A model generated the notes under the pieces. It did no database searches. It had not been told where the DNA came from and saw only the letters and a list, made by a program, of their open reading frames with translations. A program made the translations under genes and the position numbers. This document shows positions 1 to 49,684 of a DNA stretch of 49,684 nt, one piece after another (the stretch's first letter is position 1; every line of letters starts with the position of its first letter). Source of the DNA: Lachnospiraceae bacterium (lineage in GTDB: Bacteria > Bacillota > Clostridia > Lachnospirales > Lachnospiraceae); contig JAFLTA010000017.1 of NCBI GenBank assembly GCA_022510685.1, positions 1-49,684 on the forward strand. The letters are read 5' to 3'.

Positions 1-1316
1 TGGATTGTATGGGATGTGGTGAGTGTATCACTGTATGTCCGAAGGCAGAAGAAGGCGCTATCAAGATGGTTCCGCAGGAATCACAGGCGGACGAGCAGCC
101 GGTATTCGATTATTTAGTTGCTAACGTAGGTAAGAAGGATAGTGGATTTGCAGATACTACACCTAAGGGTAGCCAGTTCAATCAGCCGCTTCTTGAGTTC
201 TCCGGAAGTTGTGCAGGTTGTGCAGAGACATCTTATGCGAGACTGATTACACAGCTCTTTGGTGAGCAGATGTACATCTCCAATGCAACAGGATGTTCTT
301 CTATATGGGGTAACCCGGCAGCTACTTCACCATATACCGTGAACAAGGATACAAAGAAGGGACCGGCTTGGTCTAACTCCCTGTTCGAGGACAATGCAGA
401 GCATGGTCTTGGTATGCATATCGGACAGAAATATATCCGTGAGCAGGCAATCGAGAAGATTACTGCTTGTGTAGAGTCCGACAAGGCATCTGCAGAGTTG
501 AAGGCTGCGTACGATAAATTCATGGAGACAAAAGAGGATACGAAAGCAAACGTTGAGCCTACCAAGGCGCTGATTGCAGAGTTAGAGAAGGCAGCAGCTG
601 CCGGATGTGACAATGCAAAAGAAGCTCTTGCAAAGAAAGATTTCCTTGGCAAGAAGTCCGTATGGATCTTCGGTGGTGACGGTTGGGCATACGATATCGG
701 ATTCGGTGGCTTAGACCATGTACTGGCATCCGGTGAGAATGTAAACGTTATGGTATTCGATACAGAGATGTACTCCAACACAGGTGGTCAGGCTTCCAAG
801 GCTTCCAATATCGGTGAGGTTTGTCAGTTTGCCGCTGCTGGTAAAGAAATCGGCAAGAAGTCTCTGGCGGAGATTGCTATGAGCTATGGTTATATCTATG
901 TAGCACAGATTGCTCTTGGTGCAAATCCGGCTCAGGCTGTTAAAGTAATTGCTGAGGCAGAGGCATATCCGGGACCATCACTCATTATCGGTTATGCGCC
1001 ATGTGAGCTTCACGGAATTGCTAAGGGTGGTATGAACCACTGCCAGGATGAGATGAAGAAAGCAGTGAAGGCTGGATACTGGAATCTGTTCTCCTTCAAT
1101 CCGGCAAACAAGGCAGAGGGTAAGAATCCATTTACCTTTACTTCCGAAAAGGGTGTAGACTTCGGCGATTATCAGGATTTCCTGAACAACGAGGCACGTT
1201 ATACCCGTCTGATCAAGCCGTTCCCGGAGCGTGCTGAGAGACTGTTCAAAGAGTCTGAGGCTGCTGCGAAAGAGCGTTACGATCACTTGCAGAAGCTGGT
1301 TGAGCTTTATAAATAA
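1..1316 (+). CDS. nifJ: Pyruvate:ferredoxin (flavodoxin) oxidoreductase, C-terminal part (5' end outside window)
   Basis: This is the C-terminal end of the large single-chain enzyme that converts pyruvate and CoA to acetyl-CoA and CO2 while reducing ferredoxin. The reading frame is open from base 3, so the gene begins upstream of the window; about 437 codons of an expected ~1,180 are present. The start of the fragment carries a ferredoxin-type Cys motif (CMGCGECITVCP). It is followed by the SGSCAGCAETSYARL motif, whose cysteines help bind the proximal cluster. The thiamine diphosphate region is recognisable as GGDGWAYDIGFGG and VFDTEMYSNTGGQAS. The C-terminal domain is intact and ends at a normal stop. 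A hairpin terminator follows. With ackA 1.8 kb away, the product fits fermentation of pyruvate to acetyl-CoA and acetate, although the two genes are separated by tmcAL on the other strand. Family assignment is firm. Confidence 0.96.
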   Translation, partial: DCMGCGECITVCPKAEEGAIKMVPQESQADEQPVFDYLVANVGKKDSGFADTTPKGSQFNQPLLEFSGSCAGCAETSYARLITQLFGEQMYISNATGCSSIWGNPAATSPYTVNKDTKKGPAWSNSLFEDNAEHGLGMHIGQKYIREQAIEKITACVESDKASAELKAAYDKFMETKEDTKANVEPTKALIAELEKAAAAGCDNAKEALAKKDFLGKKSVWIFGGDGWAYDIGFGGLDHVLASGENVNVMVFDTEMYSNTGGQASKASNIGEVCQFAAAGKEIGKKSLAEIAMSYGYIYVAQIALGANPAQAVKVIAEAEAYPGPSLIIGYAPCELHGIAKGGMNHCQDEMKKAVKAGYWNLFSFNPANKAEGKNPFTFTSEKGVDFGDYQDFLNNEARYTRLIKPFPERAERLFKESEAAAKERYDHLQKLVELYK

Positions 1317-1370
1317 TCATTGGCAGATATTTGAAGGAAAGCCTTTTTGGGCGCGAGAATATCGCTTACA

Positions 1371-1413
1371 AAAAAAGAGGTGCATCGCAGATTTGCGGTG
1401 TTCCTCTTTTTGG
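1371..1413 (+). terminator. Rho-independent terminator after the pyruvate:ferredoxin oxidoreductase gene
   Basis: An A-rich arm (AAAAAGAGG, then TGCATCGCA) at about 1372-1390 pairs with TGCGGTGTTCCTCTTTTT at about 1394-1411, with a few mismatches or wobbles in the middle. The second arm ends in a run of T. Because the arms are A-rich and T-rich, it could also terminate the convergent tmcAL transcript. Confidence 0.8.
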
Positions 1414-1476
1414 ATTTCGTAGGAAATTTTTCGCTGTGGAATGTAGTATTACCTCATCAGAACAGAATGTGCTAAA

Positions 1477-2895
1477 TCATTCTTTAATGATAGGCGAAGT
1501 ATGAAAAGCATCCGGCAATGATGAACCGTATTTCTGCCATACAATTTCCCGGTACAAATCATCTGCCAGGATATCAGTCTGCCAGTGCTTCCGTGCCAGC
1601 ATGAATTTGTTGCCCTGTGCTTGAATTGACGGGAGAGTGTCCATGTTGTTTTCCTTTTCAATCGTCACGGCGTGGTTTTCTTCATGGAATACGTTTAACA
1701 GACTGTCTGCATCGGCGGCTTTTGTGATAACAGGGATTTCCGTCACGTTTCGTAATAGACTGCTCGCCGTTCTTTGAAATCCGAGCAGGTTTGCATATAG
1801 TGGCGGAGTATTCACATATTCAGTTTTTATATTCAATAATATATGAAACAATACCCGGCTGATTCTGCTGTAAGTAAATGCCTTTGTCTTGATGCGGGTA
1901 ATGAAATCGCTGATGTTCGTAAAGTATGACAGTTCTTTCGTGATGCGGTGACATAGTTCCGGTGTCATATCCGATACGGATAACAATTCTTCTTCAGTCG
2001 CTGTCCTTAACCGATAATATATCATAGAAGAAAAATCATCTTCCGTTATGGGAAAGCGGGAGGTGTTTTCGGTTAGTATTTGCTGTACGTATTTTGGGAC
2101 ACATTCTCTCAGAGCATCAAGAGTATCCTGTATATATTTTTCGGATAACTTTCCCCTGGTGGTTACGTCATTTGGAATATGATTTACGGTTAATGACGAT
2201 TTAAGAGAAGTATTCTCGTATGCAATGGATTTCTCTTTGAAAGCATCTGCAAAGGCTTTGCGGATGCCGGAAGCAGATAGAAATCCTGCGGATTCTTTTG
2301 TTGCATGATAGCCTCCATCTGTCCGTAAAATGGGAATGGGAGTTATTTCGCTGTTTCGTATTTTTAAGGCTTTTAAGTATTCAATTCCAAGAATTGTGTT
2401 AGGACTCGCGAGGAGTGACGGCTCTTTTTGCAGTATATCCGGAAAGCGTTTTTTTAATATACTCTCTCTGGCGGCAGGATAGGATAATCCTGTGCGCAAA
2501 GCTGCGGTAAGCTCCTTTTGATAGTCATCGTCCGGTGTGGACAGAAAGTCCGCTATTTTGGATAGAACTGACAAATCGTCACATTCGCTCCCAAAACAGA
2601 GAGCATCCACAAAGCCTAACTGATGCAGGAGACTCACGCCACCCATGGCAAAATGCTCTGCACTTGCTGTTGCGTAGACGGCAGGCAATTCCATCACAAT
2701 GTCGGCGCCGCCCTCCAGTGCCATTTGTGTCCGGAGATATTTGTCCGTCCAGGCGGGTGCGCCTCTTTGCACAAAGTTTCCGCTCATAACGACGACGATA
2801 CAGTCAGCATTCGTCATGTTGCGCACGGTCTGTATTTGGTGGGCATGTCCCCGGTGAAAGGGATTATATTCGGCTATAATTCCTATCGTTTTCAT
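1477..2895 (-). CDS. tmcAL: tRNA(Met) cytidine acetate ligase (YlbM/UPF0348 family)
   Basis: TmcAL activates acetate with ATP and places an acetyl group on the wobble cytidine (ac4C34) of elongator tRNA(Met). The 472-residue product starts MKTIGIIAEYNPFHRGHAHQ and carries the HxGH nucleotidyltransferase motif at residues 14-17. Also present are MSGNFVQRG, LRTQMALEGGADIVMELP and FGSECDD, all typical of this family, and the length is normal. GGGAGG lies just upstream of the ATG. It is divergent from ackA, an arrangement common in Firmicutes. Both enzymes act on acetate, but a functional link beyond conserved order is inference. It is convergent with the oxidoreductase gene, with 160 bp between them. 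Confidence 0.93.
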   Translation of the reverse strand: MKTIGIIAEYNPFHRGHAHQIQTVRNMTNADCIVVVMSGNFVQRGAPAWTDKYLRTQMALEGGADIVMELPAVYATASAEHFAMGGVSLLHQLGFVDALCFGSECDDLSVLSKIADFLSTPDDDYQKELTAALRTGLSYPAARESILKKRFPDILQKEPSLLASPNTILGIEYLKALKIRNSEITPIPILRTDGGYHATKESAGFLSASGIRKAFADAFKEKSIAYENTSLKSSLTVNHIPNDVTTRGKLSEKYIQDTLDALRECVPKYVQQILTENTSRFPITEDDFSSMIYYRLRTATEEELLSVSDMTPELCHRITKELSYFTNISDFITRIKTKAFTYSRISRVLFHILLNIKTEYVNTPPLYANLLGFQRTASSLLRNVTEIPVITKAADADSLLNVFHEENHAVTIEKENNMDTLPSIQAQGNKFMLARKHWQTDILADDLYREIVWQKYGSSLPDAFHTSPIIKE

Positions 2896-3010
2896 GAGCG
2901 TCCTCCCAGTTACTTTGTTATATCTGTTCTTTCCTGATTTTTGCCGGTCTGATAGTAGCCCCAGAGCGGATTTACTTTCGCAGGCATTTTCATACTTTTC
3001 TCAATAATAC

Positions 3011-3039
3011 TAGACAAAGAAAAATGAATCAAGTATACT
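3011..3039 (+). promoter_or_regulatory. Predicted vegetative promoter for ackA
   Basis: TAGACA (3011-3016), a 17-base spacer and TATACT (3034-3039), each hexamer one mismatch from consensus. It lies about 50 bases upstream of the ackA start. It overlaps an upstream in-frame ATG (3024), which therefore cannot be the start of a message made from here. Confidence 0.7.
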
Positions 3040-3086
3040 TTAATATGTGTGATATTATTCTGCCACGCAGGAATGGAGGTATTCGG

Positions 3087-4271
3087 ATGAAGATTTTAGT
3101 GGTAAACTGTGGAAGTTCTACACTGAAATTCCAATTGATTGATTCAGAGACAGAGAAAGTAGCAGCTTCAGGCATGTGTGAGAGGATTGGTCTGGACGGA
3201 GCATTGGTTTATAAGGTGAATGGAGAGAAGTTAGAGCAGAGTGTCTCGTTGCCCGACCACGAAGTTGCTATTAAAAAAGTGTTGGACACGCTGTTAGATA
3301 AAGAACATGGTGTTTTGCAGTCTTTAGAGGAAATTGATGCCGTTGGTCACCGTTTGGTGCATGGAGGAGAGAAGTTTTCATCTTCCGTCATCATTGATGA
3401 CAAAATCATTCAGGAGATTGAGTCCTGTAATGATCTGGCACCGTTACATAATCCGGCAAATCTGTTAGGTGTGCGTGCCTGTCAGGAAGTGATGCCGGGC
3501 GTACCTAATGTTGCCGTGTTTGATACGGCTTTTCATCAGACGATGCCGCCAAAGGCATATTTATATGCACTGCCAAAGGAATACTACGAGAAGTATGGAG
3601 TTCGTCGCTATGGATTCCACGGCACAAGCCACAGCTATGTGTCTCGGCGTGCAGCGGAGCTTGCCGGTCTGGATTTCAACCATTCCCGTATTATCGTGTG
3701 TCATATCGGAAGCGGAGCCAGTGTCTCTGCCATTAAAGACGGAAAGTCTGTGGATACCAGTATGGGAATGACCCCATTGGAGGGACTTATGATGGGTACC
3801 CGTTCCGGTGATATGGATCCGGCGATTCTGGAATACATTTGTCAGAAAGAAAATATTTCCGTGAGTGAAATGACTTCCATTTTGAATAAAAAGTCCGGTG
3901 CACTGGGGCTTTCCGGTGTATCCAGTGATTATCGTGATTTGATTGCGGCTGTAGAGGACGGTAACAAGGATGCAAAGAATGCGCTGGATGTCATGATCTA
4001 TCGTGTTATCAAATACATCGGTGCATATTATATGGCACTTGGCGGTGCCGATATCATTGCCCTGACAGCCGGTGTGGGCGAAAATAATCTGATGGTTCGC
4101 GGCAGGATTGTGAAGGGTCTGGAAGCAATTGGCGTGAAGTTAGACGATAATGCCAATGTAGAGGGTGGAGATGAGAGAAAAATTTCCACTGCAGACAGTT
4201 CAGTTCAGGTGTGGGTAGTACCTACCAATGAGGAGCTTGCCATTGCCAGAGAGACGGCAGCGTTGGTATAA
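3087..4271 (+). CDS. ackA: Acetate kinase
   Basis: Acetate kinase interconverts acetyl phosphate plus ADP with acetate plus ATP, the substrate-level phosphorylation step of acetate fermentation. The 394-residue protein begins MKILVVNCGSSTLKF, the phosphate-binding signature of the ASKHA fold. It has HRLVHGGEKF, VAVFDTAFHQTMPP, RRYGFHGTSHSYV, HIGSGASV and LTAGVGENN in the expected order. The frame opens at 3024, but the ATG at 3087 is preferred because GGAGG sits just before it, the family N-terminus begins there, and the predicted promoter overlaps the earlier ATG. No phosphotransacetylase (pta) gene is adjacent, so it must lie elsewhere. A perfect 13-bp inverted repeat overlaps the stop codon. 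Confidence 0.97.
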   Translation: MKILVVNCGSSTLKFQLIDSETEKVAASGMCERIGLDGALVYKVNGEKLEQSVSLPDHEVAIKKVLDTLLDKEHGVLQSLEEIDAVGHRLVHGGEKFSSSVIIDDKIIQEIESCNDLAPLHNPANLLGVRACQEVMPGVPNVAVFDTAFHQTMPPKAYLYALPKEYYEKYGVRRYGFHGTSHSYVSRRAAELAGLDFNHSRIIVCHIGSGASVSAIKDGKSVDTSMGMTPLEGLMMGTRSGDMDPAILEYICQKENISVSEMTSILNKKSGALGLSGVSSDYRDLIAAVEDGNKDAKNALDVMIYRVIKYIGAYYMALGGADIIALTAGVGENNLMVRGRIVKGLEAIGVKLDDNANVEGGDERKISTADSSVQVWVVPTNEELAIARETAALV

Positions 4272-4303
4272 CGAATATATCAACAACTTAATATTCGTTA
4301 TAC
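4266..4303 (+). repeat. Perfect 13-bp inverted repeat overlapping the ackA stop codon
   Basis: GTATAACGAATAT (4266-4278) and its exact complement ATATTCGTTATAC (4291-4303) flank a 12-base loop. The left arm contains the ackA TAA. The stem is AU-rich and is not followed by a T-run, so it is not a classic intrinsic terminator. It could be a 3'-end stabiliser, a processing site or a DNA-level palindrome. Confidence 0.75.
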
Positions 4304-4402
4304 TGGTCTGCTAAACAGGGAATTATCTTCTGTTATAGGTTTAGTGTATAGATTCTGCCACAGGTCGGTATGGCTACGATGCAAGTTTTTGGAAAAAATT
4401 TA

Positions 4403-4431
4403 TTGACAAAATATGGTCAAGTTGTTATAAT
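4403..4431 (+). promoter_or_regulatory. Perfect consensus sigma-A promoter for rpmF
   Basis: TTGACA (4403-4408), a 17-base spacer and TATAAT (4426-4431): a full match to the vegetative consensus, 44 bases before the rpmF ATG. This strength suits a ribosomal protein gene. Confidence 0.9.
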
Positions 4432-4475
4432 CGAAAAAGTGTTGTAAAAGGAAACGGATTAGGAGGTGGAAAGGA

Positions 4476-4658
4476 ATGTCTATTTGTCCTAAAAATAAAT
4501 CTTCCAAGTCAAGAAGAGACAAGAGAAGAGCAAATTGGAAAATGTCTGCACCAAATTTGGTGAAATGCAGCAAGTGTGGAGCACTGATGATGTCTCACAG
4601 AGTGTGTAAGTCATGTGGTTCTTATAATAAAAAAGAGATTCTTGCTGATGCTGAGTAA
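4476..4658 (+). CDS. rpmF: 50S ribosomal protein L32 (zinc-ribbon form)
   Basis: This 60-residue basic protein of the large ribosomal subunit has the L32 N-terminus (MSICPKNKSSKSRRDKRRAN) and a complete zinc ribbon, CSKCG...CKSCG. It is therefore the zinc-binding paralogue rather than the zinc-free one. GGAGGTGG precedes the ATG and a perfect consensus promoter lies upstream. In many Firmicutes rpmF follows a DUF177 (YceD) gene and is followed by plsX or acpP; neither neighbour is present. The 204 bp between ackA and rpmF contain only the inverted repeat and the promoter. A terminator follows, so the gene is probably monocistronic. Confidence 0.96.
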   Translation: MSICPKNKSSKSRRDKRRANWKMSAPNLVKCSKCGALMMSHRVCKSCGSYNKKEILADAE

Positions 4659-4679
4659 GTGAAAAATAATAAGTACATG

Positions 4680-4717
4680 AAGCCAATATATCTATGCAAG
4701 TGGATGTATTGGCTTTT
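4680..4717 (+). terminator. Rho-independent terminator after rpmF
   Basis: AAGCCAATATATC (4680-4692) pairs with GATGTATTGGCTT (4703-4715), with one G-U pair and a 10-base loop. It runs into a T-run (TTTTTT). Confidence 0.88.
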
Positions 4718-4764
4718 TTGTTAATACATTTTGAGATATCCAATAAAGGGGGAGTATACATTAA

Positions 4765-5256
4765 ATGAAGAAAAAGAAAGGGTTATTAGATGCAATAAAA
4801 TATTTATTGCTTGCAATAGCAGTTGGTGGATTTTTTGGCAATTTAGCGTGTATTTGGGAGTTTCTGCCAACAATCACGCCTTTTGCTAATGATTTTATAC
4901 CTTTTTTATTAATACTGACAATGTTTTCGTATCTATCATTTTATTTTCTGTTTATGCGGTCAGGGAGGACTCTATGTGCCTTGGCATTTATTCCCAGTGA
5001 ATATATTGTGGGAATAATGTCGGTTGACTTTTGGTGGGGAATATTTGAATCATCTGTTGATCGTGAGGCGATTGGTCTCACCAGAGGTGGAGTTGCAATG
5101 ATGCTGATTCCTTCTACACTTATGTTTACGTTTATAATTCTATTAATGGAATATATACGATTTAGAAAATGGTTAAAAGGAAAAACAAATAGCAAAGGAG
5201 AAAAAACTACCGAATCCGAATTGATGCAAACAGAAAAGGATGGTAAGCAGAAATAG
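4765..5256 (+). CDS. Small integral membrane protein, function unknown
   Basis: I do not recognise the family. The 163-residue product starts MKKKKGLLDAIKYLLLAIAV and appears to have four hydrophobic segments, at roughly residues 12-30, 44-64, 68-90 and 112-134. A strongly charged, Lys/Glu-rich tail follows. The middle contains a Trp-rich stretch (SVDFWWGIFESS). A clear GGGGGAG ribosome binding site lies ahead of the ATG. It stands alone between the rpmF terminator and the promoter of the adenylation-enzyme gene. By eye its codons are more AT-rich than those of the housekeeping genes, consistent with accessory content, though I have not measured this. Confidence 0.7.
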   Translation: MKKKKGLLDAIKYLLLAIAVGGFFGNLACIWEFLPTITPFANDFIPFLLILTMFSYLSFYFLFMRSGRTLCALAFIPSEYIVGIMSVDFWWGIFESSVDREAIGLTRGGVAMMLIPSTLMFTFIILLMEYIRFRKWLKGKTNSKGEKTTESELMQTEKDGKQK

Positions 5257-5266
5257 TTAAAATCAC

Positions 5267-5295
5267 TTGCATTCCACCGTATACTTTTGTACAAT
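5267..5295 (+). promoter_or_regulatory. Predicted promoter of the adenylation enzyme / carrier protein pair
   Basis: TTGCAT (5267-5272), a 17-base spacer and TACAAT (5290-5295). The leader to the ATG is about 70 bases. TCCACCG inside the spacer and CGGTGGA at about 5323-5329 form a 7-bp inverted repeat across the start region, possibly regulatory. Confidence 0.55.
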
Positions 5296-5371
5296 TATAA
5301 ATGGTTCGTGCGCTGATAGACCGGTGGACGTTATCGTGCTGCCGTGGTAATAAGTACAGGTGGAGGAAGTT

Positions 5372-6613
5372 ATGAGAAACATACAGACAGATAAAGAATC
5401 AGGGAAAGATAATTTATTTTCTATTATTCGTTATGCTAATCGCAATGTCCCGTTTTATATGGATTTATACAGTGATTATCAGGATGTCATTGATGAGGAA
5501 CATTTTTCCGGACTTCCGGTGATTGACAAAGAAAAATATGTGACAGGGGGAACATCGGGTTTGTCGGTGGAATATATGGGGGAATATATCCGGAATGAAT
5601 TGATATGGACCCGTACCAGCGGAACCTCCGGAATGTGTTCTGAAGTCTACTGGCATCCGAAGGAGATGAACCGTTCGCTGTTGCCGTTATGGCTGCTGCG
5701 AAAGAAATACTATGATATCACGGCAAAGAACAGAATGTGTTATTTCTACCGCTCAGGAGAAGCAGACGAATTGTTTCTGGAGAGGGGCAATAGTCTGTTA
5801 ATAGCACGAAGCAGTCTGTATTCATCAAGGTTAGATGAGGCATACGAGAAAATCCTTTCCTACGACCCGGAATGGATGATATTACAGCCGAGCATTGCTG
5901 TTCTTTTATGTGATTGTGCAGAGCGTCTCGGCACGCCATCTGCATTACGATATATCGAATTTACAGGGGAGTATTTGGATCCTGCCGTCAGAAAAAAGAC
6001 GGAGGAGATATTCGGATGTCAGACGGCGAACCAGTATGGAACCAAGGAAGTAAATTCTATTGCCTATGAGTGCCCGTGTGGAAATTTGCATATTTTATCA
6101 GATAACGTCTATGCGGAAACGATAGCGGATAATAGTGACTCCGATATGCATTTTATTTGTGTGACTTCCCGGCAAAATTATGCGATGCCGTTGATTCGTT
6201 TTCAATTGGATGACCGGGGAGAAATCCGCCGCAATGTAAACTGTGAGTGCGGCTGCACAGGTGATATATTAGACTTAAAGAGCGGCAGGGCTGATGATAT
6301 GGTTGTGATGCAGGATGGCTCCAGAAAGCACCCTTATATGCTGACGGAATTTTTTCATGTTATCAATCATCAGACGGAAGGGGCGATATTGCAGTTCCAG
6401 ATAGAGCAGAGAGAGGTGGAACAGTTTATCGTGCGGTTGGTATTGGATGAAGAGGAGTTTGCGGAAGAAATTACAGAGGCGCTCAGTGGAAAATTTGCTC
6501 AGAGATTGGGTCAGGGAGTGGAGGTTCAGTTTGAATTTTATCCTAAGGTATTACCGGTGGAACATACGGGAAAAACTGCAATATTTAAAACTAATTTTGG
6601 AGGTGGCATATGA
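5372..6613 (+). CDS. Stand-alone adenylate-forming enzyme (PaaK/CapK-like acyl-CoA or acyl-ACP ligase)
   Basis: Members of this superfamily activate a carboxylic acid with ATP and transfer the acyl group to a thiol of CoA or a carrier protein. The 413-residue product has the P-loop TRTSGTSG (residues 80-87), the adenine-site motif NQYGTKE (220-226) and an LIRFQLDDRGE segment matching the ribose-binding region. The GRADDMV hinge lies around residues 305-311, and the C-terminal HTGKTAIFK places the catalytic lysine at 401. Cysteines near CPCGNLHI and CECGCTGD could bind zinc, as in PaaK-like enzymes. The frame opens at a GTG at 5360, but the ATG at 5372 is better placed behind GGAGG. The stop overlaps the carrier-protein ATG (ATGA), so the carrier is the likely acceptor. 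The substrate cannot be read from sequence. Confidence 0.85.
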   Translation: MRNIQTDKESGKDNLFSIIRYANRNVPFYMDLYSDYQDVIDEEHFSGLPVIDKEKYVTGGTSGLSVEYMGEYIRNELIWTRTSGTSGMCSEVYWHPKEMNRSLLPLWLLRKKYYDITAKNRMCYFYRSGEADELFLERGNSLLIARSSLYSSRLDEAYEKILSYDPEWMILQPSIAVLLCDCAERLGTPSALRYIEFTGEYLDPAVRKKTEEIFGCQTANQYGTKEVNSIAYECPCGNLHILSDNVYAETIADNSDSDMHFICVTSRQNYAMPLIRFQLDDRGEIRRNVNCECGCTGDILDLKSGRADDMVVMQDGSRKHPYMLTEFFHVINHQTEGAILQFQIEQREVEQFIVRLVLDEEEFAEEITEALSGKFAQRLGQGVEVQFEFYPKVLPVEHTGKTAIFKTNFGGGI

Positions 6614-6858
6614 TTACTTGGGAAGAATTTACAGAATTAATTCGCTCACAGATTCCTAACAGGGAACTGGCTAAAAGCGTGGAAATTATGCCGGAGACCA
6701 GATTGATTGAGGATTTGGAGTATGATTCCATTGCCATTGTAGAGCTGCTGTCAAAGATAGAGGAAGATTACGGTGTTGATTATACAACGTTGCCGGATTT
6801 TTTAGAGCGCGTCAACGTGTGTAGAGATATTTATGAGGGAATACAGGAGTTACTATAA
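6610..6858 (+). CDS. Acyl carrier protein (phosphopantetheine-binding)
   Basis: This 82-residue acidic protein has the carrier fold signature DLEYDSIAIVELLSKIEEDYGV, with Ser40 in the D-S-I motif as the 4'-phosphopantetheine attachment site. The Ser is followed by I rather than the L usual in fatty-acid ACP (DSL), which is common in specialised carriers. Its ATG overlaps the TGA of the upstream adenylation gene, so the two are almost certainly translationally coupled and the ligase probably loads this carrier. No fatty-acid synthesis genes are nearby, so it is unlikely to be the housekeeping AcpP. Confidence 0.92.
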   Translation: MITWEEFTELIRSQIPNRELAKSVEIMPETRLIEDLEYDSIAIVELLSKIEEDYGVDYTTLPDFLERVNVCRDIYEGIQELL

Positions 6859-7056
6859 ACAAATGACGAAATCAGAGTCCATCATATACGCATAAAACAT
6901 GCGCAATAAATATGGTATATCATATATAAAAGCCTATGTATTTTTTTGGCAGGAGGTATAGTAGTATTTTTAGTAGAGAATCCTGTTTGACAGAGTCTGC
7001 ATATATAATGTCCTGTTTCAAAAAAGGCTATAACAACGAATAGGGAGAAGTAGAGG

Positions 7057-8328
7057 ATGAAACAGGAAGCGGAAATGATACTGGATTTAAGACATATCAA
7101 TTGGGACGAAAAAATGTGGTCACGTTTTTTGCGACGTGTAAAAAAGAAAGTACACTTAGCAGAGTGTGGAGAAATAGGGGTACTCCCTATACAGACTTTG
7201 CGTAAGAGAACTTCTTATGAGACTCAGGTAATAGTTAAGGGATATTTGTCGGAATATTTGGATAAGTATGCACCCTTGAAAATAGAGTTAGGCGATGTGG
7301 GAGAGACACAGAAAAAATTGCCGCTGGTGCCGGAGACCGATTCCGATACCTATTTGTTTTACAGTACCAGACTGGCAATACTGCAGACGGACTCCTCGGC
7401 GGCTGAACATTTGCAACAATATTTTTTGGATTTACGGTTATTTTACAATAAGAATTATAGTAATTTTTTGTTTTTTGAAGAAGATTTGGAAAAAATGCTG
7501 CGCCTGCAGTACAAGTCATATATTGACGTGGAAAAAGACGGAAAGATTCTTGATTTTTTGCGGGGACAGTTGTGCCGGGGGTATTATGTCAATGTCCATT
7601 TAGATGAGTTTTATATGAGTAGTAAGGACTATTGCGATAAACGGCATTTTGTACATGAAAACTTAATCTACGGCTTTGATGATGAGAAGCGGGAGTTTTA
7701 TGCATACGGCATGACAAAACGTCAGCAGACAGCGGAATTTACCATATCTTATGAGGAATTTCTGCCGGCATATGAGAAAGGAAAGCTGTTTTATTTTTGC
7801 GGTGCAGATTATTTGGATATTGAAGGGTATTACCCGATTATTGTATACAGTATTCCGGCGTTGGATAAGTATGAATTTACAGAGAACGTTTTTGTTCATA
7901 AGATTGCGGCGTTCCTAAATCCGGACGATGATGAGCCGGTGGAAAACGATATTCATGTTTACGGAAAAAACGTATACGATTGGATATTACAGGATTTGAC
8001 AGGTGAAAAGATACGAAATATCGTGGATTACCGGGTGATACATTTGCTGTATGAACATAAAAAATGTATCTGCAGCCGTATGGAATATTTGTTGGAGAGA
8101 GACATGTTGTCAGAAGCGAATCAGAAACTTCTTGAAGAGATGAAAGAGGTTGTAAGTGCGTTTCAAAAAGTACGCCTGCTTTATTTAAAAGAATTACGTA
8201 AGGAGGAAAAGCTGTATTCTATGAATAAGGTAGTGGAAGATTCTGCGGTGAAAAAAAATATTGCAAGGGAACTGGAGGAAAGTATCAAAAGAGAGGAGAC
8301 AGTATTGACGCAGATTTGCAGTAAATAA
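7057..8328 (+). CDS. BtrH / C39-peptidase-like protein (possible acyltransferase), orphan
   Basis: The 423-residue protein is not clearly assignable. A segment at about residues 175-230 (GYYVNVHLDEFYM, then HFVHENLIYGFDDEKREFYAYG, then a TISYEEFLPAYEKGK helix) resembles the core of butirosin protein H and related papain/C39-like proteins. In those, a His before the YGFDDE turn is catalytic. A Cys near residue 37 (AECGEIGVLPI) could serve as the nucleophile, but that is inference. The C-terminal 130 residues are charged and look helical or coiled-coil. GGGAGAAGTAGAGG precedes the ATG. It lies 198 bp after the carrier-protein gene. If the resemblance is real, it could transfer an acyl group from the carrier or cleave a linked product. 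Confidence 0.55.
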   Translation: MKQEAEMILDLRHINWDEKMWSRFLRRVKKKVHLAECGEIGVLPIQTLRKRTSYETQVIVKGYLSEYLDKYAPLKIELGDVGETQKKLPLVPETDSDTYLFYSTRLAILQTDSSAAEHLQQYFLDLRLFYNKNYSNFLFFEEDLEKMLRLQYKSYIDVEKDGKILDFLRGQLCRGYYVNVHLDEFYMSSKDYCDKRHFVHENLIYGFDDEKREFYAYGMTKRQQTAEFTISYEEFLPAYEKGKLFYFCGADYLDIEGYYPIIVYSIPALDKYEFTENVFVHKIAAFLNPDDDEPVENDIHVYGKNVYDWILQDLTGEKIRNIVDYRVIHLLYEHKKCICSRMEYLLERDMLSEANQKLLEEMKEVVSAFQKVRLLYLKELRKEEKLYSMNKVVEDSAVKKNIARELEESIKREETVLTQICSK

Positions 8329-8350
8329 ATGTTTTCGAGGGGGTATATTT

Positions 8351-10510
8351 ATGGAGAAGAGAAGATTATTTTTAGTAGGAATCATGGTGCTTGCATTGTT
8401 GTTGTCAGGATGTGCGTTGGCGGACAAAATGACAACAAAGGGAGAAAAGAGTGAGGGCGAAAGGTCTGGTCCGAAATATGGGACAGAAGAACAAGACGGA
8501 GTTCCCTATTTAATTGTGGATGAATCCTGCAATATACAGGGAAACAGCCATTTCGGACAGGTGAAATCCATACAGCTTCATTTGGATGCCGGTGCCTTTT
8601 CCATGGCAGAGCATGATCTGTACAAGGATGGATTTGAAATCAGGGAGAATGCTTTTAATGGCTGTTCCAATCTGAAACAGATTACGTTTAAGTGGGGGAG
8701 TAATGTTGCTTTTGTTGCGGAGGATGCCTTTGATGGCTGTTCTAAAGATTTGACGATTTACTGTGATACAGACACTTATTTGTGGAATCGTCTGCAGGAG
8801 TTGGGTATCCATACCGAAGATGTGAAACCTGTTCAAAGAGCAGAGTATACAGGTAATCTGGAGAAAGATTTTCCGGACTATCTAGGCGATTATGATGCTT
8901 GTTTTCTGATGGATACAGAAAATACACTCGTAGGGGTGTCTTATGATGGAGTACAGGAAAACATGGTGATGCATCTACCGGAGGAAACGAAGAAAATCGG
9001 AGATTTTGTGTTTTTATTTTTTGATGGGGTATCCGAAGTGGTGATTCCGGAGCAGGTAGAGGAAATCGGAAATTGTGCATTTGCTAATATGGAGGATTTG
9101 AAAAAGGTCAGTTTCATGGGCAATTCTTTAAAAAAGATTGGAGATAAGGCCTTTGCAGGAAGTGTGCTGGAACAGATAGAAATTCCGGAAGGAGTAGAGC
9201 AGATAGGTTTTTCTATATTTACCCAACTGAATATGAAGGAGTTAATTCTGCCGGAATCGTTACAGACGGTGGATGGGAATTTTGTTGCATACGGAATAGA
9301 TGATCTGGTGTTCAATGGAAAGAATGTCCAAATAAAGGGACTGATATATTACGATGATGCAGATATATATTGTTTTAAAGACAGTGAAACAGAGAAATCG
9401 ATTACGGAGAAAGTATCCCCTGTAAAATATCTGGAAGGTCCACGGAAAGCGCAGCCGGTCCGGGAAACACAGATATCTTCTGCAGAACCTATAGACACTG
9501 CTGTACCTGAAAAGGTGCAGGAAGGGGGAGAAGGGACACCGTATCTGATGGTGGATAAGGATTATAACGTGATAGGAAACCGACATTTTCAGGATGTGCG
9601 TTGTATTGACTTGAGTATGGAGACAGGAGGCGGGTTGCGCGTTGTCCAAAATTATGAAGCTGATTCTGATTTACAGAAGAGAGGATACAAGATTGGAACG
9701 AGAGCTTTTGAAAATTGTTTGGAGTTAAGACAGATTACGGTGGCATCAGGCAACAATGTGACATATGTTGCGGAGGATGCTTTCTATGGATGTTCGGATG
9801 AGTTGACTGTTTACTGCGAAAAAGATACCTATTTGTGGAATAGGCTCCGGGAAATAGGCATCCAAGTGAAAGATGTAAAGCAGATAGAAGATGCAGTAGA
9901 GCAGAGTATATTGAAAAAATATCCGGAGTATGACACGAAGGAAGATAATTATTTTGTCTTGAATTCAGATTATACGCTTATTGGTTTTACCAGGACTATT
10001 ATGGATACTGAAAACGGAAAAGTCAAAGTAGAGCTCCCAGAGGAGACTCGAAAGATTGGAAAAGAAGTTTTTATGCATTTTAGCCCTATGGAAGAGATTA
10101 TTATTCCAAAGTACGTGGAGGAAATCGGTGACTATGCGTTCATGGAGGCGGCCTATCTGAAAAAGGTTACATTCCAAGGACACCATCTGAAAAAAATAGG
10201 AGAGAGTGCATTTATGCATTGCCAGCTAAAATCGTTTAAACTGCCGGAGGGTGTGGAAGAAATCGGCGATGGGGCATTTTCTATGGTGGAGTTCAAGAAG
10301 TTTGCGATACCGAAATCCGCAAAAATTGTGGGAGATGAGTTTGTGAATTCATCATGGACGGATAAGCTCATAATTAAAGGGATGGATACGCAATTTGGTA
10401 ATCTGCAAAAAATAGACGGCAAAAACACTACAATATATTGTTACAAGGATAGTAAGGCAGAGGAGCACTTTAAGAAATTGGGATTTCAAGTAAAATACTT
10501 GTCAAAATAG
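8351..10510 (+). CDS. Leucine-rich-repeat (BspA-type, LRR_5) surface lipoprotein with internal duplication
   Basis: The 719-residue protein has a lipoprotein signal peptide (VLALLLSGC, Cys at about residue 21) and would be anchored outside the membrane. Its body is made of BspA/TpLRR-type repeats, for example AFNGCSNLKQITF, AFAGSVLEQIEIPEGVEQIG and SAFMHCQLKSFKLPEGVEEIG. The protein is two copies of one module. The copy starting near residue 52 (PYLIVDESCNIQGN) is repeated from near residue 396 (PYLMVDKDYNVIGN), each with AEDAF-GCS and DTYLWNRL elements at matching places. BspA-type repeats usually mediate binding to host or other cells. GAGGGGG precedes the ATG, 22 bp after the BtrH-like gene, suggesting co-transcription. 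The ligand is unknown. Confidence 0.85.
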   Translation: MEKRRLFLVGIMVLALLLSGCALADKMTTKGEKSEGERSGPKYGTEEQDGVPYLIVDESCNIQGNSHFGQVKSIQLHLDAGAFSMAEHDLYKDGFEIRENAFNGCSNLKQITFKWGSNVAFVAEDAFDGCSKDLTIYCDTDTYLWNRLQELGIHTEDVKPVQRAEYTGNLEKDFPDYLGDYDACFLMDTENTLVGVSYDGVQENMVMHLPEETKKIGDFVFLFFDGVSEVVIPEQVEEIGNCAFANMEDLKKVSFMGNSLKKIGDKAFAGSVLEQIEIPEGVEQIGFSIFTQLNMKELILPESLQTVDGNFVAYGIDDLVFNGKNVQIKGLIYYDDADIYCFKDSETEKSITEKVSPVKYLEGPRKAQPVRETQISSAEPIDTAVPEKVQEGGEGTPYLMVDKDYNVIGNRHFQDVRCIDLSMETGGGLRVVQNYEADSDLQKRGYKIGTRAFENCLELRQITVASGNNVTYVAEDAFYGCSDELTVYCEKDTYLWNRLREIGIQVKDVKQIEDAVEQSILKKYPEYDTKEDNYFVLNSDYTLIGFTRTIMDTENGKVKVELPEETRKIGKEVFMHFSPMEEIIIPKYVEEIGDYAFMEAAYLKKVTFQGHHLKKIGESAFMHCQLKSFKLPEGVEEIGDGAFSMVEFKKFAIPKSAKIVGDEFVNSSWTDKLIIKGMDTQFGNLQKIDGKNTTIYCYKDSKAEEHFKKLGFQVKYLSK

Positions 10511-10522
10511 GAATGGGTTGAG

Positions 10523-10553
10523 TGTCAATAACTCCTCTGGGAGTAAACTGACA
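10523..10553 (+). other. Intergenic hairpin between the LRR lipoprotein and the next orphan
   Basis: TGTCA (10523-10527) and ACTCC (10531-10535) pair with GGAGT (10540-10544) and TGACA (10549-10553) around a TCTG loop, with an internal loop between the helices. No T-run follows, so it is not an obvious terminator. It may be an mRNA processing or attenuation element. Confidence 0.4.
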
Positions 10554-10610
10554 TGAGATTGTGCGTTTACGTGAAAAGTTTGCGGCGTATGGAAAGGGAG
10601 GAATGTTTTT

Positions 10611-11351
10611 ATGAAAAAGCAGTTATGGCTAAGTGGGGTCTTTGTGTGTAGTATTCTCCTGTGCGTATTTGTGGTCAGTAAGATGCAGCATACGCCATCT
10701 GAGGAGGATGAAGTCAAACAAGTGGATGTGGCGGGGGAATCGGAGGCTTCCTATAAAATGAGTGACTATTCCGTTTTGGACGCTCAGGATTTAAAAGATG
10801 TCACAATAGAAAAGGGGTATTTGAGACCGGTTGCGGAAATGTTGAAAAATATGCCGGGATATGGAGAGATGCATGATGAACTGTTGGCTTTTTTGGGGAC
10901 TATTTCCGAAGATCAGAGTATGGGATGCTATGGAGAGAAGAAATTTTTTGCGTCAACTATGCCCATTTACTATTGGAATCCCAAAAAGGGACAAGTGGGT
11001 ACAGCGCAGATAGATGTGATTGTCTTTTCCCATGACTTTAATAATGCATTTTGTTATTCCATGCTGTATGAAAATGATCAATGCATTTCTCAGAGTATTG
11101 AGGAGTTTGATAATTCCATTCTGAAAATACTGAAAAACAACGGAAATAAAAAGTTTGTTTTTCTCTACGATGTTTTGAAGGAGGAAGTAGCGACTCCTAT
11201 CTTGCTTTGTGAAGATAACATGATTTATGGAACTGCCATAAGTGGCGACTATACAGTAAAGGGCGATTATTTTAGCTGCATTAAGGAAATTGCTTTTTCC
11301 TACAAGGACATGATAGACGCCAGAAATTTGGTAGAGATAAATATAGAATAA
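10611..11351 (+). CDS. Membrane-anchored extracytoplasmic protein, function unknown
   Basis: The 246-residue protein has a single N-terminal hydrophobic segment (LSGVFVCSILLCVFVV, residues about 7-22). There is no clear lipobox or cleavage site, so it is probably a signal anchor with the rest outside the cell. The exterior part begins with an acidic linker and has a compact mixed domain, but I recognise no family. GGGAGG lies ahead of the ATG. It sits 100 bp after the LRR lipoprotein and 28 bp before the DUF6483-like gene, likely in the same transcription unit. Confidence 0.65.
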   Translation: MKKQLWLSGVFVCSILLCVFVVSKMQHTPSEEDEVKQVDVAGESEASYKMSDYSVLDAQDLKDVTIEKGYLRPVAEMLKNMPGYGEMHDELLAFLGTISEDQSMGCYGEKKFFASTMPIYYWNPKKGQVGTAQIDVIVFSHDFNNAFCYSMLYENDQCISQSIEEFDNSILKILKNNGNKKFVFLYDVLKEEVATPILLCEDNMIYGTAISGDYTVKGDYFSCIKEIAFSYKDMIDARNLVEINIE

Positions 11352-11379
11352 AGAACATATTTTTGAGAAGGATGAAATT

Positions 11380-11748
11380 ATGGAATTTAAAAGTAACTTT
11401 TCGTTAAAACGGGAAATTTCAGATACTATTCGTATGGCGATGGTTATGATGTCAGGAGTATATCAGCAAAAGCATAAACAGCCGAAGTTTGTAGAAAATG
11501 CCGCGGAGGATTCCCTGTATATAAAGTTGATAAAAATGGTAGATGAAGGTGCCCTTGGGGAGGCAGAAAACTGCCTTTGGGAGAGAATGGAACAGGGACA
11601 GACAGAAGATTTTCAATTGGCGCTTGATATCTATTCTTACATGAACGATAAGGATGAGGATTTTCTGGAGGAGCATGATTTCTCCAGAGAGGAAATCCGG
11701 GATGGGGTACAGCATGTAATGAGTCAAGGAATTTCACCGATTATGTAA
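11380..11748 (+). CDS. DUF6483-like small cytoplasmic protein
   Basis: The 122-residue product is helical and acidic, with no signal sequence. The segment MVDEGALGEAENCLWERM followed by ALDIYSYMND and the C-terminal FSREEIRDGVQHVM resembles the small Clostridia proteins grouped as DUF6483. Those have a Gly-x-x-x-Glu-Ala-Glu-Asn helix and an FSxEEI-x-x-G ending. The function of that family is unknown. GAGAAGGATG lies upstream. It ends the block of surface genes; whether it acts with them is not evident. Confidence 0.6.
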   Translation: MEFKSNFSLKREISDTIRMAMVMMSGVYQQKHKQPKFVENAAEDSLYIKLIKMVDEGALGEAENCLWERMEQGQTEDFQLALDIYSYMNDKDEDFLEEHDFSREEIRDGVQHVMSQGISPIM

Positions 11749-11900
11749 TTTGTTTTTTCGTTATATGGTTCGGGGGCAAAGGGGATTCGCACCAATCAAA
11801 CACAAGATTTATTTCACAGCATTTTCACTTTTTCTTAAAATGTTTTTCAGATTTTTACCGTATTATGACAGAAAATGAATTAGAAAAGGGAGGAAATGCT

Positions 11901-13730
11901 ATGAAGCGAAAAACATGGGGAGTCATTTGTACACTGGCAATGCTCGCAACTTTGTTAGGCGGTTGTAGTAACAAAGAGACAAAGAAAACAGAGACCGGCA
12001 CAAAAATTGTGCAGGTAACGAATGTGGATGGTAATACAGTGACAGCGCAGGTAGGAGAGTTGTCAGAAAATCAAGGCGAAAACGGACCGGGGGGACAGAA
12101 GCCGGAAGGAGAGCCGCCGTCAGACATGGGTAACGGAGATAACAAAGGTGGCGGAAATGACGGAAACGGACCGGGAGGACAAAAACCGGAAGGAACACCA
12201 CCGGCGGACATGGGTAATGGAGATAACAAAGGTGGTGGAAATGACGGAAACGGACCGGAAGGACAAAAGCCGGAAGGAGAGCCGCCGTCAGACATGGGTA
12301 ATGGAGATAATAAAGGTGGCGGAATCGCCCCGGGAGGTGCTCCGGGTGGAAGCTCCTTTGTGGCAGGAGAGGAAACAATCACATTTCAGCTATCTGACAG
12401 TACCCAGGTGACTTTGGAACAACTTCAGGGCAGTGCAGACGGCACCACGGAGGATATCGTTGCCGGTGCCGTTCTGGAAATCACACTAGATGCAAAGAAT
12501 ATTGCTACAAAGGTTGTGGTTAAAAATTTGCAGGCGGGAAATGGATTTGGCGGTAGTGATGAAGTTACCAACGGAACAGCGGTAACCACGATAGACTCTG
12601 ATACCGAGGAGTCCGGCAAAACATACGAGTCCGATGGCGATGATGAAAATGCCCTGCGTGTGGATAATGCAACGGCAACTCTGAAAAATATTACAGTCAA
12701 AAAGACGGGAGGGGAATCTTCCAATACGGAAAACGGAGATTTTTATGGTGCCAATGCGGGACTTCTGGCGATGAATCAGTCTAAGGTGACTATTTCAGGA
12801 GCGGACGTTACAACCAGTGCCGTAAACGGCAATGGTATATTCAGTTATGGAGAGGGAACGGAAGTGACTGTTTCCGATTCCAAAATACGCACGGAGAACA
12901 ATAATTCCGGTGGCATTCAAACCACTGGCGGTGGGACTATGAATGCCAAAAATCTGGATGTGCAGACAAAAGGCAATTCAGCTGCAGCTATTCGCAGTGA
13001 CCGGGGAGGTGGAACGGTAACAGTGGATGGCGGAACCTATGTGACCAATGGTACAGGAAGTCCGGCAGTGTATTCTACGGCTGATATTACGGTAAAGAAT
13101 GCATTTCTCACGGCAAATGCCAGTGAGGGAGTTGTGGTGGAGGGGAAAAATTCCGTTACATTAGAGAATTGTGATGTTGTGGGAAATATGAGTAATACCT
13201 ATCAGGGAGATTCCACAGAAAATATCCACGGTATTATGATTTATCAAAGCATGTCCGGAGATGCTGACGTGGGAGAGGCTTCCTTTTCAGCTAAATCCGG
13301 CAGCATTACGGCAAAAAGCGGAGATTTGATTTATGTAACGAATACAGATTGCAAAATAGGGTTGGAGGATGTGGACTTAAAACTGGCTAACGATACTTTA
13401 CTGCGTGTTGAGGGAAACAGTTCTTCCCGTGGATGGGGTACGGAAGGTGCCAATGGAGGAGATGTAGTACTCACGACCACCAATCAGAAATTAACCGGGA
13501 ATATTATTGTAGACAAGATTTCGTCTCTGGAAATGACAATGTCAGGAAGTACTGAATTTGAGGGGACTATTAATACGGACGGAGAAGCAGGGAGCGTAAA
13601 AGTTACCATGGAAAAAGGTACTTCCTGGACGTTGACAGGGGACAGTTATGTGTCAGAATGGAATGGAGATACATCTCAGATTCATGCAAACGGACATCAC
13701 TTATATGTGAATGGAAAACAGTTTATATAG
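11901..13730 (+). CDS. Lipoprotein with Pro/Gly-rich tandem repeats and a right-handed beta-helix domain
   Basis: The 609-residue product has a lipoprotein signal (LAMLATLLGGCSNK) and so is anchored on the outer face of the membrane. A low-complexity linker contains three 28-residue repeats (GQKPEG-PPSDMGNGDNKGGG) at about residues 61-142. The C-terminal ~400 residues are short Val/Thr/Asn/Gly-rich strands (SKVTISGADV, VTVSDSKIRT, ADITVKNAFL), typical of a parallel beta-helix as in pectate-lyase-like or adhesin-like proteins. No catalytic motif is recognisable. The frame opens at 11865, but the ATG at 11901 follows GGGAGG and begins the signal peptide. A carbohydrate-binding or wall-surface role is inference. 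Confidence 0.8.
   Translation: MKRKTWGVICTLAMLATLLGGCSNKETKKTETGTKIVQVTNVDGNTVTAQVGELSENQGENGPGGQKPEGEPPSDMGNGDNKGGGNDGNGPGGQKPEGTPPADMGNGDNKGGGNDGNGPEGQKPEGEPPSDMGNGDNKGGGIAPGGAPGGSSFVAGEETITFQLSDSTQVTLEQLQGSADGTTEDIVAGAVLEITLDAKNIATKVVVKNLQAGNGFGGSDEVTNGTAVTTIDSDTEESGKTYESDGDDENALRVDNATATLKNITVKKTGGESSNTENGDFYGANAGLLAMNQSKVTISGADVTTSAVNGNGIFSYGEGTEVTVSDSKIRTENNNSGGIQTTGGGTMNAKNLDVQTKGNSAAAIRSDRGGGTVTVDGGTYVTNGTGSPAVYSTADITVKNAFLTANASEGVVVEGKNSVTLENCDVVGNMSNTYQGDSTENIHGIMIYQSMSGDADVGEASFSAKSGSITAKSGDLIYVTNTDCKIGLEDVDLKLANDTLLRVEGNSSSRGWGTEGANGGDVVLTTTNQKLTGNIIVDKISSLEMTMSGSTEFEGTINTDGEAGSVKVTMEKGTSWTLTGDSYVSEWNGDTSQIHANGHHLYVNGKQFI
12081..12325 (+). repeat. 84-bp tandem repeat, three copies, inside the beta-helix lipoprotein gene
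   Basis: Copies begin at 12081, 12165 and 12249. Each encodes 28 residues starting NGPGGQKPEG or NGPEGQKPEG; the third copy diverges at its last few codons. Copies differ at a few third positions and one short stretch (EPPSD versus TPPAD), so the repeat could expand or contract in length. Confidence 0.9.
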
Positions 13731-13731
13731 C

Positions 13732-14955
13732 TTATAAAAAGCATCCCAGTTGTGCAGTGACATAGGGTACTAACCAATGGAAGGATTCCTCTGCGGAGGA
13801 ATTCTTTTTTGCTATCTCGATAAATTCTTCCGACAGAGAAAGATAGGACAGTTTGTCCTTATATTCCTTAAAAAACACAGGGGTGTCAGAAAGGTTTAAT
13901 TTGGGGGTAAGGGATGGGATAAACAACCCGGTTTTCCTAAGGTAGCAGGTGGCGGCTGTCGCTTTTTTTCGGTGTTGGCTGTCAACGAATTCTGCTACGC
14001 TGCAGTGGATAGCAGTATCTTCCTCCGGCAGGTAATAATAGTTTTTATAGTCCGGTATGAAATATTTTAGGGTGTCCTGCCGAATGGGAAGGGATAATAC
14101 ACCGGTATTATCCGATAAAGTAACACGACAGTCCGGCAGACTCTCATTTTCACTGTCCTGTGTTACGCAGGGATATTTTCCGTTTAATGTAATTTCTTTT
14201 GGAACGGAAACCGGCAGCGAAAATCCAATCTGTAATATATGTTCAGATAAATCCAGTGTATGTATATATGCGGATGATATCATCGCAGGAGTCTCTTTTT
14301 TGAGTGTAAGGCAATGTCTGTAAGCGAGGAGTTCTGCTACAGAAAGCATTCCCAATAAATCATCATGGTTGTGTAACAAAAGCAGTTTCTCTTTTTCCGG
14401 TGCAGCTTCGGGATGTAGCAGCAGGTCCTGACGATACTGACTGTACACCTCTATAAGCTGTCCCCCGTTATATTTATCCTCGCGGCACACTCCGCACCAG
14501 TTTTCAAAGTCTTTCTGCGTACAATGGGGAAGTCCGAACGCTTTCTTTAGAGGGCGCAGGGCGATGAGTAAATCCAGAGATGTCGTCTGGCTGTGGTCGG
14601 AAAATATTTTCTCACAGTGGGATGACACCGACAGATCATATTTATCGCATTTTTGCAGAATATAAGAAATGTCAAAGGTGCGTCCGTTGAAATGGCACAG
14701 GCACTCAAAATGCTCCAACTGCTCTAAAAAAGCCATTACGATTTCCCGTTCACTGCGGGAATTATCTGCAAACCATTGTGTCAGTTGAAATTGTCCGGAG
14801 GACGGCTGATAGTGTATGGTCCCTATCAGATACAGAGAAGAAGTCCTCGGTGACAGACCGGTGGTCTCAATATCAAAAAAGAGCACCTTTTCCGGAGGAA
14901 CCGGAAATAGCGCTGCCTGTATTTTACTTTCAAAAACTTCTGTCACTGTTTTCAT
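13732..14955 (-). CDS. YprB-like RNase H-fold 3'-5' exonuclease domain protein
   Basis: The N-terminal ~200 residues form a DEDD-type exonuclease domain: FFDIETTGLSPRTSSLYLIG supplies the D-x-E pair, HFNGRTFDISYI the second Asp, and LLHNHDDLLGMLSVAELL the last. This matches the ribonuclease-H-like domain of Bacillus YprB. The C-terminal half, about 200 residues, has no motif I recognise. The frame is open up to 15054, but the likely promoter starts transcription near 15018, so an initiator at 15054 is excluded. Start codons at 14967 (MEIF...) and 14955 (MKTVTEVF...) remain, with only a weak AAAGG upstream, so the start is uncertain. Its natural substrate is unknown. It is divergent from cls. 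Confidence 0.82.
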   Translation of the reverse strand: MKTVTEVFESKIQAALFPVPPEKVLFFDIETTGLSPRTSSLYLIGTIHYQPSSGQFQLTQWFADNSRSEREIVMAFLEQLEHFECLCHFNGRTFDISYILQKCDKYDLSVSSHCEKIFSDHSQTTSLDLLIALRPLKKAFGLPHCTQKDFENWCGVCREDKYNGGQLIEVYSQYRQDLLLHPEAAPEKEKLLLLHNHDDLLGMLSVAELLAYRHCLTLKKETPAMISSAYIHTLDLSEHILQIGFSLPVSVPKEITLNGKYPCVTQDSENESLPDCRVTLSDNTGVLSLPIRQDTLKYFIPDYKNYYYLPEEDTAIHCSVAEFVDSQHRKKATAATCYLRKTGLFIPSLTPKLNLSDTPVFFKEYKDKLSYLSLSEEFIEIAKKNSSAEESFHWLVPYVTAQLGCFL

Positions 14956-15024
14956 AAAAATTTCCATGCCTTTCTGTAATCTGCAAGATTTGTGAAATAT
15001 GCCGGTTTTACGCTTTTCTTGTAT

Positions 15025-15037
15025 AGTATAGCATAAA
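15025..15037 (-). promoter_or_regulatory. Predicted extended -10 promoter of the YprB-like gene
   Basis: On the minus strand the sequence TGCTATACT gives an extended -10 (TGn plus TATACT, hexamer at 15025-15030). No good -35 is present, as is typical for extended -10 promoters. The start point would be near 15018, upstream of the chosen start codon. Confidence 0.55.
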
Positions 15038-15071
15038 TGTAAAAAATCGAACATATTTTCTGTAAAAAAGT

Positions 15072-15100
15072 TTGAGTTTTTTGTGCAGTTCTAGTATACT
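15072..15100 (+). promoter_or_regulatory. Predicted promoter of the cardiolipin synthase gene
   Basis: TTGAGT (15072-15077), a 17-base spacer and TATACT (15095-15100). It is back to back with the YprB-like promoter. The leader to the cls ATG is about 105 bases. Confidence 0.6.
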
Positions 15101-15213
15101 ATTAGGGGTTAGTGCGAAAACTATGATATCTATATAATGCACCAAAAGTGTGTTTGGTAAATACGTTATCAATAAGACACTATGAGAACATTAGATAGGA
15201 GATAGAAAAACCA

Positions 15214-16863
15214 ATGAATACGCAAATTCTGTCTGAGGGTGATTGCGAAAATGAGATGCCTTGGAATGAGAAAGGCGATATGTTTTCCGAAGGAAAGGAA
15301 AGTTATCAGCATCTTCGCAATTTAAAAGGACGTATCCAAAACAATTTAGCGGGATTCTTACGGGTAGCACTGACTGCAGGGATTGTGTTGATTCAGTGCC
15401 TTTTAATTTTGATGCTGCCGCTTGTTTTGAGAAACATGACAGTATACTTTTATTTTATTTTGGAGTTGGTGGCGGTCATAGCCATGCTTACGCTGCTCAA
15501 CAGTAACCAGAGTCCCTCATTCCGACTGGCGTGGATTGCCGCGGTTTTGATTTTGCCTATCAGTGGATTTGTGATGTACTATTTGTGGGGGCGTTCCGGC
15601 GGTAAGAAAAAGAAAATGGACCACTATATTATGCAGCAGATTTCCTATGGAAGACAATTTCTGGTTCATGACGAGGAAAGCTATCATAAATTTTTGCAGG
15701 AAAACCCCGTGGCAGGACGCATGGTAAAATATATGGAGACGGAGGGTTTTCCTTTGTCTGCGGGAAATAAGGTTTGGTACTATCCTATGGGAGAAGATGC
15801 CTTCGAGGATATATTTGCGGAACTGGAGCGGGCAGAGTATTTTATATTAATTGATTTTTTCATTGTGGCGGAAGGTGCTCTATGGGATAAAATGCATGAG
15901 ATTCTTAAGAGGAAGATAAGACAAGGTGTTGAGATTAAATTTTTATATGATGATTTTGGAGGGGCTATCCGCACCGGCAAATATTTTTCTGCTATGTTGG
16001 AGGAGGAGGGGATTGAAGTTCGGATTTTTAATCCCATCCACAAATATACCGGTGAGCTGTATATGAATTATCGCTCTCATCACAAAATAGTGGTTGTTGA
16101 TGGAAAGACAGCTTTTACAGGAGGATTTAATCTGGCGGATGAGTATGCCAATCTGGTTGAACGGTTTGGTGTATGGAAAGATACCGGTATCCGGGTTATG
16201 GGGGAAGCGGTATGGGGACTTACGGTTATTTTTCTGCAAATGTGGGAAGCCTGCAGCGGCAGTAAAGAACACATGGACTATTTAAAGTACCGGGTGATGC
16301 CTCAGGTGCAAGGAGATACCTACTGCCATGTGATTTCAGACGGTCCGGCAAACAAACCGTATAATCCCATAGAGAGTGTCTATAATCAGATGATTATGTA
16401 CTCTGACGAATATTTATACATTGCATCACCTTATCTGGTGCTTGAAGATTATATGAAGCAGTCGTTGATTGAGGCGGCAAAGCGAGGTGTGGATGTTCGT
16501 ATCGTTACTCCCGGTATTCCGGATAAAAAAATGATAAAAATATTGACCAATTATAATTACGGCAGTCTTTTGAGAGAAGGCATCCGCATATATGAGTACA
16601 CACCGGGATTTATTCATGCCAAGCAGATTTTGTCGGAGGATGCAGCAATCGTGGGAACCATAAACATGGATTACCGAAGTTTTTATCTCCATTATGAAAA
16701 CGGAATCTGGATGTGTGGTGACCATATTAAACAGGATATGCGGGAGGACTTTTTCAAAATGTTTCAGGAAAGCAGGGAGATTAGTTATGAAGAATGGAGA
16801 AATCGTCCGAGACGGTATAAGATTATTCAGCCGATATTGAATTTATTCTCTATTTTGTTGTAA
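15214..16863 (+). CDS. cls: Cardiolipin synthase (phospholipase D family)
   Basis: This membrane enzyme condenses two phosphatidylglycerol molecules into cardiolipin and glycerol. The 549-residue protein has an N-terminal region of about 40 polar residues and then three hydrophobic segments between residues about 48 and 128. Both HKD catalytic motifs are present: H289-x-K291-x4-D296, followed by GGFNLADEY, and H468-x-K470-x4-D475, followed by a GTINMDYRSF block. The polar N-terminal extension makes it slightly longer than the ~480-510 residues usual for Firmicutes Cls. AGATAGGAGATAG precedes the ATG. A small zinc/HTH gene follows within 30 bp and may be co-transcribed. Confidence 0.95.
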   Translation: MNTQILSEGDCENEMPWNEKGDMFSEGKESYQHLRNLKGRIQNNLAGFLRVALTAGIVLIQCLLILMLPLVLRNMTVYFYFILELVAVIAMLTLLNSNQSPSFRLAWIAAVLILPISGFVMYYLWGRSGGKKKKMDHYIMQQISYGRQFLVHDEESYHKFLQENPVAGRMVKYMETEGFPLSAGNKVWYYPMGEDAFEDIFAELERAEYFILIDFFIVAEGALWDKMHEILKRKIRQGVEIKFLYDDFGGAIRTGKYFSAMLEEEGIEVRIFNPIHKYTGELYMNYRSHHKIVVVDGKTAFTGGFNLADEYANLVERFGVWKDTGIRVMGEAVWGLTVIFLQMWEACSGSKEHMDYLKYRVMPQVQGDTYCHVISDGPANKPYNPIESVYNQMIMYSDEYLYIASPYLVLEDYMKQSLIEAAKRGVDVRIVTPGIPDKKMIKILTNYNYGSLLREGIRIYEYTPGFIHAKQILSEDAAIVGTINMDYRSFYLHYENGIWMCGDHIKQDMREDFFKMFQESREISYEEWRNRPRRYKIIQPILNLFSILL

Positions 16864-16891
16864 TTATTTGTTAGCAGAGAGGAGAAAACAG

Positions 16892-17146
16892 ATGTTGTAT
16901 ACGAATGTGTGTAAACATTGTCACAAAGTGTTTCGTTCGAAAATATCTACGCTATGCTGCAAGGAATGCCGTAGTCTGGATGACGATCAGTTGGATGATA
17001 TCGTACAGTATTTGCGACGGTATCCGAACAGTAATGCATTGCAAATATCCGAAGAATTGGGAATACATCCTTTTGAGATTATCAAATTTATGGAGGAGGG
17101 CTGGCTGGAAAAGTCCCATGGTACGTTCAGCAAGCTGCCGGATTAG
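16892..17146 (+). CDS. YvyF-like zinc-ribbon / helix-turn-helix small protein
   Basis: The 84-residue product has two Cys pairs (CKHC and CCKEC within residues 6-28) that could form a zinc ribbon. A helix-turn-helix-like segment follows (VQYLRRYPNSNALQISEELGIHPFEIIKFMEEGWL). This layout resembles the flagellar-operon protein YvyF/TIGR03826, whose C-terminal part is MerR-like; here it is not next to flagellar genes. The frame opens at a TTG at 16868, but ATG 16892 is preferred because GAGAGGAG lies just before it. DNA binding is plausible but unproven. Confidence 0.7.
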   Translation: MLYTNVCKHCHKVFRSKISTLCCKECRSLDDDQLDDIVQYLRRYPNSNALQISEELGIHPFEIIKFMEEGWLEKSHGTFSKLPD

Positions 17147-17227
17147 TATACGGAATGCAGTCGTTACAGTAGTATACGGAGAATACATACAGAGAGATAC
17201 AGCCGTTTTGCGGCACGGAGGAAGGTT

Positions 17228-17833
17228 ATGATTAGTTATGTGGCAGGACAATTAGTTGCCAAAGGAGAAACTTGTGTGGTAGTTGACCACCAGGGGATTG
17301 GTTTGGAAATACTGGTGCCCGGCTCCCTGTTAGAACAGATGCCTGCAGTAGGAACAGAGGTCAAAATATATACATATTTTCATGTAAGAGAAGATGCCAT
17401 GCAGTTATTTGGCTTTGCAAACCCGGAGGACAAGGAGTTATTTCAGCTTTTAATAACGGTGAGCGGTATCGGACCCAAGGGGGGACTGGCTTTGATGGGT
17501 GCCCTGACCGGTGACGACATCCGTTTTGCTATTTTGTCGGAAGATGCGAAAACCATTGCCAAAGCACCGGGCATCGGAGCCAAGACGGCAAAGAAGCTCA
17601 TTTTGGAACTGAAAGATAAAGTAGATATGCAGGATTCCATTGAGACAGCATTAAAGCACGGCGAGACGAAAGAAGCTATGCCAAAAGACAGCCGTATACA
17701 GGCAGATGCGGCGGAGGCGTTGACGGCATTGGGCTATTCATCTACGGATGCTTTGCGGGCTGTACGCTCTGTGGAGATTACAGAAGAGATGACGGTGGAA
17801 GAATTGCTGAAACAGAGCTTGAAACATATATAA
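17228..17833 (+). CDS. ruvA: Holliday junction branch migration protein RuvA
   Basis: RuvA binds four-way DNA junctions as a tetramer and loads the RuvB motor. The 201-residue protein starts MISYVAGQLV with the OB-fold domain. It has the helix-hairpin-helix pair (LLITVSGIGPKGGLALMG and KAPGIGAKTAKKLILELKDK), an acidic flexible linker, and a C-terminal three-helix domain (AAEALTALGYSSTDALRAV) that contacts RuvB. Length and order are normal. GGAGGAAGG precedes the ATG. It lies directly ahead of ruvB, 18 bp from the preferred ruvB start. RuvC is not in the window, as expected for many Firmicutes, which use RecU. Confidence 0.97.
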   Translation: MISYVAGQLVAKGETCVVVDHQGIGLEILVPGSLLEQMPAVGTEVKIYTYFHVREDAMQLFGFANPEDKELFQLLITVSGIGPKGGLALMGALTGDDIRFAILSEDAKTIAKAPGIGAKTAKKLILELKDKVDMQDSIETALKHGETKEAMPKDSRIQADAAEALTALGYSSTDALRAVRSVEITEEMTVEELLKQSLKHI

Positions 17834-17851
17834 AAACAGATGGGAGTACAT

Positions 17852-18856
17852 ATGGCGAAAAGAAGTATTACCACGGAATTTACCAGTGAGGATGCAGGGA
17901 TAGAAACCAGTCTGCGTCCACAGTATTTGGGAGAGTATATCGGACAGGAAAAAGTAAAAAGCAATTTGAAAGTGTATATCGAGGCGGCAAAGCAGAGGGG
18001 GGATTCCCTTGACCATGTTTTGCTCTATGGACCACCCGGGCTGGGCAAGACCACACTTGCCGGGATTGTGGCAAATGAGATGGGGACTAACTTCAAAGTG
18101 ACTGCAGGACCGGCAATTGAAAAACCGGGAGAGATGGCAGCGATTTTAAATAACTTACAGGACGGAGATGTTTTGTTTGTGGACGAGATTCATCGTCTGA
18201 ACCGGCAGGTGGAAGAAGTTTTATATCCGGCTATGGAAGATTTTGTCATTGACGTAGTAATCGGCAAGGGAGCCGCAGCACGCTCCATACGGCTGGATTT
18301 GCCGAAGTTTACATTAATCGGAGCTACCACCCGGGCAGGAATGCTGTCAGCCCCCTTAAGGGACAGGTTTGGTGTGGTAAATCGTCTGGCGTTTTATACC
18401 ATAGCGGAGCTAAAACAGATTATCTTACATTCGGCAAAAATATTAGAAGTGGAGATTGATGAGGAAGGTGCTATGGAGCTTGCCAGACGTTCCAGAGGAA
18501 CGCCCCGTTTGGCAAATCGTTTGTTAAAAAGAGTGCGGGATTTTGCCCAGATAAAATATGACGGACGAATTACCAAGGAAGTGACGGATTTTGCCTTAGA
18601 TTTATTGGAAGTGGATAAATTGGGTCTGGATCAGATTGACAGACAGATTATATTGACGTTAATTCATAATTTTGGTGGCGGTCCGGTAGGGTTGGAAGCG
18701 CTGGCGGTATCTATCGGGGAGGATGCCGGTACACTGGAGGATGTGTATGAACCGTATTTGGTGCAGAACGGATTGGTACTGCGTACACCCCGGGGGCGTG
18801 TTGCGTCCGACGAAGCATATCAGCATTTTGGACTGTCCAAGGAGAAAGAAGATTAG
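17852..18856 (+). CDS. ruvB: Holliday junction branch migration ATPase RuvB
   Basis: RuvB is the hexameric AAA+ motor that drives branch migration with RuvA. The 334-residue protein has Walker [10 protein letters not shown], Walker B FVDEIHRL, sensor 1 [10 protein letters not shown], the arginine-finger region SAPLRDRFG, and a winged-helix C-terminus ([18 protein letters not shown]). Two ATGs are in frame, at 17840 and 17852. The second is preferred because GGGAG lies six bases ahead of it and [10 protein letters not shown] is the normal family N-terminus. It is coupled to ruvA. Confidence 0.97.
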
Positions 18857-18975
18857 GTATTAAGGTCACTTTGTGCCGGTTGGTGCAAGGGCAAGTAGAT
18901 ACTGTAATAGTGGGACAGTGCAACCAAAATAGAGTAACTGCATAATGTGATAGGAAAAGGATTGGAGGGATTGGT

Positions 18976-19821
18976 GTGAAATTTACAAAGATGCATGGAT
19001 GTGGAAATGATTATGTGTATGTGAATTGTCTGGAGGAGACGGTCAGTCATCCGGACAAGGTGGCGCAATTTGTCAGTGACAGACATTTCGGCATTGGCTC
19101 CGACGGATTGATTTTAATTCATCCATCAGACAAAGCCGATTTTCGGATGGCAATGTACAATGCCGATGGCTCGGAGGGAGAAATGTGCGGCAACGGAATT
19201 CGCTGTGTGGCAAAGTATGTCTACGATTACGGTTTGACGGACAAAACCAATCTGTCAATAGAAACCTTGGCAGGGATTAAGCATCTGGAGCTTACCATTG
19301 AGGACGGAAAAGTGGCTCTGGTAAAGGTAAATATGGGGGCGCCGGAGCTGACACCGAAACAGATTCCGGTACTGATTGGCGATGAGCGTTGTGTGGATGA
19401 ACCACTTATCGTACTGGGAAAAGAACATCGTATAACAGCAGTATCCATGGGAAATCCCCATGCAGTTACATTTGTGGAGGAAACGGCAGAATTACCGTTG
19501 GAGCAGACCGGACCGTATTTTGAGAATCATGAGGCTTTTCCGGAGCGGATTAATACGGAGTTCGTTCAGGTGTTAAACCGGAAAGAAATCAATATGCGTG
19601 TGTGGGAGCGCGGCTCCGGTGAAACTCTTGCCTGTGGAACAGGTACTTGTGCATCCGTTGTGGCGTGTGTATTAAACGATAAAACCGATACGGAAGTTAC
19701 GGTACACCTCCTGGGAGGAGATTTACAGATTAATTATGACAGGGAAAATAACACGGTATGGATGACGGGTCCTGCAACAGTGGTCTATGACGGGGAAATT
19801 GATGTCGGTATGCTAGATTGA
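18976..19821 (+). CDS. dapF: Diaminopimelate epimerase
   Basis: DapF converts LL- to meso-diaminopimelate for peptidoglycan and lysine synthesis. The 281-residue protein starts MKFTKMHGCGNDYVYV and carries both catalytic cysteines in EMCGNGIRC and ETLACGTGTCAS. The start is GTG with GGAGGGATTG upstream. The 119 bp before it hold no gene, promoter or terminator that I can identify. Adjacent murE has the DAP-type recognition motif, so the cell wall most likely contains meso-DAP. Confidence 0.97.
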   Translation: MKFTKMHGCGNDYVYVNCLEETVSHPDKVAQFVSDRHFGIGSDGLILIHPSDKADFRMAMYNADGSEGEMCGNGIRCVAKYVYDYGLTDKTNLSIETLAGIKHLELTIEDGKVALVKVNMGAPELTPKQIPVLIGDERCVDEPLIVLGKEHRITAVSMGNPHAVTFVEETAELPLEQTGPYFENHEAFPERINTEFVQVLNRKEINMRVWERGSGETLACGTGTCASVVACVLNDKTDTEVTVHLLGGDLQINYDRENNTVWMTGPATVVYDGEIDVGMLD

Positions 19822-19880
19822 CATTTGTACCGTCGGTATCATTAGGAAGTATAGTTTTATGAAATATATGGGAGGAGTTT

Positions 19881-21350
19881 ATGAAGTTAGCGCAATTATT
19901 AGAACATATCACTTATACGGTATTACAGGGGGAGACAGAGCGTGACATAAGCACACTTGTCTATGATTCCCGCAAAGTGGAGGAGGGTTCCGTATTTGTC
20001 TGCATCAGTGGTGCAGTAAGGGACGGTCATGACTTTGCAGGCGAAGTGGCAGAGAAAGGTGCTTCTGTCCTGATTGTAGAAAAACCGGTGGATGTGCCGG
20101 AGCAGGTTACGGTACTCCAAGTGGAAAACAGTCGTGTGGCTTTGGCGGAGCTTTCAGCGGCTTATTTCGGGCATCCGGCTGACGAATTGACTACCATCGG
20201 TATTACCGGAACGAAGGGAAAAACAACCGCAACATACATGGTGCGTTCCATCTTGGAGGCATCCGGATTCCGGACGGGGCTGATTGGAACCATTGAGACA
20301 ATTATCGGGGATGAGACGATTCCATCAGTAAATACTACGCCGGAGTCATATGTGGTTCAGGAATCTTTTCGCAAAATGGCAGATGCCGGCTGCAAGTGTG
20401 TGGTGATGGAAGTTTCCTCTCAGGCGTTAATGTTACACCGGGTCGGAGGATTTGTGTTTGACTATGGAATTTTTACCAACTTAGAGCCGGACCATATCGG
20501 ACCAAACGAACATAAAGATTTGGCGGATTATATTTACTGTAAAAGTTTGCTGTTTCGCCAGTGTAAGCACGGTATCTTTAATGCGGATGCCCATCATCTG
20601 GAGGAAATACTTAAGGGGCATACGTGTGAGGTGGAGACCTATGGATTCGGAGAAGATGCTGACATCCGTGCATCGGATGTACACCTGATGGATAAGGGAG
20701 GTACCCTGGGAGTGGCATATCATATGAGCGGTACTATGGAAATGGATGTGGAAATTGATATTCCGGGTACATTCAGCGTATATAATTCTCTGACTGCCAT
20801 TGCCATCTGTCATCATTTCGGAGTGTCCAAAGAGACGATAGCCGAGTCGCTGTCAAAGGTGAGGGTAAAGGGCAGAGTAGAGCTCTTGCCGGTTTCTCCG
20901 AAATTTACGGTAATGATTGACTATGCCCACAATGCCATGAGTTTGGAGAGCTTGTTGTCAACGCTGAAAGAATATCATCCAAAACGCCTGGTTTGCCTCT
21001 TTGGTTGTGGCGGAAACCGTTCCAGAGACCGTCGTTTTGAGATGGGGGAGGTTTCCTCTAAACTGGCAGACTTAACGATTGTGACTTCCGATAATCCACG
21101 GGACGAAAAACCGGAGGATATTCTGGCGGACATCGTAGTGGGTGTGGAAAAGGCAGACGGAGAGTATGTGACCATCATTGACCGTGCCGAGGCAATCCGG
21201 TATGCCATCGAGAATGCGAAAGAGGGAGATGTCGTTGTACTGGCAGGAAAAGGGCATGAGGACTATCAGGAAATCTGCGGGAAGAAGTATCACATGGATG
21301 AGCGGGAATTAGTGGCTGACGTGGTAAAAGACGGAAATTTCCTGAAATAA
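19881..21350 (+). CDS. murE: UDP-N-acetylmuramyl-tripeptide synthetase, meso-DAP type
   Basis: This Mur ligase adds the third residue to UDP-MurNAc-L-Ala-D-Glu in the cytoplasm. The 489-residue protein has an N-terminal uridine-binding domain (VYDSRKVEEGSVFVCISG), the ATP loop TGTKGKTT and central motifs (NTTPES, EVSSQAL, FTNLEPDHIGPNEH). The C-terminal DNPRDE motif is associated with selection of meso-DAP over lysine. GGGAGGAG precedes the ATG. The gene lies 59 bp after dapF and 21 bp before priA, apparently in one transcription unit. Its presence with dapF, away from a dcw cluster, is common in Clostridia. Confidence 0.95.
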   Translation: MKLAQLLEHITYTVLQGETERDISTLVYDSRKVEEGSVFVCISGAVRDGHDFAGEVAEKGASVLIVEKPVDVPEQVTVLQVENSRVALAELSAAYFGHPADELTTIGITGTKGKTTATYMVRSILEASGFRTGLIGTIETIIGDETIPSVNTTPESYVVQESFRKMADAGCKCVVMEVSSQALMLHRVGGFVFDYGIFTNLEPDHIGPNEHKDLADYIYCKSLLFRQCKHGIFNADAHHLEEILKGHTCEVETYGFGEDADIRASDVHLMDKGGTLGVAYHMSGTMEMDVEIDIPGTFSVYNSLTAIAICHHFGVSKETIAESLSKVRVKGRVELLPVSPKFTVMIDYAHNAMSLESLLSTLKEYHPKRLVCLFGCGGNRSRDRRFEMGEVSSKLADLTIVTSDNPRDEKPEDILADIVVGVEKADGEYVTIIDRAEAIRYAIENAKEGDVVVLAGKGHEDYQEICGKKYHMDERELVADVVKDGNFLK

Positions 21351-21371
21351 AATGGTCAGAAAAGAGGATTT

Positions 21372-23660
21372 ATGCAATTTGCAGATATTATTGTGGACAT
21401 TTCCGTAAAGAGTCTGGATCGTCCGTTTCAATACCGCATTCCGGAGTCAATGGAAGCGGATGCCGTGATCGGAGCATTGGTGGAGATTCCCTTTGGTAAG
21501 GGGAATCGTATTATGAGGGGGTATATTATCGACTTGTCGGATACCCCCCGTTTTGATGTTACCCGGACGAAAGAAATCGTGGGAGTTGTCAGACAGGGTG
21601 TAGTGGCAGAGTCACATCTGCTCACCCTTGCGCACTGGATGAAAAGACAATATGGGGGGACGATGAACGATGCCATAAAGGCGGTTATGCCAGTGCGTCG
21701 TGAAATCCGTGAAAAACAGAAAAGGCAGGTTTGCCCGACGATAAGCAGACAAGAGATGTTTGCTTTGCGTGAGACGCTGGAAAAAAAGCATCAGACGGCA
21801 AGAGTGCGGGTGCTGGATGCCTTGCTATCTGCCACTCCCTATGAGGCAGGTGTGGATTATGATTTTTTATGCAGGAATTATAAAGCTACATTGGCTGTGC
21901 TTAGTGCCATGGAAGAAAAAGGGATTCTGACGATTACATCTGCCAGATTGTACCGCAACCCCTATGAAAACATACAGACGAAGGCAGATGTACCTGATCT
22001 TAATGCAGAACAGCAGGAGGCGGTAAATCGTATTTGCCGTCCTAGGGCACTGTCCGAAAAGGGAGATATTTCTGCAGAAGATGAGAAGGATGCTGTGCAG
22101 AAAAATGAAAGAAACAGTCATGTGTATTTACTGCACGGTGTCACCGGCAGCGGAAAGACGGAAGTGTATATGCAGTGCATTGACAGGGTGATTTCGGCGG
22201 GGAAGCAGGCAATTGTGCTGATTCCGGAAATTGCCCTCACCCTTCAGACGGTGAACCGGTTTTATGCCCGTTTTGGCGATAAAGTGTCGGTACTTCATTC
22301 CAGACTTTCGGCTGGGGAGAGGTCTGACCAGTATACACGGGCAAAAAATGGGGAAATTTCTATTATGATTGGTCCTCGTTCCGCGTTGTTCACGCCCTTT
22401 GAACGATTGGGGCTCATTGTAATAGATGAAGAACATGAGGGGAGTTACCGGAGTGAGTCTATGCCCAAATATCATGCCAGAGAGGTGGCGGTCAAACGGG
22501 CAGAGATGCTGGGAGCTGATGTCATCTTAGGTTCGGCAACGCCATCGATAGAAGCGTATTACCTTGCAGAGCAGGGGGAATATGAAAAGATTATATTGAC
22601 GGAGCGAGCCGGTGGAGCCAGACTTCCCTCTGTGGAAATTGTGGATTTACGAAGAGAGCTGGAGGAGAAAAATTATTCGGTATTTAGCCGTTCGCTGGCA
22701 GAGAAAATGAGGGAGCGGCTTGCCGGACATGAACAGATGATTCTTTTCTTAAACCGTCGTGGATATGCCGGTTTTGTGTCCTGCAGAAAGTGTGGAGAGG
22801 TGCCGGGCTGTCCCCACTGCGCCGTATCCTTAAAGCCACACAGCCGTTACGGAAAAGTATCTTCTCTGCAGTGCCACTATTGTGGATACGAAATACCGAT
22901 GCCGGACAGTTGCCCGAAGTGTGGTTCAAAATATATCGGCATGTTTGGTCTTGGTACGGAGCAGGTAGAGCAGATGGTGGCAAAACAGTTTCCTGATGCA
23001 AGGGTTATCCGTATGGATGCGGATACTACGGGAGGCAAGGAAGGTCATGACCGTGTCTTGGAGAAGTTTGCAGGGGGAGAAGCAGATATCCTCGTGGGGA
23101 CACAGATGATTGTCAAAGGACATGATTTTCCCAGAGTGACACTGGTTGGTGTCTTGGCAGCAGATTTATCTTTGCATATAGGAGATTACCGTGCAGCGGA
23201 GAGGACGTATCAGCTACTTGCTCAGGCAGCAGGTCGGGCAGGGCGTGGAAAACGTCCCGGGGAGGTCGTATTACAGACATATCAACCGGAGCATTATAGT
23301 GTGGTTTGTGCTGCGGCACAGGATTATGAAAGTTTTTACAGACAGGAAGTTTTAATGAGGCAAGTGTTGCAATATCCTCCTGTTTCCCATATACTAGAGA
23401 TATTAGTGCTTTCTAAGGAGGAATCTCTCGCAAAAGAATTTGCGAAAGATTTGGCGGACAAGCTACGATGTAAAGAGGAGCTGCATGTGCTTGGAGCGTC
23501 AGAGGCATCTATCGGAAAATTGCGGGACATATTCCGTTATGTGGTTTACGGAAAGTCTGCCGATATGGAAAAAATGATACAGGCAAAAGATGAATTAGAA
23601 GAATACATACATGGAAAGGGACTAGGCAGCAGATGCACAGTTCAATTTTCTTTTGATTAG
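21372..23660 (+). CDS. priA: Primosomal protein N', replication restart helicase PriA
   Basis: PriA recognises collapsed forks and reloads the replisome. The 762-residue protein has the N-terminal DNA-binding domain (ADIIVDISVKSLDRPFQYRIP) and a superfamily 2 helicase core with Walker A LLHGVTGSGKTEVY, motif II VIDEEHEGSYR and GSATPS. It also has the eight-Cys zinc-binding block (CRKCGEVPGCPHC and CHYCG...CPKCG), then helicase motifs V-VI (LVGTQMIVKGHDFP, QAAGRAGRG). All expected elements are intact. An insertion of charged residues around 230-250, before Walker A, is not unusual for Clostridia. The 3' end overlaps the open frame upstream of def but not the chosen def start. Confidence 0.97.
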   Translation: MQFADIIVDISVKSLDRPFQYRIPESMEADAVIGALVEIPFGKGNRIMRGYIIDLSDTPRFDVTRTKEIVGVVRQGVVAESHLLTLAHWMKRQYGGTMNDAIKAVMPVRREIREKQKRQVCPTISRQEMFALRETLEKKHQTARVRVLDALLSATPYEAGVDYDFLCRNYKATLAVLSAMEEKGILTITSARLYRNPYENIQTKADVPDLNAEQQEAVNRICRPRALSEKGDISAEDEKDAVQKNERNSHVYLLHGVTGSGKTEVYMQCIDRVISAGKQAIVLIPEIALTLQTVNRFYARFGDKVSVLHSRLSAGERSDQYTRAKNGEISIMIGPRSALFTPFERLGLIVIDEEHEGSYRSESMPKYHAREVAVKRAEMLGADVILGSATPSIEAYYLAEQGEYEKIILTERAGGARLPSVEIVDLRRELEEKNYSVFSRSLAEKMRERLAGHEQMILFLNRRGYAGFVSCRKCGEVPGCPHCAVSLKPHSRYGKVSSLQCHYCGYEIPMPDSCPKCGSKYIGMFGLGTEQVEQMVAKQFPDARVIRMDADTTGGKEGHDRVLEKFAGGEADILVGTQMIVKGHDFPRVTLVGVLAADLSLHIGDYRAAERTYQLLAQAAGRAGRGKRPGEVVLQTYQPEHYSVVCAAAQDYESFYRQEVLMRQVLQYPPVSHILEILVLSKEESLAKEFAKDLADKLRCKEELHVLGASEASIGKLRDIFRYVVYGKSADMEKMIQAKDELEEYIHGKGLGSRCTVQFSFD

Positions 23661-23736
23661 ACCGGATGTGATAGTTAGAATACAGCCGGAGATAATGAAT
23701 GCTGCATGCCAAAGGCAGCGGAATGGGGGAGATACT

Positions 23737-24222
23737 ATGGCATTGAGAACAATTCGGGTGTTAGGGGATGAAATACTGACGAAGTCGTGTCGTGAGGTGA
23801 AGGAAATAACACCGAGGATACAGACGTTGATCGAGGATATGCTGGAGACGATGTATGATGCTGATGGTGTGGGATTGGCGGCACCGCAGGTAGGAGTTCT
23901 GAAGCAGATTGCTGTGGTAGATGTCAGTCCGGAGGGAGACCAGCCGATTATTATGATTAACCCAAAGATTGTGGAATTGTCCGGGGAGCAGACGGGACAA
24001 GAGGGCTGCCTGAGTGTGCCGGGTAAAGTGGGTATGGTGAAGCGTGCGAACTATGCCAAAATAAAAGCTTTTAATGAAAATATGGAAGAATTCATTGTGG
24101 AGGGAGAAGAACTTTTAGCCAGAGCCCTGCAGCATGAGATTGACCATTTGTCAGGTGTCATGTATGTATCCAAGACAGAGGGTGGTTTGATGGATGTGGA
24201 AGCTTCCGAAAAAGAATCATAA
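23737..24222 (+). CDS. def: Peptide deformylase
   Basis: Def removes the formyl group from nascent proteins using a bound metal. The 161-residue enzyme has all three family motifs: GVGLAAPQVG, EGCLSVPG and QHEIDHLSG. The Cys and two His are the metal ligands and the Glu is catalytic. The frame is open from 23653, but ATG 23737 is chosen because GGGGGAG precedes it and MALRTIRVLGDEIL is the usual N-terminus. It is followed 17 bp later by fmt, the enzyme that installs the formyl group on initiator tRNA. Confidence 0.97.
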   Translation: MALRTIRVLGDEILTKSCREVKEITPRIQTLIEDMLETMYDADGVGLAAPQVGVLKQIAVVDVSPEGDQPIIMINPKIVELSGEQTGQEGCLSVPGKVGMVKRANYAKIKAFNENMEEFIVEGEELLARALQHEIDHLSGVMYVSKTEGGLMDVEASEKES

Positions 24223-24239
24223 GAAACGAGGGATAGACA

Positions 24240-25190
24240 GTGCGGATTGTGTTTATGGGGACACCGGATTTTGCGGTACCGACTTTAGAGACTTTAATAC
24301 AGAGTGACCACACGGTAGTGGGGGTTGTGACGCAGCCTGACCGTCCACGGGGAAGAAGCGGAAAGTTACAGTTCTCTCCGGTGAAAGAGACAGCGGTAGA
24401 GGCAGATATACCTGTCTTTCAGCCGGAACAGATTAAGGATGGCAGTTTTTTGCCTACCTTGCAGGAATTGGCACCGGATGTCATTATCGTAGTTGCTTTC
24501 GGACAGATATTACCAAAAGATGTGTTGGAACTTCCTGAATACGGATGCATCAATGTACATGCCTCTCTATTGCCCAAACTGAGGGGAGCGGCACCGATTC
24601 AATGGTCTGTCATTGACGGGGATGCCAAGAGTGGTGTGACGATTATGCAGATGGATGAAGGACTGGATACAGGGGATATATTACTTACAAAAACATATAC
24701 TCTGGACGAAAAAGAAACCGGAGGAAGTTTGTTTGATAAATTGGCAGGCTTTGGCGGTCCGATGGTTTTGGAAGTGCTAAAGCAGGCTGAGCAGGGGGAC
24801 TTACATCCCACGCCTCAGGGAGAGGAATATACTTATGCAAAGATGCTCTCCAAAGAGACAGGCAGGCTTGATTTCACAAAGTCAGCTGTGGAACTGGAGC
24901 GGCTCATTCGGGGGTTAAATCCCTGGCCCAGTGCGTATACCATGTTGGGAGATAAGATGCTCAAATTATGGGAAGCTGACGTGATTTCGTCAGATGAGCA
25001 GGAGAAACAGGGTGTTTCCAAGGGGCAGCCGGGAGAGGTTGTATTGTCGGATAAAAAATTTCTCTGGATACAGACGGGGGATGGATGCCTTGCCGTGCAA
25101 AATTTACAGTTGGCAGGAAAAAAACGTATGGAAACAAATGTGTTTCTGCGGGGTGTGTCCATAGAAAAAGGCACGATTCTGGCGGGATAA
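24240..25190 (+). CDS. fmt: Methionyl-tRNA formyltransferase
   Basis: Fmt formylates Met-tRNA(fMet) with 10-formyltetrahydrofolate for translation initiation. The 316-residue protein starts at a GTG (RIVFMGTPDFAVPTL) after GAGGGATAGACA. It contains the formyl-folate-binding and catalytic segments (NVHASLLPKLRGAAPIQW, then GVTIMQMDEGLDTGDIL) and the C-terminal tRNA-contacting OB-like domain. The def-fmt order is conserved across bacteria. In several Clostridia a zinc metallopeptidase gene lies between fmt and rsmB; it is absent here, with only 25 bp between the genes. Confidence 0.97.
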   Translation: MRIVFMGTPDFAVPTLETLIQSDHTVVGVVTQPDRPRGRSGKLQFSPVKETAVEADIPVFQPEQIKDGSFLPTLQELAPDVIIVVAFGQILPKDVLELPEYGCINVHASLLPKLRGAAPIQWSVIDGDAKSGVTIMQMDEGLDTGDILLTKTYTLDEKETGGSLFDKLAGFGGPMVLEVLKQAEQGDLHPTPQGEEYTYAKMLSKETGRLDFTKSAVELERLIRGLNPWPSAYTMLGDKMLKLWEADVISSDEQEKQGVSKGQPGEVVLSDKKFLWIQTGDGCLAVQNLQLAGKKRMETNVFLRGVSIEKGTILAG

Positions 25191-25215
25191 GTACGCAGAA
25201 AGGATAAAGGAAGAA

Positions 25216-26616
25216 ATGTCAAAAGAGCAGTCAGTACAAATGAATAAAAAAAATGTGCGGGCGCTCGCTCTGGACATCATTCTTCAAGTGATGGATGACG
25301 GACGTTATTGTGACCGGGTCTTGCACCGTACATTGGATAGGGAGTCCTCGTTAACAAAACAGGAGCGTTCGTTTTTGACCCGTCTGGTGGAGGGAACTGT
25401 GGAGCGATGCATACAATTGGACTACATTCTGAATCAGTTTTCCAAGATTCCGGTGAAAAAAATGAAACCGGTGGTAAGGGGTATATTGCGTATGGCAGTA
25501 TACCAATTCTTTTTTTTGGATAATGTGCCGGACAGTGCTGCCTGTAACGAGGCTGTAAAGTTAGTAAATAAGAGACATCTTCAGGGATTACGTGGATTTG
25601 TAAACGGAGTGCTGCGGAGTATACTTCGCGGAAGAGACAGTATCCGCTATCCGGATAAATCCGATTTTTTATCGTATGCTTCCATAAAATATTCCATGCC
25701 GGAGTGGATTGTGGAATATCTTATGGAAGAATACAATGAGAGTCAGGTGGAATCTATTTTACGGGGATTCATAGAAAAGAATCACGGTGTTACGGTACGT
25801 TGTAATCTTCATTTGAAAAATCCTGCCGGAGACCCCGATCAGGCAGTCAGCGAAATACGGCACTCTCTGGAACAGCAGGGAGTTCAGGTGGATGCAGGAA
25901 TATTATTCCCTTATGCACTTCGGATTGATAACTTTGACAGGCTGCCGGAATTAGCGGCTTTCCGTGAGGGAAGGTTGCAGGTGCAGGATGAGAGCTCCAT
26001 GGTGGTAGGTGCCGTGTCCGGTATTCATCCGGGCCAGGAGGTGTTAGACGTGTGTGCAGCACCCGGGGGGAAATCTCTCCATGCGGCAGACTTATTAGAA
26101 AACAGTGGCGCGGTATTTGCCTGTGATGTAAGCGAATCAAAAGTGCGCCTGATACAGGAAAATATGGAGCGTGCCGGTGTGGAGCATTGTGAATTGTACC
26201 GGCAGAATGCCCGGATTTTGCGGAAAGACTGGCTTGATTCCGTGGATGTGCTGATTGCGGATTTGCCCTGCTCCGGTCTGGGGGTCATCGGTGGAAAGTG
26301 TGATATCAAGTATCATACAGAGAGGGAGGATATTGAAGAACTGGTATCCCTGCAACGGGATATCCTGTGTGTGGTGAGCCGGTATGTCCGTCCGGGAGGA
26401 GTATTGCTGTACAGCACCTGTACGATTACCAAAGAGGAAAATATTGACAATGTGGAATGGATTCGGGAAACACTGCCCTTTGAGCCTGTTTCTATCGAGG
26501 AGGATTTGCCGGAAAAACTCCGTGGAGACACCGGAGAAAAAGGATATATACAGATATTGCCGAAGGATGGTATCGATGGTTTTTTTGTAGCTAAATTTCA
26601 GCGGAAAGGGATATAG
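25216..26616 (+). CDS. rsmB: 16S rRNA (cytosine-967-C5)-methyltransferase
   Basis: RsmB methylates C967 of 16S rRNA with S-adenosylmethionine. The 466-residue protein has the N-terminal NusB-like RNA-binding domain (residues about 10-150). The Rossmann methyltransferase domain follows with CAAPGGKSLHAA for SAM binding, DLPCSGLGVIG with one conserved Cys, and LLYSTCTITKEEN with the catalytic Cys. A C-terminal segment of about 30 residues (KGYIQILPKDGIDGFFVAKF) matches the family end. GGAAGAA precedes the ATG. It belongs to the def-fmt-rsmB-rlmN run. Confidence 0.96.
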   Translation: MSKEQSVQMNKKNVRALALDIILQVMDDGRYCDRVLHRTLDRESSLTKQERSFLTRLVEGTVERCIQLDYILNQFSKIPVKKMKPVVRGILRMAVYQFFFLDNVPDSAACNEAVKLVNKRHLQGLRGFVNGVLRSILRGRDSIRYPDKSDFLSYASIKYSMPEWIVEYLMEEYNESQVESILRGFIEKNHGVTVRCNLHLKNPAGDPDQAVSEIRHSLEQQGVQVDAGILFPYALRIDNFDRLPELAAFREGRLQVQDESSMVVGAVSGIHPGQEVLDVCAAPGGKSLHAADLLENSGAVFACDVSESKVRLIQENMERAGVEHCELYRQNARILRKDWLDSVDVLIADLPCSGLGVIGGKCDIKYHTEREDIEELVSLQRDILCVVSRYVRPGGVLLYSTCTITKEENIDNVEWIRETLPFEPVSIEEDLPEKLRGDTGEKGYIQILPKDGIDGFFVAKFQRKGI

Positions 26617-26618
26617 GT

Positions 26619-26639
26619 TGAAAAATCAGCGTTTTTTCA
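26619..26639 (+). other. A/T-rich hairpin between rsmB and rlmN
   Basis: TGAAAAA (26619-26625) pairs with TTTTTCA (26633-26639), the right arm belonging to a six-T run. It sits in the 44-bp gap just ahead of rlmN, which has no visible Shine-Dalgarno. A weak terminator or attenuator is possible. Confidence 0.4.
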
Positions 26640-26660
26640 GTCTGTGCTAGTGATTACGTG

Positions 26661-27701
26661 ATGGAAAAAGCAGATATTAAAAGTATGACTCTGCCACAAT
26701 TACAGGAATTTGTGGAGGAACTGGGAGAAAAGAAATTTCGTGCCGGGCAGCTTTACCAGTGGATGCATCAGAAGCTGGTGACGCAAGTTTCACAGATGAC
26801 AAATCTGCCGGCAGAGTTCAGAAAGCGTCTGGAAGAGGAAACAGTGATGACAGGCTGTCGGATGATTGAAAGACAGACGGCAGAGGATGGTACCTGCAAG
26901 TTTTTGATGGAGTTGTCTGATGGAAATACCATAGAAACTGTCAGGATGAAGTACCATCATGGCAATAGTGTATGTATTTCTACGCAGGTTGGTTGTCGGA
27001 TGGGATGTCGCTTTTGTGCTTCCACCGTGGGAGGGCTGGTCAGAAGTTTGACTTGTAGCGAAATGCTGGAGCAGATTTATGAAGTGCAGCGTGTGACAGG
27101 GGAACGGGTATCCAATGTCATCTTGATGGGCATTGGTGAGCCCTTGGACAATTATGATAATGTTGTGCGGTTTATCCGAATGTTATCCGATGAGCATGGT
27201 CTTCATATCAGTCAGCGAAATATCACGGTATCTACTTGTGGATTGGTGGATGGGATACACCGTCTGATGGAGGAGGATTTGGCAATTACTCTCGCCATAT
27301 CTCTCCATGCGCCGGGTGACAAACTGCGTCGGGAGATGATGCCGGTGGCAAACAGGTTTTCCATAGACGAAATTATAGATGCTTGTCGGAAATATTTTGA
27401 AAAAACAGGGCGAAGGGTTACCTTTGAGTACAGTCTGGTGGATGGAAAAAATGATGGCAAGGAGCATGCAATTGAGTTGGCAGCACTGCTTAAAGGCATG
27501 AATTGTCATGTAAATCTCATTCCTTTAAATCCTGTTGAGGGGAGAATGGGAGAACGCTCAAAAAGAACGAATGTTCTTGAATTTAAAAAAATACTTGAAA
27601 AATATCGTATAAATAGTACAATTAGAAGAGAAATGGGCAGTGATATTGATGCTGCCTGTGGGCAATTACGAAATAAGCACAAAGGAGGGGAAACTACATG
27701 A
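26661..27701 (+). CDS. rlmN: Dual-specificity rRNA/tRNA adenine-C2 methyltransferase RlmN
   Basis: RlmN is a radical-SAM enzyme that methylates C2 of A2503 in 23S rRNA and A37 in some tRNAs. The protein has the radical-SAM cluster motif CRMGCRFCAS (C-x3-C-x2-C) and the GEPLDNYDNV segment. Conserved ISLHAPGDKLRREMMPV and YSLVDGKNDGKEHA follow, and the methyl-carrying Cys lies in the C-terminal AACGQL. The GTG at 26658 and ATG at 26661 are adjacent; ATG is chosen. There is no recognisable ribosome binding site, which is unusual in this window. The TGA overlaps the stp ATG. Confidence 0.96.
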   Translation: MEKADIKSMTLPQLQEFVEELGEKKFRAGQLYQWMHQKLVTQVSQMTNLPAEFRKRLEEETVMTGCRMIERQTAEDGTCKFLMELSDGNTIETVRMKYHHGNSVCISTQVGCRMGCRFCASTVGGLVRSLTCSEMLEQIYEVQRVTGERVSNVILMGIGEPLDNYDNVVRFIRMLSDEHGLHISQRNITVSTCGLVDGIHRLMEEDLAITLAISLHAPGDKLRREMMPVANRFSIDEIIDACRKYFEKTGRRVTFEYSLVDGKNDGKEHAIELAALLKGMNCHVNLIPLNPVEGRMGERSKRTNVLEFKKILEKYRINSTIRREMGSDIDAACGQLRNKHKGGETT

Positions 27702-28423
27702 GAGCATACGCAAAGACAGACGTTGGCAGCAAGAGAACAGTGAATCAAGATTATCTGTATTGCAGTACGGAACCAGTTGGTAGTTTCCAGAATCTGTTTA
27801 TAGTAGCAGATGGCATGGGCGGTCATAGAGCGGGAGACCACGCATCAAAAATGTGTGTGGAAAGTATGGTTCGTTCTATTGAACACAGCGCCCATATTAC
27901 GCCGGTGTCTCTGTTTGAAGAAGCAGTGTCCGTTGCCAATAAGGCAGTTTATGAAGAAGCAAAAAAGCATGAAGAGTACGAGGGAATGGGAACTACCGTG
28001 GTAGCTTGTACGATTCAGGAGGATACGCTTTACATTGCAAACATCGGAGATTCCAGATTATATATTATCCGGGATGGTATTGCCCAGATTACAGATGATC
28101 ATTCGCTGGTGGAGGAAATGGTGAAGCAGGGAAATATAACAGAGAGCGAAGCCAGAATGCATCCCCAGAAAAATATTATTACCAGAGCATTAGGCATTAA
28201 CGGAGAAGTACAGGCAGACTTCTTTGAAATAGAGGTACAGCAGAACGATATTATTATGCTTTGTAGTGATGGATTATCCAACATGATTGAAGATGAAGAT
28301 ATGGAATATATAGTTAAGAACAGTGAGTCTCTGCAGGAAGCCGGAGAAACACTGATAGCCAGGGCGAATGAAAATGGCGGAAGCGATAATATAACCGTTG
28401 TGCTGGCAAAGGTTTGTGCCTAA
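27698..28423 (+). CDS. stp: PP2C-family Ser/Thr protein phosphatase (PrpC/Stp)
   Basis: This metal-dependent phosphatase opposes the PASTA kinase encoded next to it. The 241-residue protein has the PP2C motifs in order: VADGMGGHRAGDHAS, GMGTTVVACTI, NIGDSRLYIIRDG, TDDHSLVEEMV, MLCSDGLSNM and GGSDNITVVL, supplying the metal-binding aspartates. It overlaps rlmN by four bases (ATGA) behind GGAGGGG. The stp-prkC pairing is conserved in Firmicutes, where the pair controls wall metabolism and growth-related signalling. Confidence 0.95.
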   Translation: MRAYAKTDVGSKRTVNQDYLYCSTEPVGSFQNLFIVADGMGGHRAGDHASKMCVESMVRSIEHSAHITPVSLFEEAVSVANKAVYEEAKKHEEYEGMGTTVVACTIQEDTLYIANIGDSRLYIIRDGIAQITDDHSLVEEMVKQGNITESEARMHPQKNIITRALGINGEVQADFFEIEVQQNDIIMLCSDGLSNMIEDEDMEYIVKNSESLQEAGETLIARANENGGSDNITVVLAKVCA

Positions 28424-28442
28424 GTAGGAGGGAAGGGTAATT

Positions 28443-30527
28443 ATGATTAATCCAGGAATGTTATTAAGTGATAGATACGAAATTATAGATCGTGTGGGTG
28501 CCGGTGGTATGGCAGATGTATACAAAGCGAGAGATCGGCGCCTGAACCGTTATGTGGCTATAAAAATACTGAAACAGGAATATAGTAACGATGCAAAGTT
28601 TGTCTCCAAATTCCGTGGTGAGGCGCAATCGGTAGCAGGACTTTCTCATCTCAACATTGTCAATGTATATGATGTTGGAGAAGACGACGATTTATACTAT
28701 ATTGTCATGGAGTTGGTAGAGGGCATAACCCTGAAGAAATTTATTGAAAAGAAGGGACGTCTGGATGTCAATGAAGCAATAGGCATTGGTGTACAGATTG
28801 CACAGGGAATGCAGGCAGCGCATGACAATCATATTATTCACAGAGATATAAAACCGCAAAATATTATTATATCCAAAGAAGGAAAAGTGAAGGTGACGGA
28901 CTTTGGTATTGCCAAGGCTGCCACATCCAATACGATAACATCAAATGCGATGGGTTCTGTGCATTATATCAGCCCTGAACAGGCTAGGGGCGGTTATAGT
29001 GATGAAAAAAGTGACATTTATTCTCTGGGTGTGACCATGTTTGAGATGTTGGCGGGCAGAGTACCTTTTGAGGGTGACAGCACGGTGACGGTAGCGTTGG
29101 CACACATCCAGGAGGAGGCAGAAATATTAGATCAGCTGGAACCGGATATCCCGCACAGTCTCTCTAAGATTGTAATGAAATGCATGCAGAAAAAACCGGA
29201 TATGCGATATATGACGGCAGCGGCATTGATTGCGGATTTGAAAAGGGCACTGAAAGAGCCGGACGGTGACTATGTTATGATTACCGATGTGGTAGACGAT
29301 TCTCCCACCATTGTCATGGATAAGGATGATGTGGAGCAGGTCAAGAAAAGTGCACTGCATGCGGAGCAGGATATGCCGGTGGAATCTCTGAATGTTGGAG
29401 AATTAGCAGATGACGAGGATGCCATAGATCCTAAATTAGAGCGAATATTAAAAATATGCAGTGTTGTTGTAGCGGTGATTATCGTATTGGTGGTATTCCT
29501 GATTATCGGTAGAGTAGCCGGTTGGTGGGGACCTTCCGGCAAATCGAAAAAACCTCAGACAACAGCGGATTCCAGTGCATCTCCTTCAGAGTCTTCTGCG
29601 GCATTGGAGAAGATTAAAGTACCGGATTTGATAGGACATACTCTGGAGGAAGCTGAGAGTATGTTAGATGAGGCAGGACTGAAATATCAGCTGAAACCGG
29701 TGGAATCAGAAGAAGATGCCAATAAGGTGACAGATCAAGAGCCAAAGGCAGGGGAAGAAGTTGAAGAGGGTACAAGAGTTATCATATACTACAGTCAGGA
29801 ATCAAGTGGGATTGTTATCCCGGATGTTACGAATAAATCTGTAGAAGACGCAAGATCCGAACTGGAAAGCCAGGGACTGTCTGTTAAGGGTACGACAGAA
29901 CAGTACAGCGATACGGTTCCCAAAGGAAAAGTATGTGGCACGGATCCGGTAGTCGGTTCCAGTGTGAAACCGGGTACAAGTGTGACGTTGGTTATCAGCA
30001 AAGGACCGGAGAGTGATATGGTAAAGGTTCCTAATCTGGTCAATAAAAAATATGAGATTGCCTTAGAAAAACTGGCAGATGCCGGACTGGAAGCACCGAA
30101 AAATCCTAACTATGTGTATAGTGATACGGTGGCAGAGGGGCGTGTAGTCAGTCAGTCGGTGCAGTCCGGAACGAGAGTGGAATTGGGAACGGTCATTGAC
30201 TTTACTGTTAGTTTGGGACCAAAGAATGCTGCCACACAGAAACCGGTAGCGACACCGACGAAAGAACCTACGTACCAATATGTCGGCACGATGAAGATTA
30301 CAGCCAATCCTTTTGATTATGAGGGGGAGACAGCGACAATTAAATTTGTTTTGGAGCAGGATGGTAAGACAAAGACGGTTTGGTCCGGAACACTCAGCTA
30401 TTCCGACTTCCCGTTCACGCGAGAAATAAACGGATGGAGTGAAAATAATGGTAAGATAACAGTATATAAGGATGGTCAGCAGGTTGGCGGTACTTATAAT
30501 GTTGAGTTCAAGAAGGACAGTATGTAA
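28443..30527 (+). CDS. prkC: PASTA-domain Ser/Thr protein kinase (PrkC/StkP type)
   Basis: A membrane kinase that senses muropeptides or lipid II outside and phosphorylates cytoplasmic targets. The 694-residue protein has an N-terminal Hanks kinase domain with GAGGMADVYKA, K41 in VAIKILK, HRDIKPQN with the catalytic Asp near 136, DFGIAKA and an activation loop with Thr/Ser. A single transmembrane helix lies near residues 337-360. Three PASTA repeats begin near 391 (KVPDLIGHTLEEAESML), 458 (VIPDVTNKSVEDARSEL) and 528 (KVPNLVNKKYEIALEKL). The last ~100 residues form an extra Thr/Pro linker and a beta-rich domain beyond the usual PASTA end. The stop overlaps the rsgA start (TAATG). Confidence 0.96.
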   Translation: MINPGMLLSDRYEIIDRVGAGGMADVYKARDRRLNRYVAIKILKQEYSNDAKFVSKFRGEAQSVAGLSHLNIVNVYDVGEDDDLYYIVMELVEGITLKKFIEKKGRLDVNEAIGIGVQIAQGMQAAHDNHIIHRDIKPQNIIISKEGKVKVTDFGIAKAATSNTITSNAMGSVHYISPEQARGGYSDEKSDIYSLGVTMFEMLAGRVPFEGDSTVTVALAHIQEEAEILDQLEPDIPHSLSKIVMKCMQKKPDMRYMTAAALIADLKRALKEPDGDYVMITDVVDDSPTIVMDKDDVEQVKKSALHAEQDMPVESLNVGELADDEDAIDPKLERILKICSVVVAVIIVLVVFLIIGRVAGWWGPSGKSKKPQTTADSSASPSESSAALEKIKVPDLIGHTLEEAESMLDEAGLKYQLKPVESEEDANKVTDQEPKAGEEVEEGTRVIIYYSQESSGIVIPDVTNKSVEDARSELESQGLSVKGTTEQYSDTVPKGKVCGTDPVVGSSVKPGTSVTLVISKGPESDMVKVPNLVNKKYEIALEKLADAGLEAPKNPNYVYSDTVAEGRVVSQSVQSGTRVELGTVIDFTVSLGPKNAATQKPVATPTKEPTYQYVGTMKITANPFDYEGETATIKFVLEQDGKTKTVWSGTLSYSDFPFTREINGWSENNGKITVYKDGQQVGGTYNVEFKKDSM

Positions 30528-31408
30528 TGCAGGGAAAAATTATTCGGGGCGTAGGTGGCTTCTATTACGTGCATGTACCGGAGATGGGATTACTGGAATG
30601 TAAGGCAAAAGGTGTGTTTCGCAACCGAAAGGTAAAACCATTAGTGGGGGATGACGTGGAGGTAGAAGTTTTAGACGAGGAGAACCGACTGGGAAATATT
30701 TCGGATATTTTGCCCAGGCATTCGGAATTGATTCGTCCGGCAGTTGCCAATGTAGACCAGGCTGTAGTGATATTTGCGGCCTCTTATCCGAAGCCCAATT
30801 TGAACTTGTTGGATCGTTTCTTACTGATGATGAAGTGGCAGGATGTGCCTGTCCGCATCTGTTTTAACAAGCTGGATGCGGCGGATGATAGTTTTATCAC
30901 GGAGTTAGAGGATATTTACCGGACAAGTGGAGCAGAGGTGTTTTTTACTAGTACCTACAGCGGGGAAGGGTTGGAACTGTTGCATGACCATTTGGCACAC
31001 AAAACAACGGTTTTGGCAGGTCCTTCCGGAGTAGGGAAATCTTCGGTAATGAATGCTATTTTTCCTGAGGCAGAAATGGAAATCGGGGAGATTAGTACGA
31101 AGATTAAACGCGGGAAACATACTACAAGACATTCGGAATTGTTCTTCCTGCCGGAACAAACTTATGTGATGGATACACCGGGATTTACATCTCTTTCTCT
31201 GCCGGATATTGAAAAGGAGGAATTGAGGGAATACTATGAGGAGTTTAAGCCATATACAGAGCACTGTCGTTTTCAAGGCTGTGTCCATGTGAATGAACCG
31301 GACTGCAGCGTAAAACTGGCGTTAGAGCAGGGAGAAATCGCAGAGAACCGTTACGAAAATTATCTCTCTTTTTATGAAGAATTACGCCGGAAAAAACGAT
31401 ATAAATAA
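30527..31408 (+). CDS. rsgA: Ribosome small-subunit-dependent GTPase RsgA
   Basis: RsgA is a circularly permuted GTPase that helps mature the 30S subunit. The 293-residue protein has an N-terminal OB fold and G4 FNKLDA. This is followed, not preceded, by G1 GPSGVGKSS and G3 DTPGF, as expected for the permuted order. The C-terminal zinc finger CRFQGCVHVNEPDC is present. It overlaps prkC by one base, so translation is probably coupled. The rlmN-stp-prkC-rsgA-rpe-thiN order is classic for Firmicutes. Confidence 0.96.
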   Translation: MQGKIIRGVGGFYYVHVPEMGLLECKAKGVFRNRKVKPLVGDDVEVEVLDEENRLGNISDILPRHSELIRPAVANVDQAVVIFAASYPKPNLNLLDRFLLMMKWQDVPVRICFNKLDAADDSFITELEDIYRTSGAEVFFTSTYSGEGLELLHDHLAHKTTVLAGPSGVGKSSVMNAIFPEAEMEIGEISTKIKRGKHTTRHSELFFLPEQTYVMDTPGFTSLSLPDIEKEELREYYEEFKPYTEHCRFQGCVHVNEPDCSVKLALEQGEIAENRYENYLSFYEELRRKKRYK

Positions 31409-31436
31409 TAGAAGCCGAATGGAAATGAGGTGAATT

Positions 31437-32108
31437 ATGAAGCAGTTGGCACCGTCAATTTTGGCGGCAGATTTTAATTGTCTCGGGGAACAGTTGCAGA
31501 GGCTGGAACAATCAGGTATACAGTATTTGCATATTGATGTTATGGATGGTATGTTTGTACCATCAATATCCTTTGGTATGCCGGTGATCAAATCCCTAAG
31601 AGACAGGTATAAAATGTTTTTTGATGTGCACCTGATGGTGGAGGAGCCCATACGTTATATTGAGGCCTTTCGTAAAGCGGGTGCAGATGGCATCACGGTT
31701 CATGTAGAAGCCTGCGAAGATTTAACGGCGACTTTGAAAAAAATACGTGAAGTGGGTGCTAAGCCGGCTGTTTCTCTATGTCCGGAGACGGCAGTGAAGG
31801 AAATTATACCTGTGTTAAATCAGGTAGATATGGTTTTGGTTATGAGTGTTCATCCGGGATTTGGTGGGCAAACTCTTATGCCGGATACATTAAACAAGAT
31901 AGAGCAACTGAAAAAGCTTCGCGAGGAAAAAGGATTATCCTACACCATTGAGATAGACGGTGGGGTGACCCGGGAGAATATTCGTGAGGTGGCAAGTTAC
32001 GGTGTGGATATTATCGTGGCGGGAACTGCTGTATTTCGTGGTGATATAGCAGGTAACATTGATCAATTGCAAACAGAAATAAGTATGGAGGGACACAATG
32101 CTTCTTGA
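31437..32108 (+). CDS. rpe: Ribulose-phosphate 3-epimerase
   Basis: Rpe interconverts ribulose 5-phosphate and xylulose 5-phosphate in the pentose phosphate pathway. The 223-residue TIM-barrel protein has APSILAADF, the metal-binding HIDVMDGMFVPSISFG, DVHLMVEEP and VMSVHPGFGGQTLMP, and ends with the phosphate-binding DGGVTREN and VAGTAVF segments. GAGGTG precedes the ATG. Its last 11 bases overlap the downstream PilZ gene, suggesting coupled expression. Confidence 0.97.
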   Translation: MKQLAPSILAADFNCLGEQLQRLEQSGIQYLHIDVMDGMFVPSISFGMPVIKSLRDRYKMFFDVHLMVEEPIRYIEAFRKAGADGITVHVEACEDLTATLKKIREVGAKPAVSLCPETAVKEIIPVLNQVDMVLVMSVHPGFGGQTLMPDTLNKIEQLKKLREEKGLSYTIEIDGGVTRENIREVASYGVDIIVAGTAVFRGDIAGNIDQLQTEISMEGHNAS

Positions 32109-32814
32109 AAATATTCCTATGGGAAAAACACTTGAATTTTATATTGACAGAGAAGGATATCGTTATCGTCTGGTCAGTAAGGTGGAAAAAGCAGAGGAAG
32201 ACAAAGTATATGTGACTTTGATTGCTTCCAACGGAAGGGCATTCCGTTTCCGCCCGGAAGACGATATCCGTATCATATACCGTGATGAGGATCAAATATG
32301 GGAATGGCCGGAAGTTAAGGCGGGAGTGGAAAAATTGGAATATGAAGATGTTCATGTGTTTCATATTACCGATAAAGGACATTCCTTTAACAGACGTAAT
32401 TCCTATCGGGTAACCTTGGGTGAGGAGACACTGATCGGTTACTATAACGTACCGGGAAGGCAGCGGAGGAGTGCAGTTCCCCCAGCGCCAACAGAGGATG
32501 AGATGGGAATGGAGGTACTGCCGGATGTAAAACCTCAATATGTCCGCGGTGTGATCAAAGATGTCAGTGAAACAGGTGTAGGACTTTTTACCGATTATGA
32601 ATTTGACACGGAAGACGGATTGTTTTTTGATATTCCATCTTCCCGTGGTTTGTTAAAATGTAAGGCACAGGTGATTCGTAAGGATGAATTGCGGGCAACA
32701 AACTATCGTTATGATTACTATTACGGTTGTGTACTTACTCAGACAGATAAGAAACTGCTCCGGTATATTTTTGAGGTTCAGAGAGAGGCATTGAAAAGAC
32801 AGAGAGGACAGTAG
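32098..32814 (+). CDS. PilZ-domain cyclic-di-GMP receptor (YcgR/YpfA-like)
   Basis: The 238-residue protein has an N-terminal YcgR-N-like beta domain (residues about 1-95, GKTLEFYIDREGYRYRLVSKVEK). A C-terminal PilZ domain follows, with both binding motifs: RRNSYR (RxxxR, near residue 101) and DVSETGVGLF (D/N-x-S-x-x-G, near residue 157). In relatives such as YcgR and YpfA/MotI, this architecture binds cyclic-di-GMP and slows flagellar rotation. The linker between the motifs contains a Pro-rich insert (AVPPAPTEDEMG). It overlaps rpe by 11 bases and sits between rpe and thiN, where the usual Firmicutes order has no such gene. Confidence 0.9.
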   Translation: MLLENIPMGKTLEFYIDREGYRYRLVSKVEKAEEDKVYVTLIASNGRAFRFRPEDDIRIIYRDEDQIWEWPEVKAGVEKLEYEDVHVFHITDKGHSFNRRNSYRVTLGEETLIGYYNVPGRQRRSAVPPAPTEDEMGMEVLPDVKPQYVRGVIKDVSETGVGLFTDYEFDTEDGLFFDIPSSRGLLKCKAQVIRKDELRATNYRYDYYYGCVLTQTDKKLLRYIFEVQREALKRQRGQ

Positions 32815-32845
32815 GTATTGTTTTTCTGAGGAAGGTATATGGCAT

Positions 32846-33547
32846 ATGTTAGGAAAGACACTGTTAATGAGTGGAGGGAAAACAGATTTGGCATTTGCCT
32901 CCGAATATTTGAAGTGCTACTCATTTGATACGGTAGTATGTGCAGATTCCGGTCTGGACGCGGCGCATTCCCTGGGGCTTTCCGTAGACTATATTATGGG
33001 TGATTTTGACAGCGTGTCTTCGGAGACTTTGCGGGCATACCAATCCGGTGAAATCAAGCAGTCGAAGAAACCGACTTTCGTGCAGTATCCGAAAGCAAAG
33101 GATTTTACGGATACTCAGATGGTATTGGAATGGATTCTCGAGCAGGGTGCAGAGGAAATTACCATACTGGGTGCTACGGGTGGCAGACTGGATCATTTTT
33201 TATCCAACTTAAATATTTTGATGAAACCGTTAAAACAGGGGGTGCCTGCATACATTGTAGATGCATGGAACCGCCTGTATTTAATTGACTGTGATGCCAC
33301 ACTGTATAGAGATAAACTCTTTGGTAAGTATATTTCGTTCCAGCCTTTGACAGAGCGGGTGTATCCGGTAACGCTAAAGGGATTTGAATATGGACTTACG
33401 GATTATACACTGGTATTTGGTGAAGGTCGGGCAATCAGTAACGAGATGGCGGAAGGTGTGGATGAGGCAACCGTATCTTTTCAGGAGGGCGTGCTGATAG
33501 TTATTGAGTCGCGGGATGTTGGAGCAAATGAGCTTTCGGAAAATTAA
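32846..33547 (+). CDS. thiN: Thiamine diphosphokinase
   Basis: ThiN transfers a pyrophosphoryl group from ATP to thiamine to make thiamine diphosphate, the cofactor of the oxidoreductase at the start of this window and of transketolase. The 233-residue protein has the conserved VVCADSGLDAAHSLGLSVDYIMGDFDSVS segment, split by short gaps, and YPKAKDFTDTQMVLEW. GATGGRLDHFLSNL and the C-terminal beta-sandwich complete the family. GAGGAAGG precedes the ATG. A hairpin terminator follows immediately, ending the core operon. Confidence 0.94.
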   Translation: MLGKTLLMSGGKTDLAFASEYLKCYSFDTVVCADSGLDAAHSLGLSVDYIMGDFDSVSSETLRAYQSGEIKQSKKPTFVQYPKAKDFTDTQMVLEWILEQGAEEITILGATGGRLDHFLSNLNILMKPLKQGVPAYIVDAWNRLYLIDCDATLYRDKLFGKYISFQPLTERVYPVTLKGFEYGLTDYTLVFGEGRAISNEMAEGVDEATVSFQEGVLIVIESRDVGANELSEN

Positions 33548-33548
33548 A

Positions 33549-33575
33549 AGGACAGGCTTGACAACCTGTCTTTTA
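33549..33575 (+). terminator. Terminator after thiN
   Basis: GACAGG (33551-33556), flanked by A-rich bases, pairs with CCTGTC (33565-33570). A short T-run (TTTTATC) follows. The loop contains the -35 element of the next gene's promoter. Confidence 0.7.
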
Positions 33576-33586
33576 TCTATTATGAT
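33558..33586 (+). promoter_or_regulatory. Promoter of the downstream lipoprotein gene, embedded in the thiN terminator
   Basis: TTGACA (33558-33563), a 17-base spacer and TATGAT (33581-33586). The -35 hexamer lies in the loop of the thiN terminator and the spacer covers its right arm, so the two signals share DNA. The start point would be near 33593, about 105 bases before the lipoprotein ATG. Confidence 0.7.
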
Positions 33587-33699
33587 ATATAAAGCACTGG
33601 GGGGTGCTTGTGTATGACAAACACATTTTGTATGCTTGTGATACACGGGAAAAATGTGACATATCTTTATGCACAAAAAAATATGAGGGGGAATTGAAT

Positions 33700-34998
33700 A
33701 TGAGAAAACATTTTAAGGGCGCAAAGCTCTGCTTTGCGTTGTCACTGTCTATTTGTCTTACACTCTGTGGCTGTGAGAAGAAGGAAACGAAGAGAGAGAT
33801 TAAAGCAGAGTATACTCTGGAACAGCTTCGTGAGGAGTCAAAGAATTTCAAAGCGGAATACCCGAATCTGGATTTATCGAAAACAAAAATTATTATTCCC
33901 GATGGGGACAATATCGAAGAACTTATTTTTCCGGTGGATATCAATATTGGAGAATCTGAAGAAAATTTTGAGAAAGTAAAAAACAATGTGTATGAAAACA
34001 TCCGCTTACTCACCGGGAAGGATAAGGTCGAGGAGAAGTATGTCAAATATTCAGCCTGTGAGAAAGAAGTGCTATTAAAGGATGTGACGAAAGAAGACCG
34101 GATGATATCCCTGATTGGGACTCCCGAGCACAAGGAACGGGAAAAGGAACGAAACATCGACCCCGAAGAGAGTAAATCTGCCTATGGATTTATGATAGGT
34201 TATAGTGACGGAGACTATTCTACTTTATTATGGGGTTCATCTTTCATGTGTGAATTTACAAATAAAAGAGTATCCGGAACCTGGAAAAAGAAGTACTATG
34301 AAGCCGGACATCGTCCACCGGATGACAATATCGTCAGAAGTATTGATATATCCAAGGATTCCATTGATGATGTCAGTTATGTGCTGGATGGTAAAGAGGT
34401 GCCGTTAAAAAATGCCATAGAATACGTGGAGGAAAATATAGGAAAAACCGGATATCATTATGCAGCATCTCCTTTTCTTACTTATGAAGTGATTCATGTG
34501 GATGTGATAAAATACGGTGGTGACAAGTATTATTATGCGATGGAGTTAAAAGCATTGTACAAAGGCATCCCCTTTTCTTCGGATATGTATGCTGCCGGTT
34601 ATCCGCTGGAAGGTGAAGTGGATTATGAGATTTTTTCTGAAACTCATCATGTATCAATGCTGGCGGAGAACAGTATGGATTTCATCTGGTCGTCGGCTAA
34701 TAACTATGAGGAGAAAAAAGAGGGGGAAGTTTATGATAAATTTCTCTCCATTGATGACGCCATGTATTTGGTGAGTAATGCAGTATCCTCCTCCACTACT
34801 TTACATTGTGACAGGGTGGAACTGCTGTACCGTACAGAATTTCACAAGGATTCTACATATTATTGTATCAAGGAGGTACAATGCCATCCTGTGTATCAGG
34901 TGAGATGTGTTAACACCGGTCTACCGGATTATCCGGTATTGTTCTTTAATGTGGATGCCATTACCGGCATGGTGGAAGGAATGGATACATTGATCTGA
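33700..34998 (+). CDS. Lipoprotein preceding the ABC cassette, function unknown
   Basis: The 432-residue protein has a lipoprotein signal peptide (LSLSICLTLCGCEKK) and a charged, hydrophilic body with no family I recognise. The C-terminal end (VLFFNVDAITGMVEGM) resembles the last strand of PepSY-type domains, and the region LSIDDAMYLVSNAV may be the start of such a repeat. This is weak evidence. The frame opens at a GTG at 33604, but ATG 33700 is preferred because of GAGGGGGAA upstream and because the signal peptide begins there. It lies 87 bp before the first ABC permease and may be part of the same export or immunity unit. Confidence 0.7.
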   Translation: MRKHFKGAKLCFALSLSICLTLCGCEKKETKREIKAEYTLEQLREESKNFKAEYPNLDLSKTKIIIPDGDNIEELIFPVDINIGESEENFEKVKNNVYENIRLLTGKDKVEEKYVKYSACEKEVLLKDVTKEDRMISLIGTPEHKEREKERNIDPEESKSAYGFMIGYSDGDYSTLLWGSSFMCEFTNKRVSGTWKKKYYEAGHRPPDDNIVRSIDISKDSIDDVSYVLDGKEVPLKNAIEYVEENIGKTGYHYAASPFLTYEVIHVDVIKYGGDKYYYAMELKALYKGIPFSSDMYAAGYPLEGEVDYEIFSETHHVSMLAENSMDFIWSSANNYEEKKEGEVYDKFLSIDDAMYLVSNAVSSSTTLHCDRVELLYRTEFHKDSTYYCIKEVQCHPVYQVRCVNTGLPDYPVLFFNVDAITGMVEGMDTLI

Positions 34999-35085
34999 TG
35001 TATGGGTTGTGATTTGGCGTGACTTAAGCACCAAGGGGGGTTGATGCCGGAGTGTGGTGTGCAATAGTGAGGGAAGAGGGGACCT

Positions 35086-35973
35086 ATGAAAGTAATTATT
35101 GAGGATTTTATCACTGCTGTCTGTTCCATGAAGTTTTGGATTGCCGTGGCAGTCATTGCCGTAATTTGTTTCTGTGCCAAAATAAATGACCCATTCGGGA
35201 TTTCCAGCACGGCTGTCTATCGTTTGCTGTTGGAGCAGAGCAAAGAGGATTTGCTGAAACTTGGGGAGGAGTATTCCTCTTATTATGTTGCTGTATTGTT
35301 TCGGGGTAATTTCTGGTTTGCCGTAATCGTTCCCATGGTGGCAGCGATTCCCTACATAAACCAGTTCAGTGATGAATGGCTTACCGGTTATTATTTCATG
35401 AGGATGCATCGTGCCGGCAGGAGGACATTTTACGCAATGGAAAAGGTATTCTCTGCAGCACTGATCGGATTTGTGACCGTCTGCGTAGGTGTTTTGCTTT
35501 ATACGGCCATTGTTATGTTTGCATTTCCTTCCTATGATTCTTATCATTTGGAGGCAGGCGAGGGCCTGATTGCCATGGCGTTTGGAAAAACCCCATGGAG
35601 ACGGTTTATATATTTCATCAGGGCGTTACTGCATGTAGGTATTCTGGGGAGTATTGCATCAGTGATTTCCCTCATATTAGTGCCGTTATTACAAGATTGT
35701 TTTCTGGCGTTGACAGTACCTATGATGATATGCTATCTAAGCACTCATGTGGAAAACTATTACAGTATGTTTCTCCTGCAGAGATATGAGTTGAATCCGC
35801 CTAATGCCGTCAATATGTTGACATTGTTGATTCCATCTACGTATGTGGATTTGGAGAATAGTTTCTTTATGTGGTTCGGAATATCCCATTATTTTTGGTT
35901 TGCCTATCTGCTGGGACTCTTAGGGGTTTTGTCTGTAATAATGATTTGTATTGTAAAAAAGAGAGGTGCATGA
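35086..35973 (+). CDS. ABC-2-like permease subunit, first of a pair
   Basis: The 295-residue integral membrane protein has about six hydrophobic segments, starting at residues about 14-31, with a large extracytoplasmic loop after the first. This layout resembles ABC-2-type permeases that move peptides, antibiotics or lipids outward. AGAGGGGACC precedes the ATG. Its last four bases overlap the second permease (ATGA), and an ATPase gene follows. The substrate is not predictable. Confidence 0.75.
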   Translation: MKVIIEDFITAVCSMKFWIAVAVIAVICFCAKINDPFGISSTAVYRLLLEQSKEDLLKLGEEYSSYYVAVLFRGNFWFAVIVPMVAAIPYINQFSDEWLTGYYFMRMHRAGRRTFYAMEKVFSAALIGFVTVCVGVLLYTAIVMFAFPSYDSYHLEAGEGLIAMAFGKTPWRRFIYFIRALLHVGILGSIASVISLILVPLLQDCFLALTVPMMICYLSTHVENYYSMFLLQRYELNPPNAVNMLTLLIPSTYVDLENSFFMWFGISHYFWFAYLLGLLGVLSVIMICIVKKRGA

Positions 35974-36824
35974 TGGGGAAGATATTGAAAGTTGCCTGGG
36001 TGGAATATATCGGTTTTATGACCAGTAAAAGAGTTTTATTTATGCTGTTTGCGTTTATTTTTCTGGCGGAAGATGTGGTGGGAAAGATGGGAAGTATTGC
36101 CGCAGAATACGGATATAAGATCGGCAGGTTGGAGCCGATTATACTTATTTTTTCGTATCAGATTCATGCCATGATCATACCGATCATGTTTGTGGTGATG
36201 CTGTCCAATTTTCCCTCCAATGAAAAGAGCGGTTACTTTACCATGTGCCGTATCAACCGGCTGTCATGGTTGTTTGGAGAAGTAATCTATGCAGGAATGG
36301 TAGGATTTACATTTATCCTGTTTCTGTTTGCAGGGACTGCGGCCTGGATTTGGAAGGACAGCGCATTTATGACGGAGTGGAGTCCCTATATGAGCAAACT
36401 CTATATGGAATTTCCGGAAGTGTATGAATGGAATGACCGGTTATTTATCAAGACAGAAACGTTGGCGCAGGGAAAGCCGGTGGGGGTCATGTTACACAGT
36501 GTAGGGCTAATGATGTTGTATCTGTTGGTCCTGACACTACTGTTAGCACTATTTAAGCTGTTATCCTTGAAACGAGTGGGAATCTTCCTGACCGTATCCA
36601 TTACGCTAATCGGGGTGGCATTAGATAATTTTAACAGTGTGGCAAAGTGGATTTTTCCGATTGTACAGGGAATCTATGAGTCCCATTTTATAGCCTATCT
36701 GGCGAGAACGGAGTTTCCGCTTGCGTATTCTTATATCTATTTTGGTGTGTTGATCGTGGTGTTATGTCTGATTAATGCAAAGTTGGTGAAACGGTATGTG
36801 ATTACAGAGGAGAGCGGAAGCTGA
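35970..36824 (+). CDS. ABC-2-like permease subunit, second of a pair
   Basis: The 284-residue membrane protein has six or so hydrophobic segments and an extracytoplasmic loop between residues about 130 and 180, so its layout parallels its upstream partner. A longer open frame begins at 35871 inside the upstream gene. The ATG at 35970, behind GAGAGG and overlapping the upstream TGA, is preferred. The pair plus the downstream ATPase suggests a heterodimeric exporter. Weak similarity to bacteriocin-immunity permeases cannot be tested here. Confidence 0.75.
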   Translation: MMGKILKVAWVEYIGFMTSKRVLFMLFAFIFLAEDVVGKMGSIAAEYGYKIGRLEPIILIFSYQIHAMIIPIMFVVMLSNFPSNEKSGYFTMCRINRLSWLFGEVIYAGMVGFTFILFLFAGTAAWIWKDSAFMTEWSPYMSKLYMEFPEVYEWNDRLFIKTETLAQGKPVGVMLHSVGLMMLYLLVLTLLLALFKLLSLKRVGIFLTVSITLIGVALDNFNSVAKWIFPIVQGIYESHFIAYLARTEFPLAYSYIYFGVLIVVLCLINAKLVKRYVITEESGS

Positions 36825-36841
36825 AGAAACGGAGGGAAATA

Positions 36842-37465
36842 ATGATAGAAATTAAAGGGGTATCGTTAGAGATAAAAAAGAAGAAAATATTGTCGGATAT
36901 CAATGCCGGCTTTGGGGACGGACAGATTCATGGGCTGGTGGGGAGGAACGGCTGCGGAAAAACGATGTTAATGAAATGCATCTGTGGTTTTATACATCCT
37001 ACATCCGGAAGCATTCGCGTGAATGAAAAGCTGGTGGGAAAGGAGATTGATTTTCCGCAAAAACTGGGGGTGATCATTGAGACACCCAATTTTATACCCT
37101 ATTTCAGCGGGTATCACAATTTAAAAATCCTATCGGATTACCGTCACTGCATTGGAAAGAAGGAGATATATAACGTATTGGAAACAGTGGGACTTGCGGA
37201 TGTGGCAAAAATGGCGGTGAGGAAGTATAGTTTGGGTATGAGACAGAGACTTGCCATAGCACAGGCTGTCATGGAGGAGCCGGAAATCCTCGTGCTGGAT
37301 GAGCCATTTAACGGATTGGACCGGGAAGGGGTATCGGAAATGCGCAAGGTTTTGTTACAGCTTCGGGATAAGGGGAGTAACATTGTGCTTTCCTCCCATA
37401 ATGAGGAAGATATCGGAATTTTGTGTAGCGATGTACTGCATATGGAAAATGGGAAGTTGATATAA
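36842..37465 (+). CDS. ABC transporter ATP-binding protein for the ABC-2-like permease pair
   Basis: The 207-residue ATPase has Walker A VGRNGCGKTM, a short Q-loop region, the signature YSLGMRQR in place of LSGGQ, Walker B ILVLDEPFNGLD and the switch His in VLSSHNEEDI. The LGMRQR signature is typical of exporters of the CcmA/BcrA type. GGAGGGAAATA precedes the ATG, 17 bp after the second permease. The unusually short C-terminus, with no extension after the H-loop, matches simple antibiotic-resistance or immunity ATPases. Confidence 0.93.
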   Translation: MIEIKGVSLEIKKKKILSDINAGFGDGQIHGLVGRNGCGKTMLMKCICGFIHPTSGSIRVNEKLVGKEIDFPQKLGVIIETPNFIPYFSGYHNLKILSDYRHCIGKKEIYNVLETVGLADVAKMAVRKYSLGMRQRLAIAQAVMEEPEILVLDEPFNGLDREGVSEMRKVLLQLRDKGSNIVLSSHNEEDIGILCSDVLHMENGKLI

Positions 37466-37525
37466 GTGTTACTCCAAAATAGAAAGTCATCTATCAAAAG
37501 ATGCCTGTGGGAAAGGGGTAGTTAC

Positions 37526-38674
37526 ATGAAGTATATCTTGAGAAATGTTTTGTCATTATTTCAGAGAGAGAGAACAGCAGCTGTGTGTCTCGTCTGCGGA
37601 TTTCTTATTTCTGCGGTTGCATTATTGTTTCTGTTTGGCTTGTATTATCAGGTAGCCCAGAAAAATTTGGCAAATGTCAATGGGCTGCAACATATGGAGA
37701 TGGAAATGGAAACGCTGCAAAAAGATATTACATGGAAGAGAGTCAAAAGGTGTTTTAACAGACTGGATAAGGATACGCTGAAGGCTGTCAGCGGTATAGT
37801 CATGAAAGCGGCGGTGGATGGCGATTTGGAAGATTATTATGGTTCTTTTAATTTTGACTATACACTGGATGAGAAAGGAACTCCTGCATATCTGGATATG
37901 ACAGAGTCGCTGCAGAGCATGGGACAGTTATATGAGGGGCGTTGGTTTACCAGAGATGAGTTCGACCATGGAGAAAGGGTGGCGCTTGGACTGGGGTATG
38001 ACTATACTGATTTTGCAGAACAGAAAGAATATACGGTTCGATATGAGGACGGGAGCAAGGATAAGTATCTGATTGATGGGAAAAGTTATCGAAGGATTGG
38101 TGCAGCTTTATTATGGACGACCCCGACAATACCTGTTACCTGCTTAAAGGATGATGCTCCGGTTATTGCACTGGCATTTGGGTTCAAAAATGTTTCTGTC
38201 ACTGCAAAACAATATGGAAATATTAAAGAGGTATTTGATGAAGAATTTTCCGGTGCCCTAAAAGTTCCCGAGAAAGATTTTAAAGAACTTGATTCCAATT
38301 ATTATCTGCTTATGACGTTGCTTTTAGTTTCGGTGGGGATTTTGACAGCAGTTGTTTTGTCATTACTACTTACGTATGTGTGTCAACAGCAGGAAGGGAT
38401 TTATGCGGTATGCCGGCTATGTGGAATGGAAAAGAAAAAGAGCGTGGCATATTTTGCGACGGAATGTGCGCTGCTTTCCTTCGTATGTTTTGTAGCGGCG
38501 GCAATTCCCTATATGTATTTTGCAGTGCCACGGATTACAGATGTCATGGCATTTTTTGGAGAAGGATATACCGGAGTCAGTCTGGCTGCCTTGTGTGGAA
38601 GTTTCCTCATGGGAAATGTAATTGTGTCGAGTATTATTGCGGCGGAGCGACTGACAAAGAGAGGAATTGTTTGA
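37526..38674 (+). CDS. FtsX-like ABC permease, first of a pair
   Basis: The 382-residue protein has one N-terminal transmembrane helix (near residues 18-42), an extracytoplasmic domain of about 200 residues and three C-terminal helices, the MacB/FtsX-type layout. The frame opens with a GTG at 37466 right after the ATPase, but ATG 37526 follows AAGGGG and begins the usual short cytoplasmic start (MKYILRNVLSLFQRERTA). The paired permease and the MacB-type ATPase lie downstream. This type typically works in mechanotransmission, peptide sensing or bacteriocin resistance; the role here is unknown. Confidence 0.8.
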   Translation: MKYILRNVLSLFQRERTAAVCLVCGFLISAVALLFLFGLYYQVAQKNLANVNGLQHMEMEMETLQKDITWKRVKRCFNRLDKDTLKAVSGIVMKAAVDGDLEDYYGSFNFDYTLDEKGTPAYLDMTESLQSMGQLYEGRWFTRDEFDHGERVALGLGYDYTDFAEQKEYTVRYEDGSKDKYLIDGKSYRRIGAALLWTTPTIPVTCLKDDAPVIALAFGFKNVSVTAKQYGNIKEVFDEEFSGALKVPEKDFKELDSNYYLLMTLLLVSVGILTAVVLSLLLTYVCQQQEGIYAVCRLCGMEKKKSVAYFATECALLSFVCFVAAAIPYMYFAVPRITDVMAFFGEGYTGVSLAALCGSFLMGNVIVSSIIAAERLTKRGIV

Positions 38675-38757
38675 ACAATTTTACTAGCACAACAGATATT
38701 AATATACGCTGTACTAGTACAGGACATTTTTAGTATTTCAGGAAGGGGAGAAGTATT

Positions 38758-40071
38758 ATGCCAATAAAATTGGCGCTGCGTTTATCAGGCAGGCATAAAC
38801 TTTTTCAGGTACTTATGCTGTTGTTATTGGTTTCCGTTTTTTTTATCGTGCTCGTCTGCACTTCTATTGTAAATTACCGCCTGCGTTATTATATGCCTTT
38901 GCGCAGTGATTTGAATCAAAGAGGAGAGAGTTATGGCGCGGTTTCTATGTCTTGCGAAAGAGATGGAGAAATGCATTTTGCTAAGTGCAGGACAGATATG
39001 GAAGATTGGCTGGAAGATGTAAAAAAAGTGTATGGGAGTTACTGTTGGAGTCAGGTGTATTGTGACGGTCGGCAGGTTTCCTGCTGGTCTTATGATACGG
39101 AATTGATTGAAAAATATACGCCGGAACTGGAGGAAGGGAGATGGCTCCGCAGCTCAGATGGGGAAACCCATATGCTTCAGGCAGTTGTGTATAACAGAGA
39201 CGGAAAAGTGCATGCGGGGGATGTATTGACATTGGATGAGGATAATTTTGGGTATTCTATTGAGGTCCAGGTGGTCGGAGTGTTAAAAGAGGAGAGTCTT
39301 GTTTTCGGATTTGATACAATGGCAGAGGATAACAATGGTACTTACGAGGATTACTATGTGTCACCGGAGATTCTGGCATACAGGGGGGCATATGCTATGC
39401 AGGAACCGGAACAGGTAAGTCTTGGCAGTAAACCGCCTTCGCCAACGGTTCTGTTTTTTCATAATGATGCTTTGGATAAGAACCCGTATTTCAGTGAGAA
39501 AGCGGGAGGAGATGGTACAGGTATCCAGAGAGTATTGTCCGGCATGGTGGTCATTATCTGGCAGGATGACATTTCGGAAACAACGATCCAGAAAAATTTA
39601 GAGAAGTTTACGCAGGTACAATGCGAATATGTGCAGAAATTGCCGCTTGACGAGAGGAAAGAAAATTCACAGCGTTATATTGCGGCACAGCTCTTTGTTA
39701 TTGCTCCGATTGGAATGATTGTCTTATTGCTGCTCATGGTTGCTATACTGAGTTTTGAGATACTGCAGACGACACAACAGATGAAAAGCTATGCAGTATT
39801 TTTTATATGTGGGATGAATTGGAAAAAGTGTGCCCTGATTAGTTTATGGCATGAAGTGGTGCTGCATACGGCGGCGGTCATCTTGTTTGCGGTGATCTAT
39901 TTTGTTACTACCGGGGTGCTGAGATACCGGTATGATCTGATTGCCCTTCATCTCAGTGGTGTTCTGATTATATTGGGGATATCACTGTTCAATATTTTTC
40001 TGTCAGTATTGCTGCCTAGAATTATCATTGGGAAAACGAAACCGAAAACACTGTTTTATGAGCATGGATGA
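38758..40071 (+). CDS. FtsX-like ABC permease, second of a pair
   Basis: The 437-residue protein has the same layout as its upstream partner: a first helix at about residues 15-38 (LMLLLLVSVFFIVLVCTSIV), a large extracytoplasmic domain, and three C-terminal helices from about residue 318. GGAAGGGGAG precedes the ATG. The 83 bp before it contain no obvious promoter. Its stop overlaps the open frame of the ATPase by four bases, although the preferred ATPase start is just downstream. Confidence 0.82.
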   Translation: MPIKLALRLSGRHKLFQVLMLLLLVSVFFIVLVCTSIVNYRLRYYMPLRSDLNQRGESYGAVSMSCERDGEMHFAKCRTDMEDWLEDVKKVYGSYCWSQVYCDGRQVSCWSYDTELIEKYTPELEEGRWLRSSDGETHMLQAVVYNRDGKVHAGDVLTLDEDNFGYSIEVQVVGVLKEESLVFGFDTMAEDNNGTYEDYYVSPEILAYRGAYAMQEPEQVSLGSKPPSPTVLFFHNDALDKNPYFSEKAGGDGTGIQRVLSGMVVIIWQDDISETTIQKNLEKFTQVQCEYVQKLPLDERKENSQRYIAAQLFVIAPIGMIVLLLLMVAILSFEILQTTQQMKSYAVFFICGMNWKKCALISLWHEVVLHTAAVILFAVIYFVTTGVLRYRYDLIALHLSGVLIILGISLFNIFLSVLLPRIIIGKTKPKTLFYEHG

Positions 40072-40088
40072 GTAGAGGAGAAATGATT

Positions 40089-40763
40089 ATGGTTGATATA
40101 AAGGACCTGACAAAAATTTATCACGAAAAAAAGTCAAATGAGTTTGAGGCGCTTCATCATGTCGACCTCACGATAAAAGAGGGAGAAATGGTGGGAATCG
40201 TAGGTACCTCCGGTGCAGGAAAGTCTACACTGCTTCATGTTCTTGCCTGCATCGATTCCTTTGAAGACGGAAATTATATTTTGGACGGCTGTTCTGTAGC
40301 CGGAATGAAAGACAAGGAATTGGCAGTGATAAGAAATGAAAAGATAGGAATCGTCATGCAGGATTTTGCGCTGGTGGAAAACTTCTCTGCTACAGAAAAT
40401 GTCATGATTCCTCTTGACTTTGCAAAAAAGAAACGGAGTCGGAAAGAAAAAAGGGAAATGACGATGAATGTCTTGGAGCAAATGGGACTAAGGGATTATG
40501 CGGGGAAAAAAGTATGTCAGCTTTCCGGTGGTCAGAAGCAGCGCGTAGCGATTGCACGTGCCATCGTCAATGACCCGGCGGTTATTTTGGCAGATGAGCC
40601 GACAGGCGCTCTGGATTCCATGACTACGCAAGAAATTATGTCTGTTTTTCAAAAATTAAACGAACAGGGGAAGACGATTATTATAGTTACTCATGATAAG
40701 GAAGTAGCCCTGCAGTGCGGACGGATTATTGAAATTTCAGATGGAAAGATCTTAGAGAAATAA
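40089..40763 (+). CDS. MacB/LolD-type ABC transporter ATP-binding protein
   Basis: The ATPase has Walker A GTSGAGKST, a Q-loop (VMQDFALV), the signature LSGGQKQRVAIARA, Walker B VILADEPTGALDS and the switch His in IIVTHDKEVA. This is the MacB/LolD/BceA branch that partners FtsX-like permeases. In-frame ATGs lie at 40068, 40083 and 40089. The last is chosen because AGGAG (40075-40080) is best spaced for it and MVDIKDLTKIY is the common N-terminus. It completes the second ABC system. No two-component system of the BceRS type is present. Confidence 0.94.
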   Translation: MVDIKDLTKIYHEKKSNEFEALHHVDLTIKEGEMVGIVGTSGAGKSTLLHVLACIDSFEDGNYILDGCSVAGMKDKELAVIRNEKIGIVMQDFALVENFSATENVMIPLDFAKKKRSRKEKREMTMNVLEQMGLRDYAGKKVCQLSGGQKQRVAIARAIVNDPAVILADEPTGALDSMTTQEIMSVFQKLNEQGKTIIIVTHDKEVALQCGRIIEISDGKILEK

Positions 40764-40856
40764 GTGATAATATGATGAAGGAAAAGGACTGTCTTCGGCA
40801 TCTGTGAATATCTGCATCTCATTATTACTCTAGCTTAAATTTAGTGTTTTCAAGGG

Positions 40857-40886
40857 TTGACGGTATTTTCTGTGATAGCTTATAAT
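40857..40886 (+). promoter_or_regulatory. Predicted promoter for the macrodomain gene
   Basis: TTGACG (40857-40862), an 18-base spacer and a perfect TATAAT (40881-40886). It lies in the 242-bp gap after the ABC cassette; I saw no clear terminator for that cassette in this gap. Confidence 0.75.
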
Positions 40887-41005
40887 GATTATCAAATATC
40901 CTGAAATGGAAGGATTAACAATATAAATTATACATCAAAGGGTTTTCAATGGCATTATGCATGGGAATCCTTTGGTTTCATGTAGTGATGGTCTGGAGGA
41001 TGATG

Positions 41006-41788
41006 ATGACTCAGAGTGAGCGAAGAATATATTTGATACGGGAACTGCTGAATGAGGATGCTAAGTATCGCGGGACGGAAATACCATCGGAGAAGGATGA
41101 ACAGAGTGACCTTCTCCGTGGGCTAATGAATGTACGTCAGCCGGGGAAAATCAGTGATGATTTTCTGGCTGTGCAGGATGCGTATCTGCAGGAGGAGACA
41201 GAAGAAAAGGGCATAACGGCTCTAGAGGAGTTATCCCCTGTTTTGGAGGGACTCTATCTGTGGCAGGGGGATATAACCACTTTGCGATGTGGTGCGATTG
41301 TCAATGCTGCTAACAGTGGTATGACGGGATGTTATACGCCTTGCCATAATTGTATTGATAACTGTATCCACACTTATGCCGGAATACAGCTTCGGCTTGC
41401 CTGTGATGAGATCATACGGAAACAGGGGCACGGGGAGGCGACCGGGCAGGCAAAAATCACACCGGCATTTAACTTGCCTTGCGATTATGTAATGCATACG
41501 GTGGGACCTATCGTATCCGGCAGCCTGACGGAAGAACATAAGCGTTTACTGGCTTCCTGTTACCGCTCCTGTATGGAACTGGCAGAGCAGTATGATGTCA
41601 CAAGCATAGCCTTCTGTTGTATTTCAACGGGTGTATTTCATTTTCCTAATGACATTGCGGCAGAAATTGCCATTAGGACTGTGAAAGAATATAGAGAGCA
41701 GACGAAAAGCAGTATGAAGGTAATCTTTAACGTGTTTGGGGATAGGGATTATGAGATTTACAGGGAGTTGTTGGAGGGGAGAGGGTGA
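41006..41788 (+). CDS. Zinc-type macrodomain protein-ADP-ribose hydrolase
   Basis: The 260-residue protein has an N-terminal helical extension of about 80 residues and a macrodomain. The ADP-ribose loop is IVNAANSGMTG (residues 98-108) and the adjacent GCYTPCHNCIDNCIHTYAG is the Cys/His-rich insert of the zinc-dependent macrodomains. C109, C113, H114 and C116 are candidate ligands. VMHTVGPIV and ISTGVFHFPNDIAAEIA complete the fold. Relatives remove ADP-ribose from proteins and often sit with a SirTM sirtuin and a lipoylated carrier; none is present here. The frame is open from 40949; ATG 41006 is preferred as the best spaced after GGAGG. Confidence 0.92.
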   Translation: MTQSERRIYLIRELLNEDAKYRGTEIPSEKDEQSDLLRGLMNVRQPGKISDDFLAVQDAYLQEETEEKGITALEELSPVLEGLYLWQGDITTLRCGAIVNAANSGMTGCYTPCHNCIDNCIHTYAGIQLRLACDEIIRKQGHGEATGQAKITPAFNLPCDYVMHTVGPIVSGSLTEEHKRLLASCYRSCMELAEQYDVTSIAFCCISTGVFHFPNDIAAEIAIRTVKEYREQTKSSMKVIFNVFGDRDYEIYRELLEGRG

Positions 41789-42495
41789 TGTGTGGTATGG
41801 CATTTTCTATTAAAAAGACATTTAAACTATATGGCGACGGAAATTGGCAGCGCTCCTCCGCACAGAGACTGTTACTGAATACCGAGAAAGCCGACGGAGC
41901 CTATAAAAAGTATAAAAAAGAAATTATGGATTCCTACCTGAAACAAGCTGGCTTTTTGAAATGGAAATCAGAGTCTTATGTCCGATTGAATGACATAGGT
42001 TTATTGGAATACATTGGTCTGCAAAAAGAACGTCATGGTGGACGAACATTTACGGTGAATTTTGCAGTAATGCCATTATATATGCCCCTTCAATGGGAAG
42101 AAACCAATTTTGGAACCAGATTGGGTTTGTACATCAGTAAGAAAGATTTTTGGTGGGATTATAAAGATGATAAAACAGCGAGAAAAAGCTTTGAAAATGT
42201 AAGAGATGCCATTGAGTTATATTTGATTCCGTGGTTTGAGAAGTACAGTGATGAGGTGGAGTATAGACAAACATTAACAGATGCTGTAAATGGAAATCAA
42301 AGTGATTATCTGACAGCTACCAGCAGGTATTATGAAAAATGGCTTGCCTATCTGCATGCAAAGAATGGAAATAAGGAGGAAGTTGCAAAAATTTTTAGTC
42401 TAAATGAGATGGATGAAAAAATCTTTCTTGAGGGTGGAGTAGAAAAGATTGTGTCCGAAAATATGGATAGATTAAAGTTGCCGAAGGGGCTATAA
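41788..42495 (+). CDS. DUF4304-like protein coupled to the macrodomain gene
   Basis: The 235-residue protein resembles the DUF4304 group: an N-terminal helix pair with YLKQAGFLKWKSESYVRLND, then strands GLLEYIGLQKERHGGRTFTVNFAVMP separated by short turns. A helical C-terminal part follows, with WLAYLHAKNGNKEEVAKIF. Function is unknown. The ATG at 41788 shares its A with the upstream TGA, and GGAGGGGA lies seven bases ahead, so the two genes are coupled. A later ATG at 41797 is a possible alternative. Confidence 0.65.
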   Translation: MCGMAFSIKKTFKLYGDGNWQRSSAQRLLLNTEKADGAYKKYKKEIMDSYLKQAGFLKWKSESYVRLNDIGLLEYIGLQKERHGGRTFTVNFAVMPLYMPLQWEETNFGTRLGLYISKKDFWWDYKDDKTARKSFENVRDAIELYLIPWFEKYSDEVEYRQTLTDAVNGNQSDYLTATSRYYEKWLAYLHAKNGNKEEVAKIFSLNEMDEKIFLEGGVEKIVSENMDRLKLPKGL

Positions 42496-42594
42496 TATGT
42501 TTGTGATTAAAGGGGCTATATGGTACAATCTTATTGTTACAGAGAACAACAAATATTAACTTGTGAGCAAGATAAATTAGGGATCAGATGTTAA

Positions 42595-42840
42595 GGGAAA
42601 GTTCATATTATTCCTATTGCCCCGCTTGATATTACGAATTTAAACAAAAGATATGATATTCCGCTCTGCTTTATTCAAGGTGATAACGATTGGATTACTC
42701 CAACATATTTAGTAGATCATAATTGTTCATGTGTTACGGCTAAGAAAAAAGAAATAGTTACTATTAACAATGCAGGACATACTCCTTTTTTGGATGATCC
42801 GGAGCAATTTGTTGAAGCAGTTAAACCTTTTTTTATCTGA
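42595..42840 (+). pseudogene. C-terminal remnant of an alpha/beta hydrolase
   Basis: An 81-codon frame with no start, preceded in frame by TAA at 42592-42594, ends in TGA at 42838-42840. It reads IPLCFIQGDNDWITPT (the Asp-bearing turn of the catalytic triad) and later NNAGHTPFLDDPEQFVEAV (the His-bearing turn and last helix). Both are typical of the end of proline-iminopeptidase-like hydrolases. The N-terminal two thirds are missing. Confidence 0.75.
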
Positions 42841-42874
42841 GTGTGAGAACAAATAATACTTACTAAAGAAATAG

Positions 42875-42973
42875 GAGGATTTCGCTCTCACTGATGATGA
42901 TATGAAAAAGATTGATTCTTTTGATATCGGACACAGTGAGATTATCGACCCTTTTGCTACATTAACGGCATAG
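42875..42973 (+). pseudogene. C-terminal remnant of an aldo/keto reductase
   Basis: A 32-codon fragment reads EDFALTDDDMKKIDSFDIG and then HSEIIDPFATLTA before a TAG. This matches the end of aldo/keto reductases, where L-x-x-E/D-D-M-x-x-I-D is followed by a short terminal segment. No start or body of the gene remains. Confidence 0.75.
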
Positions 42974-43006
42974 TTCCTCAATTTTTTGTGTGATAAGTTT
43001 TTGTTA

Positions 43007-43036
43007 TTGATACTAATAAAAAATATGTATTATACA
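43007..43036 (+). promoter_or_regulatory. Predicted promoter of the LanC-like operon
   Basis: TTGATA (43007-43012) with TTATAC or TATACA as the -10, 17 or 18 bases away (43030-43036). An imperfect palindrome (ATAA, 7 bases, TTAT, at 42993-43007) touches the -35 and could be an operator. Confidence 0.5.
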
Positions 43037-43132
43037 GACTCTCCCGGATATGATATGATTTATTAACTTGATTTTTATCTGCTTACAAATATAAAGTGGC
43101 TTTTGATGCCAGTGAATAAAAGGAGAGGTAGC

Positions 43133-44518
43133 ATGGTGGAAAGGAAGCATCAGTTTCAAATAAATAAGTTATTTGAGATTGATAGGGAATATCAGGGTGA
43201 AAAATATCTGGAGCTTGTGCTGGAAGCGGAGAAAGAGATTTCCGAGCATAAGATTGAAAATGATCATGAAATTTATTGGAAGGATTCCAAACTGGCAATT
43301 AATGAAACAACGGATCTGAGTTTTGGATATGGAGTCTCCGGAATTGTTTATTTTTACATACAGTTGTATTCTGTCAAAGAGAAAGAGGAATATTTGAATT
43401 ACATACAGAAAGGACTCACGTTTATCGAAAATCATTGGAAGGAATGGATATCTCAGAATGATGTAGAGCTGCTTCCGTGGCCGGATGGCATGAAATACGG
43501 TTTGTATTTCGGACTGGCAGGCGTGGGTGCTGTTCTGACGCTTGCCTATGAACGCTTTGCTGATGTCCATGTCAAAGAAACTCTGGATGCAGTCCTGCAA
43601 TTTTATCAGGAAAATAAGAAGCCGCAGAAAAAAGGAATCACATGGACGAATAGTATCACGATTCTTACCGATGGCGGAGTATTGTTATTTTTGCTGAAAT
43701 ATTATGAATTGTTTCCAAACGATAACGTTAAGGATTTGATTATTGCTTCGGCGGATTGGTATTTGGAACAGGCAGTCGATCATGGGAAAGATGGTCTGGA
43801 GTTTTCGGACTATGGTACTGCGAAGTTAAGTGAGCCGGATTTCCCCTATGACAATGTTTCCCAGCCGAATTTTGAATTAGGTAGTGCCGGAGCTGGATTT
43901 GTACTGGGCAGGCTGTATCAGGTTTTGGGAGATGACAGATATTTGAAAGCTGCGAAAGGTGTTGAAATTTATTTAGATACGATCAAGATTCCTCAAAAGA
44001 AGGGATTTTTGTTGCCATACCGGGTTGGCGAGGGGCAGGAGGCTTTTTATTATCTGGGGAATTGTCATGGTCCTGCAGGAACCGCAAAATTTTATTATCT
44101 TTTGTTTCAGATCACTGGTGAAGAAAAATACTTAACAAAACTGCATGACCTGATTGACGGATTCGAGTCTTTGGGTGCGCCGTACCGAATGTCAGCAGGG
44201 TTGTGGAATAACGTGAGTGTATGCTGTGGTCAAGGGGGAATGTTAAATACATTTTCCGGACTGTACAGTTCACAGAAAGATGAGCGATGGCTTAGGCTGG
44301 CGAAAGATTCGGCAAGAATTGTAGCGGCAAATATAGACCAGTTAGAAAGTGGAAATAAAGGCTGGACAATCGCATATCGAAGAGTAGTTCCTGATGAATT
44401 TTCCCATACTATTTTTTATAATGACGGGGATGCTGGGCTGGGAAATGCTTTGCTGCAGATTTATCTGTTGGAGACGGGACAAAAAAATATAAACCGCTTT
44501 GCGGATGATCCCTTTTAA
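43133..44518 (+). CDS. Stand-alone LanC-like (lanthionine cyclase-like) protein with a CCG zinc motif
   Basis: The 461-residue protein has seven Gly-rich motifs spaced as in the alpha/alpha toroid of LanC: GYGVSGIVYF, FGLAGVGAVL, DGGVLLFL, GSAGAGFVLG, NCHGPAGTAKF, CCGQGGMLNTF and NDGDAGLGNALL. The metal ligands map to Cys311 and to Cys364-Cys365. The second site reads C-C-G where most LanC proteins have C-H-G. LanC-family enzymes use zinc to activate a Cys thiol for addition to dehydroalanine, and animal LANCL proteins use glutathione. No dehydratase, precursor peptide or exporter is nearby, so it is not a standard lanthipeptide gene. The ATG at 43133 follows GGAGAGG; the frame is open from 43103. 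An SDR and a LysR gene follow. Confidence 0.85.
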   Translation: MVERKHQFQINKLFEIDREYQGEKYLELVLEAEKEISEHKIENDHEIYWKDSKLAINETTDLSFGYGVSGIVYFYIQLYSVKEKEEYLNYIQKGLTFIENHWKEWISQNDVELLPWPDGMKYGLYFGLAGVGAVLTLAYERFADVHVKETLDAVLQFYQENKKPQKKGITWTNSITILTDGGVLLFLLKYYELFPNDNVKDLIIASADWYLEQAVDHGKDGLEFSDYGTAKLSEPDFPYDNVSQPNFELGSAGAGFVLGRLYQVLGDDRYLKAAKGVEIYLDTIKIPQKKGFLLPYRVGEGQEAFYYLGNCHGPAGTAKFYYLLFQITGEEKYLTKLHDLIDGFESLGAPYRMSAGLWNNVSVCCGQGGMLNTFSGLYSSQKDERWLRLAKDSARIVAANIDQLESGNKGWTIAYRRVVPDEFSHTIFYNDGDAGLGNALLQIYLLETGQKNINRFADDPF

Positions 44519-44565
44519 GTGAGAACTTAAGGAAGAACCATAAAATAGAAAGAGAGAAAATGATT

Positions 44566-45351
44566 ATGAGCGATAAAAAAGTGGCAATTGTAACAGGTGC
44601 AGCGACGGGAATTGGTTTCGGCGGTGCTGAAAAATATGCGGAGAATGGCTGGGGAGTGGCATTGATCGACATGAGACAGGAAACACTTGACCAAGCTGTC
44701 CTGGAATTGAAAAACAAGGGGTATGATGTAAGGGGATATCTGTTAGATGTCAGCGATTACCAGCAGGGGAAAAAAATAGTTACTGAAATCATAAAGGATT
44801 TTGGGAGAATTGACGCATTATTTAACAATGCAGGAATCATCGGACACAGACCGGGAATTCTGGAGTGTGATCCGGTTGAGATAAAAAAGGCGACAGAGGT
44901 AAATGTATTCGGTACGCTTTATATGACACAGCATGTGGCAAAATATTGGGTAAAAAATCAGATACAGGGTGCTGTTGTAAATGTTTCTTCGATTGCTGCA
45001 GAAATGGCATCTTGGGACCCTTTCGGTTATCAGATTTCAAAGTATGGGGTAAAAGGTCTTACCAAGTCTACGGCATTTCAGTTAGGCAGTTATGGAATCC
45101 GTGTAAATGCAGTGGGACCGGGTCATACTAAAACAGAGATGTCCAGGATTGACTGGGAAAATCCGGAGACTTTTGAACTGGCAAAAAATGAAAATTTATT
45201 ACACAAGTGGCTGAACCCGGAGGATATTGCGAATGCTGCATTTTTCCTGTCAACAGATGCATCAAATGGAATTACAGGTCAGATTGTCATGGTGGATGCG
45301 GGGTATACCGTTTCAAAAGCGGATAACCGGGTAAGCCTTTACGGAGACTGA
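44566..45351 (+). CDS. Short-chain dehydrogenase/reductase (SDR)
   Basis: A classical Rossmann SDR of about 261 residues. The NAD(P) loop TGAATGIG, NNAG and the catalytic Ser142-Tyr155-Lys159 (NVSSIAAEM and YQISK) are intact, as are the PG motif (VNAVGPGHTKTEM) and the C-terminal GQIVMVDAGY. It resembles gluconate- or 3-oxoacyl-reductase-like members, but the substrate cannot be inferred. In-frame ATGs lie at 44560 and 44566; the second is better spaced from AGAGAG. It lies 47 bp after the LanC-like gene and 18 bp before the LysR gene, so the three are probably one operon. Confidence 0.93.
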   Translation: MSDKKVAIVTGAATGIGFGGAEKYAENGWGVALIDMRQETLDQAVLELKNKGYDVRGYLLDVSDYQQGKKIVTEIIKDFGRIDALFNNAGIIGHRPGILECDPVEIKKATEVNVFGTLYMTQHVAKYWVKNQIQGAVVNVSSIAAEMASWDPFGYQISKYGVKGLTKSTAFQLGSYGIRVNAVGPGHTKTEMSRIDWENPETFELAKNENLLHKWLNPEDIANAAFFLSTDASNGITGQIVMVDAGYTVSKADNRVSLYGD

Positions 45352-45369
45352 TAGAAAGCGGGTGAATCA

Positions 45370-46272
45370 TTGACAATACTACAATTGAAATATGTTCTTG
45401 CGATAGCAAATTCCTCTTCCATGAGGGAGGCTGCCGGCAAGCTGTTTGTGACACAGCCGGCTCTTTCTTCTACTATTCGGGAGCTGGAAGAGGAAGTGGG
45501 TATCAAGATATTTGAAAGGACGAATAAAGGAATTTCCCTGACCAATCAAGGAACGGAATTTATCTCCTACGCAAAGCAGGCGGTAAGTCAATATGAGTTG
45601 ATTGAAGAAAGATATATAGCTAAGGAAAAAGAGGTAAAACATTTTTCTGTTTCCATGCAGCACTATGTATTTGCTGTGCATGCTTTTGTGAATGTCATAA
45701 AACGGTGTGAAGAGAAGAAATATGTTTACACGGTTCGCGAAACCAGAACAGCAGAGGTACTTTATAGTGTCAGGGATATGGAAAGTGAGATTGGTGTTTT
45801 AGCCTATTCAAAAAACAACGAGAACGTTATGAAAAGGCTGTTTCGGGAATATCAGTTGGATTTTCATCCGTTGATGGTGCGTGATACCTATGCATATTTG
45901 TGGAAAGGGCATCCTTTGGCAGACAGACAGGAACTTTCTCTGGAAGAGCTGGCTCAGTACCCATGTATCAGTTTTGATCAAAGTGGAGACAGTGATTTTT
46001 ATATTACAGAGGAAGCGTTGGGAAATTATGAGTTTGAGAAGCTGATCAAGACAACAGACCGTGCAACGACTTCTGAAATCATGGTGGAGCTAAACGGATA
46101 CTCCATAGGGACAGGAATCATGATGGACAGTGTCATTATGAAAGATGAGATAGTTACCATTAAATTAAAAGAACAAGATCCGCTCAAAATCGGATATATC
46201 CTTAGGAAAAATCATAAATTGAGTGATATCGGAGAAATATATATTGAGGAATTAAAAAAGTATAAGGGATAA
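45370..46272 (+). CDS. LysR-family transcriptional regulator
   Basis: A 300-residue LysR-type regulator: the N-terminal winged helix reads LQLKYVLAIANSSSMREAAG followed by LFVTQPALSSTIRELEEEVG. The rest is a two-lobe effector-binding domain. The start is a TTG at 45370 (GCGGGTG upstream), an uncommon choice that could limit expression. It is the last gene of the LanC/SDR unit and is followed by a terminator and the ABC importer. In Bacillus a LysR protein (YtlI/AscR) likewise activates a cystine importer operon. Control of the downstream importer is therefore a reasonable inference. Confidence 0.92.
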   Translation: MTILQLKYVLAIANSSSMREAAGKLFVTQPALSSTIRELEEEVGIKIFERTNKGISLTNQGTEFISYAKQAVSQYELIEERYIAKEKEVKHFSVSMQHYVFAVHAFVNVIKRCEEKKYVYTVRETRTAEVLYSVRDMESEIGVLAYSKNNENVMKRLFREYQLDFHPLMVRDTYAYLWKGHPLADRQELSLEELAQYPCISFDQSGDSDFYITEEALGNYEFEKLIKTTDRATTSEIMVELNGYSIGTGIMMDSVIMKDEIVTIKLKEQDPLKIGYILRKNHKLSDIGEIYIEELKKYKG

Positions 46273-46306
46273 GAATTGATGCGATTCTGATCCCTTATAT
46301 TTTTAT
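46262..46306 (+). terminator. Terminator after the LysR gene
   Basis: AAGGGATAAGAAT at the very end of the gene pairs with ATTCTGATCCCTT (one mismatch), followed by ATATTTTTATT. It separates the LanC/SDR/LysR unit from the importer operon. Confidence 0.75.
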
Positions 46307-46362
46307 TGAATCAGATAATCCTTCCCGTTTTGATCAACAATACTCCGATTCCCAGAGTTTAT

Positions 46363-46394
46363 ACTTAATAAGTAAAACTTATCACAAATGATAA
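46363..46394 (+). promoter_or_regulatory. Cluster of palindromes, likely LysR operator for the importer operon
   Basis: ACTTA-a-TAAGT (46363-46373), AAGT-aaa-ACTT (46370-46380) and TTATCACAAATGATAA (46379-46394, six-base arms) overlap one another. The last has LysR-style dyad symmetry. Its centre lies about 55 bases before the start point predicted from the weak promoter below, the usual place for a LysR activator site. Confidence 0.5.
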
Positions 46395-46405
46395 ATTACG
46401 GGAAA

Positions 46406-46434
46406 TTTTCAAAAACGCCAAAGGGTGATAGACT
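46406..46434 (+). promoter_or_regulatory. Weak candidate promoter of the amino acid importer operon
   Basis: TTTTCA (46406-46411), a 17-base spacer and TAGACT (46429-46434), each hexamer matching consensus at four positions. Low intrinsic strength is what one expects of an activator-dependent promoter. Confidence 0.35.
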
Positions 46435-46491
46435 TTATTCAATCAAAGTAGCGAAAGCGAAATGAAATTATATCAATTGGGAGATGGAATT

Positions 46492-47346
46492 ATGAGAAGA
46501 GAAAAATTAGTAAAAAAAGGACTTTCATTAACATTATCACTTGCACTGGTTGCATCATTGGCAACAGGGTGTGGAACAACCAGCAGCGGAAGCACTACAT
46601 CGAAAGACGGCGTAACAACTATCCGCGTAGGTAGCGGTACCACTTACGAGCCATACTGCTATCTGGATGAAAATGGAGATGCCGTGGGACTGGAATACGA
46701 TCTTTTGAAAGCAATTGATGAAAAATTACCGCAGTATGAATTTGAGTATCAGTCATTGGCATTCGATAACTTATTGTTATCCGTAGATTCCGACAAGTTG
46801 GACTTCGTTGCTCATCAGTATTCGGCAAATCCGGAAAGAGAAGAAAAGTATTTGCTGTCGGATGAAACCTATACCGTATTTGATACATATATCACGGTAT
46901 TGGCTGACAACAATGATATTCATTCGCTTGACGATCTTCAAGGAAAAAATGTATGGGGCGGCGGTGTGACCAGTGAGGTAAATACAGCGTTAGTGAACTA
47001 CAACAAAGACCATGCAGATAATCCCATTGTCATCGTAAACAGTGATGACACCACTTATGAGTACCAGACGGAAAACTTAAAGAACGGTGCATGGGTAGCC
47101 TCTATCAGTCAGGCTCTGGATGTGGCTGGTTATAATAAAGAAGCGGGCACAGAGCTATTAAAAACCGTTGGTGATCCAGTCACCTCTTCCCTGACACATT
47201 ATATATTCCGGAAGGATAAGCAGGAATTAAAGACAGCAGTTGACGGTGCTTTGAAAGAATTAAGAGAGGACGGAACGTTAGCAGAAATTTCTGAAAAATG
47301 GTTAGGTGGGGATTACACGGGTACCAGTAATGAAAGCGATGAATAG
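46492..47346 (+). CDS. Amino acid ABC importer, substrate-binding lipoprotein (cystine-type)
   Basis: The 284-residue protein has a lipoprotein signal (LALVASLATGCGTT) and a periplasmic-binding fold of the polar amino acid family. IRVGSGTTYEPYCYLDENGD and VGLEYDLLKAIDEKL mark the first lobe; AHQYSANPEREEKYLLSDETY is the segment conserved in cystine-type binders such as TcyJ/TcyK. The frame opens at 46462, but ATG 46492 follows GGGAGATGG and starts the signal peptide. It leads the importer operon with two permeases and one ATPase. Cystine or another sulfur amino acid is a reasonable guess, not a proof. Confidence 0.88.
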   Translation: MRREKLVKKGLSLTLSLALVASLATGCGTTSSGSTTSKDGVTTIRVGSGTTYEPYCYLDENGDAVGLEYDLLKAIDEKLPQYEFEYQSLAFDNLLLSVDSDKLDFVAHQYSANPEREEKYLLSDETYTVFDTYITVLADNNDIHSLDDLQGKNVWGGGVTSEVNTALVNYNKDHADNPIVIVNSDDTTYEYQTENLKNGAWVASISQALDVAGYNKEAGTELLKTVGDPVTSSLTHYIFRKDKQELKTAVDGALKELREDGTLAEISEKWLGGDYTGTSNESDE

Positions 47347-47358
47347 GAGTTGTTTCAA

Positions 47359-48048
47359 TTGAGCGATTTATTTGATTTTGACCGATTTACGAAAGCGGTT
47401 ACTCAGATTACTCCATATTTGGGAATTACAGCACATATCGTAATCGTTGCCATCGTGTTTGGAAGTATTCTGGGATTGATAGTGGCAATTTTGAGAATCA
47501 ATAATATTCCGGTTGTCCAGCAGGTTTTAGATGTTTATATTTCCTTTATGCGGGGGACGCCAATGATCATACAGTTGATGTTGATCTACTATGCACTTCC
47601 TTTTGTATTGCGGAGTACGCTGGGGATTGACATTAACGGTTGGGAGAATCTGACCTTTGTAGATGTTACTTTTATCATTAATGAAGGAGCGTTTCTGGGA
47701 GAAATTTTCCGTGGGGCGATACAGGCGGTACCCTATCAGCAGACAGAAGCAGGGTATTCTGTTGGATTAAATCGATTTCAGACATTTACGCGAATTGTAC
47801 TGCCCCAGGCAGTACGAATCGCTCTCCCGGCTTATGGTACCGATCTGATCGGTATTTTCCATAATACATCAATTGCTTTCATGATAGGCGTTATTGATAT
47901 TATCGGTAGAGCGCAAAGTATTAAAGCGGCTACGGGACACGCATTGGAGGCATATATATTTATCGCGATCATTTATATTGTGGTAAGTGCGTTATTGAAA
48001 ATATTGTTTGCAACTCTTGATAAAAAATTGGAATATGGGAGGAATTAA
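47359..48048 (+). CDS. Polar amino acid ABC permease, first subunit
   Basis: The 229-residue membrane protein has about five transmembrane helices and the EAA-type loop ([28 protein letters not shown]) of the His/Glu/Arg/opine permease family. The frame opens with TTG at 47350, but that overlaps the AGGAG (47345-47349). The TTG at 47359, nine bases after it, is the better start, giving LSDLFDFDRF at the N-terminus. It pairs with the next permease to form a heterodimer. Confidence 0.92.
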   Translation: MSDLFDFDRFTKAVTQITPYLGITAHIVIVAIVFGSILGLIVAILRINNIPVVQQVLDVYISFMRGTPMIIQLMLIYYALPFVLRSTLGIDINGWENLTFVDVTFIINEGAFLGEIFRGAIQAVPYQQTEAGYSVGLNRFQTFTRIVLPQAVRIALPAYGTDLIGIFHNTSIAFMIGVIDIIGRAQSIKAATGHALEAYIFIAIIYIVVSALLKILFATLDKKLEYGRN

Positions 48049-48059
48049 AGGAGGAAGTT

Positions 48060-48770
48060 ATGGAATTTCATTTTGACTATCTGGTGGATTCTTTGAAATA
48101 TGGATTTATGTATCTGCCGGTTACCGTTAAGCTTGCCCTGATTTCTTATGCCATAGGAGTTGTTATCGGATTGGTGATTGCCATTGTAAGAACCTATCGG
48201 GTTCCCGTGTTGACGCAGATATTTGCTGCATTTGTGGCGATTTATCAGGGTGTGCCTACGATGGTTGCGCTGTTGATTTACAATCTGCTGTTTATTACCT
48301 GTTTTAACGACGTGGCGGCTTTCTTTCGTTCAAAGCTGACACTGGCAGATGTGAGTACAATCTATGTGGGATATGTGGCACTTAGTCTGTACTGTATTGT
48401 GCAGATCAGTGAAACATTTCGCGGAGCATTAAAGTCCATTCCGGATAATCAGTATGAAGCAGGATACTCCGTCGGACTTACTAAGGTGCAGACATTGAGA
48501 CGTATCATTATTCCGCAGATGATTCCGGTTGCCATGCCGGGGCTGACCAATAACATGGTGGGAACTATCAAGGCAACCGCACTGGTCAGTGCAGTTGGTA
48601 TTATAGAGGTAATGCAGGGGTCTATCATTCCCTGTGGTATTACCTACAGCTATATGGAAGGATATGCAGCGGCAGCTATTGTCTACTGGATATTCTCGGA
48701 AGTGATCGGACTGATTATGAGATTGATTGAAAAAAGCAGTAACCGTTATGTAAGGAGGGGCGCTGTATGA
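48060..48770 (+). CDS. Polar amino acid ABC permease, second subunit
   Basis: The 236-residue protein has the same fold as its neighbour, with the EAA loop [22 protein letters not shown] and the MKSIP-like motif LKSIPDNQY before it. AAAGGAGGAAG precedes the ATG. Two different permeases with one ATPase match the TcyL/TcyM/TcyN arrangement of Bacillus cystine uptake. The stop overlaps the ATPase ATG by four bases (ATGA). Confidence 0.93.
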
Positions 48771-49522
48771 TAGAGATAAAAAATGCGAAAAAATCCTTTG
48801 GAAACTTGCAGGTGTTAAAAGATGTTTCCTTGAAAGTAGATACAGGCGATGTTGTGGTAATCCTCGGTCCATCCGGTTCCGGAAAGACTACACTGCTCAG
48901 ATGTTTGAATTTTCTGGAAAAGGCAGATGAAGGACAGTTGACGATAGGAGATCAGGTAGTGGACTTGAAACACGCCTCCGGAAAAGAAATATTACAAATT
49001 CGCAGAAAAACGGCATTTGTATTTCAGAATTATGGATTATTTCAAAACAAGACAGCATTGAAAAATGTAATGGAGGGTCTGGTAGTTGCAAGGAAGGTGC
49101 CGAAGAAGGAGGCAGAGGAGCGTGCCAGAGAAGCACTGGAATGGGTCGGACTTGCAGATAAGGCAGATTTCTATCCGTCACAGCTATCCGGTGGACAGCA
49201 GCAACGTGTAGGTATTGCAAGAGCCGTTGTACTGAATCCGGAAGTGATCTTGTTTGACGAACCAACTTCCGGACTGGATCCTGAGTTAATCGGGGAGATT
49301 CTGGATGTGATCAAGCGCGTTAAGGAACGTGGGATTACTATGGTGATTGTGACACACGAGATGTCCTTTGCCCAGGATGTGGCAAATCATGTTGTATTTA
49401 TGGCGGAAGGATATGTGGTGGAAGAAGGATCTCCTCATGATATATTCAGCAGTCCGAAAGAAGAGAGGACAAAGCAGTTTCTGGCAAGAGTATTGCCGGA
49501 TGATTATACGTATGCAATATGA
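48767..49522 (+). CDS. Polar amino acid ABC importer ATP-binding protein
   Basis: The 251-residue ATPase has Walker [11 protein letters not shown]-loop VFQNYGLF, signature [14 protein letters not shown], Walker [15 protein letters not shown] and the H-loop IVTHEMSFA, all of the PAAT (polar amino acid) type. A C-terminal segment ([21 protein letters not shown]) matches the family end. It overlaps the second permease gene by four bases and completes a four-gene importer. Confidence 0.95.
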
Positions 49523-49569
49523 ATCTTTATCATATGCATTATGCGAATAACCGGTGAAATTGAGAAATG

Positions 49570-49607
49570 CGGTTGTCATAGGCATATGGCAGCCGATTTT
49601 TCTATTT
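49570..49607 (+). terminator. Terminator after the amino acid importer operon
   Basis: CGGTTGTCAT (49570-49579) pairs with ATGGCAGCCG (49586-49595), with two G-U pairs and a six-base loop. TTTTTCTATTTTT follows. The last ~75 bases of the window contain no gene that I can identify. Confidence 0.85.
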
Positions 49608-49684
49608 TTGGAAAATATCATCTTATATGGATGCTGTGGCCGTTGGAATGGCATAGGTTTGCAAAACCGAAGTTGGTGGTTCGA

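Follow-up and report, generated by a model that had tools for sequence, protein, structure and literature searches.

LanC-like genes of Bacillota are linked to sulfur metabolism, and the one in the window (the whole 49,684-nucleotide stretch of Lachnospiraceae DNA analyzed here) is best read as encoding an uptake-linked, probably zinc-dependent enzyme that would handle a C-S bond in a cysteine thioether taken up by the cell. We hold this explanation as a whole, under which this member of the LanC-like superfamily would serve metabolism and not peptide modification, at about even confidence. Because the gene sits with genes for sulfur amino acid import and processing, both in the window and in many relatives, its product probably acts on small sulfur molecules. 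We found no paper on a pairing of LanC with sulfur genes in the open-licence literature, and to our knowledge LanC-type enzymes of known reaction act on peptides or proteins.

The LanC-like gene and its operon

The window carries a stand-alone LanC-like gene (43133..44518, forward strand; ATG start at 43133, stop at 44518) whose 461-amino-acid product is an alpha/alpha-toroid without a dehydratase domain, and a ribosome-binding-site-like GGAGAGG lies just 5' of the start codon. The product matched Pfam LANC_like (PF05147) at 76.2 bits against a gathering cut-off of 23.2, and its structural Z scores were 24.1–34.1 with LanC structures and at most 22.1 with the glycosidases listed. Its toroid is closest to LanC structures, which places the protein in the LanC-like superfamily; the structure comparison called for by an earlier note on this DNA thus returned a LanC fold, neither a glycosidase nor an epimerase. 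A motif scan found a promoter-like site upstream (TATACA-17-TATGAT with TG ahead of the second hexamer; 43031..43059, forward strand), which we regard as weak because 25 such sites were found and 20.8 are expected by chance.

LanC is followed on the forward strand by genes for a short-chain dehydrogenase/reductase (SDR), a LysR-type regulator, a binding protein, two permeases and an ATPase, with successive gaps of 41, 18, 189, 3, 11 and −4 bp. Pfam and the coordinates bear out the earlier description of a LanC-like reading frame beside an SDR and a LysR gene, ahead of an importer. The SDR (44560..45351, forward strand, 263 amino acids) matched Pfam adh_short_C2 at 197 bits and retains TGxxxGIG, NNAG and YxxxK; a search against solved structures at E 1e-45 gave no match. 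The regulator (45370..46272, forward strand, 300 amino acids, TTG start) has the Pfam HTH_1 and LysR_substrate domains. A terminator-like hairpin with an 11-pair stem and T-rich tail follows the last gene (49570..49595, forward strand; 7 such sites found, 4.3 expected), and the contig ends shortly past it, at 49684.

The binding protein (46462..47346, forward strand) is of the amino-acid SBP_bac_3 family and TcyJ/TcyK type by Pfam and PDB matches, with YtmK (2o1m, 160 bits) and Lmo2349 (4gvo, 157.5 bits) well ahead of the next solved structure at 87 bits. Permease 1 (47350..48048, forward strand) matched Pfam BPD_transp_1 and, above cut-off, NCBIfam TIGR01726; permease 2 (48060..48770, forward strand) matched BPD_transp_1; and the best model for the ATPase (48767..49522, forward strand) was TcyN, at 311 bits below the NF008428 cut-off of 406. 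In NCBIfam, permease 2 scored best with an arginine model and the other three importer proteins with cystine models, all below cut-off, and no importer gene of the window passed a substrate-specific cut-off. The analogy drawn earlier with the Bacillus importer under YtlI/AscR holds for the binding protein, where YtmK and Lmo2349 lead by about 70 bits. According to PMC9239247, the YtlI-driven TcyKLMN importer of Listeria serves cystine/cysteine. The window shares a YtmK-type binding protein, two permeases, an ATPase and a LysR gene with the Bacillus ytmI/TcyJKLMN and yxe operons, but their acetyltransferase, flavin monooxygenase and deacetylase are absent among the ten genes at 40068–49522, where LanC and the SDR stand instead.

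The three-cysteine site and the general-acid position

All three zinc positions of the window protein hold residues capable of binding metal: C311, encoded next to H312 at the position of LanCL1 His277 (codons at 44063..44068, forward strand), and C364 and C365, which form CCG in place of CHG (44222..44227, forward strand). These positions were assigned from conservation and from register with WCHG and ICHG of LanCL2. After removal of 14 duplicates from 111 LanC sequences, C311 was present in all 97 counted, window included, and H312 in 85; C364, C365, W358 and R417 were likewise invariant. The pattern scan for relatives demanded Cys at C311 but did not impose C364 or C365, and the counts are of genes rather than loci because some share a locus (L048, L059, L115). 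From sequence, this Cys3 site probably holds zinc, with Cys365 at the third ligand position in place of the His of the canonical Cys-Cys-His triad for thia-Michael addition.

Leu249 (43877..43879, forward strand) aligns with the general-acid His, NisC His212 or LanCL1 His219, whose role is described in PMC9934072 and PMC10604976. Across the 97 sequences the position is His in 48, Phe in 14, Met in 12, Tyr in 11, Leu in 8, Gly in 2 and a gap in 2. Because the window member has Leu here, the canonical mechanism is doubtful for it, and the earlier note's idea that thioethers are built from dehydroamino acids, if taken to proceed in the known way, is unsupported as stated. The "seven intact Gly-rich motifs" of that note stand as marks of the fold but not of catalysis, since Leu249 replaces His in motif 4 and CCG replaces CHG in motif 6; motif 3 looks degenerate by eye. 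LanC enzymes have been reported to carry out retro-Michael reactions as well, and loss of the general-acid His abolished these in lanthipeptide enzymes (PMC9934072).

Known LanC proteins resemble the window protein only in part. Human LanCL1 and LanCL2 are also stand-alone but add glutathione to Dha/Dhb, whereas the window protein has Cys for a zinc-ligand His, Leu for His219, and amino-acid importer neighbors. The class I enzymes NisC and MadC differ from it in that the window has no precursor or dehydratase seen nearby, a Cys3 site and no general-acid His. Tyr307, four residues ahead of the first zinc Cys, stands at the position of NisC Arg280 (PMC7296275) by spacing, not superposition. By alignment, CuvL (8car/8cav) shares the CCG zinc motif but is a multidomain lanthipeptide synthetase where the window protein is stand-alone. 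ProcM, another multidomain lanthipeptide synthetase, also has a LanC domain with CCG. The orphan CA_C0082 of Clostridium has been studied for a role beyond lanthipeptides; it is lanthipeptide-synthetase-like, class II and LanM-like, and the connection drawn in PMC10301443 is with Agr quorum sensing rather than with sulfur amino acids.

Sulfur metabolism genes near LanC-like genes

Among 397 genomes of the window's family (the family sample), 20 carried LanC, with 28 LanC genes in all, and the commonest partner was a cysteine synthase homolog, found within 5 kb of 20 of the 28. Together with the pattern scan, which took in 80 of 292 relatives, the sample gave 59 Bacillota LanC genes; these had as partners a cysteine synthase homolog (40), a cystathionine lyase/synthase (16), LysR (15), PatB (12), SDR (12) or some importer (15). 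Metabolic neighbors occurred at 50 of the 59, and the listed partners were absent at nine. The genome searches scored at most four or five first-look candidates per genome, so further LanC or partner copies may exist. All 11 PatB C-S lyase proteins underlying the PatB count exceeded the NCBIfam cut-off. Enzymes of the route from glutathione conjugates to cysteine conjugates appeared near single loci: gamma-glutamyltranspeptidase (L080), an M19 dipeptidase (L074) and an M20 peptidase (L087). An aminotransferase adjoining one LanC operon (L032) was rejected as a C-S lyase, being HisC-type. SDR genes lay near LanC in 10 of 18 cases within the clade that holds the window's LanC and in 3 of the 79 cases outside it; tree support for the exact place of the window LanC is weak (0.19–0.46).

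Most of the cysteine synthase homologs near LanC in the family sample belong to a distinct clade (support 0.99) found in 15 of the 397 genomes, all among the 20 with LanC (hypergeometric 2.8e-23, treating genomes as independent), and 17 of its 18 copies adjoin the LanC gene or sit one gene away. The clade shares the PALP fold with CysK/CBS/MccA-type enzymes, but most members have GxSAxA rather than GISSGA, and the three partner proteins compared with NCBIfam matched CysK/CysM best, under every cut-off. L041 carries such a cysteine-synthase-like gene, L034 has one as a LanC neighbor, and the pair is also present in records of Kineothrix and Blautia glucerasea. We did not find a clade member in the window's genome (90.65% complete), where the best match, at 413 bits, was a nitrogenase-linked homolog; there and in the L032 operon, LanC stands without this partner alongside.

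Importers recur near LanC as well, in a minority of cases. A cystine-type importer gene lay within 5 kb of 8 of the 97 LanC genes; the co-location occurs in other genomes too, and this check named in the earlier note did not refute its reading. L032, which scored highest among the relatives in the family sample, has the order SDR-LanC-binding protein-permease-permease-ATPase, and L049 has LanC-LysR-binding protein-permease-permease-ATPase. This importer recurs near LanC in two Bifidobacterium genomes (L065, and L087, where it was recognized by its permease) and in an Enterococcus (L082), where it is transcribed away from LanC. Enrichment in the family sample was modest: 4 of 28 LanC genes where 0.38 would be expected and, once the window is left out, 3 of 27 where 0.37 would be (P 0.006), at a distance limit picked after the data were viewed. 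The binding proteins near LanC belong to unrelated families: SBP_bac_3 (the window, L032, L040, L049, L065, L069, L082), NMT1 (Pfam-confirmed in seven of seven: L072, L073, L075, L077, L079, L086, L125) and the Opp-type SBP_bac_5, whose label held in both cases (L074, L081). No regulatory RNA such as a riboswitch or T-box backs the sulfur link, because Rfam at gathering thresholds over the window and six loci gave only one tRNA (L069).

Outside Bacillota, a listed partner occurred at only 2 of 32 loci, both times of the cystathionine lyase/synthase type; no cysteine synthase homolog or importer was found at the 32, where gene calling is poorer in high-G+C loci and partner absence correspondingly less certain. 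At three of these loci an M20 or gamma-glutamyltranspeptidase gene is encoded on the same strand. The LanC-like gene is patchy in its distribution, since a second scan, at the level of the order (295 genomes, LanC alignment, E 1e-30), matched only the window's own genome.

Proposed reaction and its alternatives

In the reading that we favor, the TcyJK-type importer would take up a cysteine derivative, either cystine or a cysteine substituted at its sulfur, and the adjacent LysR protein would regulate this uptake. The Cys3 zinc site would coordinate a small thiol or thioether through its sulfur, and the LanC-like enzyme would make or, more likely, break a C-S bond there, by an elimination of the retro-thia-Michael type or by thiol transfer. 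The SDR may oxidize or reduce a carbinol or carbonyl of the imported compound or its product, and the released sulfur would pass to cysteine metabolism. A cysteine synthase homolog, usually of the dedicated clade, may carry out the next step in relatives, sometimes with a PatB-type C-S lyase or cystathionine lyase. PMC10863075 treats cysteine salvage from S-alkyl-cysteines as established in B. subtilis, and PMC9706529 describes yxe clusters with a lyase in place of the monooxygenase, and neither enzyme in 11 of 102 yxe loci.

More tentatively, and with somewhat under even confidence, Cys3 LanC-like enzymes may form a class of uptake-linked, oxygen-independent small-molecule C-S bond enzymes, which in Lachnospiraceae would draw sulfur from cysteine thioethers taken up by the cell, paired with their own cysteine-synthase-like PLP clade. 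Such enzymes would be to anaerobes what the flavin-monooxygenase salvage pathways are to Bacillus, and would be the first members of the LanC family to act on something other than a peptide or protein. This would give the LanC fold a new small-molecule role, in a family that stands alone, has a changed zinc site and reaches several phyla, and would imply oxygen-free handling of cysteine S-conjugates in the gut by gut and rumen Bacillota with a private cysteine-synthase-like partner and importers.

One alternative is a guard enzyme of the LANCL type that would couple a low-molecular thiol, such as cysteine or gamma-glutamylcysteine, to electrophiles including dehydroamino acids, under a regulon shared with thiol supply. 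We consider it unlikely: the window protein lacks the general-acid His, and the several importer types near the gene suit an outside substrate better than housekeeping repair. Furthermore, with the GshAB model none of the 20 LanC genomes exceeded the cut-off of 425, and 19 had no match to its GshA part, the exception being a GshA-like domain at 263 bits in G000. This search weakens a glutathione-dependent copy of LANCL and leaves the general glutathione link of the earlier note unsupported; the pathway proposed there is partly supported overall, with sulfur partners recurring in Bacillota.

Both CysE and CymR dock on CysK, and a non-catalytic zinc protein might likewise dock on the cysteine-synthase-like enzymes, regulating or channeling them. 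The tight spacing of LanC and the clade copies and the loss of the general-acid His in about half of the LanC family would suit such a role, but LanC has no such partner alongside in the window genome or the L032 operon, and the invariance of the Cys3 site, W358 and R417 looks catalytic, making docking a rather improbable explanation. The protein might also be a lanthipeptide cyclase on its own, with its precursor gene at another locus; the fold speaks for this, as does the familiar role of LanC domains in making lanthipeptides, but we think it very improbable given the metabolic neighbors at most Bacillota LanC genes. A search of the window's genome returned a single LanC-domain protein, so it has no LanM, LanL or LanKC with a recognizable LanC domain; the earlier note had seen neither LanM nor LanKC in the neighborhood. 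Neither a dehydratase nor a precursor was seen in the window, no obvious precursor reading frame lies in the 637 bp upstream of LanC by eye, and a LanB search, which carries no weight here, had no match in 20 genomes, nor in its 14 control genomes. A carbohydrate-active or epimerase-like alpha/alpha-barrel enzyme, suggested by sub-cut-off Pfam matches to GH127 and GH88 and by profile matches to GH76 and cellobiose epimerase chains ranked below the best LanC ones, is disfavored to the point of being negligible by the fold ranking, the profile search, the high LANC_like score and the invariant Cys3 site.

Relatives of the window's LanC-like protein also occur in five plasmid records, three of which were viewed and gave no informative context: no gene is listed on the Nonomuraea stretch, and no sulfur-amino-acid gene is listed near one of two places for the Mesobacillus relative in the PLSDB gene table, which is incomplete. 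Three of the five are labeled "lanthionine synthetase LanC family protein", a name that steers readers toward peptides.

A cystine-type importer in the LanC-like operon

The operon occupies the last 6.4 kb of the window with all genes on the + strand. Its first gene encodes the LanC-like protein (43133-44518, +), followed by an SDR, a LysR regulator and a four-gene importer (SBP_bac_3, two permeases and an ATPase), with successive intergenic gaps of 41, 18, 189, 3, 11 and -4 bp and a terminator-like hairpin beyond the last gene (49570-49595). The window is the entire contig C12, ending at base 49684, of a 2.77-Mb genome in 102 contigs that is 90.65% complete. An Rfam search of the window and six loci found no regulatory RNA.

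We counted cystine-type importer genes within 5 kb of LanC, a limit chosen once the loci had been seen, and identified them at 8 of 97 LanC genes: those of the window, of the numbered loci L032, L040, L049 and L069, of L082 (Enterococcus, importer on the other strand), and of L065 and L087 (both Bifidobacterium, the latter recognised by its permease). For the family sample alone, the same count gave 4 of 28 LanC genes compared to 0.38 expected (P 0.0007), and with the window removed 3 of 27 compared to 0.37 (P 0.006), the expectation being based on about 60 hand-merged SBP_bac_3 genes in 49.9 Mb. An NMT1-type binding-protein gene lies directly 5' of LanC in L072, L073, L075, L077 and L079 and at greater distance in L086 and L125, and an SBP_bac_5 (Opp-type) gene lies upstream in L074 and, 3.9 kb away, in L081. 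The presence of unrelated binding-protein types near one enzyme family suggests that the LanC-like enzyme works on imported compounds. The binding proteins of the window, L049 and L032 have YtmK and Lmo2349 as their best solved-structure matches (160 and 157.5 bits for the window protein, next 87), which establishes the binding-protein type. At L040 the binding protein (12856-14499, - strand) is an SBP_bac_3 domain fused to an NlpA lipoprotein domain, within an ABC importer gene run that lies downstream of genes for LanC, a cysteine-synthase-like protein, a LysR regulator, cystathionine lyase and PatB; this is perhaps a combined cystine/methionine importer.

A short way 5' of LanC, window positions 42670-42837 form an open stretch that could be left over from a decayed gene: it resembles the C-terminus of alpha/beta hydrolases, with a sub-cut-off match to Abhydrolase_6 (E 0.0044). 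At 40949-42495, a macro-domain protein-ADP-ribose hydrolase (NF003163, above cut-off) adjoins a DUF4304 protein. L038 and L048 likewise have macro-domain genes within a few kb of LanC, an association that looks coincidental.

The LanC-like active site

LanC relatives were collected from the 397 family genomes (E up to 1e-10, giving 20 genomes, window included) and from species genomes by a pattern scan (80 kept out of 292 relatives), and removal of 14 of 111 as duplicates left 97 distinct sequences, window included. The zinc-ligand positions C311, C364 and C365 are all Cys in 97/97, with C311 imposed by the scan pattern on the species-genome loci and the CC pair left free. W358 and R417 are likewise conserved in 97/97, and H312 in 85/97. 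A profile of the C-terminal half is in register with LanCL2 at the acid-His motif, WCHG and ICHG, and its alignment reveals the CCG motif of CuvL.

Excerpts of the published work place the catalytic acid at His212 in NisC and His219 in LanCL1 (PMC9934072, PMC7296275, PMC10604976), and one of them reports that replacing this His abolishes the retro-Michael reaction (PMC9934072). As the corresponding residue is Leu249 in the window protein, canonical chemistry cannot be assumed, and its sequence points to an active site that is only in part of the lanthionine-enzyme type. His occupies the acid position in 48 of the 97 sequences but in no sequence of the window's own 18-member clade (support 1.00; F 12, L 2, Y 2, G 1, gap 1); loci from other phyla retain it in 26 of 32. 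An SDR gene is found within 6 kb in 10/18 of this clade compared to 3/79 of the remaining LanC genes. The SDR could oxidise a carbinol beside the C-S bond, which would make elimination feasible without the acid His.

Sulfur enzymes beside LanC genes

A tree was built from 44 cysteine synthase homologues. Homologues encoded no more than four genes away from LanC formed one clade (support 0.99) with four exceptions, one each in L043, L048, L055 and L086, that group with canonical CysK or CysM types; the clade also includes a copy from L136 that lies seven genes away from LanC. In most clade members GxSAxA stands at the position of GISSGA in CysK, and the three clade proteins scored reached none of the NCBIfam cut-offs (CysK, CysM, CBS, SbnA and cysteate synthase). 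A profile of 14 members, searched against the same 397 genomes, yielded 18 matches from 15 genomes that scored at least 448.7 bits, followed by a drop to 435.5 bits or less; two of the lower matches were inspected, and both were nitrogenase-linked. All 15 genomes belong to the 20 with LanC (hypergeometric 2.8e-23, genomes taken as independent), a confinement not imposed by the choice of profile rows. Of the 18 copies, 17 lie within one gene of LanC (the exception is contig C3 of genome G043). The rows were picked for nearness to LanC, and the profile is biased in that direction. A more divergent branch beside LanC in L035, L040 and L059 scored 278-294 bits, under the drop in scores. The profile search found no clade member in the window's genome (90.65% complete), so the window operon represents an importer variant without that partner. 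In L048, L059 and L115, one cysteine synthase homologue adjoins LanC-like genes that belong to different subfamilies and stand in tandem.

The 59 LanC genes from Bacillota were surveyed for partners up to 5 kb away, counting genes of one locus separately: 40 had a cysteine synthase homologue of any clade, 16 a cystathionine lyase/synthase and 12 PatB, and 9 had no gene from the full set of listed partners, importers included. All 11 of 11 PatB proteins exceeded the 340-bit cut-off of the NCBIfam PatB C-S lyase model (range 410 to 474); the aminotransferase in L032 is HisC-type. Single loci have, near LanC, a gamma-glutamyltranspeptidase (Granulicella L080), an M19 dipeptidase (L074) or an M20 peptidase (L087), enzymes that act in the conversion of glutathione conjugates to cysteine conjugates. 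In other phyla the listed partners occur at only 2 of 32 loci, and several LanC proteins there start, by eye, with an export-signal-like sequence. With these loci nearly partner-free and mostly His-retaining, the LanC-like family may lack one common function. At the one place viewed for a Mesobacillus relative, no sulfur-amino-acid gene was listed nearby. L061 (Bifidobacterium saguinibicoloris) and L058 (a Butyrivibrio-labelled MAG) have nitroreductase-family genes in the vicinity of LanC.

A possible route for imported cysteine derivatives

Beyond the binding-protein type, we infer the pathway from gene company. The importer would take up a cysteine derivative, the SDR would carry out a redox step, the LanC-like protein would perform C-S bond chemistry at its predicted Cys3 zinc site, and the resulting thiol would pass into cysteine metabolism. 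Counting against this route are the nearly partner-free loci of other phyla, the 9 partnerless Bacillota LanC genes, the negative searches for a clade member in the window's genome and for regulatory RNA, and the viewed Mesobacillus neighbourhood. Lachnospiraceae are anaerobes and would need an oxygen-free C-S enzyme for this route. There are precedents for its parts. Bacillus S-alkyl-cysteine salvage, as outlined in part of PMC10863075, relies on oxygen-using flavin enzymes. A section of PMC9706529 describes some yxe clusters with an S-(2-succino) lyase in place of the monooxygenase, and 11 of 102 loci with neither; a passage of PMC9239247 places the TcyKLMN importer under YtlI control.

Among the matches listed in the open-licence literature, we found no description of a LanC-like/cysteine synthase pairing, and those on orphan or stand-alone LanC mostly concern mammalian LANCL. 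We rate the fold and family as already known, with an altered zinc site, and the metabolic setting as the new part.

Upstream of LanC, L090 (on a contig shared with L037) encodes a fumarate-reductase-like flavoprotein, a malate/lactate dehydrogenase-family protein and a Na+/H+-antiporter-family carrier, and L084 and L093 have the same gene order with nearly equal gene lengths; these neighbours hint at a substrate bearing a dicarboxylate. Among the 20 LanC genomes, a GshA-like domain was found only in the window's (G000:C16:17422-18690); it scores 263 bits against the GshAB model, under the cut-off, and an SBP_bac_3 gene lies about 3 kb away. Some nitrogenase-like enzymes cleave thioethers, and L139 in the window's genome (G000:C76:1-6957) holds two nitrogenase component-1-like proteins (Pfam Oxidored_nitro) in a row with two proteins that by eye are a NifH-like ATPase and radical-SAM-like, and with a cysteine synthase homologue. 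This row may be a second C-S system, and L033 has a similar grouping.
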